Source of the DNA: Synechococcus sp. WH 8020
GTDB lineage: Bacteria; Cyanobacteriota; Cyanobacteriia; PCC-6307; Cyanobiaceae
DNA length: 64,000 nucleotides
Direction of reading: 5' to 3'
Assembly (NCBI RefSeq): GCF_001040845.1
Contig: NZ_CP011941.1
Coordinates: forward strand, 2,176,890 to 2,240,889
In this document: one piece after another, positions 1-64,000 of the stretch
How positions within the stretch are numbered: the stretch's first letter is position 1
How the letters are laid out: every line of letters starts with the position of its first letter
Program-made: the position numbers and the translations under genes
Notes under the pieces: generated by a model
Databases searched by the model: none
Seen by the model: the letters and a program-made list of their open reading frames with translations, nothing else
What the model was told of the DNA's origin: nothing

Positions 1-1043
1 TGGGCCATGGTCAATGTTGCTTGCACTTCGCTGGGGTGATGGGCATAGTCATCCACGACTTGTCTGCCCTGCCACTCCCCCCGGAAATCAAAGCGGCGTC
101 CTGGGGAACGCAGTTCAGTTACAGCCGATAAAAGCGCATCGATGGGAACCCCTTCCATGCGGCAAGCCGCCAAAGCAGCCACAACGTTGCTCAGGTTGTG
201 GAGGCCAGGAAGGGGAAGGGTGATTTGACCAACCCGATGCCCCTGCTCGTAATAGTCAGCGATGGTGCGATCACCATCGAGTTGCACAGGTAAAGCGGCG
301 TAATCCGCTGTCTCGACCTGATGAACTGACCAACAGGCATCAGCTTCAAAGTGTTCTTTGAGAATTGGGTCGTCGTGATTAATGAGTAGGCGTTTGCAGC
401 CGCGCCCAAAGGTTTTCATCGTCTCGATCAAGTCGTCGAGATTGCGGTAATGGTCTGTATGGTCCAGTTCGAGATTGGTGATGATCCCCAGACTGGCTTT
501 GAATTTCACCAGTGATCCATCGGATTCGTCTGCCTCTGCCACAAGGAGACGACCATGACCGGTGTGCCCGTTGCTGCCGTAACACGGAACGACACCACCA
601 ATCACCGCTGTGGGGTCTTCGCCAACCGTGGCGAGGAGTGTTGTCACCACAGTGCTTGTGGTGGTTTTTCCATGGCTACCAGCAACAGCAATAGCGGGTT
701 GTTGTTCGATCAACCAGGCCAAGAGGTCTGAGCGATGCCAAATCGTTAAATCCAAGCGCTGCGCTTCGATCAGCTCTGGATTGGTGCTGGGTATGGCCGT
801 ACTCACTACCACCAAGGGGGCTTCGATGCCGCGTGATTGGAGATGGGCAAAATTCTTCGAGACCTGGCTTTCGAATAGGGCGAGTGCTTTGCTCTCAAGG
901 GCCTGCATTGCAGGTGTGAGTTTCCGGTCGGATCCACTGACCGAATGGCCTCGTTCAGCGAGAATTAGAGCCAGGGCCGACATGCCGATTCCGCCCATCC
1001 CAATGAAGTGAATGTGCTTCTGGGGCTGGATCGAATCGGCCAA
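1..1043 (-). CDS. murC: UDP-N-acetylmuramate--L-alanine ligase (partial, C-terminus off the window)
   Basis: MurC adds L-alanine to UDP-MurNAc in the cytoplasm, the first ATP-dependent amino-acid addition of peptidoglycan synthesis. Reading the minus strand gives the Mur N-terminal glycine-rich motif [14 protein letters not shown] at about residues 12-25 and the ATP loop GSHGKTTT at about 122-129, followed by the central-domain stretch ending ...DDYAHHP where the window cuts. About 347 codons are present of the roughly 460-480 usual for the family. The frame is closed by a TGA just upstream, and the first usable start after it is a TTG at 1043, because no ATG or GTG precedes the glycine-rich motif. 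The gene is divergent from gap2, with 167 bp between them. Confidence 0.95.
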
Positions 1044-1159
1044 GGGGAGTCAACGTGAGGGCAAACGATAATCCAGCTTTTCCCTGTGGCCAACTGCTTG
1101 AAGGTCATTCCATTCAATTTTTCAGCAGATCAATAGAAGGAATTTCCAAATAAATTCTG

Positions 1160-1165
1160 TATGAT
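1160..1165 (+). promoter_or_regulatory. possible -10 element of gap2
   Basis: A TATGAT hexamer lies 45 bp before the gap2 ATG, in the AT-rich part of the murC-gap2 divergent spacer. It matches the sigma-70 type -10 consensus at five of six positions. I see no good -35 box at the right distance, so this is a weak call that needs a mapped transcript start. Confidence 0.3.
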
Positions 1166-1210
1166 CGGCGGCCAAAACCCCCTACGCGGTAAGACCGCTT
1201 TATTTCTGCC

Positions 1211-2236
1211 ATGACCCTGCGCGTTGCCATCAATGGATTCGGCCGAATTGGTCGCAATGTGCTGAGGGGTTGGATCAGCCGCGGTGCTGACACTGGTCTG
1301 GAAATCGTGGGCATGAACTCCACGGCTGATCCCAAGACCAGCGCCCACCTACTCACCTACGACTCGATCTTGGGTCGTTTGGACCCATCAGTGGATATCA
1401 AAACCACTGATGACTCCATGTTCATCAATGGCAAGGAAATCAAATTCTTCGCCGATCGCAATCCCCTCAATTGCCCCTGGAAGGAATGGGGTGTGGATCT
1501 GGTGATCGAATCAACCGGTGTGTTCAACACCGACGAAAAGGCCAGCATGCATATCAAGGCTGGTGCCAAGAAGGTGATTCTTACCGCTCCTGGTAAGGGT
1601 GCTGGGGTCGGCACGTTCGTGGTTGGAGTCAACGACGATCAGTACCGCCACGAAGACTGGGACATTCTGAGCAACGCCAGTTGCACCACCAACTGCCTGG
1701 CGCCAATTGTCAAGGTTCTGGATCAGAATTTCGGCATGGAATGGGGCTTGATGACCACCATTCACAGCTATACCGGTGACCAAAGAATTCTGGATAACAA
1801 CCATCGCGACTTGCGTCGTGCCCGTGCAGCAGCACTGAACATGGTGCCGACCACAACGGGTGCAGCGAAGGCTGTTGCCCTGGTGTACCCCGAAGTGAAG
1901 GGCAAGCTCACTGGCTTCGCCATGCGCGTGCCTACTCCGAATGTGTCCGCTGTTGACCTGACCTTTGGAACATCCAAGGGCCCAAGTGTTGAGGAGGTCA
2001 AAGCTGCCATGAAGAGTGCCTCTGAAAACGGCATGAAGGGAATCATCAAGTACACCGACTTGCCCCTCGTTTCCACCGACTACGCCGGTACGAACGAATC
2101 AACCATCTTTGACGCTGATCTCACCTATGCGATGGGCGACAAGGCTGTGAAGATTCTTGCTTGGTACGACAATGAGTGGGGCTACAGCCAGCGCGTTGTT
2201 GACTTGGCTGAGGTTGTTGCCAAAGGTTGGAAGTAA
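1211..2236 (+). CDS. gap2: Glyceraldehyde-3-phosphate dehydrogenase, Gap2 type
   Basis: This 341-residue protein is a full-length GAPDH. The nucleotide-binding GFGRIGR is at residues 9-15, and the catalytic motif [12 protein letters not shown] has its active cysteine at about 158. The second beta strand ends in GMNS without the acidic residue typical of strictly NAD-specific enzymes, which fits the dual NAD(P)H Gap2 form that works in the Calvin cycle and gluconeogenesis of cyanobacteria. The ATG start gives the standard N-terminus. It is monocistronic: divergent from murC and followed by a strong rho-independent terminator 30 bp after the stop. Confidence 0.97.
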
Positions 2237-2265
2237 CCCTCAGGTTCGAAGAGATTTAAGTTCAT

Positions 2266-2291
2266 GCCCTCCCCACGTGGAGGGCTTTTTT
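2266..2291 (+). terminator. rho-independent terminator after gap2
   Basis: GCCCTCC pairs with GGAGGGC around a CCACGT loop, followed directly by six T residues. It sits between the gap2 stop and the end of the convergent thiL gene. It is the clearest intrinsic terminator in the window. Confidence 0.9.
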
Positions 2292-2301
2292 GTGAGCCCT
2301 T

Positions 2302-3282
2302 TTAGCTGTAATGGGAGAACCCAGATGGCTGCAGCAACGCACCATCGTCGTTCCAGATGATCCTGCCTTTATCGGTGGTGATGGTGCCGAAGCATCGACT
2401 TTCAGGCTGATGCAGTGTCCAGGATTCAGCCCACTCAGGAGGCAGGCTCAGCACCAGTTCAAAATCTTCGCCGCCATTGAGGCACCAGCGATCCCATGCC
2501 TCCTCGTAGGGCCAGGCATCGGCGCGAGGGAGGGCATCTCTGTGCAGAACGGCGCCGCAGCCACTGCTTCGACAGAGACTCTCCACTGCAGCGAGTAGGC
2601 CATCGCTGCTGTCGGTCCCACCGGCTCTCCAGGGAAGCTGCTCGGGTTTGCAGGCCAACAGGGTCTGAAGGGCATCAAATCTTGGCCACGGTCGCTGGTG
2701 GCATCGAATCGCCTGCTCTTTCAGCGCGGGTGGAAGAGAGAGTGGGCTGGGTCGCGGTGTGTCTTGCAGGATTGCCAGTCCAAGTCTGCTCAGCCCATGG
2801 GGGCCGCTGCTCATCAGCAGATCACCAGGTCGTGCCAGTGCCCGATGCAGTCGTAACGGTCCGAGTCGTCCAAACGCACTGATCGAGAGCAGTCGTTGGT
2901 TGCCGGTGCTGCAGTCACCTCCCAGCAGAGTCCCACCAAACCGCTCGAGGGCTTCTGAGATGCCCTGATAGAGCTCTTCGACCCACCACCATGGCGTGGT
3001 GCCAGGGGCAACCAGGCCAACCGTGATCCCCTCGACCTGCACGGAGCCGCTGGCGGCTAGATCAGACAGGTTGGCGACCACAGCACGCCAACCCACATCG
3101 GCAGGAGCCGTTGTGGCATCACTGAAATGAACACCCTCGACCATCACGTCGGTGTTCACCAGCAATGCCCTGGAATCAGGGGTTAGCAAGGCTGTGTCGT
3201 CACTGAACTGGCCGGGAGGTGCAAAGCGGGCCAGACGTTCCAGCAGCTTTGTTTCTCCGAGTTCGGCCAGCGTGATGCTCAC
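2302..3282 (-). CDS. thiL: Thiamine-monophosphate kinase
   Basis: ThiL phosphorylates thiamine monophosphate to the active cofactor thiamine diphosphate. The 326-residue product has the PurM/AIR-synthase-like fold signatures: an N-terminal GETKLLERL, then FSDDTALL and NTDVMVEGVHF, then the glycine-rich GGDCSTGN near residues 120-127, and GGEDFELVLSLP in the C-terminal half. Length matches the family. It lies 7 bp downstream of the cyclophilin gene on the same strand, so the two are probably co-transcribed. Confidence 0.94.
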   Translation of the reverse strand: MSITLAELGETKLLERLARFAPPGQFSDDTALLTPDSRALLVNTDVMVEGVHFSDATTAPADVGWRAVVANLSDLAASGSVQVEGITVGLVAPGTTPWWWVEELYQGISEALERFGGTLLGGDCSTGNQRLLSISAFGRLGPLRLHRALARPGDLLMSSGPHGLSRLGLAILQDTPRPSPLSLPPALKEQAIRCHQRPWPRFDALQTLLACKPEQLPWRAGGTDSSDGLLAAVESLCRSSGCGAVLHRDALPRADAWPYEEAWDRWCLNGGEDFELVLSLPPEWAESWTLHQPESRCFGTITTDKGRIIWNDDGALLQPSGFSHYS

Positions 3283-3289
3283 GGCAGCA

Positions 3290-4363
3290 TCAGGCGTGAT
3301 CTTGGAGTCGATCGGCGCCTTCGATCACCTGGATGCGTTTGATTCCGTCGTTAACGCCCAGTTCTTCGAGCACATCAAAGCCATCCACCACATAGCCGAA
3401 GGCGGCATTCCGTCCGTCCACGAGGTTTAGGCCCGCAGGCGTTAGCTCTGCTTCGTAGAGGAACAGGAAGAATTGCGACGACCCATCGTCAAGGGCTTGA
3501 TCGGAATGCGCCCAACCCAGAGTCCCAAGGGTGGAAAAGGGAAGGACTGCGGCTGCTTTGAATAGGCCAACGTCCTCAAATGTTTCGTTGTAAAGGGTGT
3601 CGGGTTCGCCTGGAACGCGAATTTCTAGGGGAACGTGTCGCTCTTTTTTGGTCTTTGGGTCCACGTAGCCGATGTCAGGACCTTCCGGGTCGCCGGTTTG
3701 CAGGATGTAGAAATCTTCGGCGCGATTGAAGGGGAGACCGTCATAGAAGCCCTTCAGGCTGAGATCGATAAAGGCGCCTGCTGTTAGAGGAGCGTTGTAG
3801 CCATCCACAACGGCAGTGAGGTTTCCTTGCGTCGTTTCGATGACCACGGTTGCCCGTCCGGCCAGTCGTGGCAAGGCATCGAATTCGGAGGGAATGTCAG
3901 GGAGACGATCGTCGATCAACAAGGCTTCAAGATCACCCACCCGGCTCAGAGTGTCGCGACGGATCTGGATGAATCCATCCCGGTCGTTGGCATCCGTCTC
4001 CTCCTGAAGCTTGACAAGGTCAGCGCGCACCTCGTTGAGGAGTAGCTCAGCCTCACTGCGCTGATCCTCAGGAACGGCCTCCAAAATGCTGTTGCCGCGG
4101 GTGGCCACCAGTTTCTGGGTGCGGCTCACCGTGCGTCCCAAAGCACTCCAGCGCTTGGCACGCAAATCGGTACTGGTGGATTCCAAACGATGCTGAAGCT
4201 CGCGAAGATCCTCTTGATTCATCGGCAATGAATCGCGCAGGATTGCCGCAGGATCCTGTACGGCATTGCCTTGAGGCAGGCCTGCCCAGACTGGTTTGGC
4301 AAGCCAGAGGCCAAAGGCGGCTAGCCAGGCAAGAAGCAGAGCGGTCAGACGGCGGTGAGCCAA
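3290..4363 (-). CDS. Cyclophilin-type peptidyl-prolyl isomerase, secreted (TLP40-like)
   Basis: The 357-residue protein starts with a basic n-region and a hydrophobic stretch ([14 protein letters not shown]) followed by VWAG, a likely signal peptide. Residues 30 to about 170 are helical and charged. The C-terminal half is a cyclophilin domain, with [10 protein letters not shown], the FYDGLPFNR strand and [33 protein letters not shown]. The layout of an N-terminal helical domain plus cyclophilin resembles the thylakoid-lumen TLP40 family, so it probably folds lumenal or periplasmic proteins. It precedes thiL by 7 bp and is divergent from efp. Confidence 0.9.
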
Positions 4364-4428
4364 GGAGAACCCCAGGTGCTGTCAGGACTTTGGCACAGCC
4401 GTATGATCCACTGAAACGTTCCGCGGGA

Positions 4429-4992
4429 ATGATCTCCAGCAACGACTTTCGCACCGGCACCACAATCGAGCTGGACGGTGCTGTCTGGCGTGTTGTCGAG
4501 TTTCTGCATGTCAAGCCAGGCAAGGGGTCTGCGTTTGTCCGCACCAAGCTCAAGTCCGTTCAAAGCGGCAGTGTGGTGGAGAAAACATTCCGAGCTGGAG
4601 AGATGCTTCCCCAGGCTCTGCTCGAGAAGTCGACCCTGCAACACACCTACATGGAGGGCGAAGATTTCGTCTTTATGGACATGTCCTCCTATGAAGAGAC
4701 GCGTCTGACCGCGAAACAGATCGGAGAGAGTCGTAAATATCTCAAGGAGGGCATGGAGGTGAACGTCGTCACCTGGAATGAGAAGCCTTTGGAAGTGGAA
4801 TTGCCGAATTCGGTTGTGTTGGAGATCGCTCAGACCGATCCCGGTGTGAAGGGAGACACAGCAACCGGTGGGACGAAACCTGCCATCTTGGAAACCGGAG
4901 CTCAGGTGATGGTTCCCCTGTTTTTATCGATCGGCGAGAAAATTAAGGTTGATACTCGCAATGACACCTATCTGGGACGGGAGAACGGTTAA
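4429..4992 (+). CDS. efp: Translation elongation factor P
   Basis: EF-P enters the ribosomal E site and relieves stalling at polyproline stretches. The ATG at 4429 gives the canonical 187-residue protein starting [10 protein letters not shown], although the frame stays open further upstream inside the divergent cyclophilin gene. The tip loop reads [10 protein letters not shown] with Lys32 at the residue that is modified in EpmA-containing bacteria; the sequence cannot tell whether it is modified here. The C-terminal OB domain ends [11 protein letters not shown]. accB starts 2 bp after the stop, so the pair is an operon, a common order in cyanobacteria. Confidence 0.97.
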
Positions 4993-4994
4993 TC

Positions 4995-5474
4995 ATGCAG
5001 CTCGACCACGATCAACTTCACACCCTGCTTGCCGCTCTCGTCGAGAGCGATATTCAGGAATTCCGCCTGGAGGGAGACGACTTCCGCCTGGAAGTGCGTC
5101 GCAACCTACCGGTGACCACAGTGGCTGCACCATTGGCACCAGTGGCATCTGCACCGGTCGCTCCTCCGCCGGAGAGTCCTGCTGTTGAATTATCTGCCGG
5201 GACCCCACCGCCTGCGGCTGGATCTCGCTCAGATTTGTTGGAAGTGACGGCCCCCATGGTGGGGACCTTCTATCGGGCTCCGGCGCCAGGAGAGCCTTCG
5301 TTTGTAGAGATCGGGACCCGCATTGGCGTAGGCCAAACGATCTGCATTCTTGAAGCGATGAAGCTGATGAATGAGCTCGAATCTGAGCTGGCTGGTGAGG
5401 TGGTTGAAATTCTGGTGGACAACGGCACCCCTGTTGAATTCGGTCAGGTGTTGATGCGGGTTAAGCCCGTCTGA
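4995..5474 (+). CDS. accB: Acetyl-CoA carboxylase biotin carboxyl carrier protein
   Basis: AccB carries the carboxyl-biotin between the carboxylase and transferase subunits of acetyl-CoA carboxylase in fatty-acid synthesis. The 159-residue protein has an N-terminal helical and beta segment, a Pro/Ala-rich swinging linker at about 40-80, and a C-terminal biotinyl domain with EAMKLMNE, where Lys123 is the biotin attachment site. It follows efp by 2 bp. Its last 14 bp overlap the end of convergent pdxA. Confidence 0.97.
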   Translation: MQLDHDQLHTLLAALVESDIQEFRLEGDDFRLEVRRNLPVTTVAAPLAPVASAPVAPPPESPAVELSAGTPPPAAGSRSDLLEVTAPMVGTFYRAPAPGEPSFVEIGTRIGVGQTICILEAMKLMNELESELAGEVVEILVDNGTPVEFGQVLMRVKPV

Positions 5475-6489
5475 GGTCCCAGGCGGCCCGAATTGCTGCC
5501 ACCATGCTTGTCGATCTCGCCACCCCCTGTCCTGCGATATCGAAACCGGTTCCATGGTCTGGTGAGGTGCGCAGGAACGACAGGCCGAGCGTGGTGTTCA
5601 CGGCCTCATCGAAGGCCATCAGCTTCATGGGGATCAAGCCTTGGTCGTGATACAACGCAAGGATCCCATCCGGTGAGTCCTGTTGACCTCCTTGCTGCCA
5701 GGCCTTGGCAGCGCTGAGCCAGCAGGTGTCAGGAGGCAGAGGCCCGCTCAAATAGATCTGGGGATGGTTTTGCTGCCACTCCTGGAGTGCGGGGATGAGC
5801 CAGTTGGTTTCTTCGCTGCCAAGGCGCCCCTGTTCTCCAGCATGGGGATTGAGGCCAGCAACAAGCAAGCGTGGGTTGGGATTGAATCTCAGACAGAATT
5901 CGCTGAGCACGTCCAGCTTGCGGAGTATGAGGTCGGGGGTGAGTGCAGTGGAAACCTCTTGCAGTGGAATGTGCGTTGTGGCGAGAAGGGTGTTCAGCCT
6001 CCAGCCATGGTTCGGTGAGACGGCTGTGAACAGCATTGAGGCTTGACGCGCATTGTCGAGTTCTGCCAAACGTTCTGTTTGGCCTGGATAGTTGTGTCCT
6101 GCGGCATGCCAGGCATGTTTTGCAATGGGTGCTGTGACCAAAGCCAGTGTGTGCGCCTCTCTCACGCGCGCGACGGCATGACTCAGCCAGCGAAAACTGG
6201 ATGCGCCGCTTTCAGGGCTTGGTGTCCCAGGGGTGATTGGGGCATGGATCGGTAGATCGTCAATGTCGAGATCGCTGGGATCCATCAGTAGGGGGCACTG
6301 TTGGGCTTTGAGCCTGGTGTACGTCTGCTCCAACGTTGTTCGGCAGCCAACGACGAGTGGGTTCAGTCCATCGGGTAGTCGAGGGTCGGCGAGGGCTTTC
6401 AACGTGACTTCCATGCCGATTCCAGCAGGATCACCGAGTGCAATCACCAGGCGGTCGGTAGCGTCAGAGGAGGGATGAGAGAAGGACAT
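5461..6489 (-). CDS. pdxA: 4-hydroxythreonine-4-phosphate dehydrogenase
   Basis: PdxA oxidises 4-phosphohydroxy-L-threonine in the DXP-dependent pyridoxal-phosphate pathway. The 342-residue protein shows the family landmarks: ALGDPAGIGMEV near residues 17-28, the metal and substrate segment VTAPIAKHAWHAAG, GLNPHAGE, ALYHDQGLIPMK and the C-terminal SPDHGTGFDIAG. The start codon overlaps, on opposite strands, the ATG of the small plus-strand ORF at 6488. The 3' end overlaps accB by 14 bp. Confidence 0.95.
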   Translation of the reverse strand: MSFSHPSSDATDRLVIALGDPAGIGMEVTLKALADPRLPDGLNPLVVGCRTTLEQTYTRLKAQQCPLLMDPSDLDIDDLPIHAPITPGTPSPESGASSFRWLSHAVARVREAHTLALVTAPIAKHAWHAAGHNYPGQTERLAELDNARQASMLFTAVSPNHGWRLNTLLATTHIPLQEVSTALTPDLILRKLDVLSEFCLRFNPNPRLLVAGLNPHAGEQGRLGSEETNWLIPALQEWQQNHPQIYLSGPLPPDTCWLSAAKAWQQGGQQDSPDGILALYHDQGLIPMKLMAFDEAVNTTLGLSFLRTSPDHGTGFDIAGQGVARSTSMVAAIRAAWDLRRA

Positions 6490-6682
6490 GCTGCGCTGGT
6501 TGCTCCTGGGGTTATTGCTTTACGGGTTGGGAACGGCGTTGAGGAAGGGTTGGATTGAAGTTCAGTGGCAGCGGTTGCTCGATGATGCAGGACTCATTGA
6601 AACCGGTTCAGACAAGCCGCTTCCGTTGCATGAATTGCCGATGCTTAAGGCTTCGCCTCAGGTGCAGGATTCATCCCGTTGA
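6488..6682 (+). CDS. Small putative membrane protein of unknown function
   Basis: A 64-residue ORF with one N-terminal hydrophobic segment (LRWLLLGLLLYGLGTAL), then a basic and amphipathic part and a polar tail. An AGAAGG ribosome-binding site lies two bases before its ATG. It is squeezed between pdxA, with which its start codon overlaps on opposite strands, and the epimerase gene, whose 3' end it overlaps by 38 bp. I do not recognise the family. The good ribosome-binding site and membrane-protein composition favour a real gene, but both ends overlapping neighbours argues for caution. Confidence 0.5.
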   Translation: MLRWLLLGLLLYGLGTALRKGWIEVQWQRLLDDAGLIETGSDKPLPLHELPMLKASPQVQDSSR

Positions 6683-7574
6683 AGCCTTCAGCCTCGAAAC
6701 AATCCTTGAGACCGCTTGAATAATCGGGATGCAGAAAGGTGTAGCCCAGCTCGTCTCGCAGGAGTGCGTTGCTCACTTTGCGGTTGTCTGCCCAGAAGGA
6801 GAGAGCCATTGGGCTCATCGTGGTTTGGGCTTCACTGAAGGGGATCGGTGCTGGGAGTTTGCATCCCAACAGTTCGGCGGCAAAACGTTGAAGCTCGAGG
6901 CGGGAGGCGGGCCTGTTATCACTGATGTTCACCACTGTTGGTCGCTGTCCTGCTGCGGCTCGATGCATGAGATGCCAGCAGGCTCCAGCTAGGTCATCCA
7001 CATGGATTCGGCAAAACATCTGCCCTGGCTGATCTATAGGAGTGACTTCGCCTGAGTGGACGGCAGCCAAAGGGGACCGGCCAGGTCCATAGATCCCTGG
7101 TAGTCGCAGGATCTGCACGGGCAGGCCGCTGTTGCGCCACAGTTGCTCACAGTCCAATCGCTTTTGGCTGCGGAGTTGAGTGGGTTGGGGCTCGTTGGTT
7201 TCATCCACCCAGTTGCCATTGCTATTTCCGTAGACCCCTGTGGTGGAGAAATAGCCGACCCATTGGAGTGGAAGCTTCTGCAGCTGCTCTCCCAGACACG
7301 ACAGCACTGGATCCGTTCCCTCTTTGGTGGGTGGGATGGTGCTGATCAGATGGGTGACGGAGGCGAGCACGTGTTGGCTGGGCACCATCCCGTTGGTGCT
7401 GTCAAAGGGCAGATCATCACTGCCGGCTTTCGGTCGGCGGCGCGTGCTGATCACTCTCGTCCCAAGTGCTTTGGACAATTTGGCGAGATGCCCTCCGCTG
7501 AATCCAGCGCCAAGAATGCACAGCGTCGCGTCTGACGGGAGAGGAGAGCAGCGGTTGACAAGATCGTTCAGCAT
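6645..7574 (-). CDS. NAD(P)-dependent epimerase/dehydratase family protein (YeeZ-like)
   Basis: This 309-residue protein has a Rossmann motif LCILGAGFSGGHLAKL near residues 18-33, a conserved Thr and the active-site region YFSTTGVYGNSNGNWVDE, and LRLPGIYGPGRSP, all typical of the extended short-chain dehydrogenase family. The YxxxK tyrosine expected after the VYG motif is not obvious (RSQKRLDCEQ), as in the atypical YeeZ-like subgroup. Substrate unknown. Convergent with the small ORF upstream in coordinates and divergent from the following small protein. Confidence 0.85.
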   Translation of the reverse strand: MLNDLVNRCSPLPSDATLCILGAGFSGGHLAKLSKALGTRVISTRRRPKAGSDDLPFDSTNGMVPSQHVLASVTHLISTIPPTKEGTDPVLSCLGEQLQKLPLQWVGYFSTTGVYGNSNGNWVDETNEPQPTQLRSQKRLDCEQLWRNSGLPVQILRLPGIYGPGRSPLAAVHSGEVTPIDQPGQMFCRIHVDDLAGACWHLMHRAAAGQRPTVVNISDNRPASRLELQRFAAELLGCKLPAPIPFSEAQTTMSPMALSFWADNRKVSNALLRDELGYTFLHPDYSSGLKDCFEAEGFNGMNPAPEAKP

Positions 7575-7604
7575 CAGTACAAACGTATTAATTGCAATTT
7601 CGTT

Positions 7605-7838
7605 GTGGCTGATTCTTCCTTTTCACTGGCGCCCTCACGGCATTCCATGCTGCCCCAGAGCCGGGCGCCTCGTCGTGATCATGCACAGGCTCAAGACACG
7701 GCGCTGGTTCGTACGGGCTCAGCGCTTCTGGCTGCGGCTTTGGTGACAGGAGCTTTGTTGTTGGCACCTGAAAGGCCTGAGCAAAGCGCCTCCATCTGTC
7801 AGCAGTATCACTCTGAGGCGGCCTGTCGGGTCTGGTGA
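7605..7838 (+). CDS. Small membrane-anchored protein of unknown function
   Basis: A 77-residue ORF with a GTG start at 7605. An ATG at 7647 would give 63 residues. It has a basic, polar N-terminus, one transmembrane segment (LVRTGSALLAAALVTGALLLA) and a short tail with two cysteines, ICQQYHSEAACRVW. The spaced cysteines after a single membrane span suggest an exported, possibly disulfide-bonded tail. No family is recognised. It ends exactly where the convergent HNH gene ends, which supports it as a real gene. Confidence 0.55.
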   Translation: MADSSFSLAPSRHSMLPQSRAPRRDHAQAQDTALVRTGSALLAAALVTGALLLAPERPEQSASICQQYHSEAACRVW

Positions 7839-8270
7839 TCAGGCTGTACGAAGCCCCCAGCTCTGATCGTCATCCCTCTCGGAGTGAATCTTGTTTGGCG
7901 TTTCGGAGCGGAGCGGTTGGTTGTGTTCAGGCTGGGCCCATTGCAGCAATCGCAGGGCAAGGCGCAGATCGCCATCCATCCAGGCGCGGATGGCCATGGC
8001 GCGGCGGGGGTCGTAAAAGCGTTGATGTCGATACCACTCAAAAACATCCTGATCAGACTTACGTCCATTGCAGGACAGGCAAGCGGGCACGCAATTTTCG
8101 GTGACGCTCATGCCTCCGCGACTCAGGGGGAAGACATGGTCGATGGATTCAGAAGGTTTGCCGCAATAAATGCAGCGTTTTCCAGTGTGGAGATGGATCG
8201 ATTGACGCCAGCGTCGAGTTCGTAGCTTTGGACAGAGATCTTCAAGGAAAACCGCATCCCTGCTGTGCAT
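7839..8270 (-). CDS. HNH endonuclease family protein
   Basis: A 143-residue protein with a clear zinc-stabilised HNH fold: CxxC at 33-36, the DH catalytic pair at 44-45 within IDHVFPLSRGG, Asn59, and a second CxxC at 64-67 followed by NGRK. This is the stand-alone HNH protein common in cyanobacteria, not part of an intron or restriction locus here. Its natural substrate is not known to me. The C-terminal 60 residues are charged and variable. It is divergent from the SNF2-type helicase gene. Confidence 0.88.
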   Translation of the reverse strand: MHSRDAVFLEDLCPKLRTRRWRQSIHLHTGKRCIYCGKPSESIDHVFPLSRGGMSVTENCVPACLSCNGRKSDQDVFEWYRHQRFYDPRRAMAIRAWMDGDLRLALRLLQWAQPEHNQPLRSETPNKIHSERDDDQSWGLRTA

Positions 8271-8499
8271 CCCAACACCTCAGCTATTGAGAGTCTGACG
8301 TGAGGGCAGGGTTCGTCAACGTGTCGAACGCTGCATTTTCATGGTCATGCAGGTTTTTGCCGGATCAATGGATGCGTGATTGGCACAGTTATCCACGGGT
8401 GCTGTGTGGGCCAGGGCGCTTCGGAGCTTTGTAGAGGACTAGCGTCTGAGTCCTTGAATTGGAATCACGGCTTCATCACCAACAGCATGCACGCTGGGA

Positions 8500-10068
8500 T
8501 TGACTCCGTCTGGATTGGTGCAGGCCCGTTACCCCTTCGATGCGGTAACTCATGCGGAGATGCGCAGAATTCGCCCGAGGGGCGTCTGGCGTGGTTCTCG
8601 GCTGGGTTGGGAATTTCCGCTTGCATCAGCTGAGGGTTTGTTGCAGCGTTTTGAGCGGCGCTTCCGTGTGGATGAGGAGCTGATGCGTTGGTTGCATTGG
8701 CATCGTCATCCGCTCCCCCCGCTGCCGCCTCACCGAGATCTGATCGCGCACGCGGATCTGGATCAACGTTTGCGTGATGGCCGCTTGCCGATGCCTCACC
8801 AGCGCTCGGGTGCTCGCTGGTTGTTAGCGAGGCGCGGGGCGGTGCTGGCCGATGAGATGGGTCTTGGCAAAACTCTCACTGTGTTGCTGGCGGCGCGAGC
8901 CTTGCTGCGTGCCCTGCCGCTGCGTTTGTTGGTAGTAGCCCCTGTGGGGTTGCATTCGCATTGGCGCCGAGAGGCTGCTGCCCTTGAGCTGATGCCGGAC
9001 CTTTGCAGCTGGGCGCGACTTCCGTCTGAGCTCCCGGAGGCGGGTACTTTGCTGCTGGTGGATGAGGCCCATTACGCCCAAACCCTGCAAGCACAACGCA
9101 CTCAGGGTTTCCTGCGCCTTGCCCGGCATCCCCGCCTGCGAGCCATTTGGATGCTCACCGGCACTCCGATGAAGAACGGCCGGCCTGATCAGCTTTATCC
9201 CTTGTTGGCTGCGATGGACCATCCCATTGCTAGGGATCAGCACTCTTACGAGGAATTGTTTTGTCAGGGGCATTTCCGCGAGCAAGGTGGACGGCAGCGA
9301 TGGCAAACCGCAGGAGCCAGTCGATTGGACGAGCTGCGTCGCCTGACCCGACCGCTTGTTTTGCATCGCCGGAAGCAGCAGGTTTTGGAACTCCCCCCCA
9401 AACGAAGGATGTTTGAAGGGATCGATCTCAACGCTGAGGAGGTCAAGGGTTTTGATTACCGCCTTCGGTTGGTCATCGATGACTATCGCCAACGGGTGGC
9501 GGAGGGTTTGGTGCGTTCTGATGCTGAATCTTTGGCGGTCCTCACAGCTTTGCGGCAAATTGCCGCCGAATTCAAGTTGCCAGCTGCGCAACAGTTGATT
9601 CAGCGTTTGCGTCAGCAGCACAAGCCGATCGTCTTGTTCAGCAGCTTTGTGGATCCGTTGTTGCTGCTCCACGAACGACTGGGAGGTGTTTTGCTAACAG
9701 GCCGGCAGAAACCTGATCAGCGGCAGCTTGCTGTGGACCGCTTTCAATCTGGGGAGACCGATTTACTTTTGGCGACCTTTGCTGCTGGTGGGCTTGGTTT
9801 TACGCTCCACCGCGCTCAGCATGTTGTTCTCTTGGAGCGGCCTTGGACGCCTGGGGACATCGACCAGGCGGAAGATCGTTGCCATCGCATTGGGATGGAA
9901 GGAGGGCTGACCAGCCATTGGCTTCAGCTTGGTCTTGCTGATCAGCTCGTGGATGGTTTGGTGGCTAGCAAAGCTGAACGGATCGAACTGTTGCTGGGAC
10001 CGCGTCGCGTCACGCTTGAGCGTCAGCCGTTGCCCACGATGGTGTCCCGCTGCTTGCAGGACTTATGA
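8500..10068 (+). CDS. SNF2-family superfamily II helicase/ATPase
   Basis: This 522-residue protein carries the SNF2 motifs: Walker A LADEMGLGKT at 117-126, DEAH at 188-191, LTGTPMKN near 219, and motif VI QAEDRCHRIG near the C-terminus. The first 100 residues contain a basic region (YPFDAVTHAEMRRIRPRG), reminiscent of the annealing-helicase/HARP-type N-terminus of SMARCAL1 relatives. That comparison is by eye only. A TTG at 8500 is the first usable start, after an in-frame TGA at 8455. The 3' end overlaps the convergent lipoprotein gene by 46 bp. Likely role is dsDNA translocation in repair or replication-fork handling. Confidence 0.88.
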   Translation: MTPSGLVQARYPFDAVTHAEMRRIRPRGVWRGSRLGWEFPLASAEGLLQRFERRFRVDEELMRWLHWHRHPLPPLPPHRDLIAHADLDQRLRDGRLPMPHQRSGARWLLARRGAVLADEMGLGKTLTVLLAARALLRALPLRLLVVAPVGLHSHWRREAAALELMPDLCSWARLPSELPEAGTLLLVDEAHYAQTLQAQRTQGFLRLARHPRLRAIWMLTGTPMKNGRPDQLYPLLAAMDHPIARDQHSYEELFCQGHFREQGGRQRWQTAGASRLDELRRLTRPLVLHRRKQQVLELPPKRRMFEGIDLNAEEVKGFDYRLRLVIDDYRQRVAEGLVRSDAESLAVLTALRQIAAEFKLPAAQQLIQRLRQQHKPIVLFSSFVDPLLLLHERLGGVLLTGRQKPDQRQLAVDRFQSGETDLLLATFAAGGLGFTLHRAQHVVLLERPWTPGDIDQAEDRCHRIGMEGGLTSHWLQLGLADQLVDGLVASKAERIELLLGPRRVTLERQPLPTMVSRCLQDL

Positions 10069-10409
10069 CGCATATTCAGTTCATGCACCACCATCGGATC
10101 CGTGGATCCCTTGTTTTGGCGCAATAGCGCCATTGCCTGGGTCACGTCTGCGCAAGCTTGGTCGGTCTTGCCCATCAGGGTGAGCAAAAGCGAGCGATCA
10201 GCTAGCGCGGCTGGTTTGTCTCCATGGGCGTCCACGACCTCATTGCAACGTTGAAGTGCTTGGTCGAGTTTGTTCAGATCAAGATCTGACATGCAATCAG
10301 CAATGGACGTTTCAACTGAGACGGTCGCGGTCTTCGGTTCGGATCGGCTGCGGCATCCCACACCTGTGAGAAGCAAACCACCAATCATCAGGATGGGAAT
10401 GAATCGCAT
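10023..10409 (-). CDS. Putative lipoprotein with TPR-like helical region
   Basis: The ATG at 10409 gives a 128-residue protein with a signal peptide ending in a lipobox, LLTGVGC, so it is probably a membrane-anchored lipoprotein. A longer start 15 bp upstream would only add five residues. The mature part has a tetratricopeptide-like repeat (LDQALQRCNEVVDAHGDKPAALADRS) followed by another helix pair, and several cysteines. Function unknown. It follows the next minus-strand gene with its ORF ends nearly touching, suggesting co-transcription. The 3' end overlaps the helicase gene by 46 bp. Confidence 0.72.
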   Translation of the reverse strand: MRFIPILMIGGLLLTGVGCRSRSEPKTATVSVETSIADCMSDLDLNKLDQALQRCNEVVDAHGDKPAALADRSLLLTLMGKTDQACADVTQAMALLRQNKGSTDPMVVHELNMRHKSCKQRDTIVGNG

Positions 10410-10420
10410 GGAAGGGAGAG

Positions 10421-10852
10421 TCAATAGCTGTATCGGTCGTCTTTTCCCCAGTCGGAGGAAGTTTCTGAAGTCGTTGATGAATTGCTCGAATTAGTTGAGT
10501 TGAGGACGCTGTTTAGAGATTTTGCAGAACCTTTGCTGCCTCCAAAAAGATCCCCGAGATACTGGCCGCAGTTGGGGTAGCTACCTGGATCTTCGACAAC
10601 CGCCTCAGTAATCATCACTGCAGCATGTTCTGGTGAGGTTTTGAACATTCCGCTTTTTTGGCGTTTGATCAAGGCATAAGCCGCTTCCCAGCTGACCTTG
10701 TGATCGTTATTACTACTTCTCATATAACAATAAATTTTTGCGCCCTTAACGGCCTCAGGTGTCCCCGCGATCGCTTCTAAAGGAGTCAGGCTAAGTCCAG
10801 CTATACCGGCCAGAGAGAGGAGGAGCGCAAGGCGCTGGCGCAGTCGGGCCAT
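10421..10852 (-). CDS. Secreted protein of unknown function, conserved picocyanobacterial type
   Basis: A 143-residue protein with an N-terminal signal sequence (RLALLLSLAGIAGLSL then EAIAG), a compact domain with cysteines in IYCYMRSS and NCGQYLGDLF, and a Ser/Asn/Thr-rich tail (about residues 110-135). The pattern resembles small secreted proteins seen repeatedly in Synechococcus and Prochlorococcus; DUF6554 would be the first Pfam family to test. It lies upstream of the lipoprotein gene on the same strand, 11 bp apart. Confidence 0.75.
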   Translation of the reverse strand: MARLRQRLALLLSLAGIAGLSLTPLEAIAGTPEAVKGAKIYCYMRSSNNDHKVSWEAAYALIKRQKSGMFKTSPEHAAVMITEAVVEDPGSYPNCGQYLGDLFGGSKGSAKSLNSVLNSTNSSNSSTTSETSSDWGKDDRYSY

Positions 10853-10916
10853 GGCAGGACGATTGAAGCGATCAGAAACTAAATTATCGATTCAAATCGC
10901 TCTGTCTAGGCCCGAG

Positions 10917-11441
10917 TCAGGAATCACCCAGCCCAAGTGGTGATAGCAGTTTCACCACCACAGGGATGACGAGCAAGACAGTGATCAAGCGAACGGCATG
11001 CAGTGCAGCAACAGCTGCGCCAACGCCGTAGTCAGCTCCAACCAGGCTCATGCCGCTGATTCCTCCAGGCGCTGCACCCAGCAGGGTGACGAGAGGATCA
11101 ACGCCTAGCAGTCTGCTGCTCCATAGCCCCACCACGATTCCGGTGAGGACAAGGGTGAGCGTGATCAAGACCGCAGGCTTCCACAGTTGCTGTAATTGAT
11201 CGAGTGAGGTTTTAGTCAGGCCTGTACCGATCACCGTGCCAATGGCGATTTCCAGACAGGTCTTTGTGCCTGCTGGCCATTGAGCCACCTCGAGGCGTCC
11301 ACTCATGCTCACCATGGCGGTTCCGATCAGTGCGCCTGCCAGTGGTGCAGCAGGGATTCCAGTGCGTGTGGCAAGCAATCCCATGCTCGTGCCGGCGAGG
11401 AGATAGAGGAGCACCGTTGTGAGTGGGGGCATGAACACCAC
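10917..11441 (-). CDS. AbrB-family integral membrane protein (single unit)
   Basis: A 174-residue, strongly hydrophobic protein with about five membrane segments. GTSMGLLATRTGIPAAPLAGALIGT and the later LLGAAPGGISGMSLVGADYGVG match the repeated unit of the AbrB/COG3180 family, once called ammonia-monooxygenase-like. Full proteins of that family have two units in about 350 residues. This one has a single unit and would have to act as a dimer or with a partner. Transport substrate unknown. Confidence 0.75.
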   Translation of the reverse strand: MVFMPPLTTVLLYLLAGTSMGLLATRTGIPAAPLAGALIGTAMVSMSGRLEVAQWPAGTKTCLEIAIGTVIGTGLTKTSLDQLQQLWKPAVLITLTLVLTGIVVGLWSSRLLGVDPLVTLLGAAPGGISGMSLVGADYGVGAAVAALHAVRLITVLLVIPVVVKLLSPLGLGDS

Positions 11442-11516
11442 GCTGCAGATTGATCCTTAGTCTGGTTCGAGTGGTTCTGATGTGCTGTTATCGGGGCATA
11501 TCTGTTTACTGGTGCG

Positions 11517-11807
11517 ATGACTCAGTCCGTTTCCTTTCGCATAACGCGTACCGCTGAGGATGTAGCCCAGACCCTTAACGCTTTATCTCAACGGCTGATC
11601 AAGCTTGAGAACCGCCTTGAGAGTTTGGAGCTTCAGCTGGAACGCCAGTCGTCTGAGGTCAACACCATGCCTACAGATGAGATGGAACGCCTTGATGGGG
11701 TCGATCGTTTGCTGACCGACTGCAGAGACCTGCTACTGCGTTCTGATCCGCAATGGGTGGATCAATCCAACTCTGATATGTGCTCGGAGCAAGACTTGGC
11801 GGCCTAA
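11517..11807 (+). CDS. Small coiled-coil protein of unknown function
   Basis: A 96-residue protein. Residues 12-50 have a heptad-like pattern (LNALSQRLIKLENRLESLELQLERQ), strongly suggesting a coiled coil and oligomerisation. The rest is acidic. No catalytic motif, signal peptide or membrane span. Start is an ATG 7 bp after a GGTGC stretch. It lies on its own, divergent from the AbrB-like gene. Confidence 0.6.
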   Translation: MTQSVSFRITRTAEDVAQTLNALSQRLIKLENRLESLELQLERQSSEVNTMPTDEMERLDGVDRLLTDCRDLLLRSDPQWVDQSNSDMCSEQDLAA

Positions 11808-11846
11808 CCCATCCCCATGGTTGCCACAATTTGAATAAAGCGATCC

Positions 11847-12050
11847 ATGGCTCATTCATCGACCAATTCCGCAGCGATGCGCGAAGTCACGTCGCGCAAC
11901 TGCCAAAATTTCTTTGAAGGTGGTCACCAGCTTGAAAAGCTGGAATTCGCTCTAGCTGTTGCAATCACGCGTGGAGATGCCAGTAGATGCGAAATGCTTC
12001 GTGGTCAGATTGCTGAACTTGGAGGCAACATCGAAGAGCCAGGTACTTGA
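11847..12050 (+). CDS. Small hypothetical protein
   Basis: A 67-residue ORF whose central part (QLEKLEFALAVAITRGDASRCEMLRGQIAELG) reads as two helices of a hairpin. The composition looks coding and it sits in series with two other small plus-strand ORFs. No family is recognised, and there are no signal or membrane segments. Confidence 0.55.
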   Translation: MAHSSTNSAAMREVTSRNCQNFFEGGHQLEKLEFALAVAITRGDASRCEMLRGQIAELGGNIEEPGT

Positions 12051-12137
12051 GTTGAGATTGGCTTATCATTGATTCGTTAGACTATTGATATCTAAGTCCA
12101 TTTAGTGTTGAATTCGGTACTCGATAGAACTTCAACG

Positions 12138-12332
12138 ATGGTGCAATCTGCTCCCAATCAAAAACAGGAGCATCTTGCTAAAGCAGATGTGTTTTTTCAA
12201 CAAGCGCAATCTGCGGCCGAGGCAGGCGATGTTTCGTCTTCAGGATCTTTTATTTTGAAAGCCCTTGAACAGGAACGACGCGCAGGCACCGTCGGTCCTC
12301 AGGTGATGCAATTGATTAAACCCAGATCTTGA
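12138..12332 (+). CDS. Small hypothetical protein, helical
   Basis: The ATG at 12138 gives a 64-residue protein; a GTG at 12105 would add 11 residues. The body (FFQQAQSAAEAGDVSSSGSFILKALEQERRAG) looks like a short TPR-like helical hairpin, ending VMQLIKPRS. It ends just before tRNA-Gly(CCC) on the opposite strand. I recall similar small proteins in marine Synechococcus, but know of no function. Confidence 0.6.
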   Translation: MVQSAPNQKQEHLAKADVFFQQAQSAAEAGDVSSSGSFILKALEQERRAGTVGPQVMQLIKPRS

Positions 12333-12335
12333 CTA

Positions 12336-12407
12336 AGCGGGTGACCGGATTCGAACCGGCGACGTCCAGCTTGGGAAGCTGACATTCTACCGCTGAATTA
12401 CACCCGC
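12336..12407 (-). tRNA. tRNA-Gly (anticodon CCC)
   Basis: A 72-nt cloverleaf on the minus strand. The acceptor stem is GCGGGTG/CACCCGC, with a D arm containing AGCGGTA, an anticodon stem TCAGC/GCTGG around loop TTCCCAA (anticodon CCC, reading GGG) and a T arm with GGTTCGAATCC. The discriminator base is T, and CCA is not encoded. It complements tRNA-Gly(GCC) at 52.9 kb. Confidence 0.96.
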
Positions 12408-12458
12408 ACAGGCGTGATCCTATCCCACGCCCGATGCCCAAGTTGATGATTAATTGCT

Positions 12459-13613
12459 CTAATTATTGCTTAAGACGGCTGATGCAGCGCTAAGTCCCGC
12501 ACCCATCTGGCCCTTATGGAAGCCAAGTGAATGCAACACGGATTCAATGGCAGCTACGGCGGTCAAAACATCTCGATCGCAAACAAAGCCGAGATGGCCA
12601 ATGCGGAACACCTTGCCTTTGAGATGGTCTTGACCGCCGGCTAACAGAATGTCGAAGCGATCTTTAATGGTTTTACGAAGCAGTTCCGCATCCATTCCTG
12701 CAGGTGCAACTGCCGTAATCGCCGGACTTCCATGGCCTTCGGCTGCAAACAGCGTCAATCCGATCGCTTTCATCGCAGCGAGTGCTGCATCGCGGTGACG
12801 CGCATGGCGGGCAAAAATCGCTTCAAGCCCCTCCGCCTGCATCATCTCCAGCGCGGCGTCGAGAGCGAAGTACAAATTCACTGCAGGCGTGAATGGATTG
12901 CTGTTTTTGGCTGCAGTTTTTCGATAGGGACCCAAATCCAAATAAAACTTGGGTAGATCGGAGCGTTCGTAGGCTTTCCAAGCTCGCTCACTCATCGCGA
13001 CAAAGCTGAGCCCTGGCGGCATCATGTAGCCCTTTTGGGATCCAGATGCGACCACATCCAGGTTCCACTCATCCATGGGCACGTTGGTGGCGCCAAGGCT
13101 TGTGACGCAGTCGGCGATTGTCAGAGCTGTGCCATGGGCTTGGACGTGGCGGCTGATCGTTTCAAGATCGTTGATCACGCCTGTGGATGTTTCTGAATGG
13201 GTCAGGATCACCGCTCGGATCGTTTTGTCACTGTCGGCTTCCAACACGGTCCGGAAGTTGTCTGGGTCAAGGGGTTGTCCCCAGTCCGCCCTGATCACCT
13301 CCACCTCAAGGCCGTAGGCACGTGCCACCTTGACCCAGCGCTCGCCAAACTTGCCATTGTCGCCACAGATCACCCGATCTCCACGACTGAGTGTGTTGAT
13401 GATTCCAGCTTCCATGGCAGCTGTGCCGCTACCGGTGATCACCAGTACGTCGTTGTTGGTTTGATGGAGCCAGCGCAGTTGGGCCGTTGTTCGTTCCACC
13501 ACCGCTTGAAACTCACCGCTGCGGTGCCCGATGGGATGGCGTCCCATCGCTTTCAGAACCGTTTCTGGCACCGGGGTGGGTCCGGGGATCATCAGGGTGA
13601 GCTTGTCCTGCAC
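12459..13613 (-). CDS. Class V aminotransferase (alanine--glyoxylate / serine--pyruvate type)
   Basis: A 384-residue PLP enzyme beginning LMIPGPTPVPETVLKAMGRHPIGHRSGEF, the usual N-terminus of alanine-glyoxylate aminotransferases. It has GSGTAAMEA, DCVTSLG, and the PLP lysine motif SGSQKGYMMPPGL near residue 190, plus the C-terminal FRIGHLG. It probably recycles photorespiratory glyoxylate to glycine. Some cyanobacterial members were labelled soluble hydrogenase small subunit, which the sequence does not support. It is divergent from cbiD. Confidence 0.9.
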   Translation of the reverse strand: MQDKLTLMIPGPTPVPETVLKAMGRHPIGHRSGEFQAVVERTTAQLRWLHQTNNDVLVITGSGTAAMEAGIINTLSRGDRVICGDNGKFGERWVKVARAYGLEVEVIRADWGQPLDPDNFRTVLEADSDKTIRAVILTHSETSTGVINDLETISRHVQAHGTALTIADCVTSLGATNVPMDEWNLDVVASGSQKGYMMPPGLSFVAMSERAWKAYERSDLPKFYLDLGPYRKTAAKNSNPFTPAVNLYFALDAALEMMQAEGLEAIFARHARHRDAALAAMKAIGLTLFAAEGHGSPAITAVAPAGMDAELLRKTIKDRFDILLAGGQDHLKGKVFRIGHLGFVCDRDVLTAVAAIESVLHSLGFHKGQMGAGLSAASAVLSNN

Positions 13614-13700
13614 GTCCGGAAGAGCGCCAATCGTTCATTCTAAAAAACGATCCGCTGGCTATTCGGTATCACCCAATCCCGCACAGACTCCCCCCAAGGG

Positions 13701-14843
13701 CTGACACTCCCCGTCTGGGTTGCCGCCGCAGCTCGAGCGGCCACGAAAGTGTTGTGTGGACAGGCGTTCGAAACTCCACAATCGCTGCAGATTCCAGGTC
13801 GTGATCAGCCCCTCAGCGTGCCGCTTCAATCGGCAGCGCCCTTGCAAGGAGGTGAGCAAGCTTTGGCGATCAGCCGCTGCGACCCAGGTCCAGGTCTTGA
13901 TCTCACTCGAGATTTAGAAATTTGGGTTCAGGTGCGTTGGAGTCAACCGGAAACAGGCTGGTTGGAGATCGTGCCGGGGGAGGGGATCGGCAGACAGGGG
14001 CCTGAGGGTGATCTTTGCGCTTCTGATTTCGCCCGCCGCGTCTTGGAGGCCAATCTGCGCGACCTGGTTCCTCCTGGCCGATGTTTGCAGATGGAAGTTG
14101 TGTTTCCGCTCGGCCGCGAATTAGCCCAGCGCACGAGTAATGCAGCGTTTGGCGTGGTGGACGGCTTGGCCTTGATCGGCACGCAAGCCGAGGTGCAGTC
14201 GAGTGCATCGCCGGATCAGCTGCGCGCCAGTCTTGATGCTCTTCAGGCAATTGCGGGAGCAGCCGATTTCTGTGGATCCCTCACCCTTGTGATTGGGGAG
14301 AACGGGTTGGATCTCGCCCATCAGCTGGGTCTTGCTGATCAACAGCCTCTGCTTAAGGCAGGGAATTGGATTGGGCCTTTGCTTGTGGCCAGTGCGGAAG
14401 CGGGTATTCGCAACCTCCTGTTGCTCGGCTATCACGGAAAGCTGGTCAAATTGGCCGGCGGGATCTTCCATACCCACCACCATTTGGCGGATGGTCGATT
14501 AGAGGTTCTTGCGGCGATTGCCCTGCAGCAGGGACTCGGTGTGGATCTGATCAAAGACCTACTGGCTTGTGCGTCGATGGAATCGGCGCTTCAAGAGCTT
14601 CAGAAGTGCGATTCCACCAGTGCAGATCAGGTCTGGCAAGCGATTGCACAGGCTGTTGAAGTGCGAAGCGAGGCATACCTAAAGCGTTATGGCACCTGGT
14701 CTATGCGGGTTGGTGCCGCGCTATTTGATCGCGAACGTCAGTTGCGTTGGACCGGATTGACAGGACACTCCCTTCTCGCCTGCTGCGGACTTGGCATTCA
14801 TTCGGAAGGGGAAGAGGCCGGCTTTGATCCTTCTCTACGCTGA
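13701..14843 (+). CDS. cbiD: Cobalt-precorrin-5B (C1)-methyltransferase
   Basis: CbiD methylates C1 of the corrin ring in the anaerobic (early cobalt) B12 pathway. The frame encodes GLTLPVWVAAAARAATKVLCG at its start, then DLCASDFARRVLEANLRDLVP, the GYHGKLVKLAGGIFHTHHHLADGR signature near the middle, and a typical C-terminus. The conserved N-terminus begins upstream of the first canonical start, a GTG at 13749. Between the in-frame TAA near 13641 and that GTG there is no ATG, GTG or TTG, only ATC (for example 13668) and CTG (13701). I place the start at the CTG as the shortest form keeping the conserved block. It is followed 48 bp later by guaA. Confidence 0.88.
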   Translation: MTLPVWVAAAARAATKVLCGQAFETPQSLQIPGRDQPLSVPLQSAAPLQGGEQALAISRCDPGPGLDLTRDLEIWVQVRWSQPETGWLEIVPGEGIGRQGPEGDLCASDFARRVLEANLRDLVPPGRCLQMEVVFPLGRELAQRTSNAAFGVVDGLALIGTQAEVQSSASPDQLRASLDALQAIAGAADFCGSLTLVIGENGLDLAHQLGLADQQPLLKAGNWIGPLLVASAEAGIRNLLLLGYHGKLVKLAGGIFHTHHHLADGRLEVLAAIALQQGLGVDLIKDLLACASMESALQELQKCDSTSADQVWQAIAQAVEVRSEAYLKRYGTWSMRVGAALFDRERQLRWTGLTGHSLLACCGLGIHSEGEEAGFDPSLR

Positions 14844-14891
14844 AGGAACTGAAGGTTTGGAAGGCCGTTCCTTTGACGGTCCTAGTGCGGT

Positions 14892-16478
14892 ATGTCATCA
14901 GTCCAGAGCGAAGGTCAGCGCAAACCGGCCATCGTCATTCTTGATTTCGGTTCCCAGTACTCGGAACTGATTGCCCGCCGCGTTCGTGAGACGCAGGTGT
15001 TTTCGGTGGTGTTGGGCTACAGCACCAGCGCTGAAGAATTAAGGGCTTTGGCTCCGCGTGGAATCATCCTCAGCGGAGGCCCAAGTTCGGTCTATGCCGA
15101 TGAGGCTCCCCTCTGCGATCCAGCGATTTGGGATCTGGGCATCCCTGTGCTGGGGGTCTGCTACGGCATGCAGTTGATGGTTCAGCAGCTTGGTGGTCAG
15201 GTGGTGGCGGCTACGGGTAAGGCTGAATACGGCAAGGCTCCGCTCATGGTGGATGACCCCACTGCACTTCTCACGAATGTGGAGAGTGGCTCCACGATGT
15301 GGATGAGTCACGGTGATTCTGTGGAGGCCTTGCCCGACGGCTTCCTGCGTTTGGCGCATACAGCGAATACGCCTGAGGCGGCGATCGCGAATCACAAGCG
15401 ACGCTTATACGGCGTTCAATTTCACCCTGAGGTGGTTCATTCCACCGGTGGAATGGTGATGATTCGCAATTTTGTTTATCACATCTGTGGTTGCGAACCG
15501 GATTGGACCACTGAGGCTTTTATCGATGAAGCAGTGGCAAATGTGCGTGACCAAGTTGGTCAAAAGCGTGTGTTGCTTGCCCTGTCAGGAGGCGTGGATT
15601 CTTCAACTCTAGCTTTTTTATTGAAGAAAGCGATTGGAGATCAACTCACTTGCATGTTTATCGATCAAGGCTTTATGCGTAAAGGCGAGCCTGAATTCCT
15701 GATGGAGTTCTTTGATCGTAAATTTAATATTCATGTTGAGTATATCAATGCTCGAGAACGGTTTATTAAAAAGCTTGATGGCATTACGGATCCAGAAGAG
15801 AAGCGCAAAATCATTGGCACGGAATTCATCCGCGTGTTTGAAGAGGAGAGTCGCCGTCTTGGCCCATTTGATTACTTAGCCCAGGGCACGCTGTATCCGG
15901 ATGTGATTGAAAGTGCTGGTACCAACGTGGATCCCAAGACCGGGGAGCGTGTGGCTGTGAAGATCAAGAGCCATCACAACGTGGGAGGACTTCCTAAGGA
16001 TTTGCGCTTCAAGTTGGTGGAGCCCCTGCGCAAACTGTTTAAGGATGAAGTTCGTAAAGTGGGCCGAACGCTCGGGTTGCCCGAGGAGATCGTGAGTCGC
16101 CATCCCTTCCCAGGCCCTGGACTGGCGATTCGCATCTTGGGCGAAGTGACGGAGGACAAGCTTGATTGTTTGCGTGATGCCGATCTGATTGTGCGCGAGG
16201 AAGTGAATGCGGCAGGGCTCTATCACGACATTTGGCAGGCGTTTGCGGTGCTTCTTCCCGTTCGCTCAGTTGGCGTGATGGGGGATAAGCGCACTTATGC
16301 CTGGCCGATCGTGCTGCGCTGTGTGTCGAGTGAGGACGGCATGACCGCTGATTGGTCGAGGCTTCCCTATGACCTGATGGAAGCGATTTCCAATCGGATT
16401 GTGAATGAGGTGAAAGGAGTGAATCGCGTAGTAATGGACATCACTAGTAAGCCTCCAGGAACGATTGAGTGGGAATAG
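14892..16478 (+). CDS. guaA: GMP synthase (glutamine-hydrolysing)
   Basis: GuaA converts XMP to GMP with glutamine nitrogen. The 528-residue protein has a class I amidotransferase domain at 1-200, with GVCYGMQL as nucleophile elbow, and HPEVVHS as the catalytic His-Glu. It is followed by an ATP-pyrophosphatase domain with the P-loop [13 protein letters not shown] near 235 and the C-terminal dimerisation domain with RHPFPGPGL. The ATG start gives a standard length. Confidence 0.97.
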
Positions 16479-16798
16479 TTCTAGCCCAAGCCTTATTCCA
16501 CTTGTCAAAAAGTTGCTTTAAACTAGTAAAAGGGTGTTGATTCAGAGGGAAGTTTGGATTGCTGGGTCTTCGAAATAAGCTCTTTTAAAGTTCAAAAGAT
16601 GTATTTGAAGTAGAAGTTCCCGATGTGTTTGGATTGAATTGTCTAGTGTCTTGATGATAGATAGGTCCCCTGGCTGAATACTCTTGGTGTGAGTATGTTT
16701 TCCAGGCGTCCGCTGTACATTACACCTACGGTGGAAAATACGGCTGTTTCGGCTATACTTATCTGGAATCTTTCGGAACTCTTGTTTGGTGCGGCTCC
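16479..16798. other. AT-rich intergenic region after guaA
   Basis: About 320 bp without a convincing gene. It is clearly more AT-rich than guaA. ATACTC and GAGTAT form a weak 6-bp hairpin near 16679-16697, and TTTTCCA/TGGAAAA form a wider inverted repeat near 16700-16738. A TATACT hexamer at 16754-16759 could be a -10 element for the ORF at 16799, with no clear -35. No terminator for guaA is evident. Confidence 0.5.
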
Positions 16799-17185
16799 AT
16801 GACTAAGCACGCCTATTATGCTTCCCTCGAAATCGTTCAAGAGGGTAAATGTTATCGCTGTGATCTTCCGTATAAATCTTTGAGCCAACAATTTGAGCGC
16901 GGGGAGGTCATTGATCACTTCTATTCAATATTTTCGCATCCCGTAAATAGCGGAGTCATTAATAGATATGGGATGTCCGCCTACGACTTTTCGGTTGATA
17001 TTTTTGACAATGAAAAGGATTCTGTCGAAAACTATGATCTCAGTTGGCTCTTCTCTGTTGATTGTTGGAAAAGTATTTCCCAGCCGCGCGCTTATCCTTA
17101 CCAGCATCGCTTAAATCTCCTGGGATTGTTAAGCAAGCATGTTGAATATCGCTCAGAGCGTAGCGGGCTGGAAGAAAGTTGTTGA
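16799..17185 (+). CDS. Hypothetical protein in an AT-rich island
   Basis: A 128-residue ORF with an ATG start. It encodes a soluble, acidic-aromatic protein with CYRCDLP near the N-terminus, a CxxC-like pair that could bind metal. The sequence is rich in Tyr, Phe, Ser and Asp (DFSVDIFDNEKD). Composition looks protein-like but codon choice is far more AT-rich than its neighbours. No family recognised. It stands alone between two non-coding stretches, so it may be a recent acquisition or an orphan gene. Confidence 0.5.
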   Translation: MTKHAYYASLEIVQEGKCYRCDLPYKSLSQQFERGEVIDHFYSIFSHPVNSGVINRYGMSAYDFSVDIFDNEKDSVENYDLSWLFSVDCWKSISQPRAYPYQHRLNLLGLLSKHVEYRSERSGLEESC

Positions 17186-17656
17186 TGTAAAATTAGGTTG
17201 GGTAGATGAATTCGTTATGCCAATGTTGGGTTGATTATGTTGTTTGCAAATTTTATTCCAAGTTAAAGTTCCGGTTATATTGGTAGTCTTAGTTGCCAAT
17301 GTGGGTTTTTGAGGCCTGCTGTTCAGGGTTTGTTGTTTGAACAATTCAATAGAAAAGAATTCACGTCAATGGCTCTGCCTTAATCCCTTATTAGCGTTAT
17401 TTTTAGATAAGTTGACTTCGGAAATGGCGGGATCTCTTTTGCGCTTCCTTTTGAGAAACTGTAGGATTACTCAAAATCGTAGCTTGTGAAAAAGCATCTT
17501 CATTGGTTTGATAAGTGTATTGCGCTTAATTGTTCGAGCTCTTAGTGAGAAATTCAGTTGATTGATTTGGAGAATTGACTTTTCTTGCGTACATATTGGG
17601 AGGGGGCTGGTGGATGAGCCTTAGCGTCGATACCCTTAGCTCCCGGCATCAATCCC
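17186..17656. other. AT-rich intergenic region
   Basis: About 470 bp in which I find no gene or RNA. All frames are broken by frequent stops and there are long T-rich runs. A TTGACT at 17575-17580 looks like a -35 box for the next gene, but no -10 sits at the right spacing. Together with 16479-16798 it flanks the orphan ORF. Confidence 0.5.
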
Positions 17657-18268
17657 TTGACCGCTGCTCAAGAGCAGGACCTCCAGCTTCAGCGCCGTCT
17701 TCAGCAAGACAGCATTCTGTTGGCAGGGAAAACGATCTACATCAACCCCTTCTTGTACTGGCGTCGCTTTGACAGCAATACAGATCGTTGGTTGCGCGAA
17801 CCAGGTCAGCTTCCCGAAGAGCAGATTGCCTCGAATCGCAGTCGCTTTTATCCCGAGCTCGACTGGACCTTGCTGGATGACTCCAATCGGGAGATCAAGG
17901 ATGGAGCGGTGGAGATGTTTCTCAAAAGCTTGGAGCTCATCGGGACGTTTCATCCCGAGCTCAGCTCCGGGCATTTGCTTGAGGTGGAGCGCAAGATGGC
18001 GATCACCAAGAAGCGATCGTTCGAGCGTTGGGTCGAGAAGTCGTACCGGAGACGAGCCAAGCAGGAAACCAGGGAACGACGTCGCTTTGTTCGGGACCGT
18101 TTTTGGCGCTCGTGGGGGGAATGGCTTTCGTTAGAAGCCACCCATCACGCTTTGGCTCCAGCGGTGGCGTTGTTGGTGCTCGCAGGTGTTGGTGGCTGGT
18201 GGCTTGGGTCCTCTAATTCAAGTTGTCCGACACTTTTGCCTCCTCCGGAGCAGACTGGAGTCCGCTGA
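17657..18268 (+). CDS. Conserved cyanobacterial protein with C-terminal membrane anchor
   Basis: A 203-residue protein starting at TTG 17657, the only usable start after an in-frame TGA. The N-terminal half is globular (LAGKTIYINPFLYWRRFD). Residues 130-165 are very basic (KSYRRRAKQETRERRRFVRDRFW), and the C-terminus has one hydrophobic span (PAVALLVLAGVGGWWLG). The basic region just before the span suggests a tail-anchored protein with the bulk in the cytoplasm. Function unknown. The next gene starts 14 bp later. Confidence 0.72.
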   Translation: MTAAQEQDLQLQRRLQQDSILLAGKTIYINPFLYWRRFDSNTDRWLREPGQLPEEQIASNRSRFYPELDWTLLDDSNREIKDGAVEMFLKSLELIGTFHPELSSGHLLEVERKMAITKKRSFERWVEKSYRRRAKQETRERRRFVRDRFWRSWGEWLSLEATHHALAPAVALLVLAGVGGWWLGSSNSSCPTLLPPPEQTGVR

Positions 18269-18282
18269 GTACGGGTCTGCTC

Positions 18283-18678
18283 ATGGCTGAGAATCAACCG
18301 TTCGACACCCTGAGACTGACGTTGATGCAGGAGGTCTTGCCAGTGGGGCTTGCTTTGGTCGAGCGAGTCCGGGCTGGAGGTCCAGCCAAGGTGGTGGAGT
18401 CTTTTACGTCAGGTGTCTCGGATCCGTTGCGTGAGTTGCGTGATGAAGGTGAACCAGCAGCAAAGGATGTGCGTGAACGACTCGATCAAGTGAGTCCTGG
18501 GCTTGGTAATCCAGTGATGCCCGTGCAGGTAGCTGTGGAGGAGCCTTCAGCAGAGGCGGTCGAGGTTCTGGAAGAAGGCAATTCACTGGAACAGGATGAG
18601 CAGCAGTTGCATGAGGTTCTGGCGAGGATTACCCAGCGGCTTCGGGCTTTGGAAGCTCAGCTTGAGCTAGAGAGCTAA
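18283..18678 (+). CDS. Hypothetical acidic helical protein
   Basis: The ATG at 18283 gives 131 residues; a TTG at 18223 in the same frame would overlap the previous gene and is less likely. The protein is acidic, with helical segments at both ends and an LHEVLARITQRLRALEAQLELES coiled coil at the C-terminus. It lies between the membrane-anchored protein and mrdA (5 bp gap), so it is probably co-transcribed with a cell-wall gene. That is context only. Confidence 0.65.
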   Translation: MAENQPFDTLRLTLMQEVLPVGLALVERVRAGGPAKVVESFTSGVSDPLRELRDEGEPAAKDVRERLDQVSPGLGNPVMPVQVAVEEPSAEAVEVLEEGNSLEQDEQQLHEVLARITQRLRALEAQLELES

Positions 18679-18683
18679 AGGGC

Positions 18684-20489
18684 ATGACTCGCTCCGCTTC
18701 TCCTCAAAGGGACGCTCAGCGTCAAAGCGGATTGCGCCAGCAGCCTGTGGTTTTGTTCGGATTGGTGCTGTTGTTTTGTAGCGCCATGGTCGCTCGCTTG
18801 GTGTGGCTGCAGGTGTTGGAGGGCCCTCGCTACAGGCAGTTGGCGGATGAAAACCGCATTCGTCTCGTACCCAGATCGCCAACGCGTGGCCGTTTGCTGG
18901 ATCGCAAAGGGCGGGTTTTGGCCTCCAGCAAGCTCACCTATTCGCTGTATGTGGAGCCGCGCTTGGTCGATGACGCAGCCTGGCCGCAGTTGCGCGATCG
19001 CCTTGCCACTCTTCTGGATTTCAACCCGTCAACCCTGGATCGTCGCCGCCAGTCGGGGCCGGATCGCAATGGCTACCGCATCAATTTGGCCAGTGAACTT
19101 AGCTCCGAGCAGGTGCTTCGTTTCCGAGAGCAGTCCCTCGGATTGAAGGGCGCCCAAGTGGACGTGGACATTCTGCGCGCCTATCCCCACGGAACACTGG
19201 CAGCCCATACTCTCGGCTACACCCAGCCGATCACTGAGGAGGAATACACCGCACTGGTGGATCGGGGTTACAAGATTCGTGATCGGATTGGTCGCATCGG
19301 GGTCGAGGCGGCCTACGAGTCCCACTTGCGTGGCAAGTGGGGCGGGCAAATGCTTGAAGTGAATGCCATGGGTGAGGTGCAAAGGCACCTAGGCGATCGT
19401 CCATCCGTGGCCGGTAAGGACCTCACGCTCACTCTCGATCTTGATCTTCAGAAGACAGCTGAGCAGGCTTTGGCTGATAAGCCTGGCGGCGCGATCGTGG
19501 CCATGGACCCTCGCAACGGAGCAATCTTGGCCCTTGCGAGCAAGCCCAATTTTGACCCCAATTTTTTCTCGAAACTTGTCACCACTCAAAAGGAGTACGA
19601 CGCGCTGTTTTCCAATCCCAAAAAGCCGCTACTAAGCCGTGCCATGAATGCTTATGACCCTGGAAGTACATGGAAGCCCGTGACTGCAATGGCAGGAATG
19701 GCGTCGGGCAAATTTCCTCCGGAGGTCAAGTTGAACACCACCGCCTGTATCACCTATGGCGGTCACTGTTTCCCTGATCACAATGGCGCTGGCTTTGGAC
19801 GGATTGGCTACGCCGATGCCCTGCGCTTCTCCAGCAACACGTTTTTTTATCAAGTTGGGGTGGGCTCGGGTTCTCTCGCTCTCAAGAAAGCGGCCACGCA
19901 ACTTGGTTTCGGGCGGAAGACAGGGATAGAAATTGGTTGGGAGGAAAATGTAGGTCTCGTTGGAGATGAAGAGTGGGCGAAGGAAGGCCGCGGCTGGGCG
20001 GAGCCTGGATCCACTCCGTGGATCCCTGAGGACATGGCCTCGGCGTCGATTGGCCAGTCGGTGGTGCAGATTACCCCTCTGCAACTGGCACGGGCCTACA
20101 GCGTGTTTGCCAATGGTGGCTGGCTGGTGACACCCCATCTGGCAGATCAAGGCTTGGATTGGACCGCACCATCGCGGCGTACCAAGGTGCCGATCAAGCC
20201 ATCCACCCTGGCCAAGATCCGTCAAGGTTTACGCAAGGTTGTCGAAGACGGCACGGGCTATGGCCTGAACGGGGAGGGCATTCCTCCTGCAGCGGGTAAG
20301 ACCGGTACAGCAGAGGACAGCACAGGCGGTCCGGATCATGCCTGGTTTGCCAGCTATGCCCCTTATCCGAATGGGGAGATCGTTGTGGTGGCCTTCGCTC
20401 AGAACACGCCAGGGGGAGGCTCAGTGCATGCGCTGCCGATGGCTAAGAAAGTGATTGAGGTCTGGAACCGCAATCGCAAGCAGAACTGA
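18684..20489 (+). CDS. mrdA: Penicillin-binding protein 2 (peptidoglycan D,D-transpeptidase)
   Basis: A 601-residue class B PBP that cross-links peptidoglycan in the periplasm. One N-terminal membrane span (VVLFGLVLLFCSAMVARLVWLQVL), then the pedestal domain with RGRLLDRKGRVLA. The transpeptidase domain has the nucleophile STWK at 328-331, SSN at 382-384 and KTGTA near 557. The length and the RIGRIGVEAAYE motif favour the PBP2/MrdA type (cell elongation) over FtsI. It follows two small plus-strand genes closely. Confidence 0.93.
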   Translation: MTRSASPQRDAQRQSGLRQQPVVLFGLVLLFCSAMVARLVWLQVLEGPRYRQLADENRIRLVPRSPTRGRLLDRKGRVLASSKLTYSLYVEPRLVDDAAWPQLRDRLATLLDFNPSTLDRRRQSGPDRNGYRINLASELSSEQVLRFREQSLGLKGAQVDVDILRAYPHGTLAAHTLGYTQPITEEEYTALVDRGYKIRDRIGRIGVEAAYESHLRGKWGGQMLEVNAMGEVQRHLGDRPSVAGKDLTLTLDLDLQKTAEQALADKPGGAIVAMDPRNGAILALASKPNFDPNFFSKLVTTQKEYDALFSNPKKPLLSRAMNAYDPGSTWKPVTAMAGMASGKFPPEVKLNTTACITYGGHCFPDHNGAGFGRIGYADALRFSSNTFFYQVGVGSGSLALKKAATQLGFGRKTGIEIGWEENVGLVGDEEWAKEGRGWAEPGSTPWIPEDMASASIGQSVVQITPLQLARAYSVFANGGWLVTPHLADQGLDWTAPSRRTKVPIKPSTLAKIRQGLRKVVEDGTGYGLNGEGIPPAAGKTGTAEDSTGGPDHAWFASYAPYPNGEIVVVAFAQNTPGGGSVHALPMAKKVIEVWNRNRKQN

Positions 20490-20490
20490 C

Positions 20491-21636
20491 TTAAGCCGCT
20501 GAGGAGATTTCTGAGGACAGCACCTGGCGGTAAAAGCCGCGTAACTGCTCTGTTGCCCCGGCCCAGCCCCAACGTTCTGCTTCCGAACGGGCTGCATTGC
20601 GCAGAGCTTGACGCTCGAGGTCATTTCCGAGCAGTTTGCCGGTGGCTTCGATCAAGCTCCCCGCCCCTGCATCTTCACCGTCCGGTTCGTAGAGACAACC
20701 GTTGACGCCGTCGCTGATGATGTCCGGGATGCCGCCGCGATTGGCGCCCACTACGGGGCATCCAGCTGCCATCGCCTCGAGCAACACAAGGCCAAGGGTT
20801 TCTGTGCTTGAGGGGAAGAGGAAGGCATCACCGCTGGCATAAGCCCCCGCTAGTTCCTCGCCAGCCAGATAGCCCACAAAGGTGGTAGCGGTTCCCTCGA
20901 AATGCTTCTCCAGTTGCTGTCGGTGGGGACCATCGCCCACCAGTGCTAGTCGCGTATCGGGTAGTGCTTCGAGCACCGGACGGATCCGTTCGATCTGTTT
21001 TTCTGCTGACAGCCTTCCGACATACAGCAGAAGCGCTCCGCGGTCGTCGTAACCACCAAGTAAGCGTTGACGTAGTGCGGGGCTACGCAACTCGGGCCGA
21101 AACAACTCCGTATCCACGCCCCGCTGCCACAGGGCGGTGTGCTGGATGCCCTTATCGCTGAGCTCTTGCACCATCGCGGTGGAGGTGCAGAGATTTAGGA
21201 CTGCTTGGTTATGAGCCGCTTTCAGCAGCTCCCACAGCAGGGGTTCGAGCATGCCCATGCCGTAGTACTCGAGATACTTCGGCAGATGTGTGTGGTAGCT
21301 GGCGATGAGGGGGATGGATTTGGTCTTGGCGAGCCAGATGCCCCCTAAGCCCAAAACCGCTGGGTTGACCACGTGGATCAGGTCTGGTTGGAAGGCATCG
21401 ATGGCCTCGGAGACAGCAGGCCGCGGCAAGGCCAGCTTCAACTCTGGGTAGAGCGGCAAGGGCATGGCGGGAACCCCCACCACCTTGGCTCCCATGTAAT
21501 GACTCGGTGCGCCCTCTGGGCAGAACACCACCACCTCGTCTCCGGCATCCACCAAATGCTTCACCGTTTTGGTGAGCCGGGTCACGATGCCGTCGACTTT
21601 GGGGAGGAATGTTTCTGTAAAAAAGGCGATTTTCAA
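20491..21636 (-). CDS. sqdX: Sulfoquinovosyltransferase (sulfolipid synthase)
   Basis: SqdX transfers sulfoquinovose from UDP-sulfoquinovose to diacylglycerol to make SQDG, a thylakoid lipid. The TTG at 21636 gives 381 residues starting LKIAFFTETFLPKVDGIVTRL; longer starts would run into sqdB. It is a GT4-type retaining transferase with the acceptor loop near the N-terminus, GRLSAEKQIERI at the UDP site and ETLGLVLLEAMAAGCPVVG, with the E-x7-E pair. It starts 13 bp after sqdB ends, so the two form the sulfolipid operon. Confidence 0.93.
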   Translation of the reverse strand: MKIAFFTETFLPKVDGIVTRLTKTVKHLVDAGDEVVVFCPEGAPSHYMGAKVVGVPAMPLPLYPELKLALPRPAVSEAIDAFQPDLIHVVNPAVLGLGGIWLAKTKSIPLIASYHTHLPKYLEYYGMGMLEPLLWELLKAAHNQAVLNLCTSTAMVQELSDKGIQHTALWQRGVDTELFRPELRSPALRQRLLGGYDDRGALLLYVGRLSAEKQIERIRPVLEALPDTRLALVGDGPHRQQLEKHFEGTATTFVGYLAGEELAGAYASGDAFLFPSSTETLGLVLLEAMAAGCPVVGANRGGIPDIISDGVNGCLYEPDGEDAGAGSLIEATGKLLGNDLERQALRNAARSEAERWGWAGATEQLRGFYRQVLSSEISSAA

Positions 21637-21649
21637 GGGTTCGTCCCGA

Positions 21650-22846
21650 TTAGGAGGCGTTGCCGATGGCTTGGGCCTGCGTCTTGGTCCAGGCCGATGT
21701 GCAGAGGATGCGATTCCGGTCGCAGCGATCCGCATAGCGCGTGGCGATTTCCACAACCTCCTTCAACAGGCCGTCATCAAGGGTGGTGGGTTTAAGGCCC
21801 AGCTCGATGAAACAGCGGTTGTCCACGATCAGATCGTTTTCAACGGCTTCGTTGCGGGGGTTCGGAAGATTGTTGACCTGAGCACCTGTTAAAGCAGCCA
21901 CCTTCTTGGCCAATTCACCCACCTGGTGGCTCTCGGTCATTTGATTGAAGATCTTGACCCGTTCGCCTTTCTCTGGGCGGTTTTCGAGCGCGAGCTGCAC
22001 ACAACGCACCGAGTCACGGATGTGAATGAAGGCGCGGGTTTGACCGCCGGTGCCATGCACGGTGAGTGGATATCCGATCGCTGCTTGCATCAGGAAGCGG
22101 TTTAGCACCGTTCCGTAGTCACCGTCGTAATCAAAGCGATTGGTGAGGCGCGGATCACGATCCGTGGCCTCGGTGTTGGTGCCCCAAACAATGCCTTGGT
22201 GAAGGTCAGTAATTCGGACCTTGTCGTTCTTGTTGTAGTAGAGGAACAGCAACTGATCGAGCGTCTTGGTCATGTGATAAACGCTGCCAGGACTGGCCGG
22301 ATGAAGAATTTCCTCTTCAAAACGGCTGCCGTCAGGCTGGGGCACTTCCACCTTCAGGTAGCCCTCAGGAATGGTGGCGCCACGGTGGGAGCCATACCCA
22401 TACACACCCATCGTGCCGAGGTGGACCACGTGGATGTCCTGGCCCGATTCCACGATCGCGGCCAGCAGGTTGTGGGTGCCGTTCACGTTGTTGTCAACGG
22501 TGTAGCGCTTGGTGGCGCTGCTCTTCATCGAGTAGGGCGCAGCTCGCTGTTCGGCGAAGTGCACGATCGAATCCGGTTTCTCTTCAATGATCAGGTCGAG
22601 AAGCCGTTGGTATTCGTGGGCGATGTCCATATGGATGAATCGCATGGGCTTTCCGCCAATGCTTTCCCACACCTTCAGACGTTCTCCGATGCTCACGATC
22701 GGCGTCAACGACTCCACTTCAAGGTCGATGTCGATCTTGCGACGGCTGAGGTTGTCCACGATCAAAACATCGTGATCTTGGTCGGCCAAATTCACCGCAC
22801 AAGGCCAGCCGCAGAAGCCGTCACCACCTAAAACGAGAACTTTCAC
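21650..22846 (-). CDS. sqdB: UDP-sulfoquinovose synthase
   Basis: SqdB makes UDP-sulfoquinovose from UDP-glucose and sulfite. The 398-residue protein has the NAD motif LGGDGFCGWPCAVNL at 6-20, HFAEQRAAPYSM, the catalytic Thr in LGTMGVYG, and YHMTK as the YxxxK pair, followed by GIVWGT. All match the SQD1/SqdB subfamily and separate it from other epimerases. Upstream gene of the sqdB-sqdX operon. Confidence 0.96.
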   Translation of the reverse strand: MKVLVLGGDGFCGWPCAVNLADQDHDVLIVDNLSRRKIDIDLEVESLTPIVSIGERLKVWESIGGKPMRFIHMDIAHEYQRLLDLIIEEKPDSIVHFAEQRAAPYSMKSSATKRYTVDNNVNGTHNLLAAIVESGQDIHVVHLGTMGVYGYGSHRGATIPEGYLKVEVPQPDGSRFEEEILHPASPGSVYHMTKTLDQLLFLYYNKNDKVRITDLHQGIVWGTNTEATDRDPRLTNRFDYDGDYGTVLNRFLMQAAIGYPLTVHGTGGQTRAFIHIRDSVRCVQLALENRPEKGERVKIFNQMTESHQVGELAKKVAALTGAQVNNLPNPRNEAVENDLIVDNRCFIELGLKPTTLDDGLLKEVVEIATRYADRCDRNRILCTSAWTKTQAQAIGNAS

Positions 22847-22904
22847 CCCAAACTCCTGCTGAAGCGAGCAAGCCGCTGATTTCTCGCAAGCTACTACAGG
22901 GTTT

Positions 22905-23072
22905 TCAGCTGACGGCTACGGACAGAGCAATGAGTGAGACAACAAGCACTGCGCCGGTGATGATCAGAAGCCGAGAGCTGTTGCTGAGAGAGGCGCCGTC
23001 GCTGATCACTTCCATACGAGGTTCCTTGGCGAAGGCATTGAGGCGACCGCCATCTTCTTCAGTGACCTGCAT
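22905..23072 (-). CDS. Small ssl1498-type light-harvesting-like protein
   Basis: The ATG at 23072 gives 55 residues. A longer frame start at 23135 adds 21 residues unlike the family. The protein reads EEDGGRLNAFAKEPRMEV near the N-terminus, the hallmark of the ssl1498 family, followed by one transmembrane helix (LLIITGAVLVVSLIALSVAV). Such single-helix proteins are associated with thylakoid assembly or photoprotection. It is in a spacer between sqdB and thiG. Confidence 0.75.
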   Translation of the reverse strand: MQVTEEDGGRLNAFAKEPRMEVISDGASLSNSSRLLIITGAVLVVSLIALSVAVS

Positions 23073-23205
23073 GGATTGAGCTACAACTGAACGGGACCTT
23101 ATGGACTGGATCGCTGTTGCGCCCTGCTCCTTCATGTTCCTTTACGTCCCGAGATGTTTTGTTGCATCGAGGCGGTGAAGGGGTTGATGGCCAGATTGTT
23201 CCTTG

Positions 23206-24018
23206 TTAGCTGTTGATCCGTCCGCTGGTAGGGGAGCTTGGAGAGGCTTCTGGGCGGGTTGGCAATCGGCCAGCCCGCAAGGATTGGCGCCCTGCATGAA
23301 CGGCGTTGGCCATGGCTTCTGCCATCAGAGGAGGTTGTCCAGAAAGAGCAATGGCGCTGTTGATAAGCACCGCATCCGCGCCCATCTCCATGGCTTGGGC
23401 CGCATCACTGGGCACGCCAATTCCCGCATCGACCACCACCGGCACCGTGGCGTTCTCGATGATCAGGCCAATGTTGGCAGCATTGCGCAATCCCTGACCT
23501 GATCCGATGGGGGATCCCAGCGGCATCACGGTGGCGCAGCCCACATCTTCTAAGCGCTTGGCCAGCAGTGGGTCGGCATTGATGTAGGGCAGAACTGTGA
23601 AGCCCTCCTTCACCAGTATTTCTGCTGCTTCCAATGTTCCAAAGGGGTCGGGCAGCAAATGGCGACTGTCTGGAATGACCTCGAGTTTTACAAAATTGTT
23701 GTTGTCCTGACCCGCCAGCTTGGCGAGCTCCCTGCCGAGCCTGGCCACCCGCACGGCCTCTTCCGCGTTGGTGCATCCCGCCGTATTGGGGAGCATCCAG
23801 ATTTGTGACCAGTCAATCGCTTCCATCAGCCCTGCATGCCCTTCAGCGACGGCCTGAACCCGTCGTACGGCAACTGTGACCATCTCGCAGCCTGAGCGCT
23901 GCAGACTGTGCTGCATGGCCTCCAAGCTCGGGTATTTGCCCGTCCCGGTGATCAGTCTGCTGCTGAAAGTACGTCCTCCAATTTGGAGTGCATCGTCTTG
24001 AGAGTGGGTCGGATTCAT
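23206..24018 (-). CDS. thiG: Thiazole synthase
   Basis: ThiG forms the thiazole ring of thiamine from DXP, ThiS-thiocarboxylate and a glycine imine. The ATG at 24018 gives the normal 270 residues; the frame runs on upstream without family similarity. Landmarks are [22 protein letters not shown], the Schiff-base lysine in [17 protein letters not shown] and the phosphate-binding [20 protein letters not shown]. It is divergent from the hypothetical at 24113. Confidence 0.96.
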
Positions 24019-24112
24019 AGTGGTCAGTTGCGGTTTGGTTGGAGAACCGGATCGTGATGGGGTCCAAGCAGGCCGCAACCGCTCTACCCTGCGCAAATCA
24101 TCTATTGCTTGC

Positions 24113-24634
24113 ATGCCCGTTCCTCCCGTCATGGACGTACCGGTTGAGATTCAGGCACCGTTTGAGTCTTCCCAATCGTTTGATAGTTCACAACTAGCTA
24201 TACCTCTCGAACTTGAGGGATCTGTTGAGAGTTTTGATCCTGTTGCCCGCGCTGCTGATCTCGCTGCAACCCTGCCACGCCAGTGGTGCGGAAATTACAC
24301 CTCGTTCACGTCAAATTCCACCGTGGATGTGGAATTGACCTTGACCCGTTTGAGGCCAATGGGCCAGATGGTGGACTTGCGCGGTGAAATGCGCATCGGC
24401 TCGATTTCAACGCCTGTTCAGGGCAATCTCAATGCCAAATCCGATCAGCTTGACCTTCTGCCCTTATCTCCTGAGCTCACCGATGACTTGGAAATTGGCG
24501 GGAGATTTTTAGGATTACAGGACTTTTCATTGGCTGGATGGGTGGCTCCAAGGCTGACCAATCCCGGTGGGCGTCTTGACCTTTCAGGAAGCTGCGCTGT
24601 TTCAGAATCCGCGCCCATCAGGGCCCTTTGGTGA
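24113..24634 (+). CDS. Conserved hypothetical protein
   Basis: The ATG at 24113 gives 173 residues, and one at 24131 gives 167. The N-terminus is acidic and low-complexity. The body ([12 protein letters not shown] then [23 protein letters not shown]) is beta-rich and ends with SGSCAVS. It has no signal peptide, and I do not recognise the domain. Its last 33 bp overlap the convergent ycf37 gene. Confidence 0.68.
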
Positions 24635-25177
24635 GGCTTGACTCGAATTTTTGACCTTTGAAGCTGCACGTTCCAAGCGTTTTAACCGCTTGCGTGCAGT
24701 TTTGTTTTTAGGGTCAATATCGAGTGCTTGGCGATAAAGGGCACAAGCTTTCTCGTTTTCTAATAAGCGCTCTTGCGCAAAAGCAAGATTATTGATTGCT
24801 ACTGGGTAATTCTCTTTAGCGCGAAGAGCTGATTTGTAGTGGCGTACGGCAGTCGTAAAATCTTTTTCCGCTGCTAACGCGTAGCCCAGGGCATTCTCAA
24901 TGAGCGCCCGTGCTTCATCGGGCTCGTCGTTGAGCTTTTTGACCGCTTGGCGCAGGGTCACAATCGCCTGCGGGTACAAACGCTTGCGCAATTGAACCGA
25001 TGCCAGCTCATACAAAGCACCTGCGTCTTTAGAGGACGCGACTTTGTCTTGCTCCATCTTGAGCAAACTTTGTTCGTCGCGACGAACACGTAAAAATTGG
25101 CGACCGACAACCACAGCGACGATCGCCAAGAGGCCGATCAGGCCCAACAAATAGGTCTGAGGCAGCAAGGAATTCAT
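24602..25177 (-). CDS. ycf37: Ycf37-like TPR protein (photosystem I assembly)
   Basis: A 191-residue protein with one N-terminal membrane span (YLLGLIGLLAIVAVVVG) then RQFLRVRRDEQ and three TPR-like repeats, including LYPQAIVTLRQAVKKL, DFTTAVRHYKSALRAKENYPVAINNLAFA and ENEKACALYRQALDIDPKN. This anchor-plus-three-TPR plan fits cyanobacterial Ycf37, needed for PSI assembly or stability. It follows rplT by 36 bp on the same strand, an order I recall from other cyanobacteria. The C-terminus is basic and polar. Confidence 0.82.
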   Translation of the reverse strand: MNSLLPQTYLLGLIGLLAIVAVVVGRQFLRVRRDEQSLLKMEQDKVASSKDAGALYELASVQLRKRLYPQAIVTLRQAVKKLNDEPDEARALIENALGYALAAEKDFTTAVRHYKSALRAKENYPVAINNLAFAQERLLENEKACALYRQALDIDPKNKTARKRLKRLERAASKVKNSSQASPKGPDGRGF

Positions 25178-25213
25178 GTCAGACCCAAGAAACGTCCCAA
25201 TGGGGACTGATCA

Positions 25214-25561
25214 TTAACCCTGAGTGGCATTCACAACGTTGGCGAAACTCGCAGGATCGACAACAGCCATTTGGGCCAACATTTTGCGGTTGATCCGCAC
25301 ATCAGCTTTCTTGAGACCACCGATCAAGCGGCTATAGCTCACGCCATTCAACCGTGCAGCAGCGTTGATCCGTGCAATCCAAAGACGGCGGAAATCACGC
25401 TTGCGACGACGACGGTCGCGGTAGGCATTACAAAGCGCCTTCATGACGCGTTGGTTTGCGGTACGGAAGAGTGTTCCGTTGCTGCCGCGGAAACCACGGG
25501 CTAAGCGGAGAATTTTATTGCGGCGTTTACGGGCAACATTGCCTCTCTTGACGCGAGCCAT
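25214..25561 (-). CDS. rplT: Ribosomal protein L20
   Basis: A 115-residue, highly basic protein with the L20 signature: [26 protein letters not shown] at the N-terminus and [22 protein letters not shown] in the middle. It binds 23S rRNA early in 50S assembly and in other bacteria represses its own operon. Second gene of rpmI-rplT. Confidence 0.98.
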
Positions 25562-25591
25562 GAATCAGATGTGGAGAAGTTGAGGGAATAT

Positions 25592-25620
25592 GTCCTGCGT
25601 GGATTACCACCTGGCAGGAC
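25592..25620 (-). promoter_or_regulatory. stem-loop in the rpmI-rplT intercistronic region
   Basis: GTCCTGC-GTGG pairs with CCAC-GCAGGAC around an ATTA loop, with a 3-nt bulge (CTG on the plus strand). It lies in the 71-bp spacer between rpmI and rplT, 31 bp before the rplT start. L20 is known to regulate its operon through RNA structures in other bacteria; whether this hairpin does so here is inference. There is no T-tract, so it is not an intrinsic terminator. Confidence 0.55.
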
Positions 25621-25632
25621 TCAGGGCTGAGC

Positions 25633-25830
25633 TCAGGCGTAGGGAATCATCAGAGTGACGCGTTCCTCATCGGTGCGATCCACCACAGCCTTGGTCTTCA
25701 AATGACGCTTCTGTTTTGGCGATTTGTGATCGAGAAGGTGATTATGAAAGGCGCGGCGACGCATGAACTTGCCAGTGCCTGTTGCTTTGAACCGCTTGGC
25801 GGCTGCTTTGCGGGTCTTGAGCTTGGGCAT
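25633..25830 (-). CDS. rpmI: Ribosomal protein L35
   Basis: A 65-residue basic protein beginning [25 protein letters not shown], the standard L35 start, ending with the short VTLMIPYA. It is the first gene of rpmI-rplT. infC, which neighbours this pair in many bacteria, lies far away at 61.3 kb. Confidence 0.98.
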
Positions 25831-25906
25831 GGATCAGGCAGCACGCGGCATAAGCAACAACAATAGAACGTTGCCTTCCTCAAAGCCAATCAATTCAAGC
25901 CGCGTC

Positions 25907-27520
25907 ATGCTGAATCCAGTTGCAGCGGACGTGTCCTTGACTCCTCCCTTTGGCTGGCTGAAGTGCCGGGTCGTAGTGCCTTTGGCGTTGGTGAGTGCCA
26001 TCGCTTGCGGCTGCCGCGCTCAAGAAGCGCCTCTCGAGTCGGGTCCTTCTGTCGTTGTGACCCATCGCTCGGTGCCTTTGCCGCCCAAGGCCCATGAAGC
26101 CCCTTTATGGGTGGCACTGGACGATCACCTCGGCCGCGGCACCACCACGCAACAGTCCGGGCCTTTGCTCACTTTGAACAGTGCTGGTCAGGAGTCCCTG
26201 CGTTTGAGGGATGCATCTGGAGCGGAGGTTGCAGAGGCAAGGTCGCTGCGTCTCAGCTGGCGACTTGCTCCTTTGGCGGAACCTGTGGAGATTGCACGCC
26301 AGATTGCTGGCCCCTTCGCCAGTTTTGAATCAGCGGAACGGATTGCCGATCGTTGGCGTCATCAAGGTGTGGTTGCCCGTGTCGCCCATCCCGGCGACTG
26401 GGAGGTGTGGGCACCCATGGATGCTGAGCCGCTTGAAGGGGTCTCGGTGCGGAGATGGATGCGCACGGTGAAAACGGAAATGAAAGTCGTCTTGGAGGGC
26501 CCATCGGGTGGACGCACGTTGCAGGGTCCGCTGATGCTGGCGGCTCCGAACGGTCTTCTTTGGCAGGGAGGCGTTCTGCGTGGCCCATTTCGTCTTCAGC
26601 CGGATGCCTACGGCAGTTGGACATTGCTCGAACAAGTTCCGCTGGAGCGTTATTTAGAGGGGGTGGTTCCCCACGAAATTGGCGCCGGATCTCCCAGGGC
26701 GGCACTCGAGGCTCAGGCGGTGTTGGCGCGCACCTGGGCCCTGGCGAATAGCCATCGGTTTGCAATCGATGGCTATCACCTCTGCAGTGATACGCAGTGC
26801 CAGGTGTACAGCGATCCCCGTCAAGCCAGTGCTGCTGTGCGTCAGGCGATTCGTGCCACGTCAGGACAAGTGTTGACTTGGAATGGCGAGCCGATTCAAG
26901 CCTGGTATCACGCCAGTAATGGTGGAGTGATGGCTGGAGGAGATGAGGCCTGGGCGATGGACTCACTTCCTTACGTTCAGGCCCGTGCCGACGGCTCAGC
27001 GGCATGGGTCAATGGAATGGCGTTGCCAATGAAGGACGCCTCCTCCGTGAGTGGCTTGCTGGCGCGCAGCGAGGGGGCCTATGGCACGAATCACCCCCGT
27101 TTTCGTTGGTCGCGAACCTATAGCGCTGGCCAAGTGGCCCAGGCTTTACGTGCAGCTGGTCTTCCTTCTGGTGTCCCCGATGATCTCAGAGTTGAGAAGA
27201 GAGGTGCGAGTGGAAGAGTGCTTGCTCTCGACATCGAGATGACGGGTGATGGAGAGGCGGTCCTGTTGCAGCTGGATGGCATCCGTCGCACCCTGCGTCG
27301 CCTTCCCAGCACATTGTTTGTGATTGAGAAACTTGGGCCCGATCGATGGCGTTTTAACGGTGGAGGATTTGGTCACGGAGTGGGCCTCTCGCAAGCTGGT
27401 GCCATCGATTTGGCGGCTCGGGGTTGGAGCTTTGAACGGATCCTTAGCCACTACTACCCGGGCACAACATTGACTGCGGTTCAGCCGTCGGCGAGCTCCC
27501 TAACTGGTCAGGCCCCTTAA
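25907..27520 (+). CDS. SpoIID/LytB domain protein
   Basis: The ATG at 25907 gives 537 residues; further upstream the frame is an antisense shadow of rpmI. The N-terminus has a hydrophobic signal-like segment (VVVPLALVSAIACGC). A SPOR-like part lies near residues 130-190, with FESAERIADRWRHQG. The SpoIID core follows, with YLEGVVPHEIGAGSPRAALEAQAVLARTWAL, the CSDTQCQVY segment, YHASNGG and FGHGVGLSQAGAIDLAARG. In sporulators SpoIID is a lytic transglycosylase; the cyanobacterial members are probably cell-wall hydrolases or hydrolase regulators. The GT2 gene starts 6 bp after. Confidence 0.88.
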   Translation: MLNPVAADVSLTPPFGWLKCRVVVPLALVSAIACGCRAQEAPLESGPSVVVTHRSVPLPPKAHEAPLWVALDDHLGRGTTTQQSGPLLTLNSAGQESLRLRDASGAEVAEARSLRLSWRLAPLAEPVEIARQIAGPFASFESAERIADRWRHQGVVARVAHPGDWEVWAPMDAEPLEGVSVRRWMRTVKTEMKVVLEGPSGGRTLQGPLMLAAPNGLLWQGGVLRGPFRLQPDAYGSWTLLEQVPLERYLEGVVPHEIGAGSPRAALEAQAVLARTWALANSHRFAIDGYHLCSDTQCQVYSDPRQASAAVRQAIRATSGQVLTWNGEPIQAWYHASNGGVMAGGDEAWAMDSLPYVQARADGSAAWVNGMALPMKDASSVSGLLARSEGAYGTNHPRFRWSRTYSAGQVAQALRAAGLPSGVPDDLRVEKRGASGRVLALDIEMTGDGEAVLLQLDGIRRTLRRLPSTLFVIEKLGPDRWRFNGGGFGHGVGLSQAGAIDLAARGWSFERILSHYYPGTTLTAVQPSASSLTGQAP

Positions 27521-27526
27521 AGTCCC

Positions 27527-28930
27527 ATGACTTCGAATGGTGACAGGGTGTTGGCCGCAGGGACAGGCGACCGCCGGCGCGGCAAGACAGCCCTGTTTGT
27601 GGTGGCTTGCGGTTGCGCTGGAGCCGCACCCCATTGGCTTGATCCCTCCAGGAGCCTCATCCCTTCGCTCACGCTTGCGCTCGTGCTGGGTGGGTATTCC
27701 CTCAGCACAACGCTTCGAGGCTCTGACGAGAGTGCTAGTCCCGCGAATGGCACGCCTGCAATTGATGGGGATGAGCCCTCAAGTACAGACTCCTCTTCGG
27801 TTGTAGAACCCGCCGTAGTCGACAGCCTTGCCTCTTGGCCCAACGTGGACGTGGTGGTGGCGGCCAGGGATGAAGAGGCTGTGGTGGCACGTTTGATGGA
27901 ACGCCTGGGCGCACTTCGCTATCCAGCGGGCCAACTCACCACCTGGATTGTTGATGACGGCAGCGAAGACAAAACTCCAGATCTGTTGGATGAACTGAAG
28001 CCTCAGTACCCCAATTTGAACGTGATTCGCCGGCAGCGCAATGCAGGTGGAGGGAAGTCGGGTGCGTTAAATGCTGCGTTGGCTCAAAGCAGTGGGGAGT
28101 GGATTCTCGTGCTGGATGCCGATGGTCAGATCAGTGACGACCAACTGGAACGCTTGATTCCTATCGCCGTGATGGGTGATTGGTCTGGGGTGCAGATGCG
28201 CAAAGCGGTGACGAATGCTGATACCAACTTGCTGACGCGGGTCCAGGCCATGGAGATGGCATTTGATGCGCTGATTCAGCAGGGGCGCCTGTTGGGCGGA
28301 GGGGTGTCTGAACTTCGTGGCAACGGCCAGTTGCTGCGTCGTGATGTGTTGGAAGCCTGCGGTGGCTTCAATGAGGACACGGTCACGGACGACCTGGACC
28401 TTAGTTTTCGTTTTTTGCTCCAGGGTGCGCGCACAACGCTGCTTTGGAATCCACCGGTGCGAGAAGAAGCGGTGGAGTCCATTTCGGCGCTTTGGAAGCA
28501 GCGACAACGTTGGGCAGAAGGAGGGTTGCAGCGCTTCTTTGATTACTGGCCGGGGTTGCTATCTAATCGCCTAACGGTCGGTCAGAGACGTGACCTGGCT
28601 TGCTTTTTCTTGCTTCAGTACGCCCTCCCTGTTCTCTCCTTTGCCGACTTGGTCACCAGTGTGATCACGCGTACCTCACCGGCTTACTGGCCCTTGTCGA
28701 TCGTGGCGTTTGGCGTGTCAGGCGTTGCGTATTGGAGAGCGTGCCGCCGCTTCAGCGAAGGCCCTGCCCTACCTCAACCCGATCCATTTTCATTGCTGTT
28801 GGGTATTGCCTACCTCAGCCATTGGTTCTTTGTCATTCCCTGGGTCACGTTGCGGATGGCAGTGCTTCCCAAGACATTGGTTTGGGCAAAAACCAGCCAT
28901 CGCGGGACTGAAGAGACGGTCAAAGCCTGA
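27527..28930 (+). CDS. Family 2 glycosyltransferase, membrane-bound (candidate monoglucosyldiacylglycerol synthase)
   Basis: A 467-residue protein with a GT-A domain: VDVVVAARDEE, IVDDGSEDKT, LDADGQ as the DXD-type motif, DDLDLSFR, and RQRWAEG (Q-x-x-RW). Hydrophobic segments lie at 42-62 and from about 360 onward. The layout matches processive or lipid-acceptor GT2 enzymes. In cyanobacteria, the Sll1377 family that makes monoglucosyldiacylglycerol (the galactolipid precursor) has this size and arrangement, and I think this is its orthologue. The acceptor cannot be read from sequence. The first 100 residues have a polar, poorly conserved insert. Confidence 0.82.
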   Translation: MTSNGDRVLAAGTGDRRRGKTALFVVACGCAGAAPHWLDPSRSLIPSLTLALVLGGYSLSTTLRGSDESASPANGTPAIDGDEPSSTDSSSVVEPAVVDSLASWPNVDVVVAARDEEAVVARLMERLGALRYPAGQLTTWIVDDGSEDKTPDLLDELKPQYPNLNVIRRQRNAGGGKSGALNAALAQSSGEWILVLDADGQISDDQLERLIPIAVMGDWSGVQMRKAVTNADTNLLTRVQAMEMAFDALIQQGRLLGGGVSELRGNGQLLRRDVLEACGGFNEDTVTDDLDLSFRFLLQGARTTLLWNPPVREEAVESISALWKQRQRWAEGGLQRFFDYWPGLLSNRLTVGQRRDLACFFLLQYALPVLSFADLVTSVITRTSPAYWPLSIVAFGVSGVAYWRACRRFSEGPALPQPDPFSLLLGIAYLSHWFFVIPWVTLRMAVLPKTLVWAKTSHRGTEETVKA

Positions 28931-28950
28931 GCGTTGACGGTTGAAACGGT

Positions 28951-30915
28951 TTAGTCATTGTCCAGTTCCACATCCAGGATCTGACCGTTAAAAAAGTCGG
29001 CAAAGCGCTTCACTTTTTCATCCATGATTGAAGGGGGGTTCACGTCCGCTGGTGGAGGGAGAGTTGGCGAGCCCATGGATGGCGAGCCCGGTCCAGAGAT
29101 CTCTGTTGAGACGACGCTGGGCGGTTTCGAGCTTGCGGGCGGTGAGCTTGTTGCAGGCGCTACCGCCGGAGTGATGGGTGGTGTTTGCACTGCAGGCATC
29201 GCGACCGGCGATTGAGATACTGGCTTCGGTTGAGTCGGCGCTGGTTGAGAGAGCGCTGGTTGAGGAGGCTGGGCCTGAGACGCCGTTGGATCGGTGATCG
29301 GCGTGGATGGTGATGCTTGCGTTGCGGCGGCGGCTGGTGTTGAGGCCATCGGGGCTGCGCCACCGTGGTTTTCCAAAACCAGTTGTCGGTTCCCGCCAAT
29401 GGAACGTTTGATGGCTTGCTCCAACAAACTGGCCCGGCTTTGCACCATCCCCATCCAGTTTCCAGCCACCTGCACGACAGCGCGATGGGGATCGAGTCGG
29501 ACCAGTTGCGCCTGCTGTGACAGCAGCATTCGGGTGGAGGGGAGCTCGAGACTGGCGAGAATCTGTTGCCATAGTTCAGCCAGATTGTGGCTGTCAGGGT
29601 CTGGCTCTTGCGCTGATGGCGGCGTCGGAGGAGGCTCAGAGCTCACGACCGGTTGCGGACTCGTGTTGGGAAGGCTGACGGGTGATGGTGCTGGTGTTTC
29701 AGGTGTTGGAGCTGTGTTGGTGACCGCCGGTGTGCTGATGGCTGGAGGATTACTTGCTTGAGCGCTGCTTGGTGGCTTGCTGTCCGGTGCTGCAGAACTG
29801 GGTTTTGCAACGGGGAGCTCGGCGTCAGCAAGGAGGCCAAGCAGCAACACTTCAAGCCACAACCTTGGTTGCACGCTTTGACGCAGTTGCTGTTCGCTGC
29901 CTTTGAGTTGTGCTTGCCAGTAAAGAAGTCGCTGACGGCCTAGGCGTTTCGCGAGTGCAGGCAACTGCTCTCGAAATTGTGGTGATACCCCGGTGAGCTC
30001 TGGGCGGTCCGGTGCGACAGCCATCAACACCAGGTCGCGCAAAATGCCCGCCAACCCTTGGAGTACAGCACCGGGATCCCGGCCACGATCCAGCAGGCGT
30101 CTGCTCGCCTCCAGAAGCGTGAGCGGTTCTCCCTCCGCCAGTGCTTCAGCCAGGTTGAGAAGCTCTTGCTCTGGAACGGCTCCCAAGAGGTCCCAGACCG
30201 CATCCGCCTTGATCGGTCCCGGGAGGAGGCTGAGCTGATCAAGCAGGCTTTCTGCGTCGCGCAGGCCTCCTTGGGCGCGTTGGGCCACCACATGCAGGGC
30301 CTCTGGTTGGATCGGGATCGCCTCCTGCTCGGCAATCCAGGCGAGGTGCGAGTTCAAAGCCTCGAGGGGAATCCGCCTGAAGTCAAAGCGTTGGCAGCGG
30401 CTCAGGATTGTGGGAAGCACCCGTTGGGGATCGGTTGTGGCCAACACGAACACCACCTGCGGCGGTGGCTCTTCCAAGGTTTTCAGCAGCGCATTAAATG
30501 CGGCTGTGGAGAGCATGTGGCACTCATCCACCACGTATACCTTCCAGCGCGCTTGCACAGGGGCGAACCGGGAGCGTTCGATGAGATCGCGAATATTGTC
30601 CACACCGGTGTTGGACGCGGCATCGATCTCGATCACATCCAGGGCTGTGCCCAGTGCAATCGATCTGCAGAGCTCACAAGTCCCGCAGGGCTGGGGCGTT
30701 GGGCCGTCGTGGCTGAGGCAATTGAGGGAGCGCGCCAGGATTCTGGCGCTGGACGTTTTGCCGGTTCCGCGCGGGCCGCTGAACAGATAGGCCGGTGCGA
30801 TACGTCCGGAGGTGAGGGCATGGCCGAGGGTGGCGGCAATCGCCTCCTGACCCACCAGCTGATCAAACCGTTGAGGACGGTATTTGTGATGCAGCGGCTG
30901 ATAGGCCTGACTCAT
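28951..30915 (-). CDS. dnaX: DNA polymerase III subunit gamma/tau
   Basis: The clamp-loader ATPase, 654 residues. Walker A GPRGTGKT is at 47-54, a zinc module of four cysteines spans about 66-83 (CGTCELC at the end), and VVDECHMLS carries Walker B. The AAA+ lid is followed by a long Pro/Ala/Ser-rich linker from about 370 to 610 and a short conserved tail. Cyanobacterial dnaX can contain inteins; none is present here. I see no A-rich slippery site in the linker that would mark a gamma-type frameshift. Confidence 0.96.
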   Translation of the reverse strand: MSQAYQPLHHKYRPQRFDQLVGQEAIAATLGHALTSGRIAPAYLFSGPRGTGKTSSARILARSLNCLSHDGPTPQPCGTCELCRSIALGTALDVIEIDAASNTGVDNIRDLIERSRFAPVQARWKVYVVDECHMLSTAAFNALLKTLEEPPPQVVFVLATTDPQRVLPTILSRCQRFDFRRIPLEALNSHLAWIAEQEAIPIQPEALHVVAQRAQGGLRDAESLLDQLSLLPGPIKADAVWDLLGAVPEQELLNLAEALAEGEPLTLLEASRRLLDRGRDPGAVLQGLAGILRDLVLMAVAPDRPELTGVSPQFREQLPALAKRLGRQRLLYWQAQLKGSEQQLRQSVQPRLWLEVLLLGLLADAELPVAKPSSAAPDSKPPSSAQASNPPAISTPAVTNTAPTPETPAPSPVSLPNTSPQPVVSSEPPPTPPSAQEPDPDSHNLAELWQQILASLELPSTRMLLSQQAQLVRLDPHRAVVQVAGNWMGMVQSRASLLEQAIKRSIGGNRQLVLENHGGAAPMASTPAAAATQASPSTPITDPTASQAQPPQPALSQPAPTQPKPVSQSPVAMPAVQTPPITPAVAPATSSPPASSKPPSVVSTEISGPGSPSMGSPTLPPPADVNPPSIMDEKVKRFADFFNGQILDVELDND

Positions 30916-30938
30916 GCACTACCCGCAAGACGTTGAGG

Positions 30939-31634
30939 TTACTCAGCTTGATCGCTGATGGAAGGCCCATGTTGCTCGTTGAGCAAATCGTTGATGCGTT
31001 GCTCGAGTTCTTCTAAGGCTGCGAGTTCATCGGCGAGGCTTTGCCCTGCTTTGAGTAGCTTTCTGCCCTGTCCTCCGTAGCGATCGCTGGCGCCATTGTT
31101 GGGGCCGCCGCGGATCCATCCCTCAGCCTGCTCAAGCTTGCCTTCCAGCTGGGTGAGCAAGTTTTCACGGAGTTTTTTGAGCTGCGATAGGCCGCGGCGA
31201 GCGCGATCTCGGGATTGTTCATTCACCAACCCTTGCTTCAGGAGCAATCGAAGTCCCGTGAGAAGTGCTGCGGGCATCAGCTGGCCGATTGCCAAAGCGC
31301 CGAGGCTGGAGGTGTGCAGGAAGTTCTCCACTTGCCCGCTCTGATGTCGGCCGGTTTTGCACCAGCTGGCGAAGTGCTCGCAGTTGTTGAAGAGCAGGTT
31401 GTAGCGCTGTTCGCCGATACGACTCATGGCGCGTCGCAGTGTGACGCCCGCTGGAGATGGATTCTCATGCTCCACAACGCTGGTTTCTAACCCGCGTTTG
31501 AACTCCTCCAACGGGCTGCGCAGAATTTCTCGTCCCTCCAGGTAATGGGCGATGGTGCCATCGCCCAGATCGATGCCGTGATGCAGAAATAAACCGTGTT
31601 GGCGTGGAACTGAAAGATGGTCAGCGGCAGCCAT
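30939..31634 (-). CDS. LRAT/NC-domain protein
   Basis: A 231-residue protein whose first 120 residues carry an LRAT-like NlpC/P60 fold: LFLHHGIDLGDGTIAHYLEG with the catalytic His, and NNCEHFASWC with the catalytic Cys. In this family these residues act in acyl transfer or thiol hydrolysis. The following part has one hydrophobic stretch (LGALAIGQLMPAALLTGLRLLL) and a long charged helical tail (about 145-231) with coiled-coil character. It sits 12 bp after clpX and 23 bp before dnaX on the same strand. Substrate unknown. Confidence 0.82.
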   Translation of the reverse strand: MAAADHLSVPRQHGLFLHHGIDLGDGTIAHYLEGREILRSPLEEFKRGLETSVVEHENPSPAGVTLRRAMSRIGEQRYNLLFNNCEHFASWCKTGRHQSGQVENFLHTSSLGALAIGQLMPAALLTGLRLLLKQGLVNEQSRDRARRGLSQLKKLRENLLTQLEGKLEQAEGWIRGGPNNGASDRYGGQGRKLLKAGQSLADELAALEELEQRINDLLNEQHGPSISDQAE

Positions 31635-31646
31635 TCAGGGTGACGT

Positions 31647-33002
31647 TCAAGCCGACTCTTTGTGCTGCTTGGTGCCGGGGAGAGGAAGTACCTTGCCACC
31701 GGTGTGTTCTTCGACCATGGCTTTGGTGATCGTGAAGGCAGTCACGTTTTGATCGGAGGGAAGCTCGTACATCAGATCAAGCATCAACTCCTCCACGATG
31801 CCGCGCAGGGCTCGGGCTCCTGTTTTGCGACGGTGAGCTTCTTTTGCAATTGCCTCAACGGCCTGGGCTTCGAAGTCCAGTTGCACGTTGTCCATGCTCA
31901 AGAGAGTGCTGAATTGCTTCACCAGGGCGTCGCGTGGCTCGGTGAGAATCGACTCAAGTGCGTGTTCGTCTAAGGGCTCAAGCACTGCGCTCACAGGCAT
32001 GCGCCCAATGAACTCTGGGATGAGGCCGTATTTGACCAGATCATCGGGTTCGAGATGGCGGAGCACCTGGGCAGCTTGGATATCGCGGGTAGCGCGGTTG
32101 CGCCCCCTTCCATCGTTCGGCACAAAGCCGATGGCATTGCGGCCCATGCGTTTCTGCACCACGTCATCGAGGCCCACAAAGGCTCCACCACAAATGAACA
32201 GGATTTGGCTCGTATCGATCTGGATGCAGTCCTGGTAGGGATGCTTGCGACCACCCTGAGGAGGCACGTTGGCCACGGTGCCCTCCAGCATTTTCAAAAG
32301 GGCCTGTTGAACGCCTTCCCCAGACACGTCGCGTGTGATCGAGGGGTTTTCGCTTTTGCGAGCGATTTTGTCGATTTCATCGATGTAGATGATCCCTCGC
32401 TGAGCCTGTTCCACATCCATATCGGCTTTCTGCAGCAGCCGTAGCAGGATGTTTTCAACGTCTTCTCCGACGTAGCCAGCTTCTGTGAGGGTGGTGGCAT
32501 CGGCAACGGCGAAAGGCACATCGAGCATTTCCGCCAGGGTTTGGGCCAGTAGCGTTTTGCCGCAGCCGGTTGGACCGATCAACAAAATGTTGCTCTTATG
32601 CAGTCTGGTGGCCGTTTGGGCGGCTTCCCCCTGGCCGTCGCCTTGCCAGGCCAGGCGTTTGTAGTGGTTGTAGACAGCTACAGACATCACCTTCTTCGCC
32701 GCCTCCTGACCAACAACTTGTTCGTCGAGGAAACCCTTGATCTCTTGGGGTTTGGGGATCGTGGCCAGCGTTGGGGCAGGTTTGCTGGTTTTGCGCGTGC
32801 CGCCTGCAGCAGTTTTTTTGGAAGGTTCGGCGCCGTGACGGGGATTTCCCTGGGCGTCGATCAGCTCTTCATCAAGAATCTCGTTGCAGAGATCGATGCA
32901 TTCATCACAGATGTAAACCCCAGGACCTGCGATCAGCTTGCGCACTTGCTCCTGGGACTTTCCGCAGAAAGAGCACTTCAGATGGGCGTCAAATTTGGCC
33001 AT
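31647..33002 (-). CDS. clpX: ClpX, ATPase subunit of Clp protease
   Basis: A 451-residue unfoldase. The N-terminal C4 zinc finger (Cys10, 13, 32, 35) binds substrates and adaptors. Walker A GPTGCGKT is at 143-150, and Walker B reads [28 protein letters not shown] contains an IGF-loop-region equivalent. Together with clpP and tig it forms the tig-clpP-clpX cluster found in many bacteria. Confidence 0.97.
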
Positions 33003-33090
33003 CGGGCTCTGGACACATCAAACGGAAAGACAGAACCGGTCGGAGTGGGATCGGACTGAGTACGTAGGATCGTTGGGAAAGTGGGCTGTG

Positions 33091-33780
33091 TCAGCCCCCC
33101 GTAATGATTCCTTCGCCTCCGAGATTGTCCACAACGCGATCGATCAATCCGTATTCAACCGCTTCTGCTGGAGAAAGGAAGTAGTCCCGTTCGGTGTCCT
33201 CTGTGATTTTGGCGAGCGGCTGGCCGGTATGCCCCGCCATCAGACCGTTCAGGGTTTCCTTAAGAAATAAAATTTCCTGCGCCATGATTTCGATGTCCAC
33301 GGCCTGACCTTGGGCACCACCTAAGGGTTGGTGAATCATGATCCTGGCGTTGGGCAGGGCTAAGCGTTTGCCTTTGCATCCTCCGCTGAGCAGAAATGCT
33401 CCCATTGAGGCAGCGAGTCCATAGCAGATGGTGACGACATCTGGAGCCACTTGCTGCATCGTGTCGTAGATCGCCAAACCTGCTGTAATCGAGCCCCCCG
33501 GTGAATTGATGTACACCTGGATGTCCTTCTCAGGGTCTTCGGCCTCTAGGAAAAGAAGTTGAGCAACCAGAGCATCTGCAACCTGGTCGTTCACGTCGGT
33601 TCCCAGAAAGATGATTCTCTCTCTGAGCAAACGGGAATAAATATCAAAGGAGCGTTCACCACGCCCAGATTGCTCAACCACAGTGGGAACCCCAGGAGAG
33701 GCATACGTGGTGTGAGCGGAGACGGGAAGGGTTCCCCGCCAGCGGTTTTCGATCGGGTGGTGGCTGCTTGCGTTGATCAC
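33091..33780 (-). CDS. clpP: ClpP proteolytic subunit
   Basis: A 229-residue serine peptidase of the ClpXP complex. Ser125 lies in GLAASMGAF, His150 in IMIHQPLGG, and the third triad residue in ERDYFLSP. The first 35 residues are longer than in E. coli and may include the propeptide. Cyanobacteria carry several clpP paralogues; adjacency to clpX marks this as the ClpX partner. It starts 46 bp after tig. Confidence 0.95.
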
Positions 33781-33826
33781 GCGGCGGCGAGCGGGGGGAC
33801 AGATGAATGCAATCTATGGGCGCCGA

Positions 33827-35176
33827 TCAGGCATCGGCGGCCTTCGGCTTGTCCTTGTCAGGGGCCTTTTCGCTCACGGTGCTGTTTTCTTCAAGCCAGC
33901 CGAGAAGTTTTTCTTGGAGTAGATCCTCGATGACGGCTTGACGGAGACGGTTGGGGTCGATGTCACGCTCACCGGAGAGTTCAGCTTTGACCTCCTTTAC
34001 TTTGGCGTCAATCTCTGGGTCCTCAATCTTGAGGCTTTCTGCTTCCGCCAGGGCTGAAAGGGCAAGACTGCGGCGCAAACGCTCCTCTGCTTCTGGGCGT
34101 GAGGTCTCCATCAAGTTGCGGACCAGCTCAGGAGTGAAGAGGGATTTCACATCCATTCCCTGTTGAGAGAATTGAGCGGCGGTTTGTTCCACCAGGTTGC
34201 GGACTTCCTGTTGAACCAGGGTTTCGGGCAGCTCCACCTCAAGTTGCTCGACGAGAGCTGCGAGCAGGGCATCGCGTCGATTGCTAGTGGTACGGCGCTC
34301 AGCGTCATCCTTCAAACGCTTCTCAAGGTCGGTGCGGAGCTCAGCCAAAGTTTCCTGCTCGCTGGCTTGCTTGGCAAAGTCGTCATCCAGGTCGGGAAGT
34401 TCTCTGGTCTTGAGATCCTTCAGTTCGATCTCGAAGCTGGCCTTGCGTCCGCGCGCATCTTCTTTGGGGTAGTCCTCAGGAAAATTGCAGGCCACTGTTT
34501 TGCTGTCACCAATGGCCATCCCCACAACGCCTTCAATGAAGCCGGGGATCATGCGGCCATGCTCGAGGTCCACATCCATCGATTCGGAGCTGCCGCCTTC
34601 GATCTCGCTGCCGTCGTCGCTGTAAGTGCCCTTAAAACCCACCACAGCGATATCGCCTTCTGCAGCCTTGCGACCCTCGACAGGGACCACAGTGGCGAGC
34701 TGACGGCGTGACTGCTCGAGCATTTCATCCACTTTTGCAGCATCGAAGCTGACGCTCTCCGCTTCTGCTTTCAGGCCCTTGGTGGCCTTCAGGGTTGGGG
34801 TGGGAGCCACATCGGATTCAAAGGTGACGGAAAGGGGTTTCCCAGGTTCAAAAGACTCCAGCAGGGCTTCGTAGCCGCCATCGACTTCGGGTTGGCCTAA
34901 GGCTTCAATCGTTTCCTGCTTGATCGTGTCCCGCCAGATGGCGTCCACAAGGTTTTCGAGAGCGGTCGCGCGAATGCGTAGTCCGCCAAGTTGTTGTATG
35001 AGAACGGAGCGAGGCACCTTGCCTTTGCGGAATCCAGGCAAATTCACGCTGCGACTGAGCTGTGAGATCGCCGCCTCGTAACTAGCTTGACTGCGTTCGG
35101 CTGGAATCGCTACTTCAACGGCCAGACGGCTGCCGGGGCGGGCTGTGGAGGTGACCTTCAGGCTGGCGGCACTCAT
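33827..35176 (-). CDS. tig: Trigger factor
   Basis: Ribosome-bound chaperone with peptidyl-prolyl isomerase activity, 449 residues. The N-terminal ribosome-binding signature reads [12 protein letters not shown] near residues 50-61. The FKBP-type domain includes [16 protein letters not shown] and [21 protein letters not shown]. The helical C-terminal domain ends in a Lys/Asp/Ala-rich tail. First gene of the tig-clpP-clpX series. Confidence 0.96.
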
Positions 35177-35349
35177 CGGCGGCGTTTAAGAGCAGACGCA
35201 TCACCTTAATTAAGTGTGAGTCCTTTGCCATCCGCGTAAGGTGGTTGGAACGCTTTAGCAACTCCCTGCGGCGTCACAACGCCAGGGATCGATGCAGTGA
35301 GTGGCTTGTAGCCACGGCTTACACCAGATTTTGTTCCAGTTTCATTCGT

Positions 35350-36381
35350 TTGATCTCCGCCGCTCCATTCCCTAACCGACCCCTAACCGTTGCTGTCCTG
35401 GGTGCCAGTGGTGCCGTGGGTCAAGAGCTTCTCCAGCTCCTTGAGGAGCGGAATTTTCCTGTCGCTGAACTGCGCCTTTTGGCTTCCGCCCGGTCTGCTG
35501 GGAGTCGCTGCTCTTGGAAGGGGCAGGAGCTCATCGTTCAAGAGACCACAGCCACAGCCTTCCAAGGAGTTGACTTGGTGCTTGCCTCGGCCGGTGGATC
35601 GGTCTCCAAGGCTTGGCGCGAAGCGATCGTGTCGTCGGGAGCTGTGATGGTTGATAACTCCAGCGCGTTTCGCATGGAAGATGGTGTGCCTCTTGTCGTG
35701 CCCGAGGTCAATCCAGAGGCAGCGCAGCAGCACCAGGGCGTGATTGCAAATCCCAACTGCACCACAATTTTGCTGAGCTTGGCGTTGGCGCCGCTGGCGT
35801 TGCGCCGACCTTTGCGTCGCGTGGTGGTGAGCACCTATCAATCGGCCAGTGGTGCTGGTGCCCGCGCCATGGATGAGCTTCGCGACCTCTCCCAGGTGGT
35901 GCTTGATGGAGGCACCCCCAACAGTGAGGTGTTGCCCCATTCGCTTGCGTTCAATCTTTTTTTGCATAATTCTCCGCTGCAGCCAAATGGCTACTGCGAA
36001 GAGGAGCTGAAGATGGTGAATGAAACCCGAAAGATCATGGGATTACCTGATTTGCGTTTCACTGCAACATGCGTGCGGGTCCCTGTGTTGCGCGCTCACT
36101 CAGAAGCGGTCAATGTGGAATTTCATGAGCCGTTCTCCGTTGAGGAGGCCCGTTCACTTCTGGCTGCTGCTCCCGGTGTTGAGTTACTCGACGATTCCGT
36201 CCACAACCGATTCCCAATGCCCACCGATGTAACCGGTCGAGACCCGGTCATGGTGGGGCGGATTCGTCAGGACATCAGTGAGCCGAATGCTCTTGAGTTT
36301 TGGCTTTGTGGTGATCAGATTCGCAAAGGTGCTGCTTTGAATGCCATTCAAATTGCCGAACTGCTTCTTCCTTCTGTTTGA
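35350..36381 (+). CDS. asd: Aspartate-semialdehyde dehydrogenase
   Basis: Asd reduces aspartyl phosphate to aspartate semialdehyde, the branch point to lysine/diaminopimelate and to methionine and threonine. The TTG at 35350 gives 343 residues starting [28 protein letters not shown], the family's normal N-terminus; the frame upstream is non-homologous. The catalytic Cys is in NPNCTTILL and the NADP motif is GASGAVGQE. dapA starts 5 bp after the stop, so the two genes of the lysine pathway are an operon. Confidence 0.95.
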
Positions 36382-36386
36382 TTTAT

Positions 36387-37295
36387 ATGAGTCCTGCTGC
36401 TGAACTTTCTCCGACTCCGTTTGGCCGTTTGTTAACGGCCATGGTGACCCCCTTCGATGCTGAGGGCCGCGTGGATTTGGCTTTGGCAGGTCGTTTGGCC
36501 CGTCATCTTGTCGAGGAAGGTTCCGATGGGCTAGTCGTTTGTGGCACCACGGGTGAATCTCCAACCCTGAGCTGGCAGGAGCAAGTCAAGATGCTGGAGG
36601 TGGTCCGTCAAGCCGTTGGACCTGGCGTCAAGGTGCTTGCGGGTACGGGCAGCAACAGCACGAGTGAGGCGGTGAATGCCACGCGGGAAGCGGCGGCCTC
36701 AGGTGCTGATGGTGCCCTTGTGGTTGTGCCTTACTACAACAAGCCTCCACAAGAGGGTTTGGAAGCGCATTTCCGAGCGATTGCGACGGCGGCTCCAGAG
36801 CTACCTCTGATGCTTTACAACGTGCCTGGACGCACTGGCACGAGTTTGGCTCCAGCCACGGCGGCTGAGCTGATGAATTGCGCCAATGTGGTGAGCTTTA
36901 AGGCGGCCAGCGGTTCCATTGAAGAAGTCACCGAGCTGCGGTTGGCCTGTGGACCTCGCCTTGCCGTCTACAGCGGTGATGACGGCTTGCTCTTGCCGAT
37001 GTTGTCCGCTGGTGCTGTTGGTGTGGTGAGTGTGGCCAGCCATGTTGTTGGCAGGCGTTTGCGCCACATGATTGATGCTTACCTCAGCGGTCAGAACGCT
37101 GTTGCTCTTGGTCAACACGAGCAGTTGACGCCGCTCTTCCAGGCCCTCTTTGCAACCTCTAACCCCATCCCTGTGAAAGCTGCTCTTGAGCTGAGTGGAT
37201 GGCCCGTAGGTGCTCCTCGTCTTCCTTTATTGCCCCTTAATTCAGCCATGCGCGATTCCTTAGCCGACCTTCTCACTGCCCTGCGTCAGACCTGA
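36387..37295 (+). CDS. dapA: 4-hydroxy-tetrahydrodipicolinate synthase
   Basis: DapA condenses aspartate semialdehyde with pyruvate, the first step of diaminopimelate and lysine synthesis. The ATG at 36387 gives 302 residues; a TTG at 36378 would overlap the asd stop. Landmarks are [17 protein letters not shown], the proton-relay Tyr in LYNVPGRTG, and the Schiff-base lysine in VSFKAASGS. It lies between asd and the RNase J gene. Confidence 0.96.
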
Positions 37296-37352
37296 CGCTT
37301 CGGCTGCCAGTACAGATTTTTTTCTTTTTTAAATCCTTCGCGAACTTTATCG

Positions 37353-39383
37353 ATGACATCCACTCTTTCTAAAACCAAGCAGGCGTGTCTCCGTGTGATT
37401 CCACTGGGTGGCTTGCATGAAATCGGCAAGAACACCTGCGTGTTCGAGTACGGCGATGACCTGATGCTGGTGGATGCCGGTTTGGCATTCCCCAGTGATG
37501 GCATGCACGGTGTGAATGTGGTGATGCCTGACACGAGCTTCCTGCGTGAAAACCAGAGCCGGATTCGGGGCATGATCGTGACCCATGGTCACGAAGATCA
37601 CATCGGTGGGATCGCACACCACCTCAAGAATTTCGATATCCCGGTGATTTATGGGCCCCGTTTGGCCCTATCCATGCTCACAGGAAAAATGGATGAGGCC
37701 GGTGTGACCGATCGCACCACGCTTCAGACAGTGGGCCCAAGAGATGTGGTGAAGGTGGGTCAGCACTTCTCGGTGGAGTTCATTCGCAACACCCACTCGA
37801 TGGCCGACAGCTTTTCGCTGGCGATCACCACTCCAGTAGGCACCGTAATTTTCACCGGTGATTTCAAGTTTGACCACACCCCTGTGGATGGTGAGCACTT
37901 TGACTTGGCCCGCCTTGCCCATTACGGCGATCAGGGAGTGCTTTGTCTGTTTAGTGACTCCACCAATGCGGAGGTCCCTGGATACTGCCCGCCTGAACGT
38001 TCTGTGTTCCCCAACCTCGATCGCCATATCGCGGAAGCGGAAGGGCGGGTGATCATCACCACGTTTGCGAGCTCGATTCATCGGGTGTCGATGATTCTTG
38101 AACTGGCGCTTAAAAACGGACGCAAGGTGGGTCTACTTGGGCGCTCCATGCTCAATGTGATCGCCAAAGCCCGTGAACTCGGCTACATGCGTGCACCCGA
38201 TGAGCTGTTTGTGCCGATCAAGCAGATCAACGATGTACCAGATCGCGAGACGCTGTTGCTGATGACCGGAAGCCAGGGTGAGCCTCTTGCTGCTTTGAGC
38301 CGGATTTCACGTGGTGATCATCCGCAAGTGAAGGTGAAAACCTCAGACACGATCATCTTTTCTGCGAGCCCGATCCCTGGCAACACCATTTCAGTGGTGA
38401 ACACGATCGATAAGTTGATGATCTTGGGAGCCAAGGTGGTGTACGGCAAGGGTGAAGGCATTCACGTGTCAGGCCATGGCTTCCAGGAAGATCAGAAGCT
38501 GATGTTGGCTCTCACCCGCCCGAAATATTTCGTGCCTGTGCATGGTGAGCACCGCATGTTGGTGAAGCATGCCCGAACTGGCCATTCCATGGGCGTGCCA
38601 GAAGACAACACGCTGATCATCAATAACGGAGATGTCGTTGAGCTCACTCCGGATTCAATGCGCAAAGGCGATCCAGTCAAAGCAGGTATCGAGCTGCTCG
38701 ATCAGTCGCGCAATGGCATCGTTGATGCACGCGTGCTCAAGGAGCGTCAACAGCTTGCGGTTGACGGGATCGTGACGATCTTGGCCGCGATTAGCACCGA
38801 TGGGGCGATGGTGGCTCCGCCGCGCGTCAACTTGCGTGGTGTGGTCACCACCGCGGATGCGCGCAAGATGTCGCTGTGGACGGAACGTGAAATTAAGTGG
38901 GTGCTGGAAAATCGCTGGAAGCAGCTCTGCCGCCATGTGGATGGGGCCTCTCCCGAAGTGGATTGGATGGGCGTCCAGCGCGAAGTGGAAGTGGGCTTAG
39001 GTCGGCGCATGCGCCGCGAAATGCAAGTGGAGCCCTTGATTCTTTGTCTCGTTCAGCCGGCACCTGGTGGCACACCGGTGTACAAAGGCCGGGCCGATGC
39101 AGAACCTGATACCCGTCCGGCATCCCGCGGGCGTGGTGGTCGTCATGGTGGTCCTGGCCGCGATAGCGGCAACGGCCATGTCCGGCGTGATCGCAATGCG
39201 GCCCCTGCTCGGGTGGTTCCTTCGCGTGTGATTGGAACACCAGCCCCTGCAGCGGCAGCAACGCCAGCGCCGGCCCCTGCTCCGGTTAAAGAGCCTGTTG
39301 CGTCGGCAGTGGTTGTGACCAATGCTCCCGAGCCCGAGATGCCAGCTGGACGTACCCGTCGTCGTCGTTCAGCGGCGGCGTAG
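37353..39383 (+). CDS. rnj: Ribonuclease J
   Basis: A 676-residue metallo-beta-lactamase/beta-CASP nuclease that processes and degrades mRNA. The metal motif is THGHEDHIGG near residues 76-85, with FTGDFKFDHTPVDGE and the beta-CASP segment SGHGFQEDQKL. After about residue 560 comes a cyanobacterial low-complexity tail: RGRGGRHGGPGRDSGNG, then Ala/Pro-rich and ending GRTRRRRSAAA, probably unstructured and RNA-binding. The 3' end overlaps the next minus-strand gene by 15 bp. Confidence 0.95.
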   Translation: MTSTLSKTKQACLRVIPLGGLHEIGKNTCVFEYGDDLMLVDAGLAFPSDGMHGVNVVMPDTSFLRENQSRIRGMIVTHGHEDHIGGIAHHLKNFDIPVIYGPRLALSMLTGKMDEAGVTDRTTLQTVGPRDVVKVGQHFSVEFIRNTHSMADSFSLAITTPVGTVIFTGDFKFDHTPVDGEHFDLARLAHYGDQGVLCLFSDSTNAEVPGYCPPERSVFPNLDRHIAEAEGRVIITTFASSIHRVSMILELALKNGRKVGLLGRSMLNVIAKARELGYMRAPDELFVPIKQINDVPDRETLLLMTGSQGEPLAALSRISRGDHPQVKVKTSDTIIFSASPIPGNTISVVNTIDKLMILGAKVVYGKGEGIHVSGHGFQEDQKLMLALTRPKYFVPVHGEHRMLVKHARTGHSMGVPEDNTLIINNGDVVELTPDSMRKGDPVKAGIELLDQSRNGIVDARVLKERQQLAVDGIVTILAAISTDGAMVAPPRVNLRGVVTTADARKMSLWTEREIKWVLENRWKQLCRHVDGASPEVDWMGVQREVEVGLGRRMRREMQVEPLILCLVQPAPGGTPVYKGRADAEPDTRPASRGRGGRHGGPGRDSGNGHVRRDRNAAPARVVPSRVIGTPAPAAAATPAPAPAPVKEPVASAVVVTNAPEPEMPAGRTRRRRSAAA

Positions 39384-40166
39384 GGAACGCCAGGCCAATT
39401 CCAATCGCTTCTGCAAGGAAAGAGATTTTGCCTGGTCCTCATCAGCTGTCTGAGCTGATGAGGATCCAACTTGGGCAATGTTCTTCAGGTTGACGCGCAG
39501 CAGTCCGTCCTCCAAACGTTGGGGGGCTGCATCAAAGGCGCGTGTCAGCGATGGAGTTGAAGCCTGCTGAGGAGCGTCTCCCAAGTTGATTGACTTTTCA
39601 GTTCGTTCTTCAGCGCTGTCCAGATCTTTTGGCTGTGGAGATTCCTTTGGCTGTGGCGACTCAGCCTTCAGCCAGGGCATGGCCGTTTCGATCGTTTCAG
39701 CGTCGCGGTTGTCTGCCTCTGCGCCCGTTGCGGTGGTGTTTAAAAACGGATCACGGATGAGATCGTTGCCTGCTGACTGGCTTGATGCGTTTGCAAAGGG
39801 CACTGATGCCAGCTCTTCTGCCGGAGGTGCAGACACGGCAACATCAATGACAGGTGAGCGCTCCAAAGCTTCGTTGAGGCCTTGTTGAGCCAGTTCCCGC
39901 AAAGTGTCCGGCGGCTCGCTGGCAAGGACGAGCCTGTAAAAGTCGGCGCTCTGGCTGACATCATCCTTTCCATAGAGGTGGATGTGACCGAGCAACAGGG
40001 CCACAAAGGCTCTCCAGGCCAGGGTCGCGTCCCGTTCCGCTCCTGAGGCAGGAAGTGGGTCCAGTTGCCCCAGCAGTGGTCGCGCCAAATCGTCTGCTTT
40101 GTCGAACTCACTGGCGCTGTAGGCCTGCTCAGCGGCGACGTATTGCTCCTGAAAATCAGCGTTCAA
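39369..40166 (-). CDS. Hypothetical protein with TPR-like N-terminus
   Basis: A 265-residue protein. Residues 1-100 look like TPR-type helices (YVAAEQAYSASEFDKADDLARPLL, LLGHIHLYGKDDVSQSADFYRLVL). Residues 110-230 are low-complexity and contain a short tandem repeat, ESPQPKESPQPKD. The C-terminal 20 residues are basic (LSLQKRLELAWRSLRRR). Function unknown. It ends inside the rnj stop region and is 9 bp after tilS, on the same strand. Confidence 0.75.
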   Translation of the reverse strand: MNADFQEQYVAAEQAYSASEFDKADDLARPLLGQLDPLPASGAERDATLAWRAFVALLLGHIHLYGKDDVSQSADFYRLVLASEPPDTLRELAQQGLNEALERSPVIDVAVSAPPAEELASVPFANASSQSAGNDLIRDPFLNTTATGAEADNRDAETIETAMPWLKAESPQPKESPQPKDLDSAEERTEKSINLGDAPQQASTPSLTRAFDAAPQRLEDGLLRVNLKNIAQVGSSSAQTADEDQAKSLSLQKRLELAWRSLRRR

Positions 40167-40175
40167 GCGAGGTTG

Positions 40176-41171
40176 TTATGGCTTGCTCACCAGTTGTACC
40201 GAGTCGCGGGTCCATTGCAGAGTCTTGTGCTCCGCTAAAGAGCGGCTTCCGGGGGGGCAGCCAGGGCCAATGGCAAAACTCAGTGTGTTGAGTTGGCTGG
40301 CGGAGAGAGCGCGAACACCTTGTTGTTGCAGCCAATGATGGAGCAAGAGTCGACGGGTTGCTTCTGGAACAGCCTTAAGTGCGTTGCGTTGCAAGCCGCG
40401 TTCACTGCGCAGCTGTTCAAGGGCCAGTGTGGCCAGGGTGCGTTGGCTGTCCTCCACTTGGGACATCCGCTCGCTGAGTTGAGCGATGCGTTGACTGCAG
40501 CCGGGATATAACTCCTCCAGCACTGGCAGAACGTCGTTGCGGATGCGGTTGCGGCTCAATGCCGGATTGGCATTCGATGGATCAAGCCAAATGGGTAGTT
40601 GCAAGTCCTGGCAGATTTGGGTGGTGTCGTCTCGGCTGAAGGTCAGCAGGGGACGCACCAGCCGAGCGCCGCTGGGGTCATCGTTTTGAAGTGGTCTGAT
40701 GGGCCGCAAGCTGCCAAGGCCGGCTAGATCAGTGCCTCTGGCCAATTGCAGCAGCAATGTTTCCGCCCGGTCACTCGCCGTGTGAGCGGTGAGAACAGTG
40801 CGGCAGCAGAACTGTTGGCTTAATGCGGCAAGCTCCTGGTAGCGCCAGGATCGGGCGTTGGCCTCCGTGCCTGTGTGGTCTCTCGTATTGCGGCTGATCT
40901 GAAGAGGCAGCTCCTGGCTTTGGCACCACTCCTTGAGTTCGGAAGCAGTGGCTGCTGATTGATCGTGCCAACCATGGTCTCCGTGCCACAGCTGAAAGTG
41001 CCAATGATGTAAGTGCTGAAGCCCTAGGAGTAGGCCGAGTAAGGCCATGGAGTCTTGACCGCCGGAGAGAGCGATCAGCAATGTTTCCCCATCGGGCAAC
41101 AGGTTCGGCTGCCTCAGCAGTTGGCGGTGCAGGGTGTCGTGCCAAGGCAACCAGGTTTTGGATGCAGCCAT
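40176..41171 (-). CDS. tilS: tRNA(Ile)-lysidine synthetase
   Basis: TilS modifies C34 of tRNA-Ile(CAU) to lysidine, so it reads AUA and not AUG. The ATG at 41171 gives 331 residues. The PP-loop is ALSGGQDSMALLG near residues 34-46, with Gln in place of the more usual hydrophobic residue. HGDHGWHDQS, TAHTASDRAETLLLQLARGTDLAGL and RNRIRNDVLPVLEE follow. The frame stays open for another 320 codons upstream across the DUF561 gene on the other strand, but that is a shadow. Divergent from that gene. Confidence 0.93.
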   Translation of the reverse strand: MAASKTWLPWHDTLHRQLLRQPNLLPDGETLLIALSGGQDSMALLGLLLGLQHLHHWHFQLWHGDHGWHDQSAATASELKEWCQSQELPLQISRNTRDHTGTEANARSWRYQELAALSQQFCCRTVLTAHTASDRAETLLLQLARGTDLAGLGSLRPIRPLQNDDPSGARLVRPLLTFSRDDTTQICQDLQLPIWLDPSNANPALSRNRIRNDVLPVLEELYPGCSQRIAQLSERMSQVEDSQRTLATLALEQLRSERGLQRNALKAVPEATRRLLLHHWLQQQGVRALSASQLNTLSFAIGPGCPPGSRSLAEHKTLQWTRDSVQLVSKP

Positions 41172-41246
41172 GGTGTGCCCAGCGAGTGGAACAACAGAAA
41201 TTTGATCTTGCCTGTTCTTAGGCGCGATCACACGTGCAGTGTGAGA

Positions 41247-42044
41247 ATGATGGAATCTGATTTCGCTGGGATGTCCCGCCTTTCTCTGCTGCCAGCTGAG
41301 CTCCGCCGCAGCCTGGAGCAGCGTTCCACACTCAAGGTGATCGCCGGTCTGATGAACTTCGATCAGGCCAACGTGGCGATGGTGGCGGCTGCCGCGGGTC
41401 GCGGCGGTGCTGATTTGATTGATGTGGCATGTGATGCAGCTCTGGTCACGCTGGCGATCGAATCCTCCGCTGGTGTGCCCGTTTGCGTGTCTGCGGTGGA
41501 TCCTGAACTGTTTCCTGCCGCTGTGGCTGCTGGTGCGGCCATGGTGGAGATTGGAAATTACGACGCTTTCTATCCCCAAGGCCGCATTTTTGATGCGGCT
41601 GAAGTGCTGGCCATCACCCGCCGAACCCGTGAGCTGCTTCCCGACGTGGTGATGAGTGTCACGGTGCCCCATGTGCTGCCGCTGGATCAGCAAGAGCAGT
41701 TGGCTGTGGATTTGGTGACAGCCGGTGCTGATCTGATCCAAACCGAAGGCGGTACCAGCGCGAAGCCCTTCAGCGCTGGCACCCTTGGATTGATTGAAAA
41801 AGCAGCTCCTACCTTGGCCGCATCCCACAGCATCAGTGCTGCGCTGCATCAGGCCGAGTGTGCGGTGCCGGTGCTGTGCGCCTCTGGGTTGTCTGCTGTC
41901 ACCGTACCGATGGCTATTGCCTCCGGAGCTGCGGGTGTGGGCGTTGGATCGGCAGTGAATCGACTCAATGATGAGCTGGCGATGACTGCTGTGGTGCGTG
42001 GGCTTCGCGAAGCTTTGGGTTCCCAAGCCATGAGCCGCGTCTGA
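41247..42044 (+). CDS. ycf23: Ycf23/DUF561 family protein
   Basis: A 265-residue TIM-barrel-like protein. It has VIAGLMNFDQANVAMVAAAAGRGGADLIDVACDA near the start, VEIGNYDAFYPQGR, LIQTEGGTSAKP and a glycine-rich C-terminal phosphate site (GAAGVGVGSAVNRL). This is the Ycf23 family of cyanobacteria and red-algal plastids, of unknown biochemical role. Starts at 41247 or 41250 (tandem ATG) are equivalent; an ATG at 41271 is also possible. Confidence 0.88.
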   Translation: MMESDFAGMSRLSLLPAELRRSLEQRSTLKVIAGLMNFDQANVAMVAAAAGRGGADLIDVACDAALVTLAIESSAGVPVCVSAVDPELFPAAVAAGAAMVEIGNYDAFYPQGRIFDAAEVLAITRRTRELLPDVVMSVTVPHVLPLDQQEQLAVDLVTAGADLIQTEGGTSAKPFSAGTLGLIEKAAPTLAASHSISAALHQAECAVPVLCASGLSAVTVPMAIASGAAGVGVGSAVNRLNDELAMTAVVRGLREALGSQAMSRV

Positions 42045-42169
42045 ATTGCGGTTGCACCGGCACGACGATCTGGTTCTTGGCAGCTTTGCTCCCGCTGCTT
42101 TGACCAGTCGCTTGTTTGGGCTGTTTCCCAAAAAATTCCTAGGTTGCGATCAGTGATGGTTGGACTGTG

Positions 42170-42592
42170 ATGGGAACGCTTGGCTGGTTACTGCAATGGC
42201 CCATTCGAGCCCTGGTGTTGCTGGTCGTAGCAGCGCTTCCCCTCGGTGTGGAACTGGCCAGCTTTGGTACGGCCCTCTGGGCAGCTGTGTTGATTGGCTT
42301 GTTGGGCACGCTGCTGATTCTGCCGCTCAAAGTCGTGATGGGTCCGGTTTGGGCCATCACCTCGCTGGGTGGGTTGATCTCGCCGGTGTCGTTTCTGTTC
42401 AACTGGTTGATTACGGTCGTCTTGTTTGGCTTGGCCGCTTGGCTGATTCAGGGCTTTCGCCTTAAGAACGGTCTGATCAGTGCTATCGGTGGCGCGGTTG
42501 TCTACAGCGTGATTAGTGCCGTGGTCTTGCGTGCTCTTGGCCTCGCTGATGTGGATTTCACCAGGGCAGCTTTGATCGGATCGTTGGCCTAG
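42170..42592 (+). CDS. Phage-holin-type four-TM membrane protein
   Basis: A 140-residue protein with four hydrophobic spans (VLLVVAALPLGVEL, ALWAAVLIGLLGTLLILPL, LFNWLITVVLFGLAAWLI, GLISAIGGAVVYSVISAVVL). This is the phage_holin_4_2/superfamily IV holin-like family, common in bacterial chromosomes away from phage. No phage gene is nearby, so a holin role is not implied. The ATG at 42170 follows an in-frame GTG by one codon. Confidence 0.8.
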   Translation: MGTLGWLLQWPIRALVLLVVAALPLGVELASFGTALWAAVLIGLLGTLLILPLKVVMGPVWAITSLGGLISPVSFLFNWLITVVLFGLAAWLIQGFRLKNGLISAIGGAVVYSVISAVVLRALGLADVDFTRAALIGSLA

Positions 42593-42703
42593 AGCGGACA
42601 CTGTTTGGGCTCATGGTTGGCTTGCGCTGCTGCGGAAACCGCCGTTGCTTCGTCAATCGCCGTAGCCTGATCAGCCTTACAACAGGCTCGACGCCAACGG
42701 ACC

Positions 42704-44743
42704 ATGCCCGCCTACGAGCTATCGGCGCCTTACACGCCCAAGGGAGATCAACCCACGGCGATCTCCAAGCTGGTGGAGGGTGTCAATGGTGGAGAGCGTT
42801 ATCAAACGCTTCTAGGAGCCACGGGTACGGGCAAGACGTTCACGATGGCCAATGTGATCGCCCAAACCGGACGTCCGGCCTTGGTGTTGGCCCACAACAA
42901 AACATTGGCGGCCCAGCTTTGCAATGAGCTCCGGGAGTTTTTTCCGCACAACGCTGTCGAATATTTCATCTCCTATTACGACTATTACCAACCGGAAGCC
43001 TATGTTCCGGTGAGCGATACCTACATCGCCAAAACAGCCTCGATCAATGAAGAGATCGACATGCTGCGTCACTCTGCAACCCGGTCGCTGTTCGAGCGTC
43101 GTGATGTGATCGTGGTGGCCTCGATCAGCTGTATTTATGGTCTAGGAATTCCAAGCGAATATCTCAAGGCGGCAGTGCCTTTCAAGGTGGGTGAAAACTT
43201 GGATCTGCGCGGATCACTGCGCGATTTAGTGAACAACCAGTACAGCCGTAATGACACGGAAGCCGGACGGGGACGTTTTCGCGTAAAAGGTGATGTGCTT
43301 GAAATCGGTCCGGCCTATGACGACCGTTTGGTACGCATTGAATTATTTGGAGAGGAGGTAGAGGCGATTCGCTATGTGGACCCAACTACCGGTGAAATCT
43401 TACAAAGCATGGATGCAATTAGTATTTATCCAGCTAAACACTTTGTGACCCCAAAAGAGCGTCTTAATGATGCGGTGAAGGCCATTCGTCTTGAGCTTAA
43501 AGAGCGATTGGAGTTTTTGAATGGAGAGGGCAAGCTGCTCGAAGCTCAGCGATTAGAACAGCGTGCTACCTACGACCTGGAGATGTTGCAACAAATTGGA
43601 TATTGCAATGGAGTGGAGAACTATGCCCGTCATTTGTCTGGTCGTGAACCTGGATCAGCGCCGGAATGTCTGATTGATTACTTCCCCGATGATTGGTTGC
43701 TGATCGTGGATGAAAGCCACGTGACCTGCTCCCAGTTAATGGCGATGTACAACGGCGATCAGGCTCGTAAAAAGGTGCTGATTGATCATGGTTTCCGCTT
43801 GCCGAGTGCTGCTGATAATCGGCCGCTCAAATCGGAGGAGTTTTGGGACAAGGCCAAGCAGACCGTGTTTGTGAGTGCCACCCCTGGAAATTGGGAGATG
43901 GAGGTCAGCGAAGGGCAAGTGGCAGAACAGGTGATCCGTCCTACGGGTGTGCTGGATCCGCTTGTGGAGGTGCGCCCCACCACCGGACAGGTGGATGACT
44001 TACTCGGTGAGATCCGTGATCGTGCGTCCAAGAAGCAGCGGGTGTTGGTGACTACGCTCACCAAGCGGATGGCGGAAGATCTGACGGATTATTTGGCCGA
44101 AAATAAAGTTCGTGTGCGCTATTTGCACTCCGAGATTCACTCCATTGAGCGGATCGAGATTATTCAGGATTTACGCCTGGGCGAGTACGACGTACTCGTG
44201 GGCGTCAATTTGCTGCGGGAAGGATTGGATCTCCCTGAAGTGTCGCTGGTGGCGATTCTTGATGCAGACAAGGAAGGCTTCCTGCGTGCCCAGCGCTCCC
44301 TGATTCAAACCATTGGCCGCGCAGCAAGGCATGTGGAAGGCAAAGCCTTGCTGTATGCAGAGACCATGACTGACTCCATGGCGAAGGCGATTGAAGAAAC
44401 TGAGCGCCGTCGCAAAATCCAGAACAGCTACAACGAAAAGCACGGCATTACGCCCACGGCTGCAGGAAAGAAAGCCAGCAACTCGATCCTGAGTTTCCTC
44501 GAATTGTCACGCAAGCTCAAAGCTGATGGTCCGGATGCTGACTTGGTCAAGGTGGCCGGAAAAGCGGTGCAGGCTTTAGAGGAAGACATCGATGGTTTGG
44601 CTCTCGACGCCCTGCCTGAGCTCATCGATCAACTTGAGCTGAAGATGAAGGAGTCAGCTAAAAAGCTTGACTTCGAGGAAGCGGCCAACCTGCGTGATCG
44701 GATTAAGAAGTTGCGTCAGAAACTGGTGGGGAGCAGCAGATGA
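42704..44743 (+). CDS. uvrB: UvrABC excinuclease subunit B
   Basis: The helicase-like damage-verification subunit of nucleotide-excision repair, 679 residues. Walker A GATGTGKT is at about 37-44. The beta-hairpin region reads [26 protein letters not shown] and [10 protein letters not shown] follow, with a C-terminal UVR domain ([28 protein letters not shown]). The stop codon abuts the convergent lysC stop, so that TGATCA contains both. Confidence 0.98.
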
Positions 44744-46561
44744 TCAGGGTTGAAAGGCCTCGGCCTCAAGAGGAGATTCTGTGCCCTGTGCTTGATGGCA
44801 TTCAGATCCGCCGAGTTGGAAGCCGGCATGGACGGCTTCGAGGGCTTTGATTCCATCGGATTCGGCCACGACGCAACTGGTCCTGATTTCGCTGGTGGCG
44901 ATCAATTCGATGTTTACGTTCGCTTCAGCAAGGAACCTGAACATGCGGCCAGCTGTCCCTGCGGTGGCAGGCATCCCAGCACCGATTGCGCTGACGCGGG
45001 CAATAGCAGGCCCATCTTCGAGAACGGCACCGTGCCATTGGGCCAGGAGCGGCGCGAGGGCTTGATCAGAGGCAGCTCGGTCCTCGCGTTTCACGATGAA
45101 GCTGATGTCACGGCTGCCATCGCTGTGCTGTCGTTCGGACTGAACGATGGCATCAAGGCTGATGCCGGCATCCGCGAGTGCTGAACAGAGGGAACCCGCC
45201 ATCCCCGGTCGGTCGGGCACATGGCGAACACTAAGTTGTGCCTGATCACGATCGAGGGCAACGCCTCTTACCTCGGGCTCACCCTCTCCGCTGGCAGGAG
45301 GGTTGATGTGTTGTTGTTGTGTGCTCAGTTCAAAGGCCTGTTGAGCAGCTTGCAAAGCCTTGCTGCCCTTGGAAGCATCCACCACGCAGCTCACTTTCAC
45401 TTCGCTGGTGGCGATCAAACGCAGGTTGATGCCCTCTCGCGAGAGCGTGTCGAATAAGCCCGCGGCGATGCCGGGGCGCCCCATGATCCCAGCGCCCCTG
45501 ATACTCAGCTTGCTCATGCCTCCGTCAGAGCTGAGATTGCCACCGAGGCTGTCTACCAGCGTGGTGCAGATGCTGCGAGCCTGGTCGAGATCAGCTTCCG
45601 CCACGGTGAAGGTGATGTCGTTACTGCTGCCCTCATGGGTGGCCTGAATGATCAGATCTACGTTCACTCCGCCTGCAGAAAGGCTTTCGAATAAGCGGGC
45701 GGCAACCCCTGGCTGATCAGGCACATGGGAGAGGGCCAGCACCGCTTGATCTTCGAGGAGTTCCACGCCATCAACAGGACGACCGAGTTCCAATCCCTCG
45801 CGGCCGATCGGTCTGGCACTGCGACTGGTAAGCGTGGTTCCTGGTGCATCGCTCCAGCTGGAGCGCACCACCATGTTCACGCCGTAGTTGCGGGCGATCT
45901 CAACAGCGCGGGGGTGGAGCACCGCTGCCCCCAGGCTGGCGAGTTCGAGCATTTCATCGCAGCTCACTTTTGGCATCAGTTGGGCATTGGCCACCTTGCG
46001 CGGATCGGTGGTGAGCACCCCGGGCACATCGGTGAAGATCTCGCAGGCATCCGCCCCCAGGGCTGCTGCTAGGGCAACGGCTGATGTGTCTGAACCTCCG
46101 CGGCCGAGGGTGGTGATTTCGGCGGTTCCGCCACTGCTGAGGCTGGTGCCTTGGAAGCCAGCAACGACGACGACTTGCCCTTCTGCAAGCCGGGCACGTA
46201 GCCGGTCGGTGCGCACATCGAGGATGCGGGCTCTCCCATGGGCGGATTCAGTCACGATTCCCACTTGGGACCCGGTCATCGAAACCGCCGGCACACCCAG
46301 TTCATGCAAGGCCATCGAGAGCAGGGCGATCGAGACCTGTTCGCCGGTGGAGAGCAACATGTCCATCTCCCGCTGCGGCGGGGCGGAGCTGATCGCTTTG
46401 GCCTTGGCGGTGAGCTCGTCTGTGGTGTGGCCCATGGCCGACACCACTATCACCAGATCGTTGCCGTCTTCTTTGCAGTCGGCGATGCGCCGAGCGACGG
46501 CCTGCAGGCGTTCCACGCTGCCGACGGATGTGCCGCCGAACTTCTGCACCAGCAGGGCCAT
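44744..46561 (-). CDS. lysC: Aspartate kinase with four ACT domains
   Basis: LysC phosphorylates aspartate, the first step toward diaminopimelate, lysine, threonine and methionine. The ATG at 46561 gives 605 residues with KFGGTSVGS at the N-terminus and GRGGSDTSAVALAAAL. The kinase domain (about 1-250) is followed by two pairs of ACT domains: ALSHVPDQPGVAARLFESL and IRGAGIMGRPGIAAGLFDTL, then SVRHVPDRPGMAGSLCSAL and AIGAGMPATAGTAGRMFRFL. Usual bacterial enzymes have one pair in about 400 residues. Four ACT domains is the cyanobacterial type and suggests more complex allosteric control. Confidence 0.95.
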   Translation of the reverse strand: MALLVQKFGGTSVGSVERLQAVARRIADCKEDGNDLVIVVSAMGHTTDELTAKAKAISSAPPQREMDMLLSTGEQVSIALLSMALHELGVPAVSMTGSQVGIVTESAHGRARILDVRTDRLRARLAEGQVVVVAGFQGTSLSSGGTAEITTLGRGGSDTSAVALAAALGADACEIFTDVPGVLTTDPRKVANAQLMPKVSCDEMLELASLGAAVLHPRAVEIARNYGVNMVVRSSWSDAPGTTLTSRSARPIGREGLELGRPVDGVELLEDQAVLALSHVPDQPGVAARLFESLSAGGVNVDLIIQATHEGSSNDITFTVAEADLDQARSICTTLVDSLGGNLSSDGGMSKLSIRGAGIMGRPGIAAGLFDTLSREGINLRLIATSEVKVSCVVDASKGSKALQAAQQAFELSTQQQHINPPASGEGEPEVRGVALDRDQAQLSVRHVPDRPGMAGSLCSALADAGISLDAIVQSERQHSDGSRDISFIVKREDRAASDQALAPLLAQWHGAVLEDGPAIARVSAIGAGMPATAGTAGRMFRFLAEANVNIELIATSEIRTSCVVAESDGIKALEAVHAGFQLGGSECHQAQGTESPLEAEAFQP

Positions 46562-46698
46562 CTCAACGGTCTCCAACAGCAGGAGATTGTCTCATTGTGG
46601 CTGCGTTGAGGATGACCATTGACTCAATTTACTTTGGAAAAGCTGTTGTTTACATACTCAGGGAATCGTGGTTAATTTATTTGCTGATACTTATTGTT

Positions 46699-47517
46699 AT
46701 GAAAGAACGGACGGCTGCAATCTTTCCCTCATTTTTTATTGGACTTGCTTTTGTTGGCTCATTTGCGTCGATCGCAGGCCCAACTGTATCCGTGCCAGAT
46801 TTTAAAAACGAAGTTGGCCAGCTGGCATGGTGGAGCCCCAGAGTGAGTAGGCAACTGGCCGATGCTCTTTCGAACGAATTGTCTGCTGCAGGTGGACTCA
46901 CGGTGGTCGAACGGCAAAATGTCAAGGCTGTGTTGTCGGAGCAGGAGATGGCCGAACTTGGCATCGTTAGAAAGAATGACCGTGCTGCAAAGTCTGGACA
47001 GATGACTGGCTCTCAATACGTCATTCTTGGTCGGGTTAGCGGCTACGAAAATAATGTGGAAACAAAGCAGTCTGGAAGCGGAATGAGGTTTTTGGGTTTT
47101 GGAGGCTCTAAAGATGTGGCGGAAACTAAGGCGTATGTTTCGCTAGATCTTCGTATTGTTGATACAACTACGGGTGAAGTTGTTGGCTATAAAACTGTTG
47201 AAGGTAGAGCGAAAAATACGGCTAAAGTAAAGGGATCTGGTGGTTCCTTGGCTCCCTTGGCGGGTTTGGTTGGTGGACTGACAGGTGCTGGTGGTGCTGG
47301 TGCTTACGGCCTGGCAGCAGCTGGAACGTTTGGTTACAATGAATCTTCCAGTGAAACGAAAAAAACTCCTGCTTCTAAAGCTTTTCGTGCTGCTCTAATA
47401 GCCGCATCAGATTATGTATCTTGCGTCTTGGTTCGGAAAGATCAGTGTCTTGATGATTATGCAAGGGGTGACGTGCAACGTCGGCAGAACACTTTGGACG
47501 TATTGGAGATGGATTAA
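46699..47517 (+). CDS. Secreted CsgG-like protein
   Basis: The ATG at 46699 gives 272 residues with a signal peptide (FPSFFIGLAFVGSFASIAG). No lipobox is present. It continues with VSVPDFKNEVG, a long helical part (RVSRQLADALSNELSAAGGLTVVERQNVKAVLSEQEMAELGIV), ASGQMTGSQYVILGRVSGYE and a beta-rich part with TKAYVSLDLRIVDTTTGEVVGYKTVEG. This is the CsgG/curli-secretion-like fold, used in many bacteria for outer-membrane or envelope assemblies. Gly-rich GGLTGAGGAGAYG may be a membrane-inserting loop. The gene is AT-richer than its neighbours and has no csgA-like partner nearby. Confidence 0.8.
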   Translation: MKERTAAIFPSFFIGLAFVGSFASIAGPTVSVPDFKNEVGQLAWWSPRVSRQLADALSNELSAAGGLTVVERQNVKAVLSEQEMAELGIVRKNDRAAKSGQMTGSQYVILGRVSGYENNVETKQSGSGMRFLGFGGSKDVAETKAYVSLDLRIVDTTTGEVVGYKTVEGRAKNTAKVKGSGGSLAPLAGLVGGLTGAGGAGAYGLAAAGTFGYNESSSETKKTPASKAFRAALIAASDYVSCVLVRKDQCLDDYARGDVQRRQNTLDVLEMD

Positions 47518-47561
47518 CGGTGAGGTTGTGGATGCTGTTAGTGCGTTAGGAGGATGAGCAA

Positions 47562-48542
47562 TTAGCCCAACAATCCTTCTCGAAAAGCATCTCCTGCTAA
47601 AGCTCCTCGTTTAAGCATCGCTTCCACCTTTAAAAGTCGTCCCAAGAGAGATAAAAGCCGTTTCGGGTTTCTGCCTTTCAATTGCTTGCGCATCACGTAG
47701 ATCCGCTTTGGATTGCCAATGCCGGCGGCTTTGGCAATGACGGCCACATCACGTTCTCCTTGTTGTTCCAGTAGCAGGACCCAAAGCAAGCCACGGATTT
47801 GTCCTGTGAGGGTGGCAACGATGCGTAGGGCGGGTTCACCCGCATCAATGAGGGCATCCAGGAGGCCAATGGCACCCCCAGCATCGCCTTCCAGCAAGGC
47901 ATCGCCCACGGCGAAGGCATTGGTGGCTTGGCCGTCAATCAGGGTCTGCACGGCTTCGGCACTGATGCGCTCCTGCCCATGGCTTTCGGCGTGGAGCGCC
48001 AGCTTTTGCAATTCCATGGTGAGGCGTGCGCTGTCATTGCCGATGGCATCAACGAGTGCGGATACGGCCTCCGTTTCCATGCTCACGTTGAGATCCGCGG
48101 CTGTGCGCTCCACCAGTTGGCGTTGGCCGGCTCCATCCCAGATCGCCGGAAGTTGGAACTTTTGTTCGCTAGCGAGCCCTTGCTTGACCCGTTTTTGAAG
48201 AGCCTTTGTGGTGCGTAAGCGTCCGTCTGGTTTGGCTGGGTTGGTGAGCAACAGCTGGGTGCTGTCTGGGATGAGTTCGAGGGAAGCTTCAAAGCGATCC
48301 GCGAGTTCGCTTGGGCAGGCATTGCAAAAGGGTGAGCGTTGCAGCAACACCACCCGCATTCCCGCCCCGAAAGGAGGAGTGCGTGCCTCCTCCAGGGCCT
48401 GTTGAGCCTGGCCGGCTTCGCTGCCGTCGAGGCGGCTGAGGTTGATGCTGCTCCAGCTTGGGTCAATCGCTTCCTCGATCAGGGCTGCGACGGCACGATC
48501 GCGGGCGGCACTGTCGTCACCCCAGAGCAGATGGATTGGCAT
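47562..48542 (-). CDS. holA: DNA polymerase III delta subunit
   Basis: The clamp-opening subunit of the loader complex, 326 residues. The N-terminal domain begins HLLWGDDSAARDRAVAALI, with the DnaA-like fold segments LLLTNPAKPDGRLRTTKALQKRV and VSALVDAIGNDSARLTMELQKLAL. The C-terminal collar ends LLKVEAMLKRGALAGDAFREGLL. Divergent from cobH with only 58 bp between the ATG and the earliest plausible cobH start. Confidence 0.92.
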   Translation of the reverse strand: MPIHLLWGDDSAARDRAVAALIEEAIDPSWSSINLSRLDGSEAGQAQQALEEARTPPFGAGMRVVLLQRSPFCNACPSELADRFEASLELIPDSTQLLLTNPAKPDGRLRTTKALQKRVKQGLASEQKFQLPAIWDGAGQRQLVERTAADLNVSMETEAVSALVDAIGNDSARLTMELQKLALHAESHGQERISAEAVQTLIDGQATNAFAVGDALLEGDAGGAIGLLDALIDAGEPALRIVATLTGQIRGLLWVLLLEQQGERDVAVIAKAAGIGNPKRIYVMRKQLKGRNPKRLLSLLGRLLKVEAMLKRGALAGDAFREGLLG

Positions 48543-48600
48543 GGAGAAGCTGGGAGCTCAGGGGGCGGCTTTGCGTCGATGATGCCGGAGTTGCGTCTGG

Positions 48601-49239
48601 ATTCCTCTGAACCGCGATCATCCGATCTTTTCTGAAAGCATTCGCCGCATTCGGGCCCTGCTGGGAGACACCGGTTTGGACCCGTTGTCGCGAGACGTTC
48701 TCGAACGGCTGGTGCACAGCAGTGGGGATCCCTCTTTGGCGGCCCTGCTGCAGTTCAGCCCCGGTGCCTGTGTTGCCGGACTTCAGGCTCTCAAGGCGGG
48801 AGCTCTGATCCTCACGGACACAGCGATGGCGGCAGCGGCGGTGCGGCCGATGGCGGCTCGTACCGCGGGGAATGAGGTGCGTTGCCTGCTCGATTGGGCT
48901 CCGGCTCAGTCGCCGCAGGGATCTACCCGTTCGGCAGCGGCGATGGTTCGCGCGTGGCCGGAGCTGATCCAGGCCGCCGAGGTTGCAAGTCAGCCCTTGC
49001 CTCTTGTGCTCATTGGCAGTGCTCCAACGGCCTTGGAGCAACTCCTGGATCAACTGGATGCGGGGGCAGCGGCTCCAAGCCTGGTGATTGGCATGCCGGT
49101 GGGGTTTGTGGGAGTGCCGGAAAGCAAGAGTCGCTTGGCGCAGTCCACCCTGAATCAGATCCGCTTGGACGGCACCCGCGGCGGGGCTGGCCTGGTGGCA
49201 GCAGCCGTGAATGCCTTGCTACGTCAGGTGGCGAGTTGA
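48601..49239 (+). CDS. cobH: Precorrin-8X methylmutase (cobalt-precorrin-8 methylmutase)
   Basis: CobH/CbiC moves a methyl group from C11 to C12 of the corrin ring in B12 synthesis. The frame encodes [43 protein letters not shown], the family N-terminus, then [29 protein letters not shown] and [13 protein letters not shown]. The first TTG is at 48676, inside this block, and no ATG, GTG or TTG lies between it and an in-frame TGA at about 48580. ATT at 48601 (10 bp after GGAG) or CTG at 48607 are the candidate starts. I use the ATT. The 3' end overlaps mutS by 16 bp. Confidence 0.87.
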
Positions 49240-51974
49240 TCCAACACTTGGCGTGCACGCTGCACCACGCTGGCAGGCACCCCAGCTAGGCGGGCAGCTT
49301 CGATGCCGTAGCTGCGGCTTGCTCCACCGGCGGCGACGCGATGGAGAAACACCAGATCGCTGCCGGTTTCTTCCACCAGCACTTGGCAGTTGGCCACGTT
49401 GGAGCGCTCTGCGGCCAGGGCATTCAGCTCGTGATAGTGGGTGGCAAACACGGTGCGGGCCTGGAGATCACCGGCCAGATGTTCGCTCACGGCCCAAGCG
49501 ATCGAGAGTCCATCAAAGGTGGCGGTACCCCGTCCGATTTCGTCGAGAAGGACAAGTGAGCGGTCGCTGGCGTGATGCAGGATGTTGGCGGTTTCAGCCA
49601 TTTCCACCATGAAGGTGGATTGGCCGGCGGCGAGGTCATCCACAGCGCCTACGCGCGTGAAGATTCGATCTGCGATTCCGATCCGTGCCGTTTGTGCCGG
49701 AACCCAACTGCCGATCTGGGCCAGCAGCTGGATCAGGCCGATCTGGCGTAGGTAGCAGCTTTTGCCGCTGGCATTCGGCCCGGTGAGGACCACTAAATCG
49801 ATGCCTGTACCTAACTCGCTGTCATTCGGGGTGAAGGCGTCCTCCACCAGCAGTTGCTCGACCACCGGATGGCGGCCCTGTTCGATCACCAGGCTGCGAT
49901 CCGCTGTGATTTCAGGAGCACACCAACCTCCTGTGGCAGCGGCCTCCGCCAGGCTGGTGAGGGCATCAAGGCCCGCGATCGCCCGCGCAGACCGGCGGAT
50001 TGCTTCTGCGTGATCGCCGATCTGTGCACGCAATTCACAGAACAGTTCGTACTCGCGTTGCGCGGCACGGGCACGCATCTGAAAGATCTGCCCTTCCCTT
50101 GCCTTGAGGTCGGGGGTGATGAAGCGTTCCTCATTCGCCAGGGTTTGCCGCCGAATCCAGTGGTCGGGCACGGCGCCTGAGCGGGCCCGGCTCACCGATA
50201 GGAAATACCCAAAGGTGCGGTGATATTGAAGCTTGAGGTTGCTGTTGTTGCTGCGTTGACGTTCGAGTTGCTCCTGTTCCGCCAGCCACTTTTCTTGGTC
50301 ATCGAGCTGATTGCGCAAGCCATCCAAGAGTGGGTCGACTCCGTCGTGGATCAGCCCCCCTTCGCTGAGGCTCAGCGGTGGGCTGTCCACCAGTTGATGC
50401 CGGATGCTCGCTCCGAGAGTCGCGAGTGCTGGATCAGGTTTCAGCACATCCGACAGCCAAGAGGGTCCACCCTTGAGCTGGCTGGCGATCAGGTTGGCGA
50501 GCTGGGGTAAGCGCCCTAAGCCGTCGGCGATTGCCACGAGATCTCGGGCTCCGGCATGCCCTGCACCGGCCCTTCCGGCGAGACGTTCCAGGTCACCCAT
50601 GGGACGCAGCAAGCGCCGCAAGGCTTGGCGCAACGGTCGCTTGCTCACCAATTGGCTCACGCTTTCTTGGCGGGTTCGGATGATGGAGGGATCCATTAAC
50701 GGGGCCTCAATCCAGCGGCGCAAACAACGCGCGCCCATGGCGGTGAGGGTGCGATCGATCGCCCAGAGCAGTGAGCCCTGAAATTGGTTGTCACGCTGGG
50801 TAGCGGTGAGCTCGAGATTGCGTCGGGTTTGGGCATCCAGCACCAGCGCGTCTCCTGGGAAGCAGGTGATCGGTCGCTCCAAGGGCGGAGGGGTGATGCC
50901 GTTGTCGTCTAGTGGACAGGTCTCGCCGAGGTAGGAGATCAGTCCGCCGGCGGCGCGCATGGCAAGGGGAACGTTTTGCAGCCCTAAACCGTCGAGGGTT
51001 TGTAATCGGAATCGCTCCAAGAGCAGCGCTTCTGCTTCCGGTTGGCTGAAGGGTGTATTGCCGATGTCGCAGCGTTGCAGTCGCTCTGGACACCAGCTGG
51101 GCGCCATGCTGTTTTGGCTGTGGTGGATCAGTTCCGCTGGATCAAGCCGCGAGAGTTCTTGATGCAGCGCAGCGCTGTTCTCTTGTTCGCGGACTAAGAA
51201 TTCGCCCGTGCTCACATCGGCGCAGGCCAACCCCCAGCGAAAGGGCTGCCGACCTTGAGCGGGCTCAACTACCACCGCCGCCAGCCAGTTGTTGCGGCGC
51301 GCGCTGAGCAGGCCTTCTTCAAGAACGGTGCCTGGTGTCAGCACCCTGGTGATGTCGCGCCGCAACAAGGTTCCTTTGGCAGAGCCACTGGCAGGGGCCG
51401 CCTCGAGTTGGTCGCACAGCGCCACGCTGAGGCCGCGGCGAATCAGTTCTGAGCAGTAGCGCTCAGCGGCGTGATGGGGAATGCCAGCCATGGGCACCCT
51501 TCCAATTTGTTTTCCTGCCTCTTTCCCCGTGAGGGTGAGCTCGAGTAGGCGCGACAGATGGATGGCGTCTTCGAAAAAGCACTCAAAGAAATCACCGAGC
51601 CGATACAGCAAGACCCGCTCGGGATGGGCGGCTTTGAGCTCCACGTAGTGGCGGAGCATCGGGGTGAGTTGTTCCGGCGTGACCTGGCTGTGGTGTGACC
51701 ACGGCGGCAGATCGTCGTCGCTGTTGTCTTTGTCGTTGCCTGCGGGCGTAGAGGTTTCGGAGTGTGCTTCTTCGCTTGGACTGCTTGCGGAGGGCTTGGA
51801 ATGCTGTTCTTGGCCTTGGCGCTGACGTGGGCGCTGCTTGGCGTCTTGCGTCAGCTCGTGATCATCGAGCTGATCGGGCTCACCTTGTCTGTTCTGGCCC
51901 TTGCTTGGTGCTGAACTGGCTGGTTCCGCATCCCCAAAAAGGTTGCCCTGCAGGGCCAAGTCCGGTTGGGGCAC
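49224..51974 (-). CDS. mutS: DNA mismatch repair protein MutS
   Basis: A 916-residue MutS1. The mismatch-probing FxE motif is in LGDFFECFF near residue 129, the connector and lever domains follow, and the ATPase reads [15 protein letters not shown] (Walker A variant, usually GPNMSGKST) with [30 protein letters not shown] and FATHYHEL. Residues 1-100 are an unusual low-complexity Gln/Ser/Pro/Glu-rich extension absent from E. coli MutS. The Walker variant keeps the lysine and a Ser, so the enzyme should bind ATP. Confidence 0.96.
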
Positions 51975-52125
51975 GGGGTGGCTAAGCGATCAGTGAATCG
52001 TAAGACTCACAGCAGCAGAAGACGTTGCTGGATCACCACAAGCTGTGAAGGTTGATTCCAAGGTGGGCCAGGGTTCCTCGTGCATGTGAGAATCTTTCGC
52101 ACCGCCCTGGCGTCGACCTCTCTCC

Positions 52126-52314
52126 ATGCAGATCCTCAACACCCTCACCGTGCTGGCCCTGGTGGTGATGTCGTTTGCCCTCATCGTGGCGGTGCCTGTG
52201 CTGTACGCCTCGAATGAAGACAGCGGACGTTCCAACCGCTTGATCCTGCTGGGTGGGATCGCCTGGGTGGCCCTGGTGTTGCTCAACTGGGGCGTGAGCT
52301 TCTTCGTGGTCTGA
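52126..52314 (+). CDS. psbZ: Photosystem II protein Z
   Basis: A 62-residue thylakoid protein with two membrane helices ([25 protein letters not shown] and [23 protein letters not shown]) joined by a short lumenal or stromal loop (SNEDSGRSN). PsbZ (Ycf9) sits at the edge of the PSII core next to CP43 and helps stabilise the complex. Divergent from mutS and 62 bp before ribH. Confidence 0.95.
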
Positions 52315-52376
52315 AGATCACCTCTGATTGGGTTACGTCTTGATGGGAGCATGGACAGACTTGCTCCTGGCTTTTT

Positions 52377-52859
52377 ATGGCCACATTTGAAGGACGCTTC
52401 ACTGATCTAGGCCAGGTTCGTATCGCCGTTGTGGTGGCCCGTTTCAACGATCTGGTGACGGCAAAGCTGCTGAGCGGTTGTTTGGATTGCCTATCCCGTC
52501 ACGGCATTGACACGACTGCTGACAGCAGTCAGATGGATGTGGCCTGGGTGCCAGGTTCCTTTGAGCTGCCTCTGGTGTCCCAAAATCTTGCCCGTAGTGG
52601 GCGCTATCAGGTGGTGATCACTCTCGGGGCCGTGATTCGCGGTGACACCCCCCATTTCGATGTTGTGGTTTCGGAAGCCAGTAAAGGGATTGCAGCTGTG
52701 GCGCGTGACACGGGTGTTCCTGTGATCTTTGGGGTGTTGACGACCGACACGATGCAGCAGGCTCTTGAGCGTGCGGGGATCAAGAGCAATCTCGGTTGGA
52801 GCTACGGATTGGAGGCTTTAGAGATGGCTTCCTTGATGAAGGTATTGCCGGGGCATTGA
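52377..52859 (+). CDS. ribH: 6,7-dimethyl-8-ribityllumazine synthase
   Basis: RibH joins a pyrimidine and dihydroxybutanone phosphate in riboflavin synthesis and forms a 60-subunit shell in many bacteria. The 160-residue protein has [39 protein letters not shown] and [17 protein letters not shown]. All are standard for the family. It lies between psbZ and tRNA-Gly(GCC). Confidence 0.97.
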
Positions 52860-52923
52860 CCAACGGCCCCTTTGTGTTGCATGCTGCCCAAGTCGTAGTG
52901 AACACAGCGTTCAACACGGCTTC

Positions 52924-52995
52924 GCGGATGTAGCTCAGTGGTAGAGCATCTCCTTGCCAAGGAGAGGGTCGAGAGTTCGAATCTCTTCATCCGCT
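52924..52995 (+). tRNA. tRNA-Gly (anticodon GCC)
   Basis: A 72-nt cloverleaf. The acceptor stem is GCGGATG/CATCCGC, the D arm GCTC-AGTGGTA-GAGC, the anticodon stem TCTCC/GGAGA with loop TTGCCAA (anticodon GCC, reading GGC and GGU), and the T arm GAGAGTTCGAATCTCTT. Discriminator T, CCA not encoded. It is followed by a T-rich stretch. Confidence 0.97.
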
Positions 52996-53125
52996 TTTCG
53001 TTTTAGCTGGGCTTTCGTTGGTTCGCTTCGGCGCCCGTCCGAGTGGTGGGTGAACCTGTTGATGGAGACACTTGGCCTCTGGGCAGGGGTGTTCCAGTCC
53101 ATGGGGATCTGAGTGCGGTCTGGCA

Positions 53126-53622
53126 GTGAATTCAGCCTTGCCGCTGCAGCCTTCGTTTTCCCATCTCGGGTTTTGCGTCACGGATCGCTTGGGGAATGGT
53201 GATCAGGAAATTCTGTTCCTCTCCCGCTCTTTGTTGGAGCATCATCAAATCGTGTTGGCTCCAGGTCGTTCTGAAACAAGCGCCGCGACGATTCACCAGG
53301 TCCCATTCGAAACTGAGACTCTGCGCAAGCTCATCGACGCCGTTCAGGGGTTCACTGAACGTGGCATCACAGGCTTGGAGTCGCTGAACCATGGCGGGAG
53401 TTGGTTGCTGCATGTCCCAGACCCTGAAGGCAACAGGATTGAGCTGTTTGTGAGTACGGATTTTGGTATGTACCGCTTCATGCCATGACAGGTCTCGATC
53501 TGAACCAGCCTGAAGAGGCTATACGTCAGCAAACGGCTCTCATGGTTCAGCAAACACCAGGTTCAAAGACTTGGGAGATTTGGCGCCAAGAGTTTCAGAA
53601 ACGCATGGATCCTCGCGGCTAA
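53126..53622 (+). pseudogene. Broken VOC (glyoxalase-like) family gene
   Basis: The GTG at 53126 starts SALPLQPSFSHLGFCVTDR, then the sequence jumps straight to LGNGDQEILFLSRSLLEHHQIVLAPGR, then LLHVPDPEGNRIELFVST. VOC proteins I know have about 25-30 residues (the helix and second strand, with the fxxxLGF segment) between CVTD and the next VTDRG-like motif. These are missing here, a likely deletion between two similar TDR codon runs. The frame stops at 53488, but the next frame from 53485 continues as MTGLDLNQPEEAIRQQTALM and on to 53622, ending KRMDPRG. That looks like the normal C-terminal tail, shifted out of frame near 53465-53485. Confidence 0.68.
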
Positions 53623-53945
53623 GTCAATCTCAATTGTCTAGAGAATGGATCGAAAATGTTTAACTAATGGTCCGTCGAAGTGCCCAATCTTCTTGTTTAA
53701 TTGCGCATTCCTTGACTCTTTGTTTGAAGTTCTGCGTGAGCTGCGCTGAACCTTGATTGTCGATGGAGCCATCCTCTTAAGGGCTAGAAATGGCTTATGC
53801 TCGAATCGCTTCGCCATTACTTTGAATTGTTAGAAAATTGGGTTGTCTTGGACGTCCAATGTTGTTCTAAAGGACTATTTCTTTGCTGAAAGCTTTTGTC
53901 TTATAAGAGGATTTAATTCCTGATTTTCTTGATGGCTTGTTTTGC
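53623..53945. other. intergenic region after the broken VOC gene
   Basis: About 320 bp, AT-rich, with stops in all frames and no tRNA-like fold that I can see. AGCCAT/ATGGCT near 53769-53797 forms a weak hairpin, and GGACGTCC near 53850 is an 8-bp palindrome. Neither is convincing as a functional site. Confidence 0.5.
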
Positions 53946-54401
53946 TCATTGCTTGCGGATCAGCAATTGCTGAGGGCTGGCTGGTTCAAACCCCAACTGT
54001 TGGTAGAACCCGGAACTGTTGGTGGTCATCAGATACACGCGCTCGGCGTTGCGAATGGCTTTAGCGCTGAGCAGGGCTTCCACGACCCTCCGGCCGAGTC
54101 CGCGGCCTTGAAGGTCTCCTGCAACAACCACATCCCAAAGCACGGCGCGATGGATTCCATCGCTGGTGGCTCGTCCGAACCCCACCATTCGCTTGCCCCG
54201 CCAAAGGCTCACGACAACCCTGCTGCCCGCCAGCATCCTTTTCAGATCTGCCGTGTTGCGCTGTTGCGCCCAGAACGCATGTTTGTGGAGCAAGCGACGC
54301 AGCTTGAGCAGGCCACGGCTTGGTTTGAGATCAGGGCCCAGTCCAAACCATCTCAGGCCTGGGGCGCCGGCGGCATGTTGCACGAGTCGAATGCGAGCCA
54401 T
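53946..54401 (-). CDS. GNAT-family N-acetyltransferase
   Basis: A 151-residue protein with the acetyl-CoA motif VVVAGDLQGRGLGRRVVEALL (Q/R-x-x-G-x-G/A) around residue 95, VVVSLWRGKRMVGFGRATSDG before it, and NSSGFYQQLGFEPA near the C-terminus. Typical size for a stand-alone GNAT. Substrate unknown. It is divergent from the glycosyltransferase gene. Confidence 0.87.
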   Translation of the reverse strand: MARIRLVQHAAGAPGLRWFGLGPDLKPSRGLLKLRRLLHKHAFWAQQRNTADLKRMLAGSRVVVSLWRGKRMVGFGRATSDGIHRAVLWDVVVAGDLQGRGLGRRVVEALLSAKAIRNAERVYLMTTNSSGFYQQLGFEPASPQQLLIRKQ

Positions 54402-54545
54402 GGCGTCTTAATGAGTTCTCCATCATCGACACGGGGCGAACATCAAGCGATCTGCGTCTGGCTGAGATGATGAAAAGAAATGATCGAATCCGGTGAACGT
54501 TGCGATCCCTGATCGTTTGTCTGCTCAAGATCAGGTTGATGGGTA

Positions 54546-55664
54546 ATGGACTCTTTTGTTCAACTCATGCGCGAATGGCCTCCAGGCTATGGAGGAGTGG
54601 AGCGGGTGGCCCATGAATTAGCGAGTGAGTGGGGCGCAACGGTGTTCAGCTTTGATGCGCAATCCCGTAGTGCTGATGAGATTGATGCGTTGCAGGTTTC
54701 TTATCCCCGAGTGGTATTGCCGGCCAGTCCACCCTTTGGCCGGTTGTTGCTTCCTTTGCCATCACGTGCGCTGTGGAGCCTGTTGCGTTCCCGTCGGCCT
54801 CTCTATGGGCATTTGCCATCGCCAGGTGTGCTTTTGGTGTTACTGCTGGCCCGTCTTTTGCAACCGCGTCGGCCAGTGTTCGCTCATTGGCACTGCTTTG
54901 TTGCCCCGGAACCAGGCTCGAAAAATCGCCTTTTTGCTGTCTATCAGTGGTTGGCCCTTCGTGTCGTTCCACACTTAACCAAGGTCATTACGACCTCTCC
55001 TGTGCTGGCGAAAGAGTTGATTCGTTGTGGATGCCAGTCCGCTCGTGTGGCCGTTTTGCCCTGTTGTTTGAATGCAGAGCAAGAAAAGGTTCTATTGGCG
55101 TTGCCGTTGCGCTCCGCAACGGCAACGCCATTGCGGGTGTTATTCATCGGCCGGCTTGATAGTTACAAGCGCTTGGACTGGTTGATGGAAGCTCTTTCGC
55201 TTCTAAATAATCCTTGGTCTTTGGCGGTCGTCGGTGATGGTCCACGCAGGCTTGCCTTTGAAGCGCTTCGTGCGGAGTTGTTTGGCGCGAGTTCCGCTGT
55301 GACTTTCATGGGCCGTTTGGATGAGACGGCGAAGTTGGCAGAACTCGCGTCTGCAGACGTTTTGGTGCTCCCTTCGGATCGATCCACAGAAGCCTTCGGG
55401 ATCGTGCAGTTAGAGGCAATGGCGGCCGGGATTCCGTCACTTGCTTTTCAAAACCAGCGTTCTGGGATGGGCTGGGTCGGACAGCTGTCTGGATTGCCTT
55501 GGTCCCAACAGCCTGATGATTTGTCGTTGGTTCTCGATCAATTGGCGGCTTCGCCCGAACTTCGAACGGCGCTGAGCCTTGAGGCTCGAGATAAATATCT
55601 CAATTTATTCGCTCGCAAGGTTTGGTTGCAGGCTTTCGATTCGATCTTCTCCCCACAACGATGA
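54546..55664 (+). CDS. Family 4 glycosyltransferase
   Basis: A 372-residue GT-B enzyme. YGGVERVAHELAS is the acceptor-side glycine loop, RVLFIGRLDSYKRLDWLMEAL the nucleotide-sugar site, and EAFGIVQLEAMAAGIP the E-x7-E motif. The protein probably adds a sugar to a lipid or cell-surface polysaccharide. Residues 184-195 (LPLRSATATPLR) are encoded by a 35-nt near-perfect hairpin, discussed as a finding. secA follows 92 bp later. Confidence 0.87.
   Translation: MDSFVQLMREWPPGYGGVERVAHELASEWGATVFSFDAQSRSADEIDALQVSYPRVVLPASPPFGRLLLPLPSRALWSLLRSRRPLYGHLPSPGVLLVLLLARLLQPRRPVFAHWHCFVAPEPGSKNRLFAVYQWLALRVVPHLTKVITTSPVLAKELIRCGCQSARVAVLPCCLNAEQEKVLLALPLRSATATPLRVLFIGRLDSYKRLDWLMEALSLLNNPWSLAVVGDGPRRLAFEALRAELFGASSAVTFMGRLDETAKLAELASADVLVLPSDRSTEAFGIVQLEAMAAGIPSLAFQNQRSGMGWVGQLSGLPWSQQPDDLSLVLDQLAASPELRTALSLEARDKYLNLFARKVWLQAFDSIFSPQR
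55096..55130 (+). repeat. long hairpin inside the GT4 gene
   Basis: TGGCGTTGCCGTTGCG (55096-55111) is the exact reverse complement of 55115-55130, with a CTC loop between. A 16-bp perfect stem in coding DNA is uncommon. It encodes part of LPLRSATATPLR. Confidence 0.85.
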
Positions 55665-55756
55665 TCGAGCGGTAGGCAGCCTTAATTTCCCGTCGTCATC
55701 GCCATCTCATCCGGTGGGCCTCAGTAGGGTATTGCGCAGTCGATTTGGCGATTTCC

Positions 55757-58609
55757 ATGCTCAAGCTCCTGCTGGGTGACCCCAACGCCCGCAAGCTGAA
55801 GCGTTATCAGCCGATCGTTTCAGATATCAATCTGCTCGAGGAGGAGATTGAGCCTTTGAGCGATGACGACCTGCGCCGTCGTACGGCCGAGTTTCGTCAG
55901 CGCTTGGAAGCTGCCGGGTCGCTGGATAAACAAAGGCCCCTATTAGACGAGTTGCTGCCTGAAGCCTTTGCTGTGGTGCGTGAAGCCGGTAAGCGGGTGC
56001 TTGGCATGCGCCATTTCGATGTGCAGATGATCGGTGGCATGGTGCTGCACGAGGGGCAGATCGCCGAGATGAAAACCGGTGAGGGTAAAACGCTCGTTGC
56101 CACCCTCCCCAGTTACCTCAATGCGCTCACGGGACGTGGTGTTCATGTGGTCACAGTCAACGATTACCTGGCGCGCCGCGATGCGGAATGGATGGGTCAG
56201 GTGCATCGATTCCTCGGCCTTTCGGTGGGCTTGATTCAGCAAGACATGACCCCGGCGGAACGCCGGATTAATTACGGCTGCGACATCACCTATGCCACCA
56301 ATTCAGAGCTTGGATTTGATTATCTGCGCGACAACATGGCTGCCGACATCAATGAGGTGGTGCAGCGCGAGTTTCAGTTTTGTGTGATCGACGAAGTCGA
56401 CTCCATTCTGATTGATGAAGCACGCACTCCCTTGATCATTTCAGGCCAGGTGGAACGCCCCCAAGAGAAATATGAGAAAGCCGCAGAAGTGGCGAATGCT
56501 CTTGAGCGGGCCGCCGAAATGGGGAAGGACGGCATCGACCCCGAAGGTGATTACGAGGTGGATGAAAAGCAGCGCAGCTCCACACTCACCGATGAGGGAT
56601 TCGCCAAAGCTGAGGCCTTGATCGGTGTAGCTGATCTCTACAACCCTCAGGATCCATGGGCCCACTACATCACCAATGCCCTGAAGGCCAAGGAGCTGTT
56701 TGTTCGTGATGTGAACTACATCGTTCGCGATGGTGAGGCAGTGATCGTGGACGAGTTCACGGGCAGGGTGATGCCAGGCCGGCGATGGAGTGATGGTCAG
56801 CACCAGGCGATTGAGGCCAAGGAGGGTTTAGCGATTCAGCCGGAAACGCAAACCCTGGCATCGATTACTTACCAGAATTTCTTTCTTCTCTATCCCCGTT
56901 TGGCCGGGATGACCGGCACTGCCAAAACAGAGGAAACGGAATTCGAAAAGACCTACTCCTTGCAGACCGCCATCGTGCCCACCAATCGGGTCCGCGCTCG
57001 CCAGGACTGGGTCGATCAGGTCTACAAAACCGAAACGGCGAAATGGCGAGCCGTTGCCAAGGAAACCGCTGAGGTGCACAAGCAAGGTCGCCCCGTTTTG
57101 GTGGGTACCACCAGTGTGGAGAAAAGTGAGCTGCTCAGTTCCTTATTGGCGGAGGAAAACATCCCCCACAACCTGCTCAATGCCAAGCCAGAAAACGTGG
57201 AGCGGGAGGCGGAAATCGTTGCCCAGGCCGGTCGAGCTGGCTCTGTGACCATTGCGACGAACATGGCGGGACGTGGCACCGACATCATCCTTGGCGGCAA
57301 CAGCGATTACATGGCGCGCCTCAAGTTGCGCGAAGTGCTGCTTCCCCGGCTGGTGCGGCCGGAGGATGGTCATCGGCCCCCCGTTCCTCTCCAGCGCAGT
57401 GCAGAAGGCGGTGGTGGTTTCTCCACGCCTGCTCCTGCAAGTGGTCCTCACGGCAACGCCCCCAGTGAAGCCAAGGCGATTGGCAACCTCTATCCCTGTC
57501 AGCTCACGGAAGAGACGGATCAGTCCCTGGTGGATCTCGCTAAGCAGTTGGTGAAGGCGTGGGGTGATCGCTCTCTCAGTGTGATCGAGCTGGAAGATCG
57601 GATTGCGACGGCAGCAGAGAAAGCCCCAACAGAGGATCCTGAGATTGCCCAGTTGCGTGCGGCAATCGCCCAGGTGAAAGGTGAATACGACGCCGTGGTG
57701 AAACAGGAGGAGATGGGGGTGCGCGAAGCAGGAGGTCTGCATGTGATCGGTACTGAGCGCCATGAATCACGCCGGGTTGATAACCAACTGCGCGGTCGTG
57801 CTGGTCGTCAAGGTGATCCTGGGAGCACGCGATTCTTCTTGTCGTTGGGAGACAACCTCCTGCGCATCTTTGGTGGTGAGCGCGTCGCTGGGTTGATGAA
57901 TGCCTTCCGGGTGGAGGAAGATATGCCGATTGAATCGGGCATGCTCACCCGCTCTCTTGAGGGGGCGCAAAAGAAGGTGGAGACGTACTACTACGACATC
58001 CGTAAGCAGGTGTTTGAGTACGACGAGGTGATGAACAATCAGCGCAAAGCGGTATACACCGAGCGCAGGCGGGTGCTTGATGGCCGTGAACTGAAGAAGC
58101 AGGTGATTGGTTACGGAGAGCGCACGATGAATGAAATTGTTGAAGCCTATGTGAATCCAGACCTCCCTCCCGAGGAATGGGATGTTTCACAGCTTGTGAG
58201 CAAGGTGAAAGAGTTTGTTTATCTACTTGAAGACCTGCAGCCCGATCAACTCCAGGGGCTCTCAATGGATGATCTCAAGGCCTTCCTTCAGGAGCAATTA
58301 CGCAATGCCTACGATCTCAAAGAAGGCCAGATTGAGGAGTTGCGTCCAGGGTTGATGCGAGAAGCCGAGCGTTTCTTCATCCTTCAGCAGATTGATACTC
58401 TCTGGCGTGAGCATCTGCAGGCCATGGATGCCCTGCGTGAATCGGTGGGATTGCGAGGGTACGGACAGAAAGATCCGTTGATTGAATATAAAAATGAAGG
58501 CTACGATATGTTCCTGGAGATGATGACGAATATGCGCCGCAATGTGATCTATTCCATGTTTATGTTCAAACCCGCTCCCCCTGCTGCAGCGCAGACCACC
58601 TCGGCGTAA
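55757..58609 (+). CDS. secA: Preprotein translocase ATPase SecA
   Basis: The motor that pushes preproteins through SecYEG into the thylakoid lumen and periplasm. The ATG at 55757 gives 950 residues starting [19 protein letters not shown]; a TTG four codons earlier is unlikely. Motifs are [14 protein letters not shown] (Walker A), [34 protein letters not shown] and [18 protein letters not shown] cyanobacterial insert near 535-580 contains a low-complexity run [17 protein letters not shown]. The C-terminus lacks the Cys-rich SecB/zinc tail of E. coli. Confidence 0.98.
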
Positions 58610-58620
58610 GCCCCAGAGCG

Positions 58621-59367
58621 TTAGTCCCCTAGAAACTCAAGGATTTCTCTGTCCTTGAGGTTTTGGGATTGGCCCGTACTTACTTCACGAATGGTTTCTC
58701 CGCTTCCTCCCGCGGCAACAGCGTTTAGGCAGCTTTGTAGTTCGCTCACCTGATTTTCAAGTTGATCAATCCGCTCCATCAAGTTGCGGATCACATTGGC
58801 TTCTGCATCAGGTAGAGCTGAGTGCGCTAGGGGGTTAATCCGTACGCCGCTCTGATGGATCACTCGCCCGGGGATGCCCACAACCGTGCAATTCTGCTCA
58901 ACACTGCGCACAACGACGGATCCAGCGCCAATCCTGGTGTTAGCACCCACCTCAATGGCTCCCAGCACCTTGGCGCCAGCTCCCACGACAACGTTGTTGG
59001 CGAGGGTTGGGTGACGCTTGCCGCTGTCTTTGCCAGTTCCACCCAGGGTCACACCCTGATACAGAAGACAGCGATCGCCAATTTCGCTCGTTTCACCAAT
59101 CACGACCCCCATGCCGTGATCAATGAACACACCTCGGCCAATCGTGGCCCCCGGGTGGATCTCCACGCCGGTGATTCCTCTGCCCAGCTGGCTTAGCAGG
59201 CGTGCCGGCAATTTCAGGGGTAGCCGGGAGCGCCAAAGCCGATGGCTCAGCCTGTGCAAGCTGATCGCTTGAAACCCTGGGTAGCAGAGCAGGATCTCCA
59301 ATGGTCCCCGCGCCGCAGGATCCCGTTCGCGGATGATCGCAAAGTCGGCCCGAATTTGATCAAGCAT
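58621..59367 (-). CDS. cysE: Serine O-acetyltransferase
   Basis: CysE acetylates serine, committing it to cysteine synthesis. The 248-residue protein has the N-terminal helical domain (IRERDPAARGPLEILLCYPGFQAISLHRL) and a left-handed beta-helix with GVEIHPGATIGRGVFIDHGMGVVIGETSEIGD, the catalytic His within IHPGA and DHGMG. A coiled-coil-like tail (MERIDQLENQVSELQSCL) is followed by GSGETIREVS. Convergent with secA. Confidence 0.94.
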   Translation of the reverse strand: MLDQIRADFAIIRERDPAARGPLEILLCYPGFQAISLHRLSHRLWRSRLPLKLPARLLSQLGRGITGVEIHPGATIGRGVFIDHGMGVVIGETSEIGDRCLLYQGVTLGGTGKDSGKRHPTLANNVVVGAGAKVLGAIEVGANTRIGAGSVVVRSVEQNCTVVGIPGRVIHQSGVRINPLAHSALPDAEANVIRNLMERIDQLENQVSELQSCLNAVAAGGSGETIREVSTGQSQNLKDREILEFLGD

Positions 59368-59447
59368 GGCCTTGCTGCTTTGAGCCTTTGGCTAATGCAC
59401 TCATCATCTCGTGCGGGCAACCCTTTTCGCGGCGTATTCGTGCCTGA

Positions 59448-60437
59448 TCAGTGGCTGATCAGGCCAATTTCTTTGCGGAGTAGCTCGATCGTGTCACCAC
59501 TGAGGTAGCTCTCGGCGCAGTGCACTTGAGGCATGCGCATCAGCTGGGAGCGGTTTTGACGGAGGCTTTGCTCCACCAACGGCATGCTGGGGCGGTCACA
59601 GAGCACGTGGCTGGAGGCGCGCAGAAGGGCTAGTAGCCGGCTGCCGATGTCAGGGGTGGCCGTCATCAGCAAGAGGTCATTGCCGCGCATGCTGTGGAGG
59701 ATCACTTCGGCGGCTCGCAGGATGCCGGGGCTGATGCTCACAAGGCCGACGCAGCTGCCTTGGCGGAGCTCTTTGAGCATCCCCAATTCCGCTTTGAAGT
59801 CGTTGAGATCCACCGCAACAGCGCGTACACCGTGTTTCTTGGCGAGCTCTTCTACGGGCTGGAGGAAGTATCTGCTCGTCACCACCGTGCCATTGCTTGC
59901 GTTCTCGAGCACGCTCTCGAGTTCTTCCATCGGCACCACTTCCACAGGCACATTGATGTTGGGTTCGAGTTCTTCTGCGATGAGCATCGAAGCGCCAATG
60001 TCTTCACGAGGGGTGCTTACAAGCACCCTGGCGCCGCAGCGCAGGCGCCAATCGATTTCTCGCGTGAGCAGCTCTCTGGTTTGCTGCAGGGTGCAACCCG
60101 CGTTGAGCAGGCCATCCACGCATTTGCGCACCTCTCGATCGAGATCGGTGACGCCACGATTGCGGATATGGGGCGGGGTTCGGATCTCCCGTGGCTTCTG
60201 TTGATCGCGCACATAGATCCCGGAACCGGCCATTGCTTCCACCACCCCATCGGTTTCCAGTTGGCGGTAAACCTTGCTGATGGTGTTGCGATGCAAGCCG
60301 GTCTGCATCGCGAGCTGCCTCGTACTCGGAAGACGATGCCCTGGCGGGTAGTGCCGGGCGGCGATGGCGAAACAGATCTGGTTGTAGAGCTGGGTCGATG
60401 CCGGTATGTCGCTTTCCTGTTGGATGTGGAATCGCAC
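59448..60437 (-). CDS. plmA: PlmA-type GntR regulator
   Basis: A GTG at 60437 gives 329 residues starting VRFHIQQESDIPASTQLYNQI; a TTG at 60491 in the same frame would add 18. Residues 1-75 are a winged-helix GntR domain (HRLPSTRQLAMQTGLHRNTISKVYRQLETDGVVE). The long C-terminal part (EIDWRLRCGARVLVSTPREDIGA, GTVVTSRYFLQPVEEL, ILRAAEVILHSMRGNDLLLMT) is not the usual UTRA or aminotransferase effector domain. It fits the cyanobacteria-wide regulator PlmA, reported to interact with PipX and PII, linking it to nitrogen and carbon status. The assignment is from memory of the family. Confidence 0.85.
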   Translation of the reverse strand: MRFHIQQESDIPASTQLYNQICFAIAARHYPPGHRLPSTRQLAMQTGLHRNTISKVYRQLETDGVVEAMAGSGIYVRDQQKPREIRTPPHIRNRGVTDLDREVRKCVDGLLNAGCTLQQTRELLTREIDWRLRCGARVLVSTPREDIGASMLIAEELEPNINVPVEVVPMEELESVLENASNGTVVTSRYFLQPVEELAKKHGVRAVAVDLNDFKAELGMLKELRQGSCVGLVSISPGILRAAEVILHSMRGNDLLLMTATPDIGSRLLALLRASSHVLCDRPSMPLVEQSLRQNRSQLMRMPQVHCAESYLSGDTIELLRKEIGLISH

Positions 60438-60540
60438 GCCGGTGGACCGGATTGATGTGGCCACCTTAAGGACTGGATGGCTTGGTGACAATTGCTGAGC
60501 TGATCCTTGCCCTGATCTAGCGGCTTATCTTCACGCGCTG

Positions 60541-61320
60541 ATGCCAAGTTTTTCGATTCTTCCTCCTGTGCTTCCCAAGCCATCGCCAGGGTCCTGGGTA
60601 ACGCTGAACACCGGTCCAGTGCCCTTGCGCTGCTGGTGGGCGCCCACCAGCAGCGCAAGGCCGGCTAGCGGTGCTGTGATCGTGCTTCCCGAGATCTTTG
60701 GCCTGAATTGTTGGGTGCGTGGTGTGGCTGACCGCTTGTCGGCGGCTGGTGTTCCGGCCCTCGCGATGCCGTTGTTTGCGCGGACAGCCCCAGAGCTCGA
60801 GCTTGGTTATGACCCGGAGTCCACCAGCGAAGGTCGGCGCCATAAGGAGGCCACGAGCGCCGAGGCGATCCTTGCGGATGTTCAAGCTTCGATCGATTGG
60901 CTGCGGCATGCGCTTGAAGCCAATGATCGGCCTCTGCGGATCACGGTGGTGGGGTTCTGTTTCGGGGGCCATGCCGCTCTGCTGGCCGCCACCCTGGCTG
61001 ATGTGCAGGTCAGCTTGGATTTTTATGGGGCAGGGGTGAGCCGTGGGCGGCCCGGTGGAGGAGCCCCCAGCTTGGAGTTGCTGCCCTCGGTGCAGGGAGA
61101 GCTGCATTGTTTGTGCGGCAGCCTTGATCCCCTGATCCCAAGGTCGGATCAACAGGCGATTCAAGCGGCATTGCAAGCCGAGGATCCCTCTGGTTTGCGC
61201 TTGCGTTACAGCGCATTTGAGGGGGCTGATCACGGCTTCATGTGCGAAGCCCGAGATCAGTACCACCAGGCCTCAGCGCAGGAGGGCTGGCGACTGCTGC
61301 TGGAGGCGGCTCAGTCTTGA
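60541..61320 (+). CDS. Dienelactone hydrolase family protein
   Basis: A 259-residue alpha/beta hydrolase. The nucleophile is Cys in [11 protein letters not shown], the acid is Asp in CGSLDPLIP and the His is in GADHGFM, the DLH triad. An early [20 protein letters not shown] is the oxyanion region. Natural substrate unknown; cyanobacterial members are often called carboxymethylenebutenolidase by homology. Residues 28-40 ([13 protein letters not shown]) are encoded by a perfect 38-bp palindrome. The 3' end overlaps infC by 10 bp. Confidence 0.88.
60623..60660 (+). repeat. perfect 38-nt palindrome inside the DLH gene
   Basis: CCTTGCGCTGCTGGTGGGC at 60623-60641 is exactly the reverse complement of 60642-60660, with no loop. 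The two half-sites are each 19 bp. It lies within a coding region, so the reading frame passes through both arms. Confidence 0.97.
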
Positions 61321-61949
61321 GTGCTGATCCGACGAGCGGGTGAAGGGATGGTGCGTACCGCTTTGTTCACCACTTCTTCGTCCTTGTCTTTCTTGACCAG
61401 CGGCGCTTTGCGGGGGGTCAGAAACATGATCATGTTGCGGCCTTCGCGCTTCGGAGGCTGCTGCACCTCGGCGGGCTCTTCCAGGTCTTTGGCCATTCGG
61501 CGCAGCAACACCTCGGCTAAGGCGGTGTGCTGAATCTCCCGGCCTCGGAAAATAACCGTGCATTTCACCTTGTCGCCCGCCTTGAGGAAGCGCTGGGCTT
61601 GACCGATGCGGACGTCGTAATCGTGCTGGTCGATTTTGTAACGCATCTTGACCTCTTTGACTTCGGTCTGATGCGACTTTTTCTTCGCTTCTTTGGCCTT
61701 CTTTTCTTGCTCGAATTTGAATTTGCCGTAGTCCATGATCCGGCAAACCGGAGGATCGGCTTTCTCGCTCACCAGCACGAGATCGAGTTCGCGTTCGCGC
61801 GCAACTTCTAATGCTTGCTCCCGGTCGATCACCCCGAGTTGTTCTCCGTCTGCGTCAACAACCCTGAGCTGTGGGTAATTGATGCGGTCATTGATGTTGG
61901 GGAGCTCCCGGACGGGGGCGCGACGATCAAAGCGAGGACGTGGAGGCAT
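61311..61949 (-). CDS. infC: Translation initiation factor IF-3
   Basis: IF-3 keeps the 30S subunit free of 50S and checks the start codon. The 212-residue protein has an N-terminal domain ([28 protein letters not shown]), a lysine-rich linker ([25 protein letters not shown]) and the C-terminal domain ([31 protein letters not shown]). A basic extension of about 45 residues follows residue 170. The start here is ATG, not the AUU used by many infC genes. Neighbouring rpmI-rplT are not adjacent. Confidence 0.97.
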
Positions 61950-62002
61950 TCAGTGTTGTGAAGGGCTGCTGATTGAAAGCGGTGCTCAGCAGAATTTGCT
62001 CT

Positions 62003-62935
62003 TTAGCCTAGACCCGCTTCGATCAGTCGTATCGCTTCGCTGAGGGCATCCTGACCTGTGAGCCAGTGGGGGCTGTGTTGGCGGCGGAACCAGGTGCGTT
62101 GACGCTTGGCAAACTGCTGGGTGCGGCGGGTGGTGGTAGCGATGGCCTGGGCTTCGTTTAGGCCTCCTTGCAGCACCTCTAGTGCTTCGCCGTAGCCGAT
62201 CGTTTGCAGCATGGGGAGATCAGGTCCATAGCGCTGGCTCAGCTGCCGCGTTTCTTCAAGCAAGCCATCCTGATAGATCTGCTGGGTCCGTTGGGCGATC
62301 CGTGAGCGCAGCTCCATGGGATTGAGTCCGAGCTCCAGCACGCGCCAGGGCGGTGGATTAGCCGACTGTTGCTCGCTCATCGGTTTGCCGCTGCAGTACA
62401 GAACCTCCAGAGCGCGTTGGGTGCGAACCGCATCCGCAGGGGCGATTTTGGCGGCTGCTTGGGGATCGGCCTGTTGGAGGAGCTGGTGGCAGTTCGCTTG
62501 ACCGAGTGCGCTCAGTTGGCGGCGTAGCTCGGCTTGAGGAGGCACGGCTGGAGGCTGCAGTCCTTGGGTGAGGGCCTTGAGGTACAAGCCGCTGCCTCCG
62601 GCTAAAAAGGCAACGCCTCGCTTGTTGAGAACCTGGCTTACGACCGCAGCGGCTTCTTGCTGAAATTCCTGCAGCGTGATTGGTTGATCAGGGGAACGGA
62701 GGTCGAGGAGGTGATGGGTGACGCGCTGTTGTTGCTCGGCTGTGGGTTTGGCCGTGCCGATATCCATGTCTCGGTAAAGCTGGCGCGAATCGATATTGAG
62801 GATCTCCAGCTGGAAGTGCTCAGCAAGCTCAAGCGCGAGCGCGGTTTTGCCGCTCGCCGTTGGCCCAACGAGCGCCACAACGAGGGGTGCCTTCTCACCG
62901 GCATCGGGGCCAAATTCAGGGCTGATCTGATTCAT
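62003..62935 (-). CDS. miaA: tRNA dimethylallyltransferase
   Basis: MiaA adds a dimethylallyl group to A37 of tRNAs reading U-starting codons. The ATG at 62935 gives 310 residues starting [11 protein letters not shown]. The P-loop VGPTASGKT is near residues 24-32; [18 protein letters not shown] and [12 protein letters not shown] follow. The C-terminal [16 protein letters not shown] matches the family. It starts 118 bp from divergent gyrB. Confidence 0.96.
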
Positions 62936-63053
62936 CGAAGAAACGATGGGGTGCATCCCCTTTAAAAATGATGCGTCAGAGGCTTCTGCGAGCGCCTCTG
63001 GGAGACCGGTGGTAAGTTGAGGTTGAAAAGGTGGCCGGGCCGACGACGAGCGC

Positions 63054-64000
63054 ATGAGCGAAGCCGCAAAAGTTCAAGCCGCCTACGGCGCTGAACAGAT
63101 TCAGGTTCTTGAAGGCCTGGAGCCGGTGCGAAAACGCCCGGGGATGTACATCGGCACCACCGGTCCCCGTGGGCTCCACCACCTCGTGTATGAGGTGGTG
63201 GACAATGCCGTGGATGAGGCCCTCGCTGGGCATTGCAACGAGATCACGGTCGTTCTTGGAGAAGACGGCTCGGCGTTTGTGAGTGATAACGGCCGAGGAA
63301 TCCCAACGGATGTTCACCCCCGCACTGGGAAGAGCGCCCTGGAAACCGTGCTCACGGTGTTGCATGCCGGTGGCAAGTTTGGAGCCGGTGGCTACAAGGT
63401 CTCGGGTGGCTTGCACGGTGTCGGCGTTTCCGTCGTGAATGCCCTGAGCGAGTGGGTTGAAGTCACCGTGCGCCGTCAAGGGCAGGTGCATCGTCAACGC
63501 TTTGAGCGTGGTGCTGCCATCGGAAGCCTTGCCTCAGAGCCTCAGCCAGCTGAGGAGAGCGGGATCACTGGTACCAGCGTTTGCTTTAAGCCCGATCACG
63601 AGATTTTTACGGGCGGTATTGAGTTTGATTATTCGACCCTTTCCGCACGATTGCGTGAGCTGGCCTACCTCAATGGTGGTGTGCGCATTGTGTTTCGCGA
63701 TGAGAGAGAGGCTGCAAGGGATCAGGAGGGCCAGCCCCATGAAGAGCTCTATTTCTATGAGGGTGGCATTAAAGAATATGTGGCCTATATGAATGCGGAG
63801 AAAGATCCTCTGCATCCGGAAATTATTTATGTCAATTCCGAAAAAGATGGAGTGTCCGTGGAGGCTGCACTTCAGTGGTGTGTTGATGCTTACTCCGACA
63901 GTATTCTTGGCTTTGCGAATAACATCCGCACGGTTGATGGTGGCACCCATATTGAAGGCTTAAAAACCGTTCTCACCCGTACTCTTAATTCGTTTGCGAA
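63054..64000 (+). CDS. gyrB: DNA gyrase subunit B (partial, C-terminus off the window)
   Basis: The ATPase subunit of gyrase, which supercoils DNA. Only about 315 residues are in the window. [36 protein letters not shown] (ATP-binding), DNGRGIP, and [27 protein letters not shown] are all present. The transducer domain is reached ([11 protein letters not shown]) when the window ends. The TOPRIM and C-terminal parts lie outside. Confidence 0.98.

Follow-up and report, generated by a model that had tools for sequence, protein, structure and literature searches.

In Escherichia coli, infC, which encodes IF-3, starts at AUU and is autoregulated, and prfB is the bacterial case of programmed +1 frameshifting, with a conserved shift codon beside a stop in the first frame. 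A GTC start that is repressed by IF3 has been proved experimentally for sigR of Streptomyces (PMC5472188), corrective +1 shifts have been described mostly in mitochondrial genes (PMC5009743), and AUU starts emerge very rarely, with one switch to AUU reconstructed among 61,358 ancestral AUG starts (PMC5622118). Within the window analyzed here, a stretch of 64,000 nucleotides from the 2.66 Mb single-contig genome of a marine cyanobacterium (G000 in the genome comparison), two cobalamin genes, cobH and cbiD, probably use weak, non-standard start codons of a kind that gene-calling software may miss. Both would resemble infC of E. coli in having a near-cognate AUH start in a bacterial gene, but the discriminating factor is itself the product of infC, which in the window has an ATG start, whereas cobH and cbiD encode metabolic enzymes. 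With sigR, the best documented parallel that we met, they would share a noncanonical start that is conserved among related species and missed by annotation; the ribosome binding site of the sigR regulator is extensive (AGGAGGTG), whereas cobH has GGAG only and no Shine-Dalgarno sequence is evident by eye before cbiD. The starts of cobH and cbiD are deduced by comparison, in contrast to the experimental proof for sigR. Among the papers listed by our searches, whose gene-specific terms were cbiD and the pathway, none deals, judging by title and abstract opening, with a noncanonical start of either gene.

The cobH gene (cbiC, precorrin-8X methylmutase), read from a candidate AUU, spans 48601 to 49239 on the plus strand, with the divergent gene holA (47562 to 48542, minus strand; TIGR01128) on one side and mutS (49224 to 51974, minus strand) on the other. 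Its product is a member of the CbiC/CobH family (PF02570, E-value 9.7e-56), with residues 9 to 208, counted from the ATT, covering positions 2 to 195 of the 196-position profile. Alignments to 10 distinct solved homologues begin at query residues 7 to 9 in seven cases, at residue 17 in one, and at residues 31 to 32 in two. The initial annotation had stated that the gene has no canonical start before its conserved block, and reading the frame confirms it. An in-frame TGA at 48580 to 48582, present in all seven distinct members of the clade described below, marks the 5′ limit of the possible start region and is followed by TGC CGG AGT TGC GTC TGG ATT CCT CTG and then by AAC CGC GAT CAT CCG ATC TTT; the earliest in-frame ATG, GTG or TTG is the TTG at 48676 to 48678, residue 26 from the ATT and already inside the conserved protein. 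The near-cognate candidates ahead of the DHPIF motif are ATT (48601 to 48603), CTG (48607 to 48609) and GTC (48595). As had been noted, a Shine-Dalgarno-like GGAG lies 10 nucleotides before the ATT (48587 to 48590). The AUU also holds up as the best single candidate. An ATG ATG in the neighboring frame at 48579 to 48584 had been overlooked.

This overlooked pair of codons explains how the canonical start was lost. We found cobH in 29 of the 31 genomes in a search of the genus. In the comparisons below, sequences identical across the gene and its flanks were counted once (L003 and L085; L002 and L088); L003 is identical to G027. In genome G015, whose cobH sequence is identical in L002 and L088, the gene opens in frame with ATG ATG CCG GAA TCG CGC CTC GAT CCT CTG AAC ACT GAT CAT. 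The window carries one additional T at 48602 to 48603 (GATTCC versus GATCC in G015), and this one-base insertion put the ancestral ATG ATG out of frame. The extra T is common to seven distinct genomes (the window, G021, G001, G006, G024, G027 and G011), in all of which the ATG ATG is intact but displaced, and these form a clade with support of 100 in an IQ-TREE analysis of cobH and its flanks that excluded the start region. Four of them (G006, G021, and the window with G001, which form a pair) have TGG at 48598 to 48600 and no canonical start, while G024, G011 and G027 have TTG at that position, seven bases after the GGAG. The three TTG carriers form one group (support 98), so that a single gain suffices by parsimony, and G006 branches before the rest of the clade (support 85). 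Given this branching order, the start-less state is ancestral in the clade, and several lineage splits therefore passed without a canonical cobH start before one group gained UUG. The GGAG is found in 7/7 clade members, versus GGAA in G015. The clade thus preserves the loss of a start, survival without it, and its regain in one subclade. Across 120 distinct cobH loci (135 were given, two could not be read, and duplicates were merged), seven had no canonical codon within 25 codons: the four clade members, L030, L056, and L035, where a contig end truncates the locus. L030 (1959 to 2012) and L056 (1947 to 2000) are from two metagenome-assembled genomes of a separate lineage, and their only near-cognate codons are CTG and GTC or GTT.

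Despite the missing start, cobH of the start-less clade is a functional gene, as judged from its substitution pattern. Among the four start-less genomes, whole-gene dN was 0.020 to 0.055 and dS 0.24 to 0.46, giving dN/dS ratios of 0.05 to 0.14; the range was 0.05 to 0.17 when all seven clade genomes were included. The signal of selection was weaker in the first 25 codons, where each start-less pair showed 2 to 4 nonsynonymous and 0.5 to 6 synonymous differences, with 3.5 versus 0.5 for the pair G000 and G001.

We favor, with a probability of roughly 0.55, the reading that a working cobH lost its in-frame AUG through the T insertion and that its translation now begins from a near-cognate codon, most likely the AUU at 48601; near-cognate initiation from any of the candidates, taken together, appears quite probable. 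The ribosome would begin at this AUU, placed by the GGAG, which could pair with the anti-Shine-Dalgarno sequence because the single genome match of GGCTGGATCACCTCCT, presumably the 3′ end of 16S rRNA, carries CCTCC. The three sister species would afterwards have regained a canonical UUG one codon upstream of the AUU. A spacing of 10 nucleotides is longer than usual, and the AUU is preceded by GG rather than by the dipyrimidine that has been suggested for cyanobacteria (PMC5622118); the CTG at 48607 is preceded by CT. The ATT column is invariant in 7/7 clade members, and the canonical TTG arose one codon upstream of it, not in it; the CTG is equally invariant, so conservation does not discriminate between the two, and that of the ATT is indistinguishable from the conservation of an ordinary isoleucine codon. 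The main feature that initiation at AUU alone fails to explain is the conservation of the 24 nucleotides from the ATG ATG to the GAT (48579 to 48602), in which one of 24 columns varies compared with 155 of 618 in cobH (binomial 0.009). In the 30 columns just upstream, 16 are variable, or 11 without G006, where an indel inflates the count; 13 of 594 windows of the same length within cobH are as conserved as the block. This conservation may reflect the upstream region of holA, which overlaps the block, the ribosome binding region of cobH, or genuine initiation at the ATG followed by a +1 shift. Predicted folding of the start region was unremarkable (z-scores of 0.69 for cobH in the window, 1.15 for locus L082, and 1.08 for cbiD in the window).

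The last of these possibilities, in which ribosomes start at the ATG ATG at 48579 and make a corrective +1 shift near the inserted base to yield MMPELRL(D)-PLNRDHPIF, would account for the ATG ATG and the 24-nucleotide block being kept in all seven genomes, and the sole variable column of the block is synonymous in the ATG frame (CTG/CTT). The GGAG inside the block could serve as a stimulator, and the described mitochondrial cases (PMC5009743) likewise involve one inserted base with the reading frame continuing on both sides. The cobH junction differs from these in having neither a recognized shift-prone codon nor a stop, and re-pairing from CUG at UGG looks unfavorable. Nor does the arrangement match that of prfB, as the first stop in the ATG frame lies past the needed junction and this TGA is replaced by CGA in G021 and G024. 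The upstream region of holA on the opposite strand may account for the conservation of the block. We consider such a shift unlikely. Re-initiation after a short open reading frame begun at the ATG was rejected, its stop codon not being conserved.

Initiation at CUG 48607 or GUC 48595 is a further alternative: the CUG is kept in 7/7 genomes, has CT before it, and is present in the second start-less lineage (L030 and L056), where the stretch from the stop to DHPIF contains no in-frame AUH. Against it, the CTG lies 16 nucleotides and the GTC only 4 nucleotides from the GGAG. The CTG is also an ordinary leucine codon in G015, which makes its conservation uninformative, and the precedent within the family, in cbiD, is for AUH; we regard either codon as a rather improbable start. 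Much less probable still is a shortened protein begun at TTG 48676, or a decaying gene. Although this TTG is the first canonical codon and the two solved homologues that align only from residues 31 to 32 could accommodate it, it would remove a segment aligned in seven of the ten, and the gene is under purifying selection throughout the clade. A sequencing or assembly error, for which a single inserted base would be a usual form, can practically be dismissed: the identical insertion occurs in seven distinct genomes, five of them single-contig, and G021, G001 and G006 are start-less as well.

The preferred reading, near-cognate initiation at AUU, would concern a rare class of genes in the window. 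We submitted 38 open reading frames to NCBIfam and obtained for 31 a model reaching the N-terminal part of the frame; in 29 of these a canonical start lies no later than the point where the model begins, with cbiD and cobH as the two exceptions, although four of the 29 pass by construction as canonical frames and several models begin far inside the frame, where the test is weak. A similar control based on BLAST alignment starts was discarded after flagging 23 of 60 frames, as alignments extend into conserved upstream or overlapping sequence.

The second exception, cbiD, is the stronger near-cognate case and our most valuable result. Read from AUC, it spans 13668 to 14843 on the plus strand and matches TIGR00312 with 271 bits (cut-off 200). 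An in-frame TAA lies at 13641 to 13643, and the next ATG, GTG or TTG is the GTG at 13749, within the region matched by the model. Between 13614 and 13703 an ATG is absent from every frame, which excludes for this gene in the window the frameshift route considered for cobH. The inferred start, ATC at 13668 to 13670, is 11 codons before the conserved block. Within the genus, where cbiD was matched in 28 of 31 genomes and could be read in 27, 21 genomes have ATC in this column and 6 have ATG (G003, G018 and G019; G005, G009 and G029), corresponding to two changes on a tree with 26 leaves scored. No other codon at positions −18 to −1 exceeds 11/27, with the exception of glycine at −1. In-frame canonical codons are absent from the last 25 codons before the block in 12 of the 27 loci.

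A wider search of 251 genomes of the family found cbiD in 228, from which we compared the genus loci, 14 further loci, and 60 stretches hand-picked to cover genera; 101 of these 102 loci were read and one gave no match. In the 25 codons before the block, 25 loci have an ATG, 39 have GTG or TTG only, and 37 have no canonical codon, six of the latter having one farther upstream and 31 having none in the available open frame. In all 37, positions −13 to −7 include an AUH codon (ATC in 29, ATT in 7 and ATA in 1), compared with a mean of 36% and a maximum of 62% in 200 composition shuffles, a comparison to which we attach no probability because related genomes are not independent. Two pyrimidines precede the AUH codon in 32 of the 37. 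Among the 39 loci with only GTG or TTG, AUH occurs at the same positions in 30 and is absent in 9. Outside the family, a canonical codon was found within 20 codons of the block in 30/30 loci, these being the 30 highest-scoring loci from a search across the class that matched 65 of 68 genomes. The column of ATC, ATT or ATG can be followed from the window (13668 to 13670) through family loci L110 to L136 and L161 to L239. These comparisons support an AUC or AUU start of cbiD across much of the family, and AUG in other lineages, in line with the original suggestion that a second cobalamin gene in the window shares a noncanonical start. That the two starts have a common origin does not follow: the state of cobH stems from an insertion in one clade, while the AUC/AUU start of cbiD extends through a large part of the family.

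With cbiD long begun at AUC or AUU, the lineage may already have been capable of near-cognate initiation when cobH lost its AUG. Such starts would be expected to give weak expression, which the low enzyme demand of the pathway might make tolerable. It is conceivable, though we think it unlikely, that in marine picocyanobacteria two steps of corrin-ring synthesis, that of CbiD and, in one clade, that of CobH, depend on near-cognate AUC/AUU initiation, so that initiation fidelity, through the level or activity of IF-3, throttles synthesis of the B12-type cofactor; if true, this would be a layer of start-codon control over a metabolic pathway, and for cbiD it would be conserved across much of the family. 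Retention of AUC or AUU by a biosynthetic gene throughout much of a family of abundant ocean bacteria would also offer a natural system in which to study how start codons are discriminated. On the practical side, annotation restricted to ATG, GTG and TTG is predicted to truncate or miss cbiD, as well as cobH in one clade, and such missed calls could distort counts of B12 producers.

Focusing on the rest of the pathway, we surveyed 11 genes in this genome (leaving out cobN, cobO, cobS, cobT and cobU), with names presumptively assigned from PF00590, PF07685, PF02571, PF03186 and known motifs. Only cobH and cbiD lack an ordinary start; one is available in the nine others, as ATG in cobA, cobM, cobL, cobK, cobQ and cobB, GTG or TTG in cobI, TTG in cbiG-cobJ, and GTG in cobD. 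A pathway-wide rule of low expression, raised in the initial annotation, is thus not borne out, and its parallel to IF-3 autoregulation finds no counterpart in infC of the window (61311 to 61949, minus strand), which starts at ATG and matches its model from residue 16. Two observations had been named as counting against the original proposal, ordinary starts in the other cob and cbi genes and a cobH start at 48676; the former was found in the genes surveyed, and the latter is unlikely for the reasons given above. We rejected cobD as a further start-less gene, as a GTG column is present in 14 of the 15 readable genus loci (30 were given, and 15 were unreadable by the motif used). At the remaining cobD/cbiB locus, L316 in G018, the column reads GTA and the 26 codons before the conserved block contain no ATG, GTG or TTG. 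At L141 (G000:C1:2530593-2531222), a TP-methylase domain lies within the C-terminal half of a single 635-codon open frame that we take to be a cbiG-cobJ fusion, and TTG codons are the only canonical start candidates near the N-terminus of this frame.
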